DNA from: a virus
Length of the DNA stretch: 29,059 nt
Strand: one strand, 5' to 3'
Virus record (IMG/VR): IMGVR_UViG_3300005468_000582
Span: 1 to 29,059 of that record
Under the pieces are notes generated by a model. That model worked only from the letters and a program-made list of their open reading frames with translations, ran no database searches and was not told the origin of the DNA. A program made the position numbers and the translations under genes. This document shows, piece by piece, positions 1 through 29,059 of the stretch (position 1 is the stretch's first letter; every line of letters begins with the position of its first letter).

Positions 1-297
1 CTAGATGACGCTGCCGCCCTCAAGGTTGATGTTGTTACCGTGCATGTGCAGGTTCCCCGACGTGATGTCCACCCGGCCGTTGACAGTGAACCCGTTAGCC
101 AACATGTCATTCAGCCGGCCATCCACCGCGTACGCCTTGGCGCACGCCTTCCCGCCCATCACCGCAGCGCCACCCAGCGCGGCCAAGGCTGCCAGCGCGG
201 CAGGGCGCACCGGCAGCGCCTCCCGCAGGCGGCTGCCCGCCAGGTACAGCACAGCGGCCGTGGCCGCCACCCCCAGCGCTCGTGCATTGCGGTGCAT
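1..297 (-). CDS. 98-aa protein with two hydrophobic helices and a beta-repeat tail
   Basis: The ATG at 297 has a near-perfect AGGAGG 7 nt upstream, and the stop TAG is at positions 1-3, so the gene is complete. Residues about 8-23 (LGVAATAAVLYLAGSR) and 32-50 (PAALAALAALGGAAVMGG) are hydrophobic, like two membrane helices. The last 35 residues read ANGFTVNGRVDITSGNLH and then MHGNNINLEGGSVI, resembling the beta-strand ladder that opens many tail fibres. The mixture is odd: membrane-like head, fibre-like tail. It may be a membrane-associated tail assembly or lysis factor, or a fibre N-terminal piece separated from its body by a stop. Family unknown. Confidence 0.7.
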   Translation of the reverse strand: MHRNARALGVAATAAVLYLAGSRLREALPVRPAALAALAALGGAAVMGGKACAKAYAVDGRLNDMLANGFTVNGRVDITSGNLHMHGNNINLEGGSVI

Positions 298-306
298 GGC
301 ATCCTC

Positions 307-1452
307 CTAGATGTGCGTGCCTTTCAGGCCGAACGGGTCACCCGGGCCGTGGTGAAAATCGGTTCGCACCCCGGCCAGCGTGGTGAAATCGGTACGCACC
401 GACCCGAACGGGGTCACCTGCGCGGTGCCCGATTCCTCGTCGTAGCTGTACGCGCCCACCAGGAAAGTTACCGGCACCCCGGCGGACACCGCGCCGCCGT
501 AATCCGACACCAGCAGCCGCACCACTTCGCCCGCCTGCTCGGTGGCCAGGTTGACGCGGGAGCCCCGGGCAGTCAGGTACTGCCCGGGGGTGATCGTGAA
601 CGGGCCGCCGAACGCCGCCTGCTGGTACCTGTTGAGGACCCAGTTGCCCACCGCCTGCGCCTGCCCGGCGGTCTGGTTGCCGGCGTTGGAGATGTCTAGG
701 AACTGCTCGCTGCGGCCATACATGGCGATCATGGCCGCGTTGGTCACCGTGGTGGTGTTGTACGTCGCGCCGCCGCTGGAGTCGGTGGAGACCTGGTACC
801 GCAGCGTGATGGCGTTGACGACGCCGCCTATGGTGCGCGCCACCGGCCCGGTGGCCACCAGCAGCCGGGTAGGCGTCACCGGGGCCACCGGCACGGTGAT
901 GAACCCCAGCACGTTGCCCCCCGCCGTGCACTTCACCTGCCAGGTGAGGCCGCCGCGCGAGCACAGCAGGTTAAGCACGTCCGCGATTTTCAGCGAGGCG
1001 TTGTCCGGTACCTGCCCCATCCACGCGCCGCTGGGCGGCGGGTTAAACCCGGGATTGACCCACCGCATGCCCCGGCTGATGGCCTGGTCCACCGCATCGC
1101 TGGGCGCGGCCCCGCTGGCCCACGTGGCCGTCCAGATCGCATTGAACTGCTGCCCGAACGCCCCCGCGCCGTGGGCCACCACCTGCCACCCGTCGCCGCC
1201 CGGCGTCGGCTCGTCAAGCTGCCCATCCCACACCGGCCGCACCCCGGCGTACGCCTTGACCCGGCGGCCAGCCTGGATGGCCACCGGCCTACCGGCCGTG
1301 GTGGTTTGCAGCACGCACGACAACTGGTCCGGGCCGCCCGGCACCGCGTGGGACAGGCTCAGGCCAGTGACGTGCCCCACCTGGCCCAGCCACATGGGGT
1401 TGCTGCCGTCAGGCGCACGGGTGACCACCTGCACGCTGGTGGGTATCGGCAT
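307..1452 (-). CDS. Minor tail protein, tail hub (gp27/Tal)-like
   Basis: This is a 381-aa protein. ATG 1452 is chosen because GAGGT lies 5 nt upstream and it begins 2 bp after the giant gene's stop; a GTG at 1479 would overlap that gene. The sequence is beta-rich, with segments typical of hub proteins that follow Dit: LGQVGHVTGLSLSHAVPGGPDQLSCVLQ, a VRPVWDGQLDEP strand, GWQVVAHGAGAF, then IADVLNLLCSRGGLTWQV, and a late MYGRSEQFLDISNAGNQTAGQAQAVGNWVLNR helix, as in gp27-like hub proteins. There is no peptidase domain. It would form the central hub closing the tail tube and hold the receptor-binding parts. The stop overlaps the binding site of the next gene. Confidence 0.8.
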   Translation of the reverse strand: MPIPTSVQVVTRAPDGSNPMWLGQVGHVTGLSLSHAVPGGPDQLSCVLQTTTAGRPVAIQAGRRVKAYAGVRPVWDGQLDEPTPGGDGWQVVAHGAGAFGQQFNAIWTATWASGAAPSDAVDQAISRGMRWVNPGFNPPPSGAWMGQVPDNASLKIADVLNLLCSRGGLTWQVKCTAGGNVLGFITVPVAPVTPTRLLVATGPVARTIGGVVNAITLRYQVSTDSSGGATYNTTTVTNAAMIAMYGRSEQFLDISNAGNQTAGQAQAVGNWVLNRYQQAAFGGPFTITPGQYLTARGSRVNLATEQAGEVVRLLVSDYGGAVSAGVPVTFLVGAYSYDEESGTAQVTPFGSVRTDFTTLAGVRTDFHHGPGDPFGLKGTHI

Positions 1453-1454
1453 GG

Positions 1455-4400
1455 CTACCTCAGCCTGTCCAGCCACCACCGTGGCAGGTACGTGGCGAAC
1501 ATGGCCGGCACCCCGGTGGGCGCGTACACCAGCACCCAGTTGTCCCCCGGCTCCACGCTCAGCGGCGGCCCGCTCACAATCGTGTCGTCCAGAATCGAGG
1601 ACGCCGCGTCACGGTCGGTGTAGGAGCCGAGCACCGGCCCCAGCGCCCGGTTGGCGTCGGGGCTGTCGATGAACACGTTTTGATACCCCGGCGCGGTGCC
1701 ATTCAGGTACACCGTGCTGCCCTCGGTGTCCAGCAACAGCACGTCGTAGAAGCGGTCGCTGGTGTTGGTGCTGGTCAGCGTCAGGGTGTAGGTGGCGTCG
1801 GCCTGGTCCGGGGCCAGGTCGCGCACCGGCAGGGTGATGTCACCGAGCACCACCATGCCGTTGGCCGCGTCGTTGTTCGGGGTGAACGACCGGGCCACGC
1901 TGTTGGTAGAGATGCGGCCCACGCCGCTGGCTGGCGGGCTGCCGCTCGCCCCGTCGTACTGCTTCACCTGCACCGTCAGGGTGCGGCTGGACCCCGGGCT
2001 GGCCCAGCCCGCGAACCCTTGCGCTGCCACTACCACCGTGTACGTGCCACGGAACGACGGCTGCACCCCCGCCGCGTACGACACCACCGGGTACTCAGTG
2101 GTGCCATCCGGCACGTCACTGCCAGTGCCGAACACGTTGACCAGCGGCTGCAACGTGCCCGGCGCGTCCGGGCTGGCCCGGTGCACCACCAGCGCCTGCA
2201 ACGGGATACCCGTCGTCACCCCATAGGTGATCTTGATACGGCCAGGTGCGCCCGTGCCGCCCGCAGACTGCGCGTCACCCCCGCCGCCACCGCCGCCGGG
2301 GTTCTGCCTGGGCGTGCCGCCAGGGCCGCCCTGGGTGCCGCCCGTGCCGCCAGGGCCGCCACCAGCCACGGCCACGCCACCAGAGCCAGGCGACTTGTCA
2401 CCCGCCACCTGGCCGTCACGGCCAGCCTGGAATTGGCCACCGGACCCGCCGCCGCCCGCGCCGTTGGACCGGCTGCGGTTCGTCGGCTCGGGCGGCCCCC
2501 CGTCGCCGCCGTCAAAGTGGATCGTGTTGGAGGAGCCGGTGCCGCCCTTGGAGCCGGTGCTGTTGTGCAGGCCGCCCTTGAGGCCGCCCAGGCCGGGGTT
2601 AGCCACCACCGACTTGGTACCGGCAGTGATCGTGGATTGATTGCCCGGTTGCCCAGGGTTGCCTATGCCGCCGCCGCTGCCCGGCTGCCCCACGTTGTAT
2701 GCCACGTTGGACCCGGGCGACACCGGCAGGTTGGGCTCACACGCATATTCCCCACCCGGGCCGCCGCCGCCGCCCAGGCCGTTATCGCCGCCGCCGCCAC
2801 CAGCCCCGGACGCCCAGGTCTCTGCTTTGATCGCGGTCGTGGACGCTGGCACCGGCCAGTTCCCCGACCCCGGGCTGTCCGATAGGAACACCTGCTGCAC
2901 CGTCGCCGGCCCCGGCTGCACCTGGATGTTGAGTGGTGCCCGCGCGGTGCCGATGATGCCGCGTAGCTGGTACACCGCGCCGCGCTGCGCAGGCGCGCCC
3001 ACGGCGGCGCTGGACGCTTCCAGCCCGGCCAGGTAGCACTCTGCTTGCAGGATGCGCGACCCGTTGTCGCTGTCAGTGGTGTTCCACAATTTGATGCTGT
3101 AGGACGCCACGGCTGTTACGTCAAAATCGGTGGTCAACGGCATGGCCGCGCTCACCCGCGTCCATGACGGCTGGGCGGGCAGGCCCGAGCACGCACACTT
3201 CACCGTGGCCGACAGCCGCACCGTGGTGCCGTTGGTGTCGGTCAACTGGATGTCAGCGGTCACCTTGCCGCCGTGCCAGACGTGGTACTGGTCGGCGGTG
3301 GTGCCAAGCCCAACCCAGAAGCTGACCTTGGGCCGCAGCCCCATGTTTACCGGGGCGGCCAGGCCGTGGGTATAGTGCGGGCGGTCACGCCACCGCCGCG
3401 ACCAGTGCGCGGAGAAACTGCCCACCGCCGCCTGGCTGGACCTGTTCCACTGTCCCGGGTCGTTGGCGCTGGACACCTGCACGAAGTTGTCCAAGGTCAC
3501 CGGGTCCGCTGGCGGTGACCAGTTCCCTGACGGGGCGGCGAACGCCACCGTTTCCAGGTCGTTGCTGCGGCCATACGGCTGCGCCTGGAAGGTGATGTCC
3601 ATGGTGCAAAGCAGCGACTTGTCTTTGATCAGGGAGTAGTCATAGGTGGTGGCCGCGGCGCGGAAGCAGTCAAACACCACCGGCAGCCCGTTGGCCCGCG
3701 CCCACGTCAGCTCCCACTGCTCGCCGTCGATGGCCTGCCATAGCGCTTCGCGGGCTGCGGCCAGCAGACTGCGGTCATCTTCCGGGCTGCCGCTGGCCGG
3801 CACCTGGATGACGATCGGCAGGACCATGGTGCGGTTGGAGGCCCGCTTGCCCTTGGGCTGCTCGCCATCCAGTGACAGGGCGGCCACCACGTCCTGCACC
3901 GGCTGTGGCATACCCATGTCAAAATCAGGGCCGCCGGCCTTGCCCAGCCGGAAGATAGCCCCCGGGCACGCCGGGTGGTCACTGACCACCCCGCCGGCTA
4001 GTAGCTCAAACTGGCCCGCCACCACCAGCGAATCAGCCGGGGCGGCGGGGCTGGCCGGTGCGTTCACCACCAGCACCAGCGACGCGGTGTCGGTGCCGCC
4101 GCCCGCGTCGGTTATCAGGATCTGGAAGGTGTATGCCCCGGCGGTGGTGGGCGTGCCCGCCAGGATGCCCGTCACCGAGTCCAAGGTGATGCCATCCGGC
4201 AGGACGCCCGTGGGCTGCGCCCATGCGTAGTCAGGCAGTCCCCCGGCGGCCCCCAGCGGGAAGGAATACGACGTGCCCACCACGCCAGGGGGCAATGTGT
4301 TGGTGGTGATCGTCACCTGCGGCTGGATGGTGATGGTCAGCGTGGTGCGGTCGGTGCTGCCGTTGGCGTCGGTCACCATCACGTCGAAGGTGTAGGTGCC

Positions 4401-7400
4401 CTCCACGGTGGCGGTGCCGCTGATCACGCCACTACTGGACAGGGACAGGCCGGGCGGCAGCGTGCCGCTGGGCTGCGTCCAGGTGAACGGGGACACGCCA
4501 CCGGCCAGCGCCAGGGTGGCCGAGTAGGGGGCAAGCTCCCCCACCGCGCCGTCAGGCAAGCTGGTAGTAGTGATGTTCACTCCCCCGGACACCACGATGG
4601 TGTACAGCGGCGAGTACCCCATGTTGCCTAGCGAGTCGGTGGCCAGCACCCGGAAGGTGTAGGTGCCCGCCGCCGTGGGCGTGCCGGTGATGGTGCCCGC
4701 GCTCACGGTCAGCCCCGGCGGCAGGGTGCCGCTCCACAACGACCAGCCGTAGGACGTGGCCCCAGATAGCAGGTCCGCCCACTCCTGGAAAGGCGGGATG
4801 CGCGGGTCGGTGGTGCCCGTCCACTCCGGGTTAAAACCGATCGGGCTGGACAGTTGCCCGGTGCCGTCAGCGTTACAGTTCGCGGTCCACCAGTTGATCG
4901 TGCGCGGCCCCGCCCCGGCGGCCTGCCGGCCCACCGTCCAGTCACGCACGAAGTGCATATAGGTGGTCGAGTTGGCAACCGTACAGTGGTTGGCGGGCAG
5001 CGGTATCTGGGCGGACGGGTTGGAGCCAACCTCGTTGAGGGCCAGGTTGATACCGGCGGCGTCAGCCAGCGACACCATGCTGTCGCCAAAGCTGTCAACG
5101 GTCTCGGGCCGCACCCCCGCCCGGAACACAGACTCGTAGTAGTCCAAGGCCATCAGGTCGATGCGGGGCAGGCCGGCCTTGGCCGCGCCCACGCCGTAGG
5201 TGGGGCCGATGCCCATGGCCGCCTTGCACCAGGTGGGGTTGGCGCTGCCGGTGTGCCCCTGGATGTTGATGCACAGCTTGAACGTGACGCCGCCGTGCAC
5301 GGTGTTGACGACCCCGCCGTAGGTGCGCAGCATGTTGTTCCACTGCTGGAGCGAGATGTTGTTTCCGGGCTCCTGCCACAGCACAATCTCACAGTTGGTG
5401 GCGGTGAAACCCATGCCGGCGATGGTGGTCAGGAAGCTGGCCAGCGATGTCTTATCCGCCGCCGCCGCCGAGGCCACGGGGCCGCTGGCTGAGTAGTCCG
5501 AGCCCAGCGGGTAGTCCGCGTCCGCACCCACGGTCGGCTGCAAGCAGAAGATCACATATGTGCCGTTGGCCCGGTAGGTGGCCAGTTCGTTGAGGCTGGT
5601 GTTCCAGGCGTTGGCGCCGGTGAACCAGAACTTCTTGGTGCTCGGCGGGTGGTTGCCGGGGCCGTACCGGGACACCTTGGCGATGCACGCCGCATCAGCC
5701 ACGGCCATGGTCGCCCAGCCTTGCTGCTGGGCGAAACACCCGGTATTGAACGCCGACGTGGGCACTGTCAGGCCCACCTTGGCGCCGGTGCCTGTGGTGA
5801 ACGGGGTGCCGCCGCTGGCAGCAAGCAGCAGGTTGTACGGGGTGCCAACGTTGCCGGCGGGGGCACTGGCCGTGGTCACCTGGATTGGCGAGCAGAACAT
5901 GGTGACCAGCGTCTGCGCCCACGAGGTCATGGTGCCCGTGCCCAGCGTGAAGCTGTCAGTAAAGGTCTCGGTGCCCGCCGGGACGACCTGTTCTGTCAGG
6001 TGGAATGCGTTGGGCTGGTTGGCGGCGGAGCCGTCGTTGGTCCACCCGCCCGGCGTGGTCCACGACTGACCGGTGGGGGTGTTGGAATGCCACGTCGAGG
6101 TGTCGGCGAAAGCCACGCCGCCGGTGACCCGCGCTGCCGCGCCCCCGGTGGTCGGCCCCGGTGTCGAGCTGGATGCGAGTGTCGAGCTGGTGCCTACCCG
6201 GTCCACGTACTGGAACGGCTGCGCCGAGGAGTGCTCGTGCAGTCGGCCACGCACGTCGGCGGAACTGTTGGAGTAGGTGAACACCGCGCCGGTGCCGGTG
6301 CTGGCCCCGATGCCCGCCGAGCAGCGACGGAACTGCCACGTTTGCGCCCTGGCCTGGCTGGTGGTGTTGCCGGACAGGCTTTCCGCGACCAGTTCCCAGT
6401 TGCTGTTAGGCGGCGTGACCGTCATTGAACAGTCGTTCATCGACAGTCTGACCGTGAGCAGGTTGTTCAGCGTGGACCCAACACTGGTGGCAGAGAACCA
6501 GGCGTTGATCGAGCCGGCCGCGCCGACCAGGTTGTTTGACTGCTGCACCAGCGTGAACGACCCGCCAGCACCCGCACCGAGGACGAGCGTTTCGGCGATG
6601 TTGCTACCGGAGGCGTACAGCCTTCCGCTGGCCCCACCTTGATCCCACCGCAGGTGCTCGGTGGTGTTGTCCAACTGGCCGAACTCGGCCCCGCCCAGCG
6701 CCGACCAGGTGTTGCCATTGTCGGTGGACTGCCACGCCAACTGCCCCGTGCCGGTGTCGGTGGTGGTGGCCACAAACAGCGCGTCCGTGGGGCGGAACCG
6801 GATCGCGCCACAGTTCGGCAACGTCGAAACCAGCGTGTTGCCAAGGGTGCCCACGCCGTCCGCGTTGGTGAACTTGCGCAGGTTGCCGTTGTAGCTGATC
6901 CACACTTCGCCCGGGTTGAGCGGGTGCGCGGCTATTTCGCTGCTGTTGGCCGACCCGCTGCTGTAGGCGGTGGAGATCGTGGACCAGGTGACGCCGTAAT
7001 CGGTGCTGGCATACACCCCGGTTTTGGGATCAAAGCAGTAGACGACTGGCGGCTGCCCGGTGCGGCCAGGGCCGATGTCGAACCGGTAGTTGTAGCCGGG
7101 TGGCAGCAGCGTGGACGTGCCCACCGCGGTAGCCGCGCCTACCTGGGTCCACCCCTGGAAGACGCCGCCGGAGGTGACGTTGCGCCACAGCCCGCCGCCT
7201 TGGGCGGCCAAGGCCAGCAGCACCTTGTTGTTGCTGCCGTCGCGGAAGGTGGCCAGGCCCATGGGGGATTTGCCCCCGGTGGCCGTGGTCCAGCTTGGTG
7301 TGCCCGCTACGTTGGAGAACGGGCCAGGCGGCCAGGTGGCCCCGCCAGCGCCTTGCATCACCTGCCCGGCTTGCGGTGCCCGCCCGTATTTGTTTCCCAG

Positions 7401-8852
7401 GCCCAGGTACACCGTGGAATCCACCGGGTCCACGGCCACGGCGAAGGTCTGCGTGCTGCCAGGGATGCCGCTGCCGCTTTGCACGCTGGTCGAGGCGCTG
7501 GCCGCCACGCCGTCCTTCCAGAACAGCACCCCCCAGTCCGAGCTGCCGACCGCGCCCCACCCGGCGGTGTTGGGGTCGGTGGCCAGGCACCGGCCCAGGA
7601 ACTGGCGCATGCCCCCGGATGCCAGGAACCACGACGTGCCGCCGTTGACTGAGCGGTAGAACCCGGACACGCCCACCACGTACATCTTCTGGTGGGTGGC
7701 GTCGCCCGGGTCCCACATCACCTGCGGGTTCTGCCAGTTGGTCTGCCCCAGCTTGAAGTTGGTGCCGTCGTTCCACCACGTCTGCCCGCCCGGTGTGATG
7801 GTGGCCGTGGTCACGGTGCTGTTGGTGGCCAGGTTGGCCCGTGCGCTGACCGTCTTGGTGGCCTTGGTGACGGTGATCTGCGCCACGCACGTCTTGCTGG
7901 CGTCGGCCGGGCTGGAGCACGTCACCAGCACCAGGTGGTGCCCGGAGCCGTCGTCCACCACGTCCAGGCTCATCCAGATGCTGGCGGCGTTCAGCACCGG
8001 GCCTGGGGTGGTGCCGCCCTGGGTGCCTATGTTGATCCAGCTAGCGGACAGCGACAGGTCAGCGGTCTTGTCCGCCAGGTACACCCCATCCGTGCCGCAC
8101 GCCACGTAGATGAGGCCGCCCAGCACCTTGATGTCCTCGACCACCGCAACGTTCAGCCCGGCCTGCTTGACGAAGTTGGGCGTGCCGGTGGCGTGTGCGT
8201 TGGTGCACTTCCAGAAGCCACCGAAGCCACGGCTGCCCCCGGTGTCGTTGTGCTCGATGAACCCGGCGTACATGGTGGTGTGCTGGTCCGGGTCTTGCGC
8301 CAAGGCCCGCGCGTAGTAGTTGGACCCCGGCGCGCTGCTGTTCATGTTGGCCGTGGTCGGGAACGTGACGCCGTTGTCCGGGCTGCGCTTGATGCCCTGC
8401 TTGTAGGTGGCCGCCCACAAGAAGTCACTGGTGGTGCCGGCCACGTCGTCCTCTACCAGCAGCCGCCCCACCGGCCGCTGCCAGTTCAGGCTGGGGATCG
8501 GGTCGGCGCTGTTGGCCCCGTTCGCCGCCCACGTCACGCTGCTGTTGACCAGCGTCCAGTGCAGCCCGTCATCGGTGCTCTTTAGCAGCCCATCCCCGGT
8601 GCCCATGTAGGTGGTGCCAGGCACCAGCACCGAGGAGAGGATGCACGCGATCTGGTTGTAGTTGGCCGACGCGCCCAGGCCCACGTTGCGGCTGGAGATG
8701 TTGTTACCGAGGGTTGCGCTGCCCGGGTCGAAGTAGAACCCCTGGGTATCGGAGCCGATGTACAGCTTGCCGGTGCTGGGGGAGACGGTGCCGATGTCCA
8801 GGCACTGGGCCAGGCCGCCGCCGTAGAACCCCAGTGGTGCCCATGCCGCCAT
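1455..8852 (-). CDS. Giant composite distal-tail protein with propeller, GH-like, Ig-like and glycine-rich domains
   Basis: This is a 2465-aa protein from an ATG with GGAGG about 8 nt upstream, 3 bp after the tape measure stop. Residues about 1-770: beta-propeller with five Asp-box motifs (near 92, 157, 401, 616, 709; for example STDDGLHW). About 770-990: beta-sandwich. About 990-1425: Ig-like (He_PIG-type) domain split by a glycoside-hydrolase-like insert at about 1026-1365, with candidate catalytic Glu1161 (LWQEPGN) and Glu1274 (LNEVGSN). About 1426-1600: two intact Ig-like domains (GTLPPGLSLSSSGVISGTA and similar). About 1605-1775: distal tail (Dit)-type core (FELLAGGVVSDHP, MDITFQAQPYG). 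About 1785-1950: jelly-roll-like. About 2013-2208: glycine-rich tract. About 2209-2465: tail-protein C-terminus. Position after the tape measure fits Dit, which is normally far shorter. It is a probable host-binding and polysaccharide-acting tail tip. Confidence 0.88.
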   Translation of the reverse strand: MAAWAPLGFYGGGLAQCLDIGTVSPSTGKLYIGSDTQGFYFDPGSATLGNNISSRNVGLGASANYNQIACILSSVLVPGTTYMGTGDGLLKSTDDGLHWTLVNSSVTWAANGANSADPIPSLNWQRPVGRLLVEDDVAGTTSDFLWAATYKQGIKRSPDNGVTFPTTANMNSSAPGSNYYARALAQDPDQHTTMYAGFIEHNDTGGSRGFGGFWKCTNAHATGTPNFVKQAGLNVAVVEDIKVLGGLIYVACGTDGVYLADKTADLSLSASWINIGTQGGTTPGPVLNAASIWMSLDVVDDGSGHHLVLVTCSSPADASKTCVAQITVTKATKTVSARANLATNSTVTTATITPGGQTWWNDGTNFKLGQTNWQNPQVMWDPGDATHQKMYVVGVSGFYRSVNGGTSWFLASGGMRQFLGRCLATDPNTAGWGAVGSSDWGVLFWKDGVAASASTSVQSGSGIPGSTQTFAVAVDPVDSTVYLGLGNKYGRAPQAGQVMQGAGGATWPPGPFSNVAGTPSWTTATGGKSPMGLATFRDGSNNKVLLALAAQGGGLWRNVTSGGVFQGWTQVGAATAVGTSTLLPPGYNYRFDIGPGRTGQPPVVYCFDPKTGVYASTDYGVTWSTISTAYSSGSANSSEIAAHPLNPGEVWISYNGNLRKFTNADGVGTLGNTLVSTLPNCGAIRFRPTDALFVATTTDTGTGQLAWQSTDNGNTWSALGGAEFGQLDNTTEHLRWDQGGASGRLYASGSNIAETLVLGAGAGGSFTLVQQSNNLVGAAGSINAWFSATSVGSTLNNLLTVRLSMNDCSMTVTPPNSNWELVAESLSGNTTSQARAQTWQFRRCSAGIGASTGTGAVFTYSNSSADVRGRLHEHSSAQPFQYVDRVGTSSTLASSSTPGPTTGGAAARVTGGVAFADTSTWHSNTPTGQSWTTPGGWTNDGSAANQPNAFHLTEQVVPAGTETFTDSFTLGTGTMTSWAQTLVTMFCSPIQVTTASAPAGNVGTPYNLLLAASGGTPFTTGTGAKVGLTVPTSAFNTGCFAQQQGWATMAVADAACIAKVSRYGPGNHPPSTKKFWFTGANAWNTSLNELATYRANGTYVIFCLQPTVGADADYPLGSDYSASGPVASAAAADKTSLASFLTTIAGMGFTATNCEIVLWQEPGNNISLQQWNNMLRTYGGVVNTVHGGVTFKLCINIQGHTGSANPTWCKAAMGIGPTYGVGAAKAGLPRIDLMALDYYESVFRAGVRPETVDSFGDSMVSLADAAGINLALNEVGSNPSAQIPLPANHCTVANSTTYMHFVRDWTVGRQAAGAGPRTINWWTANCNADGTGQLSSPIGFNPEWTGTTDPRIPPFQEWADLLSGATSYGWSLWSGTLPPGLTVSAGTITGTPTAAGTYTFRVLATDSLGNMGYSPLYTIVVSGGVNITTTSLPDGAVGELAPYSATLALAGGVSPFTWTQPSGTLPPGLSLSSSGVISGTATVEGTYTFDVMVTDANGSTDRTTLTITIQPQVTITTNTLPPGVVGTSYSFPLGAAGGLPDYAWAQPTGVLPDGITLDSVTGILAGTPTTAGAYTFQILITDAGGGTDTASLVLVVNAPASPAAPADSLVVAGQFELLAGGVVSDHPACPGAIFRLGKAGGPDFDMGMPQPVQDVVAALSLDGEQPKGKRASNRTMVLPIVIQVPASGSPEDDRSLLAAAREALWQAIDGEQWELTWARANGLPVVFDCFRAAATTYDYSLIKDKSLLCTMDITFQAQPYGRSNDLETVAFAAPSGNWSPPADPVTLDNFVQVSSANDPGQWNRSSQAAVGSFSAHWSRRWRDRPHYTHGLAAPVNMGLRPKVSFWVGLGTTADQYHVWHGGKVTADIQLTDTNGTTVRLSATVKCACSGLPAQPSWTRVSAAMPLTTDFDVTAVASYSIKLWNTTDSDNGSRILQAECYLAGLEASSAAVGAPAQRGAVYQLRGIIGTARAPLNIQVQPGPATVQQVFLSDSPGSGNWPVPASTTAIKAETWASGAGGGGGDNGLGGGGGPGGEYACEPNLPVSPGSNVAYNVGQPGSGGGIGNPGQPGNQSTITAGTKSVVANPGLGGLKGGLHNSTGSKGGTGSSNTIHFDGGDGGPPEPTNRSRSNGAGGGGSGGQFQAGRDGQVAGDKSPGSGGVAVAGGGPGGTGGTQGGPGGTPRQNPGGGGGGGDAQSAGGTGAPGRIKITYGVTTGIPLQALVVHRASPDAPGTLQPLVNVFGTGSDVPDGTTEYPVVSYAAGVQPSFRGTYTVVVAAQGFAGWASPGSSRTLTVQVKQYDGASGSPPASGVGRISTNSVARSFTPNNDAANGMVVLGDITLPVRDLAPDQADATYTLTLTSTNTSDRFYDVLLLDTEGSTVYLNGTAPGYQNVFIDSPDANRALGPVLGSYTDRDAASSILDDTIVSGPPLSVEPGDNWVLVYAPTGVPAMFATYLPRWWLDRLR

Positions 8853-8855
8853 CCG

Positions 8856-11822
8856 TCAGCCTCCGTATGCGCCGGCGTAGGCGCTGCGCCGCCCGGCCCG
8901 GTTAAGTGCCTCAGCCATCCCGCTGGCGGTGCGCCCAGGGGCGGCCTCCATCGCTCTAATCAGCCGGTCCAGGCGGGCCAGGATGTCACGGCCGCCAGCG
9001 GCCAGGTGGCCCGCGCTGGACACGTACTCTGGCTGGCCGCGCTCCGCGAACTCATACGGTGCGCCGCTGCGCATGCCTATGCCTGACACCGGCTCGGTGA
9101 TCCACCCGCCGTCACCGAACCGGCGGGCCTTGCCGCCCTGGGCGTAGTACGCCCGGTAGGCCCCGCTGGTGTAGGTCACCCACGCGCCCAGGCCCTGAGT
9201 GCGCCACTTGGCGACGGCCATCCTGGCGTTGGTCAGCGGGTCGAACGGGTTACCCGGGAACGGCAGGCCCAGAATCTGCCACAGCCCGCTGGCCCCGGAC
9301 GGATTGTGCGCGCCGGCGTTGCCACCGGATTCGGCCATGGCTATGGCGGCCATCAGGTGCGCCAGCGAACGGGGGCCGCCAGCGGCCACCCACAGCGACT
9401 CCAGGAACGGGATTGACCCGTGGGTGGCACCGCCAGGCGGGCCGCCGTGCCCGCCTAGGCCCAGCGCGCCCAGGATGTTTAGGGAGTTGCTGTTGGCCAG
9501 CTTCTGCACCGCCGCCAGCACCCCCGCGTTGATGGCCTTGGTGGACGGGAAGCTGGCACGCACCGACAGCCCCGGGCTGCCGCCGCCCGCGTAAGCAATG
9601 ACGGCCCGGCCCTCGTTCACCGCAGCCATGGCCTGGTCGCCGTACATGGTGGAGGAGGCGGCGTTAATCACCCACTCCCGATCCGACAGCCACGCCGGTA
9701 TCTGGTCGCCCGTGGGGCCGCCTGGGCCACGCATCTGCCCACCGCTGGCCCGGTGGAATAGCTGCCCCGACTGCGCGGCCCGCCCAGCGGCGGTCAACGG
9801 CGAGAAGTTCACCCCCACCGTGACCGTGTGCGACTTGATGCCCAAGATGGCGTTGGTCACGTTGGTGCGGAACTGGTCAAACTGCCTGGAGGCGGTCTTG
9901 AGCTGGCCGCCGATGCCAGGTATCCACCCAAACGCGCGGGCGGCGCTGTGCAAGATGGCCGCGAACGCGCCCAGGATGAAGTTGAGCAGCCCGGCCAGCG
10001 ACAGCCGCAGTATCCCCATGGCCGCCTGCCACGCCGTCTTGATCCACGATGTCAGGCGGTCCCAACTGCCGCGCACATTCCCCACCAGGTTGCGTGACAG
10101 CACCCCGAACGCCACGAACCCCGGCCCCACCACGTGCGCCAGCACCCAGGCAATGATCCGCAGCCCGGCGGCCACGGCAAGCAGGTTGACACCGATCACC
10201 ACCAAGGCGGCCTTGAGCACCGGCCCCAGCAGCGGCGCCCACGCCACCCACACCGCCTTGGTGGATGCCCACACCTGCTTAAGGAACGTACCCAGGTCGC
10301 GCAGCGACGGCAGCGCCAGCGCCCACGCCCTGGCCAGCACCGGCCCCAGCACGTGGGCCGTGTAGTCACCGATTGCCACCACCCAGCCGTGCACCACCTG
10401 CAAAACGTGCTCCCACGTGGATGCCTGCGCGGGCACCGGGGGCAGTATCTGCGCGGCCGTGCGCCCCGGGGACGCCGCCAGCGCGCCCGTGATAGCGGGG
10501 GAAATAGCTGGCACCACCCGCCCGGGGGAGAACCGTGACACCACCCCAGACGGCTGCCCGGCGCCCCGTGGCACCGGGGCCAGCCTGCCGGTGGTCAGCA
10601 GCCCCACCGCCGTGTGCAGCACCGCCACCGCCCGCGCGGCGGCAGGTGACACGAACGCATCCCAGAACTGCATGACCGCAGGCACCCCCGTGTTGACCAG
10701 CCACGAGGACACCCGGGTCAGCACCGGCAAGATCGCATCCCCCAGGCGAATCATGCCCACCTGCACGATGGCTTCCAGCCGGTGGAACTGCGCCTCGGCG
10801 GTGGCCCGCTGCGCTGCCACCGCCGCCCCGTACTTGCCCATGGAGCTGTTGATCTGGTCCTGCTTCTTGCGTAGCACGTCCAGGTTGTTGATAAGCCCCA
10901 AAATGGTGGCCGAGGACCGGCCGCCGCCGAACGCCCGCGCGAGCAGCGCAGCCGCCTGGGTGGCCGACAGCCCCGAATCGTCCAGGTGCGTCTTGAGCAG
11001 CGTCACCGCCGCGATCAGCCCACCAGGGCTGCGCATGGCCTGCCCTAGCTGTAGGCCGGTGATGCCGATGGTGGCCAGTTGCTTGGCGGCCGTGGCCGAG
11101 GGGGCGCCCAGTAGCGCGAACGTCATGCGCAGCCGGGTGGCCGCCTCAGCCGCGTTCTGCCCCTCGTCGGTCATCAGCGCCAGCGCCCCGCCGACCTGCG
11201 CCAGGCCCAGCCCCCACGTCTTGGCCGCTGGCAGGATGCCGGTACCGATAGCCGACACGAAATCGGACAGCGTCATGTTGCCGGCGCCGATGATGGCGTT
11301 GACCGTGGCGGCGGCCTGCCCGAAGTTGGTTGCCCCGCGTATGCCGGTGCGCCATGCCCCGGCCAGCGCGTTAGTCGTGGACTCCAGGTCGGCGCCGCCC
11401 ACCGCCGCCAGGTCGCTGGCGGTGCGCAGCGCCTTCATGGCCTGCACATTGTCAAGGCCCACGGACTTGAGGTGGTACAAGGCGGCGGCCAACTGCTGCG
11501 GCCCCTGTTGCGCCCGGGTGGCGCCCAGCTCCAGCACCTGATTGGACAGCACCGCCACGTCCTTGGCCGTGGCCCCGGCCTGGGTCTGAATGCGGGTCAT
11601 GGCCGCTTGGAACTTGACCGCCTGGTCGGCCGCCACGGCCCCAATGCCGATAGCTGCCCCGATGCCCGCCAGGGCCGTGACTGCGGCGGCCTTAAACAGC
11701 TTGCCGAACTTGGCCCCCGCCGGGGCCGCGCCCTCCTCCACGTCCCGGGCCACCGCCCGTTTGAGGTCCGCGCCGTCTACGCGCAACCGTACGAACGCAT
11801 CAGCCACCGTCAAGCCAGGCAC
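8856..11822 (-). CDS. Tape measure protein with lytic-transglycosylase-like domain
   Basis: This 988-aa protein sets tail length; 988 residues at about 0.15 nm each suggests roughly 150 nm (rule of thumb). The start is GTG, sharing a base with the preceding TAG. Residues about 1-70 are the N-terminal part with a hydrophobic segment (ALAGIGAAIGIGAVAADQA). Residues about 75-400 resemble the phage tail tape measure core (TIGR01760-like): FQAAMTRIQTQAGATAKDV, ALRTASDLAAVGGAD, LALMTDEGQNAAEAATRLRM. Long hydrophobic stretches follow (about 530-640). At about 799-894 is an SLT-type lysozyme-like domain with HLMAAIAMAESGGN (catalytic Glu831) and NPSGASGLWQI. It should cut peptidoglycan to help DNA entry. 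The C-terminus is Arg-rich. Confidence 0.93.
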   Translation of the reverse strand: MPGLTVADAFVRLRVDGADLKRAVARDVEEGAAPAGAKFGKLFKAAAVTALAGIGAAIGIGAVAADQAVKFQAAMTRIQTQAGATAKDVAVLSNQVLELGATRAQQGPQQLAAALYHLKSVGLDNVQAMKALRTASDLAAVGGADLESTTNALAGAWRTGIRGATNFGQAAATVNAIIGAGNMTLSDFVSAIGTGILPAAKTWGLGLAQVGGALALMTDEGQNAAEAATRLRMTFALLGAPSATAAKQLATIGITGLQLGQAMRSPGGLIAAVTLLKTHLDDSGLSATQAAALLARAFGGGRSSATILGLINNLDVLRKKQDQINSSMGKYGAAVAAQRATAEAQFHRLEAIVQVGMIRLGDAILPVLTRVSSWLVNTGVPAVMQFWDAFVSPAAARAVAVLHTAVGLLTTGRLAPVPRGAGQPSGVVSRFSPGRVVPAISPAITGALAASPGRTAAQILPPVPAQASTWEHVLQVVHGWVVAIGDYTAHVLGPVLARAWALALPSLRDLGTFLKQVWASTKAVWVAWAPLLGPVLKAALVVIGVNLLAVAAGLRIIAWVLAHVVGPGFVAFGVLSRNLVGNVRGSWDRLTSWIKTAWQAAMGILRLSLAGLLNFILGAFAAILHSAARAFGWIPGIGGQLKTASRQFDQFRTNVTNAILGIKSHTVTVGVNFSPLTAAGRAAQSGQLFHRASGGQMRGPGGPTGDQIPAWLSDREWVINAASSTMYGDQAMAAVNEGRAVIAYAGGGSPGLSVRASFPSTKAINAGVLAAVQKLANSNSLNILGALGLGGHGGPPGGATHGSIPFLESLWVAAGGPRSLAHLMAAIAMAESGGNAGAHNPSGASGLWQILGLPFPGNPFDPLTNARMAVAKWRTQGLGAWVTYTSGAYRAYYAQGGKARRFGDGGWITEPVSGIGMRSGAPYEFAERGQPEYVSSAGHLAAGGRDILARLDRLIRAMEAAPGRTASGMAEALNRAGRRSAYAGAYGG

Positions 11823-11929
11823 TAGGGCTCACCCCCCGCCCACCCGGCGCAGCCCGGCACGGTAAACCGCCGGGTTACCGTGTTCGCGGTTGCCCGGCGG
11901 TCTACCAGTGTGCCCAGGTAAGCGCCCAT
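11822..11929 (-). CDS. 35-aa micro-ORF between chaperone and tape measure
   Basis: This ORF of 35 codons starts with ATG directly after the G-T stop (TAG ATG) and ends in a TAG whose G is the first base of the tape measure GTG (TAGTG). It begins MGAYLGTLVDRRATANTVTR and ends CAGWAGGEP. It has GAGGG a few nt upstream. It is in the same frame as G-T, so readthrough of the G-T stop would append it. The tight junctions at both ends argue for real translation, perhaps to couple G-T to tape measure synthesis, but no homologue is known to me. It could also just be spacer. Confidence 0.45.
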   Translation of the reverse strand: MGAYLGTLVDRRATANTVTRRFTVPGCAGWAGGEP

Positions 11930-12738
11930 CTAGCCCTCGGCGGCGTCGATGAAGGCGCGCACAGCCGCCTGCCTGTCGGCAGCCGCCTGCCCCGGGGTCC
12001 AGCCCATCTCCTCCACCGTGGCGGCCCACTCCTCCCGGGGCGTCTCGTACTCCTCAGCCAGGCGCGTGGCGCCCTGGTATTGGGCCACCACCGTGAGCAG
12101 GCGCAGCATGTCCTCCCGCTCGTGCTGCGCCAGCATCACCCACTCGATCAGGTCGCACCGCTGCCGCAGCGCTAGGTGCCGCTGGCAGAGCCGGCCGCGC
12201 GCTTGCTCGATGCGGCGCGCCCGCTCCCGGCGGGCCGCCCCGATGGGGCCTTGCGCCTGGTGCCACCCCTGCCACCCGTCGTCTTCCCATCGGCTGGCAG
12301 CACCGTCACGTCCCCCGTGCCCAAGGAGATAACCTTCCGTAGCTGCTCGGCCCTCTCCGCACCCCCATGCGAGGAGGGCGAGGGCGGCACGGTAGGGCGG
12401 TCGGTGGCGTCCACCATGAATGCCTCCAGCTCCTCGTTGATGCCGGCCATGATGGACATGATCACTTCGGGCCGGGTGCGGTGCTCCCTGGTGTGCCACT
12501 TGAAACGGGCATACTCCTGCGGGCCGAAGGCCATCTGCAAGAACGCTGCGATAGCCGCCTGGGCCTCGGGCCGGCGTATGTCCGTGGCGCTGGCAGCCAG
12601 CAAGGCCAGCTCCGACTGGTCCAGCAGGTCGGGCTCCCCGTTGCATGAGAACACCTCCCCGTCCAGGGTGAAGCTGACCCCCGCGAGGGGGTTGACCATG
12701 GGCTCGCTGTCGTCTGGGACGCTGATGTAGGAACGCAT
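11930..12738 (-). CDS. Tail assembly chaperone G-T, made by -1 frameshift
   Basis: A second open frame, shifted -1 relative to gpG, continues to TAG 11930. It carries a convincing helical domain (HLALRQRCDLIEWVMLAQ, HEREDMLRLLTVVAQYQG, LAEEYETPREEWAATVEEMGW, AVRAFIDAAEG). It has no credible start of its own, so the product should be gpG read through a -1 slip. Counting 809 nt plus one repeated base gives exactly 270 codons (269 aa plus stop). In lambda-like tails the T domain links the tape measure with tube protein, and the G to G-T ratio depends on slip frequency. The exact slip site is not certain (see the site entry). Confidence 0.8.
12172..12738 (-). CDS. Tail assembly chaperone, gpG-like (unshifted product)
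   Basis: This is a 188-aa protein. ATG 12738 is chosen because it lies after the tail tube stop and has GGAAGG about 11 nt upstream; the longer upstream frame is noise. It starts with MRSYISVPDDSEPMVNP, followed by VSFTLDGEVFSCNG and helical segments (LLDQSELALLAAS, AAIAAFLQMAFGPQEYARFKWHTREH, VIMSIMAGINEELEAFM). This is the usual build of the abundant chaperone encoded between tail tube and tape measure. Its last part is Gly/Arg/Ser-rich and ends at TAG 12172. It is expected to coat the tape measure during assembly. Confidence 0.85.
   Translation of the reverse strand: MRSYISVPDDSEPMVNPLAGVSFTLDGEVFSCNGEPDLLDQSELALLAASATDIRRPEAQAAIAAFLQMAFGPQEYARFKWHTREHRTRPEVIMSIMAGINEELEAFMVDATDRPTVPPSPSSHGGAERAEQLRKVISLGTGDVTVLPADGKTTGGRGGTRRKAPSGRPAGSGRAASSKRAAGSASGT
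12310..12316 (-). other. Candidate -1 frameshift site (GGGGGAC)
   Basis: In the chaperone frame the mRNA reads ACG GGG GAC here. A -1 slip gives GGG GGA: the P-site Gly tRNA re-pairs perfectly, and the A-site Asp tRNA re-pairs partly. It is not a canonical X-XXY-YYZ heptamer. Alternatives further on are GAT-GGG-AAG near 12285-12291 and G-GCC-CCA near 12243-12249. No single site stands out. Confidence 0.35.
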
Positions 12739-12766
12739 GCGCTGGGTTGCCTTCCGCGAGTAGGGG

Positions 12767-13327
12767 TTATGCGCGCTGCGGGGTTGCCAGGATGGCCCGC
12801 CAAGGCCGCAGCCCCGTGGCGGGAAGCTCCAGATTGAACACCACCGGCATGGTGACCTTGGCGGCGCCACGGCCGCGCACCATGGCCACATCGCCGCCCT
12901 GGAAGCACTGCCGGTAAATCCACCGCTCGGTGTGGTCCTCGCTCTCAAACAGCAGCATGGCCCGCACCTCGCTGCCCAGGTCGGGCGGCTCGTAGATCGT
13001 CACCCCGCTGCCGGTGGTCACTACGCCGCCGTTGAAGGCGGCCTTGAGATTGGTGATGGTCATCTGCGCCAGGGCAAACTGCACCGTGCCCACCCGGCTA
13101 TCCGGCTGGTAGCTAAGCGGGTCCAGCACCTCAGCCACCTGCACCTGGGCGGTGTTTATCTGGTAGTGGAACTCGCTGCCCACATCGGTGTAGCCCATCA
13201 GGTTCCACGCCGCTGAGACGGTGGCAATGCTGGTGGCCACGTCCACCGGCTCGGTGGTGCCGATGGGTGCAAGGTACAGGTATCCCGGCCCGAGGGACAG
13301 GGCTGCCGGGGTGCCGCGTGCTGGCAT
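12767..13327 (-). CDS. Major tail (tube) protein
   Basis: This is a 186-aa protein from an ATG with AAGGAG about 8-9 nt upstream, one of the strongest binding sites here, as expected for an abundant protein. The sequence has the tail-tube pattern: a Gly/Pro-rich start leading to YLYLAPIGTTEPVD, a NLMGYTDVGSEFHYQINTAQVQVAEVLDPL segment, then VGTVQFALAQMTITNLKAAFNGG, and later strands (ERWIYRQCFQGGDVAM, VTMPVVFNLE). The GYTDVGS and VQFALAQMTITNLK features are the kind seen in siphoviral tube proteins, where hexameric rings stack along the tape measure. Its position directly before the chaperone genes and tape measure confirms the role. Confidence 0.88.
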   Translation of the reverse strand: MPARGTPAALSLGPGYLYLAPIGTTEPVDVATSIATVSAAWNLMGYTDVGSEFHYQINTAQVQVAEVLDPLSYQPDSRVGTVQFALAQMTITNLKAAFNGGVVTTGSGVTIYEPPDLGSEVRAMLLFESEDHTERWIYRQCFQGGDVAMVRGRGAAKVTMPVVFNLELPATGLRPWRAILATPQRA

Positions 13328-13339
13328 GGTTGCTGCTCC

Positions 13340-13636
13340 TTAACTGCCCTGGTCGGTGCCAGCGCTGTCTGCGCCCCCGGGGCCGGGGGCCTGGTCCTCG
13401 TCGCCTACGGCTGCGCTGGCGGCCTCGGCGTCTTCGGGGGTGGCTAGCAACGGCTGCCACTCCGGGTTGGTGTCATACACATCCACCGGCACGTGATCCC
13501 CCGCGCGGAACGCGCACACCGGCATGACGTTCTCGGCCACCGGGGTGTACACGTCGGTCATGGCCACGTAGTACGCGGGCCGGGCCGGGGCCTCCTCCTC
13601 GGTAGCCTCGGCCGCCCTGCTGCTGCGCTGGGCCAT
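13340..13636 (-). CDS. Small acidic protein before tail tube gene, unknown function
   Basis: This is a 98-aa protein starting with ATG 4 bp after the previous stop. A short folded core (YYVAMTDVYTPVAENVMPVCAFRAGDHVPVDVYDTNPEW) is flanked by charged low-complexity ends, and the C-terminal quarter is Glu/Asp/Gly-rich. The FRAGDHVPVDV segment echoes LHRGGVLPLDV in the 142-aa gene after the capsid gene. The next gene's ribosome binding site overlaps the stop region. Function is unknown; it could be an accessory tail or neck protein. Confidence 0.7.
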   Translation of the reverse strand: MAQRSSRAAEATEEEAPARPAYYVAMTDVYTPVAENVMPVCAFRAGDHVPVDVYDTNPEWQPLLATPEDAEAASAAVGDEDQAPGPGGADSAGTDQGS

Positions 13637-13640
13637 CGGC

Positions 13641-14000
13641 TCAGCCGCCCATGATCACAGGGCACACCTTGCAGGTGGCCCCGGTAACCGAGCAGGTGGC
13701 GGTCACGTTGCCGTTTTGGTCCCCGAATGGGTACAGCGGGAACGGCCCGTACAGCCGCAGCCCGGTGGTGGCCTCTACCGTGGGCGACAAGGCCAGCGGG
13801 GCGTTGGTCAGCGCCAGCGGGCCACCGCCCGTGGGCGGGGTGACGGTGACGGTGACCGCCGCGCCGCCAGTGTTTTGCACCAGCAGGTAGGTGTTGGGGC
13901 CGGCGGGGAACGTGTCGCCCGATCCGCCGCTTGCCACCAGGCCGGTGGTGAGGCTGCCGCCGCCGGTACGGCTGGCCACAACCGGGGTTAGTGCTGCCAT
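13641..14000 (-). CDS. Small beta-sandwich virion protein, unknown role
   Basis: This is a 119-aa protein from an ATG with AAGGAG about 8 nt upstream. It is beta-rich and Gly/Thr-rich: TYLLVQNTGGAAVTVTVTPP, then LSPTVEATTGLRLYGPFPLYPF, then NVTATCSVTGATCKVCPVIMGG. The three Cys near the end are unusual but show no clear metal site. A single small beta-sandwich that could decorate the head-tail neck or tail tube is the likeliest reading. It lies between the tail terminator and the small gene before the tail tube. I do not recognise a named family. Confidence 0.75.
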   Translation of the reverse strand: MAALTPVVASRTGGGSLTTGLVASGGSGDTFPAGPNTYLLVQNTGGAAVTVTVTPPTGGGPLALTNAPLALSPTVEATTGLRLYGPFPLYPFGDQNGNVTATCSVTGATCKVCPVIMGG

Positions 14001-14010
14001 GGTTGCTCCT

Positions 14011-14439
14011 TCAGGTTGGTGCCAACACCAGGTCGGCCTGTACTTGGAACAGGTACGGCTCCGAGGCGTCCGCAGGCTGCGGCACGTATACCGGGCCGGC
14101 CAGATTGTCGTGCACCAGCACGGTCATGCCATCCCCGGCAGGCTGGGGGCAGCCGGTCAGCAGCTCCACCGCCGCCGCGATGCCGGCCGCCGCCCGTTCG
14201 GCGGCCACCTCGTCACCGGAGTACACGTCCCATTGCATGCGCGCCTGGGTGACTATGCCGTCCTCGGCCACCAGGCCGCCGCCGCCGGCGATGCGTGATA
14301 CCAGCGCCCACGGCCCTGACGCGGGGGACCGGGGCGGCGGCTGAAGAAAGCACCCGTTCTCCAACGGGTTACCCAACCCGACCAGCCCCGGCTGGTTGTT
14401 GGTCCACTCGCACACCGCCAACTCCACCGCGCTAGCCAA
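14011..14439 (-). CDS. Tail terminator-like protein
   Basis: This is a 142-aa protein. The start is uncertain: TTG at 14439 has AAGGTG 8 nt upstream, while GTG at 14427 (after the upstream stop at 14432) lacks a clear binding site. The sequence has helices and strands like small tail terminator or completion proteins of siphoviruses: an N-terminal helix, then ASGPWALVSRIAGGGG, VTQARMQWDVYSGDEVAAERAAAGIAAAVELLTG, and a C-terminal strand LFQVQADLVLAPT. This domain order (beta strand QARMQWDVYS, Ala-rich helix, closing strand) is typical. It would cap the tail tube and bind the head. Confidence 0.75.
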   Translation of the reverse strand: MASAVELAVCEWTNNQPGLVGLGNPLENGCFLQPPPRSPASGPWALVSRIAGGGGLVAEDGIVTQARMQWDVYSGDEVAAERAAAGIAAAVELLTGCPQPAGDGMTVLVHDNLAGPVYVPQPADASEPYLFQVQADLVLAPT

Positions 14440-14989
14440 AGCGGAACACCTTGCCTCTCAGCCCCAGCACGGTGCGCTCCACAAAGTGCGCGCCCTTGGT
14501 GCCGGGGTGGTGGACCAGGGGGCCGAAGACCTGCCCGGTGGCCCGGTTGCGCAACGGCCAGGGGCCGGTGGAGCGGATGATGTGCGGCGGCGTGCCGTTG
14601 TTCACCCACTTGCCGTAGCTGGCGGTAGGGCCGATCAGGTACCCGCCGCCGCGCTCCAACGGCAACGGGATGGGCTGGATGACGACGCTGTTGCGCAGGT
14701 ACCCGCTGGGCCGCAACGGCAGGTCCCCGGCGTACCGGGCACGCGCAACAGCAGGCCCCTTGGGCAATGCCAGGCCCCGCCCGAACGCGCCAGGCACCTG
14801 GTAGGTGGTGCCCTTGCTGTACCCGGGGGTCACGGGGTAGGCGTACACGGGGTAGACCGGCGACACCGGAATGAGCGCCTTCATGTCCGCCGCCGCCAGG
14901 CCAGCCAGCAACCGCAGCGCCGTGCGTGGCTCGCCTTCATACCAGGCGTGCAGTGCCGCGTCACGCCACACCACCCTGGTTACCGCCAT
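14432..14989 (-). CDS. Neck/tail completion protein (HK97 gp10-like)
   Basis: This is a 185-aa protein. I chose ATG 14989 over a TTG at 15019 because it has GAGGGGG about 8 nt upstream and lies after the previous stop; the extension would be a Cys-rich stub. The C-terminal half has the pattern of the HK97 gp10 family: YLIGPTASYGKWVNNGTPPHIIRS, then PLVHHPGTKGAHFVERTV (His, Pro-Gly-Thr, then Phe). Such proteins sit at the head-tail interface and are needed for tail joining or completion. Gene order (adaptor, this gene, tail terminator, tail tube) agrees. The overlap with the next gene is 8 bp. Confidence 0.8.
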   Translation of the reverse strand: MAVTRVVWRDAALHAWYEGEPRTALRLLAGLAAADMKALIPVSPVYPVYAYPVTPGYSKGTTYQVPGAFGRGLALPKGPAVARARYAGDLPLRPSGYLRNSVVIQPIPLPLERGGGYLIGPTASYGKWVNNGTPPHIIRSTGPWPLRNRATGQVFGPLVHHPGTKGAHFVERTVLGLRGKVFRFG

Positions 14990-15002
14990 CCCGCAAACCC
15001 CC

Positions 15003-15455
15003 TCACAGCAGCAGCTCATCCCCCCACGTCACCGGGTCCGGCGCTGCCCACTGCGGGTACAGCTCCGGGCCGCCGCCCTGCTCGTTACGCAACGCCGCCA
15101 GCACCTGGGCAAGCGCGGCGTTGGCCCGGCTGTCCAGGGTGCTGGCCACGTTGATATTGGCCGTCCGCTCGGGGTAGGCCATCTCGATATCTGCGGCGGC
15201 CCGCCACGCCGCCGCGTCACGGGCGGCCGCCTCAATCTCACCGGCCAACTGCCCCACGGTGGGCAGTTGCCCGGTGGCCGCCAGCACCCACGCCACCGCG
15301 TTATCCACAAACCCCTGCGCCTGCTCGGCGGTGGGCTCGGTGTCTTCAGTGAACTGGCCCAGTAGCTGGGTGCTGCCAGGCGCGGCCCTGCTACGGGTGC
15401 GGGTCGGGATCTTCTCCGCGACCTCACCCGTAGTAGGTGCCCACGCCTCAGCCAC
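15003..15455 (-). CDS. Head-tail connector/adaptor-like protein
   Basis: This is a 150-aa protein from a GTG that overlaps the previous stop (TAGTG). It is mostly helical: FTEDTEPTAEQAQGFVDNAVAWVLAATGQLP, a long helix rich in Ala and Glu (GEIEAAARDAAAWRAAADIEMAYPERTAN), and a C-terminal helix (ANAALAQVLAALRNEQGGG). Helical proteins of this size right after the capsid gene in siphoviruses are usually the gp6/gp15-like adaptor that docks on the portal and starts the neck. That role is inferred from fold-like pattern and position; no unique motif proves it. Confidence 0.7.
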   Translation of the reverse strand: MAEAWAPTTGEVAEKIPTRTRSRAAPGSTQLLGQFTEDTEPTAEQAQGFVDNAVAWVLAATGQLPTVGQLAGEIEAAARDAAAWRAAADIEMAYPERTANINVASTLDSRANAALAQVLAALRNEQGGGPELYPQWAAPDPVTWGDELLL

Positions 15456-15883
15456 TACTTGTCGGCCTTGCCTGCCGCGCCGCTACGCGAGGTGCCGCCG
15501 CCCCGAGGGCCAGACGTGGAGGGTGACGGCGCGGCTGGGGTAGGGGTTTCGCCGCCCTCACCCTCCTTGGCCGCTGCCTCCTCGGCCTGCACATCCACCC
15601 GCTGCGGCCCCGGCGGGCCGCCCGGCGGGTCAGCCGCCACGGCCGCCCGCTCGGCGGTGGACATGGGGAACGCCTCGATCAGGTCGTGGCTGGCCAGGTG
15701 TGCAAGCTGCTCCTCCCGCACGTCCAGCGGCAGCACGCCACCCCGGTGCAGGCCGATGATCCGCATGCCCTCCGTGGTGGCCGTCTTGACAGTCACGTAC
15801 GGGGCGCACACCCGCCACCAGTACTCGCCGTCCTGCATGTCGGCGGGCTTCCAGGCGGCCCGCTTCTCCTTGGTGTCCGCCAC
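15455..15883 (-). CDS. Small head protein downstream of capsid gene, unknown function
   Basis: This is a 142-aa protein from a GTG with GAAGGGG about 8 nt upstream. Residues about 20-75 look like a small folded domain (YWWRVCAPYVTVKTA, MRIIGLHRGGVLPLDVREEQLAHLASHDLIEAF). The remaining half is low-complexity Pro/Glu/Ser/Gly-rich and ends in basic residues, so it is probably disordered. Its LHRGGVLPLDV segment faintly resembles FRAGDHVPVDV in the 98-aa protein further downstream, so the two could share a fold. It lies between major capsid and connector genes and ends in TAGTG, overlapping the next GTG. It is probably a head accessory protein. Confidence 0.75.
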   Translation of the reverse strand: MADTKEKRAAWKPADMQDGEYWWRVCAPYVTVKTATTEGMRIIGLHRGGVLPLDVREEQLAHLASHDLIEAFPMSTAERAAVAADPPGGPPGPQRVDVQAEEAAAKEGEGGETPTPAAPSPSTSGPRGGGTSRSGAAGKADK

Positions 15884-15951
15884 AGCGGCACCCCTTCCCT
15901 TTGTCTCAGGGCTGCCCGGGGCAGCCAGTGCGCTGGTGCTGGCTGCTGCGG

Positions 15952-16872
15952 TCAGGCGGTCAGGATCTCGCAGGCCGACCCGGGCTCCTGCACGATCGGC
16001 ACCGTCTTGCGGCGCCCCTGCAAGTCCCAGGCGTCGTTGCCGTCGAGGCGGATGCTCTTGATCTGCACCGCGAGCTGATCCATGGCGTACCCGGGGGCGT
16101 TGTCCATCTCGTCGGCCATGCCACCGAGCTGGGTGGAGTCGAGCACGTAGGGGTGCGCGGCCACCGACGAAGGCGACACCACGATGATCAGCCCCGCGAT
16201 GATCTCCAGCGTGCCGGTGTAGATCGGGTTGCTGGTGGTCTCACGGCGCAGCGCGTTGGTGATGGCCGTGTCGGACATCATGTAGGCGTAGTGGCTGTCG
16301 TCCACCAAGATGGTGTCCGGGTGGTAGCCCAGGTTCTTGCCGTACACGTGCGCCTTGGCCAGCAGGATGTCCTGGAAGATCGTCCGCGTGGCCGCGTTCG
16401 ACCAAACGGCCGTGGCGGTGGTGGTGTCGGTAACCGCCGACGCGATGGCCGACATGGCCTGACCGTCCACCTGCTGGATGATCGAGTTGACGACCTTGCG
16501 CATGTTGCGGTCCACCGTCTGGCCCGCATAGACGTTGCGGGCCACCTCCTCATCGGTGAGCCGCACCTTCTGGCCCCACTTGGACACGCTGGCGATGCCT
16601 GCGGTGCCGGTGGGCAGGTTGGCGAACGGGTACTCCGCACCCGGCCCCACCGCTTCCACGGTGCGGTCAGTAACGAAGGGCTCCGACAGCTCGTACAGCG
16701 CAGCGCCGCCGCTGGTGCGGAAACGCTGGGTGAGCAGTTGGTCCGCGACGAACCGGAGGTCGGTGTAGTCGCGCAGCCGCCGCCTGATCTGGGTAGGCGA
16801 CTGCAAGAACCGGGAGATGGTTTCCAGGTCACCGCTCAGTGTCGGTGGGGGAGCCGGGTAGCTACCTGGCAT
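15952..16872 (-). CDS. Major capsid protein (HK97 fold)
   Basis: This is a 306-aa protein from an ATG with AAGGAAG about 7 nt upstream. After a short N-terminus it has a helical arm (FLQSPTQIRRRLRDYTDLRF), an E-loop-like region (residues about 75-110, ending KWGQKVRLTDEEVARN), a long spine-like helix (RNMRKVVNSIIQQVDGQAM), and a P- and A-domain pattern typical of compact HK97-fold proteins (PDTILVDDSHYAYMM, TLEIIAGLIIVVSP, MDQLAVQIKSIRLD, QEPGSACEILTA). There is no long N-terminal scaffold (delta) domain, which fits with scaffold being supplied by the upstream protease gene. Length and gene order are as expected for an actinophage siphovirus. Confidence 0.9.
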   Translation of the reverse strand: MPGSYPAPPPTLSGDLETISRFLQSPTQIRRRLRDYTDLRFVADQLLTQRFRTSGGAALYELSEPFVTDRTVEAVGPGAEYPFANLPTGTAGIASVSKWGQKVRLTDEEVARNVYAGQTVDRNMRKVVNSIIQQVDGQAMSAIASAVTDTTTATAVWSNAATRTIFQDILLAKAHVYGKNLGYHPDTILVDDSHYAYMMSDTAITNALRRETTSNPIYTGTLEIIAGLIIVVSPSSVAAHPYVLDSTQLGGMADEMDNAPGYAMDQLAVQIKSIRLDGNDAWDLQGRRKTVPIVQEPGSACEILTA

Positions 16873-16929
16873 GGCTTGCTTCCTTTCCTGCGGTGGGCCA
16901 CCAGCGGCCCCCTGCTTGTGGGGCCGGCG

Positions 16930-17325
16930 TCAGACGCCGACGAACCGGGCCTTGACGGTGCCCCCGGCGTTGCCGGTGCCACCCTGGACGCAGATGCCGA
17001 TGAGGGTGCCGGCGGCTGCCACGGTGGCCAGCGTGCCGGTGTCTACCTGCCCCGCCGCGCCGGCGGCGGGGATGACCGGGTTGCCTGCGGCGATGACGAC
17101 GGTGTTCTTGATGACCACCTCGTGCACGTTGCCTGGCATCGGCCACACGGTGACCCGCCCGCCGGATACGGCGTCGTGCTCGGCCACGCCGATGGGCCGC
17201 AGGGCGCCCGCGCTGGGGCCTACCGTGCCGTTGCCCGTGGAGTCGAGCACCTGGCCGCCTGTGATGGTTGCCGACGCCGTTTGGGTGAACGGCTTGTCCT
17301 GGTTAACCGGTGTGTAGTCGCCCAC
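16930..17325 (-). CDS. Capsid decoration-like protein, paralogue B
   Basis: This is a 131-aa protein from a GTG with GGAAGGGAG about 8 nt upstream. It shares with its upstream neighbour the DYTPV start, GNGTVGP, PIGVAEHDAVSGGRVTVW, GNVHEVV, AAGNPV and QVDTGTLA motifs, and a short basic C-terminal strand (VKARFVGV against VRWMAAR). This one lacks the two Cys of paralogue A. It directly precedes the major capsid protein gene, and its binding site is much stronger than that of paralogue A, which suggests it is the more abundant of the two. Role in capsid decoration is inferred from position and composition. Confidence 0.78.
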   Translation of the reverse strand: MGDYTPVNQDKPFTQTASATITGGQVLDSTGNGTVGPSAGALRPIGVAEHDAVSGGRVTVWPMPGNVHEVVIKNTVVIAAGNPVIPAAGAAGQVDTGTLATVAAAGTLIGICVQGGTGNAGGTVKARFVGV

Positions 17326-17371
17326 GGCGGGGCTCCCTTCCGTTGCGTGGCCTGTGGGCGGCCACCAGGTG

Positions 17372-17782
17372 CTACCTGGCGGCCATCCACCTGACCTTGG
17401 TGTTGTCGGACGCCGTGGTCAGTGCCACGCCGAGGATGGCCCGGGTGCCCACCACATCCGCTGCCGTGGGGGTGGAGACCGCGCCGAGGGTGCGCACCTG
17501 CCGGCTGGCGTTGGTGGCCGTGACAACCTGGTCGCCAGCGGTCACCGTGCCGTCCGCGACGGACTCATGGACGGGGCCGAAGCACCACACGCTGATCCGC
17601 GCGCCGCTGTTCTGATCGGACTGCGCGATGCCGACCACCTTGACGCTGGGGGTGGCGCCGGGGGTGATGGGGGCCACGGTGCCGCTGCCGGTGACCTCCA
17701 GCACAGCGCCGCCCACGCACGAGGCGGACAGGGTGAGGGTGATGCACTCGCCCTCTACCGCTACCGGTGTGTAGTCAGGCAC
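17372..17782 (-). CDS. Capsid decoration-like protein, paralogue A
   Basis: This is a 136-aa protein from GTG at 17782, 6 bp after the protease stop. It begins with DYTPV and contains GSGTVAP, VVGIAQSDQNSGARISVW, GPVHESV, TAGDQVV and QVRTLGAV. The same order of motifs appears in the next gene, so the two are tandem paralogues. Position between protease and major capsid protein, small size and a beta-rich sequence fit a head decoration or stabilisation protein, as lambda gpD or DUF2190-type proteins do at this place. No cleavage site or catalytic residues are seen. The ribosome binding site is weak, so translation may be coupled. Confidence 0.75.
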   Translation of the reverse strand: MPDYTPVAVEGECITLTLSASCVGGAVLEVTGSGTVAPITPGATPSVKVVGIAQSDQNSGARISVWCFGPVHESVADGTVTAGDQVVTATNASRQVRTLGAVSTPTAADVVGTRAILGVALTTASDNTKVRWMAAR

Positions 17783-17788
17783 GGGGCA

Positions 17789-19678
17789 TCAGCCCTGCTG
17801 CCCGTCACGGCTGAAGATCGCCGTGCGGGTGTACTCGGGCGGGAACAGCCGGGCGTAATCCTCCTCCTCGGCCGCTGCGGTGGGGCCGCCAGCCTGGCCG
17901 ATGTCCTGGGTTGGGATCACGCCAGGCTGGAGGCCGGCGAGCACCAGTTCGGTGCCCTCGGGGTCAGCGTCGTAGACACGCTGCCAATGCGCCACCCGGG
18001 CCGCGCTGAACTTCCCGGCCTGCACCGCGCTGGCAATGGCCGAATCCCGGCGGGCCATCAACTGCTCTCGGCGGGCTTCCTCGCCCTTGCGGATGCGCGC
18101 CTGGGTGTCCTCCCACACGTCGGCGTCCACCACCTTGACGCCCGCTGGCAGCACGGTGCGCGCCCCAGCCGCCACCGGCTCCTTGTCCGCCTCGGCGGCC
18201 GGTGCCGCCTCGGCCGCCTTGGCGGCCATGGCCATGATGTGCTCGGCGGTGATTTCCTCGTCCTCGGCCAGCCCGAGCGCTGCGCGGATCTGGGCCTTCT
18301 GTGCGTCGCTGAGTTCCACGTCAGCGGCTCCCTTCCTACTTGGCCCCGCACTTGCGTGGGCGTGGTCGTGGACGCCATCACCCGCGTGGGTGTGGCTGTG
18401 GTCGTGGGTCTCGTCGCCGCCCTGGCTGCCCATGGCCGTGTGCTCGTGGCTGTGGGTGCCGGTGTAGGCCCCGTGGCTGCCAGCGTCCACCTCGTCAGCG
18501 CTGGCGGCGGCACCCGGGCCGCTGTAATCCGGGGGCTCTTGCCCCGCCGCGCGCAGGTGCTTGGCCATGTGGTTATACGCCTTGCGGGCGTCAGCCTCGC
18601 TGACACCCTTCAGGCCGCCGTGGGCGCCGTTGATGGCCCCGATGCCAGCCGAGCAGCCGTCAGGGTTGGCTGCGCCCACGCTGTGGCTGGTGGCGTCCAC
18701 GTCGTGGTGCGGCAGCTTGCTGTCTGACTTGGTGGCAGCGGGCAGCGCGAACATGGCCTTGATAGCCGAGGCGCTGGGGTCAGCGCCCATGTTGGCTATC
18801 TGGGTGGACGCCGACCAGGTGGCCTGCACCGGCACCGGCAAATCCAGGCCAGCCCGGCTGCTGTCAGCGGTGGCGAACGCCACCAGCGTGCCGTGCCGCG
18901 CCTGGGCCATGGCCTTGATGTCCTCGTACACCACCTCCACCGGCACGGCCTCAGCGAAGGTGACGGCGCCGCCCTTGATCGAGAACGGCACCCGGTACAC
19001 CTTGCCCTCGGCGTCATCGCACACGATCAGTTGCGGTGGGTCCATCTGGACCTCGGTGATCCACCGCGACATCGGGGCGGTGCTGTAGTACGCCTGCCGC
19101 ACGTCATCCACGGTGACGGCTGCGGCTGCGCTGGTGGGGTCGGGCATTGCTCCTCCAGGTGCTGTCTGCCAGGTGGCCGCCGCCGTACCGGCAGCCGCCG
19201 CCACCCCGTACAGGGCGGCCACGTCCTCAATGCCGCGCAGCACCCCCACCCCCGGCGGTGAGATGCCCAGGAGCGCCAGGCCGGTAATTACGAAGGGGTG
19301 CAGGTGCCCGATCTGGCATTGGAAGCCCCACGCGCCCTCTATCGACCGCTGGGGGTAGGCGGACTCCGCGATCACCGCCAGCCACCCGGGCATGCCCGCC
19401 AGGTCGCCGGTGATCTTGCTGCCCTCGGCGGCCAGGGCCAGGTTGCGCACCCGGCCGATGGCGGGCTGCCCGTCGCCGTTGAAACGCTTGTCGGTGTGGC
19501 CCAGCTTGATCACTGGGGCACCCACGGCCGGGCATTGCGCCGCATCCACCGCATCCGCCAGATCCTGGGTGGTGAACGTCGCCGGGCCGGTGGACAGATC
19601 CCATTCGCCAGCGGCCACCAGGTCCACGTTGGGCAGCGTGACCAGCGCGGGGACGGTCACCTGCTGCGCGGTTGTCAT
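17789..19678 (-). CDS. Capsid maturation protease/scaffold (Mu gpI-like) with His-rich tract
   Basis: This is a 629-aa protein. I chose the ATG sharing its A with the portal stop (TGATG), with a G-rich binding site; a TTG six codons upstream is less likely. Residues about 1-150 resemble the Mu gpI protease: PVIKLGHTDKRFNGDGQPAIGRVRNL, YPQRSIEGAWGF and TGLALLGISPPG features. A middle region of unknown fold (about 190-340) follows, then a NPDGCSAGIGAINGAHGG segment. A tract with eleven His lies at about 401-445 (THSHEH, THDHSHTH, VHDHAH). Next come an acidic helical scaffold-like part, and a typical gpI C-terminus (SAIASAVQAGKFSAARVAHW and ADPEGTELVLAGL). It should guide capsid assembly and then cleave itself and scaffold. 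The His tract is not a usual family feature and probably binds metal. Confidence 0.85.
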   Translation of the reverse strand: MTTAQQVTVPALVTLPNVDLVAAGEWDLSTGPATFTTQDLADAVDAAQCPAVGAPVIKLGHTDKRFNGDGQPAIGRVRNLALAAEGSKITGDLAGMPGWLAVIAESAYPQRSIEGAWGFQCQIGHLHPFVITGLALLGISPPGVGVLRGIEDVAALYGVAAAAGTAAATWQTAPGGAMPDPTSAAAAVTVDDVRQAYYSTAPMSRWITEVQMDPPQLIVCDDAEGKVYRVPFSIKGGAVTFAEAVPVEVVYEDIKAMAQARHGTLVAFATADSSRAGLDLPVPVQATWSASTQIANMGADPSASAIKAMFALPAATKSDSKLPHHDVDATSHSVGAANPDGCSAGIGAINGAHGGLKGVSEADARKAYNHMAKHLRAAGQEPPDYSGPGAAASADEVDAGSHGAYTGTHSHEHTAMGSQGGDETHDHSHTHAGDGVHDHAHASAGPSRKGAADVELSDAQKAQIRAALGLAEDEEITAEHIMAMAAKAAEAAPAAEADKEPVAAGARTVLPAGVKVVDADVWEDTQARIRKGEEARREQLMARRDSAIASAVQAGKFSAARVAHWQRVYDADPEGTELVLAGLQPGVIPTQDIGQAGGPTAAAEEEDYARLFPPEYTRTAIFSRDGQQG

Positions 19679-22011
19679 CAACCCCCACCGCCCCAAAAGC
19701 CCACGACGGTGCCACGGCAGCGCATGCCGCCCTCGCAGAACAGGTAGCCGCCGTTGGGGTAGGCGTCCTGCGCCTCGGCCAGGCTGGTGAACTCAAGGCC
19801 GTCTTCGTCCTGGCATGGCTTGCACGTGTTGTCGTCTTCGATTTCGCTGGCCAGGTAGGTGGCGTTAGCCGGGCCGGCCAGGAATGCGGCCATGCGGCCC
19901 ATGTTCTGCGCGGCGGTAAGCGCGGCACCAAGCTGGTCCGCCACTGGGTTCTCACTCAGTAGCGCCAGCCACCCCGCCAGGTCGTCGGCCGCATCCACCG
20001 CCTGCTGCGCTGGCGTCTTCGGCTCAGGGTGCTGCGCCGGGGGGCTTGCCGCGCGGACTTGCTGAAGGACACGGACCCCGGCGGCCTGGGCCAGCCTGGC
20101 CGCGATCAGTTGCGCCCGCGCGCTGGCCACTTTCTGCAACCGGGCCACCTGGATGGTCACCTGGTCCATGGGGATGGTGACGCCTTGGTGGGCGGCCTCG
20201 GTAGCCACCCGTAGCGCGCCCAGGTCGGCGGTCTGCTTCATCGCTGCGTAGATGACCGACTGGCCGTCGCTGGTGGGCACGCTCAGGCTGCCCAGCTTGC
20301 CCATCTGCCCGGCCTCGACAGCGGCCACCACCTGCTCCACCAGTTCCGCGCGCTGCGCCGACACCACCGGCCGGTACGCCACCACCAGCGCCTCACGGGC
20401 CAACAGCCACTCCTGCTGGTGCCCCGCCGGGTCAAACCCTGCGGCCACCTCACGCGGGGTTAGCTGCCGGTGGAATTGACCGGGCGGCGCCGCCGCCAGC
20501 GCACGGCCACGCCGCCCGGTGCGCGCACCGCGCCCACGGCGGGTAGCGGCCTGCTTGGTACCCGGGGCTGGCGGGCCGGCCGGCCCCGGGGGCTTGGCGG
20601 TGCCTGGCGCTGGCGCGGGCTGCACCAGCGGCGCTGGCGCGGGCAGCCCTTGCCCGGTGCCGGGCACTGGGCCGGCTGGCTCACCTGGCGCGGGTATGCC
20701 ACGGCTCATCGGCTCCCACGGTGTCTCCCGCTCAGGCAGCTTCCACGTGTCCCTGATCCAGCGGTCCAGCGCCGGGTCCGGCACCAGCGCACCAGCCTGG
20801 GTGAGGCGCCACAGCGCCTCGGCGGTGACCTCGTAGTTGGAGCCGATGTCGCCGCATACGATGCGCGGCGCGGGCTCGTCCTCGCCCCAGTTCTGATCCA
20901 CCAGGTCCGTGACGATGCCGGGCATGCCATCCTGGCCGCTGGTGGCGGTGTCGGCCAGGTCGTCGGCCTCGGCTTGAAGGCTGAGCAGGAACAGGTCTAG
21001 GAAACTCTCGCCCAGTGCCCTGCTGCCGTGCTCGGATTGGCCTAGCTCGATCAGCCCGGCCAGCGCCATCTTGGCTATAGATGCGTCCAGGTACTTCAAG
21101 AACGCCAGGGCGTCGGGCACGGTGCCGGTCAGCCCGGCCAGCTTGAAGGCGTACCCCTGCGGCAGCCCCACCCCCGACTGGTCCCCCACCCGCATAGCGG
21201 AGGCCAGTTGCTGCGCCTGGGCTACCTGGTTGGCGCTGCCTCCCGCCGGGGCCTCCACGGTGGGCACGCCCATGCCGAAACGGCGGATGGCGGTGGCGTG
21301 CACCCGCTGGGTCTCGTGCTTGAGCAGCCACGCGCCGAACGCGGGGCGCAGCATGCTGATGCCCGCCCAGTTGGCGCCTTCCTGCTGGTGGACGTACCAC
21401 ACCAGCCGGTTGGCGGGGATTGGCTCAATCTGGGTGGTCTGCACGATGTGGTTGATCGTGGAGTCCGGGTTGAGCATGATCTGCGCCAGCGTCCACGGCA
21501 TCCGCGCACCCAGATGGTCCAGGTGCACCCCGCCGGGCTCGGGCCGGTCGATGCGGTACCGCAGCTCAAACGGCATGTGCCCGTACACCAGCCGGTGGTA
21601 GGCCGCGTCCCGCAGGTGCCGCCGCCAGTTGATCCCGCGCCGCCGCGCCGGCCCGGGGTGCGGGTCGTCGCCCAAGATGGGCAGGCCGAGGTCATCGGCG
21701 CAGTGCTGCGCCACCTCATCGCTGCACCCCTCGGGGTCCAGCCACCACTGCGCCCGCAAGATCGGCAGCAGGTAGGAGTACAGCACCGCGCGGATCTGGG
21801 TGTCTTGCCGCATCCGCCCGTAGGTGATCACCGACTGCGGCCAGATCAGGTCGGCGGTGGTCTCCCACCAGTCGGTCAGCAGCCCCTGGCCGAAGGTGCC
21901 CCAGTACAGGTCGGTGTTGCCAATGTCACGGGTGGGGGGGCTGCCCGGCAGCCCGTTGTGGATGTTTGTGGCGGCGCGGAAGGTGCCTGCGGGCTGAAGC
22001 GCTGCCACCAT
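19678..22011 (-). CDS. Portal protein fused to MuF-like minor head protein
   Basis: This is a 777-aa fusion. Residues about 1-430 resemble Mu gp29-type (DUF935) portals: a WPQSVITYGRMRQDTQIRAVL opening region, an RHLRDAAYHRLVYGHMPFEL helix, ANRLVWYVHQQEGANWAG, and FLKYLDASIAKMALAGLIELGQ. Residues about 435-510 are a Pro/Ala/Gly-rich, Arg-tailed linker. Residues about 510-777 match the MuF (gp7/SPP1-type) minor head domain, ending in the signature DDNTCKPCQDEDG (near 725), YPNGGYLFCEGGMRCRG and VVGFW; its four Cys may bind metal. The portal ring is the DNA gateway and head-tail junction, and MuF proteins ride on or inside it. Separate genes are commoner, so the fusion is notable. The ATG at 22011 has only a weak, distant binding site (AGGGGAA). 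The stop overlaps the protease start (TGATG). Confidence 0.9.
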   Translation of the reverse strand: MVAALQPAGTFRAATNIHNGLPGSPPTRDIGNTDLYWGTFGQGLLTDWWETTADLIWPQSVITYGRMRQDTQIRAVLYSYLLPILRAQWWLDPEGCSDEVAQHCADDLGLPILGDDPHPGPARRRGINWRRHLRDAAYHRLVYGHMPFELRYRIDRPEPGGVHLDHLGARMPWTLAQIMLNPDSTINHIVQTTQIEPIPANRLVWYVHQQEGANWAGISMLRPAFGAWLLKHETQRVHATAIRRFGMGVPTVEAPAGGSANQVAQAQQLASAMRVGDQSGVGLPQGYAFKLAGLTGTVPDALAFLKYLDASIAKMALAGLIELGQSEHGSRALGESFLDLFLLSLQAEADDLADTATSGQDGMPGIVTDLVDQNWGEDEPAPRIVCGDIGSNYEVTAEALWRLTQAGALVPDPALDRWIRDTWKLPERETPWEPMSRGIPAPGEPAGPVPGTGQGLPAPAPLVQPAPAPGTAKPPGPAGPPAPGTKQAATRRGRGARTGRRGRALAAAPPGQFHRQLTPREVAAGFDPAGHQQEWLLAREALVVAYRPVVSAQRAELVEQVVAAVEAGQMGKLGSLSVPTSDGQSVIYAAMKQTADLGALRVATEAAHQGVTIPMDQVTIQVARLQKVASARAQLIAARLAQAAGVRVLQQVRAASPPAQHPEPKTPAQQAVDAADDLAGWLALLSENPVADQLGAALTAAQNMGRMAAFLAGPANATYLASEIEDDNTCKPCQDEDGLEFTSLAEAQDAYPNGGYLFCEGGMRCRGTVVGFWGGGG

Positions 22012-22151
22012 GGCCTTGCCGGGTTCCCCTCAGATGTGCCGGTCAGCGGCCAGCCGCCCGAGGGGCGGTTCCATGGTGGCCTTATGGCGGGCAGCATACA
22101 CTCCCGTGCCCGCTGGCGGGGGGCAGGTTGCTGCTGGGCGCGGCGCAGGCA

Positions 22152-22194
22152 ACGGCCCCGCCCGGCGGCATGGGGGACCTGAGGGCGGGGCCGT
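22152..22194 (-). terminator. Strong GC-rich hairpin, candidate terminator or attenuator
   Basis: A perfect 12-bp inverted repeat (acggccccgccc and gggcggggccgt) is separated by 19 nt. It lies after the DUF397 gene and about 140 bp before the portal start, in the transcribed strand. No U-tract follows, so it is not a textbook intrinsic terminator. Actinobacterial terminators often lack one, so partial termination or RNA processing between packaging and head genes is possible. Confidence 0.5.
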
Positions 22195-22204
22195 CACCGG
22201 GGGC

Positions 22205-22229
22205 CGGCAAGGACGGGGCGGCCTTGCCG
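22205..22229 (-). other. 8-bp inverted repeat with 9-nt loop
   Basis: The arms cggcaagg (22205-22212) and ccttgccg (22222-22229) are perfectly complementary. The repeat sits 10 bp from the 12-bp hairpin, so the two could stack as tandem stem-loops in the transcript. Confidence 0.45.
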
Positions 22230-22245
22230 TGCACAACCGTGCCTG

Positions 22246-22271
22246 TGTGCCCGGGGCGCCGCCGGGGCACA
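22246..22271 (-). other. 7-bp inverted repeat
   Basis: The arms tgtgccc (22246-22252) and gggcaca (22265-22271) flank a GC-rich 12-nt loop. Alone it is weak in GC-rich DNA. It counts mainly because it is the third inverted repeat within 120 bp of an otherwise empty interval. Confidence 0.35.
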
Positions 22272-22358
22272 GTCCGCTTGGGCAGCCATACCGTGCCTGC
22301 CGTGTGGCGGGCACCCCGGGCCTTGGGCCACCAGCTAATCACAGCCGGTGGCGGTGGT

Positions 22359-22562
22359 CTACCGGCCTTGCTCGGTGTACAGGCCCGGCGGGGTGCGCCT
22401 GCTGCCATCCCACTGGGCGGGGCTGAAGATCAGGGGCGGGGCGCTGGGGTCTTCAGTGTCGCGCACCAGCCACCACTCGTCGTACGGGTCTTGGGCGACT
22501 TCCACACGGTGGCCGCTGCCGCTAAGACGGTAGGGTGACGGCCGCCACTGCGGCTGATCCAT
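22359..22562 (-). CDS. DUF397-like small protein
   Basis: This is a 67-aa protein from an ATG with AGGGGGG 5-11 nt upstream, starting inside the 3' end of the preceding membrane-protein gene. The sequence follows the DUF397 pattern: a Trp-x-Pro-Ser-x-Tyr opening (WRPSPYR), then VEVA, then VRDTEDP, then PLIFSPAQW. The usual motif in Streptomyces proteins is a W-x-x-S-x-Y start, C-VEVA, VRDSKDP and a F-T-P-x-x-W end. The customary Cys before VEVA is Arg here. In actinomycetes such proteins are normally encoded beside XRE/WhiJ-type regulators and form regulator or antitoxin-like pairs. Here no regulator is adjacent, so it is an orphan inside a virion operon. A phage-encoded mimic acting on a host pair is my inference. 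Confidence 0.75.
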   Translation of the reverse strand: MDQPQWRPSPYRLSGSGHRVEVAQDPYDEWWLVRDTEDPSAPPLIFSPAQWDGSRRTPPGLYTEQGR

Positions 22563-22680
22563 TAGTCCCCCCTGATGGGCCGGCGTGGTGATACATGTCG
22601 GTCCCGATGATCAGGCCAATAACCAGCACCAGCCCGCCTGCGGCGGCGGCAGCCAGCTTGGCCAGGTTCTTGATGCCCAT
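22522..22680 (-). CDS. 52-aa single-helix membrane protein
   Basis: The ATG at 22680 has an almost perfect ribosome binding site (GGAGGTGA) 6-7 nt upstream and lies 27 bp after the terL stop. It reads MGIKNLAKLAAAAAGG, then LVLVIGLIIG, then TDMYHHAGPSGGTNG and a short tail ending in TLPS and TAG at 22522. A Lys-bearing N-terminus, one hydrophobic helix (residues about 10-26) and a short polar tail fit a small inner-membrane protein. The orientation is uncertain. It overlaps the next gene by 41 bp. A role as holin-like protein, superinfection-exclusion factor or membrane anchor for its neighbour is possible, but none is shown. Confidence 0.75.
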   Translation of the reverse strand: MGIKNLAKLAAAAAGGLVLVIGLIIGTDMYHHAGPSGGTNGSAAVAAVTLPS

Positions 22681-22707
22681 ACCAGGTCACCTCCACGGCC
22701 AGCGTAA

Positions 22708-24339
22708 CTAGCCCAGCGGGGTATTCATCAAGTCCAGCTCGTGGCTTCCGTTGCCGGTGGCCGCGCGGTGTGCCGCCATTATCGCCTGCTCCGCAGCGCT
22801 GGGCCTTGGCGTGGCGGGGGGCTGGCGGCGCTGCGGCGACACCCACTCATGTGAGCGCACCCGGGCGGCGTAGCTGAAGGTATCCACCTGGTCATCGTTG
22901 GTACCCCGGGGGAACGCTGCCAGCTCATCCAGCCACTCATCCAGCCACACCCCGCCCAGGCAGTTGCCGCACGGGCACCCGGCGGTCTCGGCGGGGAACC
23001 ACACCTTGCCCGCCTGGCATTGCCCCGCCGCCGGCTCGGCGCGGGTCACCTTGTCGGTGTCCGCGACCAGCGGCACCACCGGCACGCCGGCGTCCCGGGC
23101 ATCTTGCACCACGGTGGTGGACCACCACGACTGCTCCACATACAAGATGTCGAAGCCCCACCGGTTGGCCAGGCTCTCCACCATGCCGAAATGGTCGTGG
23201 TCGGCTATGCGGTTGCGCCACCGGTCCAGCAGCACCAGCACGCCCTCCACGGTGATGGCCCACACCGCCACCACGGTAAAGTCCGCCCCGGTCTTGGTGC
23301 TAGCGGCCACGTCCATGGTGGCGAACCGCCACGTATCAGCCATGGTGACAATGCGGCCCTCGCACTCGATGCGCTGCCGCCCGTCGTTCCACGGGGTAGT
23401 TGGCCGCCAGTAGCGGAAGGTGGGCCGGCGGAAGAAGTTGCCCTCGGCGGCGGTGGGGGTCTGCTGGTAAACCCCCGCGAATACGTACTGGCTCATGCCC
23501 GCTTGGAGGTTGTGGAAGTATCCCGGTTCGCGGCCCCGCACACTGGGCAGCTCTTGCCCGGGTGCGCGGCCCAGCGGGTCACTATCCCCCGCGATGGCGG
23601 GGATTACCAGTTGCCGCCACCGCAGCGGCCCGGGGCGGGAGAAGATCCTGCCCGCCAGGTCGTCCTCGTGCCACCGGGTTTGGATCAGCACCACGCGCGC
23701 GCCGGGGGCCAGCCGGGTCAGCGCCACCGATTCCCACCAGTCCCAGGCCGCGTTGCGCAGCTTCTCACTCTCAGCGGCGGCCCGGTCTTTCACCGGGTCA
23801 TCCACGATCAGCACATCCACCGGCCTGCCGGTAAGAGCGCCGCCGATGCCGACGCAGTACACGCCGCCGCCGGCCGGGGTTTCCCACCGGGAGGCGGCCA
23901 TGCTGTCGCGGCGCACGTCAATGTGCAGCTTGGCGCAGCCGCCGTCACACACCTGCCCGGCCTTGGCCACCCCGCAGGTTTCCTGCCGGATGTCCTGCTT
24001 GATGTCGCGGCCCCACCGGGTGGCCAGGTCCATCTCGTAGGACACAATGGCCACCCGCAGCGCCGGGTTGTGATCCAGCAGCCACTCCACGAACCGGCGG
24101 GACACCCGCTGGGACTTGCCTTCCTGGGGTGGCATGAACACCGCCAGGGCGTTCTCCGGGGAGTCCTCGGCCATCAGCCCCACCAGCGCCTCATCCACCA
24201 GTTTCAGCGCGGGGCTGTCACCGGTAGTGATGTCCAGTGCTTGCGCCAAGGCACCGGGCGTTGGGTACCGGCGGGGCTGGGTCTCCCACTGCCGTGCCGC
24301 CCACTCCTGCCACGGCACCACCGCCGACCGCATGGTCAT
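22708..24339 (-). CDS. terL: Terminase large subunit (ATPase plus nuclease)
   Basis: This 543-aa DNA-packaging motor pumps phage DNA through the portal and cuts it. The ATPase domain shows a Walker A-like PPQEGKSQ (residues 70-77, Lys75), Walker B VLIVDD (176-181), and the coupling motif IQTRWHEDD (219-227). The RNase H-like nuclease domain shows TMDVAASTKTGADF (Asp343), LYVEQS (Glu402) and NDDQVD (481-486), giving the expected acidic triad. Two Cys clusters are unusual: C122, C131, C135 in the ATPase domain, and C441, C455, C457, C460 near the C-terminus. These could bind zinc. The ATG at 24339 overlaps the previous stop; a second ATG lies two codons in. Length is normal for the family. Confidence 0.95.
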   Translation of the reverse strand: MTMRSAVVPWQEWAARQWETQPRRYPTPGALAQALDITTGDSPALKLVDEALVGLMAEDSPENALAVFMPPQEGKSQRVSRRFVEWLLDHNPALRVAIVSYEMDLATRWGRDIKQDIRQETCGVAKAGQVCDGGCAKLHIDVRRDSMAASRWETPAGGGVYCVGIGGALTGRPVDVLIVDDPVKDRAAAESEKLRNAAWDWWESVALTRLAPGARVVLIQTRWHEDDLAGRIFSRPGPLRWRQLVIPAIAGDSDPLGRAPGQELPSVRGREPGYFHNLQAGMSQYVFAGVYQQTPTAAEGNFFRRPTFRYWRPTTPWNDGRQRIECEGRIVTMADTWRFATMDVAASTKTGADFTVVAVWAITVEGVLVLLDRWRNRIADHDHFGMVESLANRWGFDILYVEQSWWSTTVVQDARDAGVPVVPLVADTDKVTRAEPAAGQCQAGKVWFPAETAGCPCGNCLGGVWLDEWLDELAAFPRGTNDDQVDTFSYAARVRSHEWVSPQRRQPPATPRPSAAEQAIMAAHRAATGNGSHELDLMNTPLG

Positions 24340-24809
24340 GTGCCGCTGCGGCCCGTGCCATCGTCATCCACTACGCCACGAAACGACGTGCGCCGGTCAA
24401 GGCCAGTGGCTACCTCGGTGATCATGTACGGGTCGTTACCCGGGCCGTGCAGCGGGGCGTAGGGCTTGACCACGTGTTCGCTGCCGGGGCTGTCATGGAT
24501 GGTGAAGAACTCCATGGCCTCGTGCTGCTCGACCAGTAGGCACTGTTGGAACAGCCACCACTGCCACGAGCGGTGGTTGTAGCTGGCCGGGGGCACCTGC
24601 ATGTAATGCGCTACCCGCATGCGCTGGTGCGGCGGGTAGCTGTTGACGGTGGTGACGGTGATTACCAGGGTGAGGCCGGCGCTGCCCTGCCCCCGGTCGG
24701 TTTCCACCAGCTTGAAGGCCCAGCCGTCGCGGTAGCTTAGCCGCTCCACCAGGTAGGCCAGTGCCACCGGGTACGGCGCCTCTTGGTGCATGGTGCCGCT
24801 GTCTTTCAT
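24336..24809 (-). CDS. Unknown 157-aa protein immediately upstream of terminase
   Basis: This is a 157-aa protein whose ATG overlaps the upstream stop and whose stop overlaps the terminase start (ATGA at both ends), so it is tightly coupled to terL. Residues about 44-75 form beta strands (LTLVITVTTVNSYP, RMRVAHYMQVPP). These are followed by an aromatic helix (SWQWWLFQQCLLVEQHEAMEFF) and a loop reading YAPLHGPGNDPY. I see no helix-turn-helix, so it is not an obvious small terminase subunit, although that is the usual gene in this position. The absence of any other candidate keeps that option open. I do not recognise the family. Confidence 0.75.
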   Translation of the reverse strand: MKDSGTMHQEAPYPVALAYLVERLSYRDGWAFKLVETDRGQGSAGLTLVITVTTVNSYPPHQRMRVAHYMQVPPASYNHRSWQWWLFQQCLLVEQHEAMEFFTIHDSPGSEHVVKPYAPLHGPGNDPYMITEVATGLDRRTSFRGVVDDDGTGRSGT

Positions 24810-25117
24810 GCCGCCTGCCCCCTGGTGTCACCGATCCGCACCCGGCCCGCTGGCAACACCAGCAGTTCGGGTGCCGCGTGCAGCCGGGCGTAGCACATGT
24901 ACTCCCCATCCGGCCAGGTGTTCACATCGCGTAGCACCGCCAGTTCCTTGGCAGCCCCCGGCACCGGGGCACGCCACGAGGCTGTCACCCAGTTGGCCGT
25001 GGCCGGGCTGCTGTCTTGCGGCACCAGCGCCAACTCCGCTGTCAGCAACGTGGGGTCAGCCACCGGGGCGGTGATGGGCACGTAGATGTAGGGCGTGGCG
25101 CCCGTGACGATGTACAC
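24806..25117 (-). CDS. Small beta-rich (Ig-like) phage protein, unknown function
   Basis: This is a 103-aa protein from a GTG with AGGAG 7 nt upstream, which fixes the start. The sequence alternates hydrophobic and polar residues, as in a small beta-sandwich: YIYVPITAPV, LLTAELALVP, ANWVTASWRAP, GEYMCYARLHAAPELLVLPAGRVRI. The ending, a strand pair finishing in a RVRI-type strand, is like the small Ig-like proteins that accompany virion genes in actinophages. There is no Cys pair, signal peptide or catalytic motif. Its stop overlaps the next start (ATGA). It is probably a virion accessory protein, judged only from fold-like pattern and neighbourhood. Confidence 0.7.
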   Translation of the reverse strand: MYIVTGATPYIYVPITAPVADPTLLTAELALVPQDSSPATANWVTASWRAPVPGAAKELAVLRDVNTWPDGEYMCYARLHAAPELLVLPAGRVRIGDTRGQAA

Positions 25118-25126
25118 CTTGCGCTC

Positions 25127-27487
25127 CTACCTGTGCGGCGGTGTGGCCGACCACGGCGAGTGGGGTCCACCGGCAGCATAACCAGCGGCGTGCGGCGGCG
25201 ATGCTGACCACGGCGAGTGGGGTGCGCCGGCGGCGATGCCCTCAAGAAGGTCCACCGCGCTTATGACCAGCGCATCGGCGGTCAGCGCCCAGACGGCGGC
25301 CAAGGTGGCCGGTGCCCGCTGGGCGCCTGGCGCGGCCAGGGTAGCCAGGGCGGCCAGCAGCGCCGTGGCTGCCTCACGTGCCACTGGGGCAGGCAGCGCA
25401 GCGGCGGCGGCCAAAACCGCGCCAGCGCCCTGGGTGGCCACCACCAGGCCCATGCTGGTGGTGCCCACCAGGCTGGCCGCCCCGGGGGCGGACGCGGCGG
25501 CGGTCACCGCCGTGGCCGCCGCCAAGGTGGCAATAGCCTGCTGCACCGCCGCATCCGTCACCGTCATGGTGGCGGTGAGAGTGGCGGTGGCCAACTGCCG
25601 CGCAACCGTGGACACCGAGGCGGCGGCGGCCAGGGTAGCCACGGCCTGCTGCACCGCCACGTCGGTGACCACACCGGCCATGGCCAGGGTGGCGGGGGCT
25701 TGCTGCACCGCGCCGGGTGCGGCCACGCTTCCCCCGGCGGCCAAGGTGGCCGGGGCGTCCTGCACGGCCGAGTCGGACACCGTGGTCAAGGCGGTGAGGG
25801 TGGCGGGCGCCAGCTCGGCCGCCGTGTCACTGATCGACGTGTCCGCCAGCAGGGTTGCCGGGGCCAGCACGATCGAAACCGGCGCGATGATCGACGTGTC
25901 GGATGCGAGCGTGGCCATGCCCTGCTGCGTGCCGACCTGCACCGGGGCCGATGGCGTCGGCGTCGGCCACGGGGTGAAGGCAGGCCCACCGGGCATCCCC
26001 GGCAATCCCATACCGGCCAGCGGCAACGCCGCTCGGTAATCCGGCGGTGGCGGTTGTGGCACCACCAGCGGAGACAACGTGACCAGCACACACGTCCATG
26101 TGCCAGCCGCGCCCAAAGTGGCGCCTACAGTAACGGGTAGCGTGTCCGGTGCGATACGGTCAGCCACCGTCAAGAACGGCCCCGGCCCTTGCGTGGGGCC
26201 TTGCGTGACACCACCAGTCCACCCGGTCGGTGCCCCGCCGCTAGTGCCATCGGCGATGCCGGCCAGCACCCACTCCCCGGAGGTGAACAGTTGCTGGGTG
26301 GGGCCAGCGCCCGGGGCGGTGCCCGAGCCCAGGTCTGCTGCCGCTATCTGATCGACGGCCAGCACCCCGGACATGCCGGGGCAGCCACGCACCACCACAT
26401 TCTTGACTGTCGCGGTACCCGCATAGGTGACGGTGATCTGCCCGGTGCCGCTGACCATCGGCTGCACATTCAGCGCCACCCACACGCCCAGGTTGGGTGC
26501 GCGGTTGGTGTCCAGGTATACCGGCTGGTACACGTTGCCCGCGCTGTCGCTTACCCCCAGCGGGGCGGTGGCACCGCTGTTGGAGGAGACGTAGGCGACC
26601 AGGGCGTCATGCTGCGCCACGTCATGGCTTAGGGTCAGCGCGAAAGTGGATGAGCCGGCGGCCTGCGAGCCCAGCGCGGCGGTGTAGGCCACCGGGCCGG
26701 GTGGTGATACCTGCGGCGGCCACGGTGCGAATGCTTGGCCGCCAGGCATCGCGGGTGCCCCGGGCACCCACCCCGGCACCTGCTGCTGGGGAATGCCTGA
26801 GGCGGCAAGGGCCGGCGCCGGGCGGACAGCGACGGTGAAGCCCATCATGTTGAGGCTTGTGACGTTGCTGCCGGTAGCCGTCGCCGTCTTCGTGCCAGTT
26901 GCCCCAGCGGTGCCAAGCGCCAGCGAAGCGGCCTCCACCGCCGCCTCAGACACCGCCGCGACACCCGTCCCAGCGTCGGCCTGCTCGGTCTCGCTGGCGT
27001 CCGCGGTGAAGCTGGTCAAGACCCCGGAGGTGAGGTTCCTGATCGCGTGGAAGGTGAGCAGCAGGCAGTTGTCGGTGACCGGCGTTATCGACGGCGCCCG
27101 CACCGATGGCGCCGTGACCCCCGTGTTGTCATCGGTCGTGGGGGTGGCATCTTCAGGTGTGGTGTTGTCCGCACCTTGCACCGCAACCATGGCGGCAGCG
27201 AACCGGCCCGACGTGAAGCTGAATACCGGGTCGGTGTCCCCAGCTTGCATCACCCGGCGGTACCCAGCCGCGTGGCCACTGGTAGGCGTACCGCCGACCG
27301 CAGAGACGAACTGCGGAACAACCGCCGTCCAACCGCCGGGCGTCGTGATCGAACCGGTTGCGGCCGTCAACTCACAGCCGATGTAGATAACATCGCCGGG
27401 CTGCCACCCGGACGGCAGCACTAGCCCGGATGTGGACGCCTCGGTGGCCGCGCTGGCGTAAGTGGAGGCGCTGCGAATGCCGACCAC
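25127..27487 (-). CDS. Large virion surface protein: two beta-sandwich domains plus 18-residue repeat array
   Basis: This is a 786-aa protein from a GTG with GGAAGGG about 9 nt upstream. Residues about 1-225 and 260-475 look like two related beta-sandwich modules. Each has strands ending in motifs such as PGGWTAVV, YRRVMQAGDTDPVFSF and VKNVVVRG, the sort seen in phage adhesins and carbohydrate-binding proteins. Each is followed by a similar Pro-rich linker (PAMPGGQAFAPWP and GMPGGPAFTPWP). Residues about 522-662 are eight tandem copies of an 18-19 residue repeat with consensus APATLAADTSVTDAAVQQ. An Ala-rich stretch follows, then one more repeat near 725, then a duplicated tail motif (PHSPWSASPPH, PHSPWSATPPH). 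There is no enzymatic motif. A fibre or decoration on the virion surface is likely; its place upstream of the terminase is unusual. Confidence 0.75.
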   Translation of the reverse strand: MVGIRSASTYASAATEASTSGLVLPSGWQPGDVIYIGCELTAATGSITTPGGWTAVVPQFVSAVGGTPTSGHAAGYRRVMQAGDTDPVFSFTSGRFAAAMVAVQGADNTTPEDATPTTDDNTGVTAPSVRAPSITPVTDNCLLLTFHAIRNLTSGVLTSFTADASETEQADAGTGVAAVSEAAVEAASLALGTAGATGTKTATATGSNVTSLNMMGFTVAVRPAPALAASGIPQQQVPGWVPGAPAMPGGQAFAPWPPQVSPPGPVAYTAALGSQAAGSSTFALTLSHDVAQHDALVAYVSSNSGATAPLGVSDSAGNVYQPVYLDTNRAPNLGVWVALNVQPMVSGTGQITVTYAGTATVKNVVVRGCPGMSGVLAVDQIAAADLGSGTAPGAGPTQQLFTSGEWVLAGIADGTSGGAPTGWTGGVTQGPTQGPGPFLTVADRIAPDTLPVTVGATLGAAGTWTCVLVTLSPLVVPQPPPPDYRAALPLAGMGLPGMPGGPAFTPWPTPTPSAPVQVGTQQGMATLASDTSIIAPVSIVLAPATLLADTSISDTAAELAPATLTALTTVSDSAVQDAPATLAAGGSVAAPGAVQQAPATLAMAGVVTDVAVQQAVATLAAAASVSTVARQLATATLTATMTVTDAAVQQAIATLAAATAVTAAASAPGAASLVGTTSMGLVVATQGAGAVLAAAAALPAPVAREAATALLAALATLAAPGAQRAPATLAAVWALTADALVISAVDLLEGIAAGAPHSPWSASPPHAAGYAAGGPHSPWSATPPHR
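25149..25223 (-). repeat. 18-bp perfect direct repeat at the 3' end of the repeat-protein gene
   Basis: The 18-mer gaccacggcgagtggggt (plus strand) occurs at 25149-25166 and again at 25206-25223, 57 bp apart and therefore in frame (19 codons). It encodes the twin C-terminal PHSPWS motifs. This is a recent in-frame duplication inside the coding region. Confidence 0.85.
25500..25920 (-). repeat. Tandem repeats of about 54 bp encoding an 18-residue motif
   Basis: Eight degenerate units are read in frame, including APATLLADTSISDTAAEL, APATLTALTTVSDSAVQD, APATLAMAGVVTDVAVQQ and ATATLTATMTVTDAAVQQ. Most are exactly 18 codons and two are 19. A further unit (APATLAAVWALTADALVI) lies near 25260-25313. 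The A-x-ATL core and the hydrophobic alternation suggest a beta-solenoid turn or coiled fibre shaft; which one cannot be read from sequence. Confidence 0.75.
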
Positions 27488-27522
27488 CGTTCACCGCCCT
27501 TCCCGGTCAGGGGCCAGGGCGG

Positions 27523-28092
27523 CTACCCGATCAGTTCAGCGGTCAAGTGCTCGCAGATCAGCGTCACGCCGCCGGTCACAGCGGCCCAGGTGCAGCCGAC
27601 CATCAGGTTCTGCTGGAGGGTCGAGTTGAACGCCAGGATGCGGCCCGCGTGGGTGCCAGGCAGCGCGTAGGGCGCCTGAAACTGGGTGAGCGACGCTGGC
27701 ATACGGATCTTGCCCCGCCCCTGGATCGACCCGGCTGTAGCCGACGCGGGGGTGGACAGTGCCCGTATCTCGCCCTCATAGTCCAGTTCCCATGGGGCGT
27801 TGGTCAGCGACACCACCGAGGTAATCGCCGCTGAGATCGCCAGGACCAGTGCAGAGCCAATGGCCGTGGCCGGCGCGCCGAGGTACAGGCCGAGCTGCAC
27901 GTTGTTGCCGGTGGTGCCGGTGGTCAGGTTGCCGTGCGCGTGGACGCGCAGCCGCATCCCCTTCTCCCACACCGGGGGGATCTGCGGGGGCTCCGTGCCG
28001 GGCGTGACATCGACCAGCGCAGCGGTAGTGGCAGACGCACCATCGGCGATCCCGAGGGCCGGCCCAACCGGGTAGGTCCAGCGAACAGCCAT
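27523..28092 (-). CDS. Probable virion structural protein, beta-rich, unknown role
   Basis: This is a 189-aa protein. The ATG at 28092 has a good ribosome binding site (GGGGAG about 9 nt upstream) and lies 2 bp after the previous stop. A much longer in-frame extension upstream is Arg/His-rich noise and is excluded. The sequence is beta-rich with Gly, Thr and Val: a MAVRWTYPVGPALGIADG start, a GNNVQLGLYLGAP segment, APWELDYEGEIRAL, and an IQGRGKIRMP strand. There is no catalytic motif, transmembrane helix or Cys cluster. Its neighbours (tail-fibre-like protein upstream, repeat protein downstream) suggest a capsid or tail surface component. I do not recognise a named family, so the structural role is an inference from position and composition. 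Confidence 0.7.
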   Translation of the reverse strand: MAVRWTYPVGPALGIADGASATTAALVDVTPGTEPPQIPPVWEKGMRLRVHAHGNLTTGTTGNNVQLGLYLGAPATAIGSALVLAISAAITSVVSLTNAPWELDYEGEIRALSTPASATAGSIQGRGKIRMPASLTQFQAPYALPGTHAGRILAFNSTLQQNLMVGCTWAAVTGGVTLICEHLTAELIG

Positions 28093-28094
28093 GC

Positions 28095-28574
28095 TCAGCT
28101 CCCCTGGCAGGAGATCGCGTCCAGCGCGACCTGGAAGGTGTTGCCGTTGGCGACCACCACGGGGGCGCCATTCCAGTTGCCGTACATGGTGCGGATCGGC
28201 GAACCCGCGCCGTCGTTGACATCCAGCGACTGGATGGACCAGTTGCCGCCTGACCCATTGGTCCACGACAGCACGGCGGTGTGCGGGCATGTGGTGACTG
28301 AGGGGCTGGCGGTGGTGGCGGTGGTGAAGAACGGCGCTGTCGAGGTTTGCCCGCCGGCGGTGTACCCCGAGCCGGTTATCTCGGTGCCCGCCGCGCTGGC
28401 GCTGGCGGCGGTGGAGTCGAGGCGGATGCGGAACCCGGTGGTCAAAGCGGCCGGGGCGGTGGAGGTGGTGAGGTACGTCATCACCTTCTGCGCCTGCGTC
28501 TGATCCAAGGCCGCGCCCAGCAGCACCCTGGCCCACAGCAGCAGCGCGGCCGTAACGAGCAGCAGGCGCCTCAT
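28095..28574 (-). CDS. Tail-fibre-like beta-sandwich protein with N-terminal signal/membrane segment
   Basis: This is a 159-aa protein. I chose the ATG whose codon overlaps the upstream stop (ATGA); an in-frame extension upstream is Arg/His/Gly-rich and looks like shadow sequence. Residues 2-22 (MRRLLLVTAALLLWARVLLG) have a positively charged start and a hydrophobic core, like a signal peptide or membrane anchor. The rest resembles the small phage tail-fibre or appendage family: a short helix (QKVMTYL), then beta strands with the pattern FRIRLDST, GSGYTAGG, NWSIQSLDVND and TFQVALDAIS. Virion proteins of this family are not normally exported, so the hydrophobic start is odd. It lies 2 bp upstream of another probable virion gene. 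Assignment to the tail-fibre-like family is by pattern only. Confidence 0.65.
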   Translation of the reverse strand: MRRLLLVTAALLLWARVLLGAALDQTQAQKVMTYLTTSTAPAALTTGFRIRLDSTAASASAAGTEITGSGYTAGGQTSTAPFFTTATTASPSVTTCPHTAVLSWTNGSGGNWSIQSLDVNDGAGSPIRTMYGNWNGAPVVVANGNTFQVALDAISCQGS

Positions 28575-29059
28575 GTGGTCACCGGCCGCAGCACCGCCGT
28601 GCCCACCCCGGCGGTGATGATCACCGGGTGGCACACGTTGCACCCGGGAATGTCCTTGTGGCAGTGCCCACCCGGGCATTCGTCGGGTGGTTCCATGGCC
28701 TGCGCCACGGCCAGCATCTGGTGCAGCCCCTGATCGGCCCAGGTGTCGCGCGGCCCGTGGTCGGCCTCAGCGTGGGCCACCATGGCCGCGTAGTGCGCCT
28801 TGTTCGACTGGTGCAGCAGGCACCCGCCCGGGTCGGGGCAATCCATGGGGTGATCCTGCGCGCACACGGCGGCGGCCTCGTGGTCATGGTCCACCTGGCA
28901 GCACCCCGCCTCGGGCGGGCAGGCCAGGTTACTGGTGAGGCTGTTCATCTGGCACCGCTCGTGGTGCTCGCCCGCTTCCACCGCGTTGTGCCCCACTAGG
29001 TGGCAGGCGCACGCCACGACTGCGGACATGCCCGACTGCGGACAGGTCACGGTGTACAT
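28571..29059 (-). CDS. Cys/His-rich protein, probably metal-binding, function unknown (may be 5'-partial)
   Basis: A 162-aa reading frame starts with ATG exactly at the window edge, so the true start may lie outside. Fourteen Cys and many His occur in clusters: CACHLVGH near residue 17, a middle block containing CPPEAGCCQVDHDH and CAQDHPMDCPDPGGC, and a C-terminal block containing CPGGHCHKDIPGCNVCH. Such spacing suggests several small zinc-knuckle-like modules, but I do not recognise the family. There is no signal peptide or membrane helix. The stop overlaps the start of the next gene (ATGA), so the two are probably co-translated. It is the first visible gene of the late operon. A DNA- or RNA-binding role or a structural zinc protein are both possible; the sequence does not decide. 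Confidence 0.7.
   Translation of the reverse strand: MYTVTCPQSGMSAVVACACHLVGHNAVEAGEHHERCQMNSLTSNLACPPEAGCCQVDHDHEAAAVCAQDHPMDCPDPGGCLLHQSNKAHYAAMVAHAEADHGPRDTWADQGLHQMLAVAQAMEPPDECPGGHCHKDIPGCNVCHPVIITAGVGTAVLRPVTT

Follow-up and report, generated by a model that had tools for sequence, protein, structure and literature searches.

Actinomycete viruses recurrently carry DUF397 genes without the XRE regulator that almost always accompanies DUF397 in their hosts, and here we describe a divergent example that sits as optional cargo between the terminase large subunit (terL) and portal genes of a phage that probably infects soil actinomycetes. The window analysed, a 29-kb virus record, is a Caudoviricetes fragment with a minus-strand head operon (Table 1). 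Two small genes lie between terL and portal, one for a 52-aa membrane protein and one for the 67-aa DUF397 protein, and their reading frames share 41 nt, the 3′ end of the former overlapping the start of the latter; ORF calls agree with the initial annotation on the coordinates, strand and placement of both. The DUF397 gene runs in the same direction as terL, portal, protease and major head protein.

Table 1. Features of the window and the shared upstream motif of other phage DUF397 genes
Feature	Position	Strand	Description and basis
DUF397-like gene	22359..22562	-	67 aa, divergent DUF397 (BldB-family), without XRE/DUF5753 partner; PF04149, phrog_10815, L003 homologue
52-aa one-helix membrane protein gene	22522..22680	-	ORF, hydrophobic segment, L003 homologue
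Shine-Dalgarno GGAGGTGA of 52-aa gene	22687..22694	-	Sequence; near-perfect
GGGGGG run 5′ of DUF397 start	22567..22572	-	Sequence; moderate ribosome binding site
11-bp hairpin directly after DUF397 stop, without U-tract	22327..22352	-	RNA fold; terminator scan negative
Structured non-coding gap 5′ of portal	22012..22358	-	Alignment of window, L003, L012 and L004; fold z -2.3
Terminase large subunit (terL)	22708..24339	-	phrog_38 E 4e-84; PF17289 and PF03237
Portal, Mu-type	19678..22011	-	PF06074 E 9e-40; phrog_113 E 2e-59
Head maturation protease	17789-19696	-	Head operon
Major head protein	15952-16872	-	Head operon
phrog_1540 protein, mobile neighbour	24336..24809	-	phrog_1540 E 2e-15
CTTGACTKGAGTMTAG upstream of antisense DUF397			L286, L293-L296, L299, L302, L303, L310, L259

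A divergent DUF397 protein in a phage head operon

The 67-aa protein matched PF04149 (DUF397) with an E value of 2.8e-9; its 37.5 bits exceed the gathering score of 24, and the alignment pairs residues 5-52 with positions 2-48 of the 55-position model. It also matched phrog_10815 (E 2e-7). The homologue in the related contig L003 likewise scored above the PF04149 cut-off. DUF397 homology had been proposed from four motifs (WRPSPYR, VEVA, VRDTEDP and FSPAQW), all of which are present, and the proposal was borne out by the profile search that had been named as its check.

Despite this score, two hallmarks of the family have eroded. The CxE motif of strand 2, which is conserved in DUF397 (PMC7159879), reads RVE in the window and AAE in L003: the Glu is retained, and the Cys, invariant in our sample of 70 host domains gathered by similarity searches, is replaced by Arg and Ala, respectively. 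At the end of strand 3, where RDS is followed by K/R in hosts (Ser in 99% and K/R in 98% of the same 70 domains), the window has RDTE and L003 has RDAE, with R-D retained; RDT is also seen in some phage DUF397 copies. The C-terminal helix of the window copy is without the conserved Phe/Leu and Lys. Because the CxE and RDS features fail despite the profile score, we classify the protein, by profile, as a divergent DUF397 protein outside the XRE-DUF397 pairs.

An AlphaFold2 model of the window protein (pLDDT 78, pTM 0.60) placed strands at residues 20-24, 31-35 and 44-46, followed by a two-residue bridge and a helix at 48-55; in the model of a canonical phage DUF397 (pLDDT 88, pTM 0.71) the helix spans 47-58. 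The best VIA-align match of both was MoSub1 (canonical copy, Z 5.6, rmsd 3.7, 60 aligned; window copy, Z 5.0, rmsd 4.9, 60 aligned), with PUR-alpha and PC4 near it, all of these matches falling below the trustworthy level. The comparison tentatively suggests a PC4-like fold (PC4/Whirly/PUR-alpha-like). Foldseek returned no match with E < 0.001 against the PDB and viral models, and a sequence search found no solved DUF397 structure.

Comparison of the window with L003 by counting synonymous and non-synonymous changes gave a dN/dS of 0.34 for the DUF397 gene (0.35 outside the overlap) against 0.12 for terL and portal, so that by this count the gene is constrained yet fast-evolving. The 52-aa protein, which consists of one hydrophobic helix, matched no Pfam, PHROG or PADLOC family, and a close-relative search found only the copy in L002. 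Its L003 homologue, at 44-52% identity, keeps the same overlapping arrangement and start sites; between these two sequences its gene has a dN/dS of ~1, with no detectable purifying selection. A separate search for a recent host donor of the DUF397 gene yielded none, the best host match among 299 genomes having 47% identity (E 6.5e-8).

Expression signals around the cassette were mixed. Very strong ribosome binding sites had been ascribed to both genes, a description that fits the 52-aa gene but not the DUF397 gene, and of the hairpins reported earlier, the one after the DUF397 stop is strong but offers no terminator-like U-tract. A scan limited to sigma70-type promoters and intrinsic terminators found neither in the window and gave no sign of a separate promoter for the DUF397 gene; Rfam also had no match in the window. 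Upstream of portal, the 347-nt gap has a fold slightly more stable than those of its shuffles and is partly conserved in relatives without the cassette. Within it, AAGGCCACCATGG lies ~70 nt before the portal start (window 22012-22100) and is conserved in the window, L003, L004 and L012, and the portal start itself lies within a near-inverted copy; the pair is possibly a translational control element.

The cassette occupies a variable cargo site

A survey of related phages, which the initial annotation had proposed, was carried out by scanning IMG/VR with terL (26 contigs) and with portal (16 more), giving 42 contigs in total. The cassette lies between terL and portal in two of these, L002, which is identical to the window, and L003, and the same two hold the only close viral relatives of the window DUF397. 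L003 shares 95% identity with the window in terL and 94% in portal, and 65% in DUF397. The next nearest relatives, L004 (terL 86%) and L012 (terL 79%), are without the cassette: the slot in L012 is a non-coding gap alone, and that in L004 contains other DNA, including a small one-helix protein gene on the opposite strand.

Contrary to the premise that terL and portal are normally adjacent, the distance between them in this lineage ranges from an overlap to ~3 kb, often with phrog_1540 inside (as in L005, L006 and L009). Since its contents differ among relatives — the cassette, a gap alone, other DNA or phrog_1540 — the slot is a variable cargo site, and since the cassette occurs in so few of the contigs and is missing from two close relatives, it is optional cargo. 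The moron-like character attributed to it, an optional gene at one site, is upheld in this respect, with the window, L002 and L003 on one side and L004 and L012 on the other.

Two further observations concern the same genes. phrog_1540 shifts its position around terL and portal among relatives and is also found near antisense DUF397 genes of other phages (below). In L025 (3310-5346), the terL frame contains an insert of ~150 aa (CMTGDTPV... to ...ASHN) that looks intein-like by eye.

Partnerless DUF397 genes recur across viruses

A scan of IMG/VR with a three-sequence alignment of canonical DUF397 (a ten-sequence alignment proved too diverse) found DUF397 in at least 125 contigs, and from these 125 relatives 80 loci were kept. 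Partners were called, within 1.5 kb of DUF397, by an XRE profile derived from known ones. Among non-redundant viral DUF397s, 33 were without an XRE gene (the window and L003 counted among them), 34 were with one and 8 lay at contig ends; L209, in which a weak XRE match overlaps the DUF397 gene, was excluded and does not figure among the partnerless copies. In hosts, an XRE gene lay within 1.5 kb in 58 of 60 loci. The comparison of 33 partnerless to 34 paired copies in viruses with 2 to 55 in hosts is highly significant (Fisher p 3.8e-9), the host loci being the best-scoring or most similar ones, so that host copies as a whole may depart from this figure.

Of 34 partnerless virus records, 32 contained no PF19054 (DUF5753), among them some longer than 100 kb; all 7 paired controls contained it. 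Virus records are fragments, and a partner could lie outside them. The records of L002 (34 kb) and L003 (24 kb) contained neither PF19054/DUF5753 nor an adjacent XRE gene, in keeping with the earlier description of the window gene as an orphan. In a single short-domain tree, ~20 partnerless phage copies ('WVKSSLSFANGNCVEV...') formed a group without host or paired members, and the window and L003 stood on a separate long branch.

Phage-encoded DUF397 is also found in temperate actinophages (Ididsumtinwong, Picard, Success, Samy and Saccharomonospora phage PIS 136), and the Samy copy is annotated as phrog_10815, the family matched by the window protein. These cultured phages differ from the window in that all five keep an XRE/HTH gene immediately upstream, with DUF5753 in the three regulators checked, and in that most of their copies lie near integrase or lysis genes rather than in the head operon. 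Phage DUF397 with a partner is therefore already represented in databases; what is new is partnerless DUF397 as recurrent phage cargo. By title and abstract, none of the 25 papers found to mention DUF397 has the phage-encoded protein as its subject.

Other partnerless copies occupy distinctive positions. In four contigs (L199, L200, L217 and L220), DUF397 is antisense and adjoins head genes (head maturation protease and head decoration in L200), and phrog_1540 is common to these four and the window at 44-54%; in L193 the gene, again antisense, separates major head protein from head-tail adaptor. Five others (L195, L197, L206, L218 and L225) carry a partnerless DUF397 in or beside tRNA arrays of 18-37 tRNA genes. 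More broadly, DUF397 genes are within or border tRNA arrays in L195, L197, L206, L209, L216, L218 and L225 (around 5000), ARAGORN calling 18-37 tRNAs in six of the loci and the upstream tRNA-like sequence of L216 being recognised by eye only.

A promoter-like motif, CTTGACTKGAGTMTAG, stands upstream of the antisense group. It occurs exactly at just 26 places in all of IMG/VR: at 10 of these it stands before a DUF397 gene, in 9 cases no more than 100 bp away, and at 4 before a 38-46-aa peptide; for those phages, the antisense DUF397 genes behind CTTGACTKGAGTMTAG have a moron architecture. The motif is absent from the window with up to 3 mismatches. The peptides behind it in L287, L290, L292 and L304 (SFANG...GKP..VAASE...FAS) have no Pfam match, and one CTTGACTKGAGTMTAG-associated peptide ends in TPPGLYAS, a near match to the TPPGLYTE with which the window DUF397 protein ends.

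A likely mycelial host

The host of the window phage would, on its nearest cellular terL homologues (Nonomuraea, 51%; a Jatrophihabitans MAG, 50%; two Actinomadura and Streptosporangium canum, 48% each), probably be an actinomycete; they point to a mycelial one that cannot be named at ~50% terL identity. DUF397 matches number 41 and 54 in the two Actinomadura genomes, 32 in Streptosporangium, 3 in Nonomuraea and 0 in the Jatrophihabitans MAG. The 32-54 DUF397 domains per genome of Actinomadura and Streptosporangium are potential targets of a phage copy.

A trans-acting model and its rivals

We put at roughly 45% the probability that the optional cargo encodes a divergent DUF397 protein which, standing alone, targets the host DUF397/XRE-DUF5753 network of BldB/WhiJ type in trans. 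Action on a host partner is suggested because about half of classifiable phage DUF397s are without one of their own, whereas host copies are almost always paired: a phage DUF397 that brings no regulator of its own has to act on something else, for which the DUF397/DUF5753 network of the host is the most evident candidate. In Streptomyces coelicolor, XRE/DUF397 pairs are regulators (PMC10364602; PMC6262351). The window protein resembles such pairs (WhiJ/BldB paralogues, Scr1/Scr2) in its DUF397 profile, similar size and actinomycete setting, but its record contains no XRE-DUF5753 gene, the Cys, RDS-K and C-terminal helix residues are lost, and it lies in a phage head operon with a membrane peptide adjoining.

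The window protein would presumably work like a stand-alone DUF397. BldB, the canonical one in Streptomyces, has no adjacent whiJ and acts in trans through hetero-oligomers with its paralogues; no DNA binding by it was seen in vivo, and its loss gives a bald phenotype with aerial growth blocked and iosA and abaA induced (PMC10294661). The window copy differs from BldB in being phage-borne and in being without residues conserved in host DUF397s. Co-orientation with the head operon suggests that it would be expressed with the late genes. Its product could then join host DUF397 oligomers, as the hetero-oligomerisation of BldB would allow (PMC10294661), or fill the DUF397 site of a host DUF5753 regulator. 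The resulting complex may be inactive for want of the conserved Cys and a full C-terminal helix, a dominant-negative idea that we infer purely from the lost residues. Such a complex would shift the host switch, most plausibly keeping the cell vegetative and phage-permissive (PMC10117723, PMC10294661); in Streptomyces, phage infection is contained by development, and plaques on a mutant confined to vegetative growth are large and clear (PMC10117723).

Several points weigh against a trans-acting role: the cassette is present in only 2 of 42 related contigs, late co-expression with the head operon is odd for early host reprogramming, and the window copy, as the most divergent one, without the signature Cys and helix residues, may have lost binding of the usual DUF397 targets. 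The same rarity favours the main rival, that the variable slot took up a host DUF397 gene, now drifting as passenger DNA with no present function. Its long branch, the loss of residues invariant in 70 host domains, an identity to L003 far below that of the flanking genes (94-95%) and the apparently unconstrained membrane gene all agree with this. We nevertheless consider it unlikely, for the DUF397 frame is intact in both viruses at a dN/dS of 0.34, the overlap and start sites are retained in L003, and unrelated phages also have partnerless DUF397 genes, with a promoter-like motif that is conserved. A virion role in packaging, scaffolding or portal assembly would account for the co-direction with the head genes and is very improbable, given that the same head genes come without the cassette in 40 of the 42 related contigs and that DUF397 runs antisense to head genes in other phages.

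Two further alternatives concern host defence and the membrane neighbour. The DUF397 protein might disturb VMAP-ternary conflict systems, in which DUF397 proteins are co-effectors, or defence loci controlled by DUF5753-XRE regulators: HTH-partnerless DUF397 genes accompany ~4% of VMAP-ternary systems (PMC7159879), although those copies are chromosomal, multi-copy and linked to large NTPase systems, and both the faster divergence relative to virion genes and the cargo position suit a counter-defence gene. We hold this to be rather improbable, because no window protein has a PADLOC match, no such system is tied to the host, and a late-operon position is unsuited to early counter-defence. It is likewise improbable, and a little more so, that the 52-aa protein is the effector — a toxin, superinfection-exclusion or lysis-timing peptide — with DUF397 as its partner. 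The overlapping and probably translationally coupled genes are kept together in L003, the membrane gene has its near-perfect Shine-Dalgarno, and L004 has another small one-helix protein in the slot, on the opposite strand; yet purifying selection on the membrane protein is not detectable, it has no family match, and no membrane neighbour clearly recurs at other partnerless phage DUF397s. Joint action with the membrane neighbour therefore finds no support, and an antitoxin-like role is unlikely since 14 XRE/DUF397 pairs tested in S. coelicolor showed no toxin-antitoxin behaviour (PMC10364602). What endures of the earlier reading is the DUF397 homology, the missing partner and the optional cargo; the defence switch and the membrane partner found no support.

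Discussion

A trans-acting phage DUF397 would have a conceptual parallel in the WhiB-like regulators of actinobacteriophages (discussed in PMC10117723), which belong to an unrelated family but are also phage homologues of a host developmental regulator and, if our preferred explanation is true, would follow a similar strategy. A bolder version, that viruses of differentiating actinomycetes widely carry stand-alone BldB-type decoys which enter host BldB/DUF397 oligomers and keep the mycelium vegetative and phage-permissive, with the window copy, without its Cys and full helix, as the dominant-negative extreme, strikes us as doubtful.

Collectively, few paralogous families of actinomycetes are as large as DUF397, of which a single genome can hold up to 94 copies (PMC10294661), and the partnerless phage copies are natural single-component probes of DUF397 alone. 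They link the BldB/WhiJ network to phage infection, and through them actinomycete viruses may tamper with a host switch.
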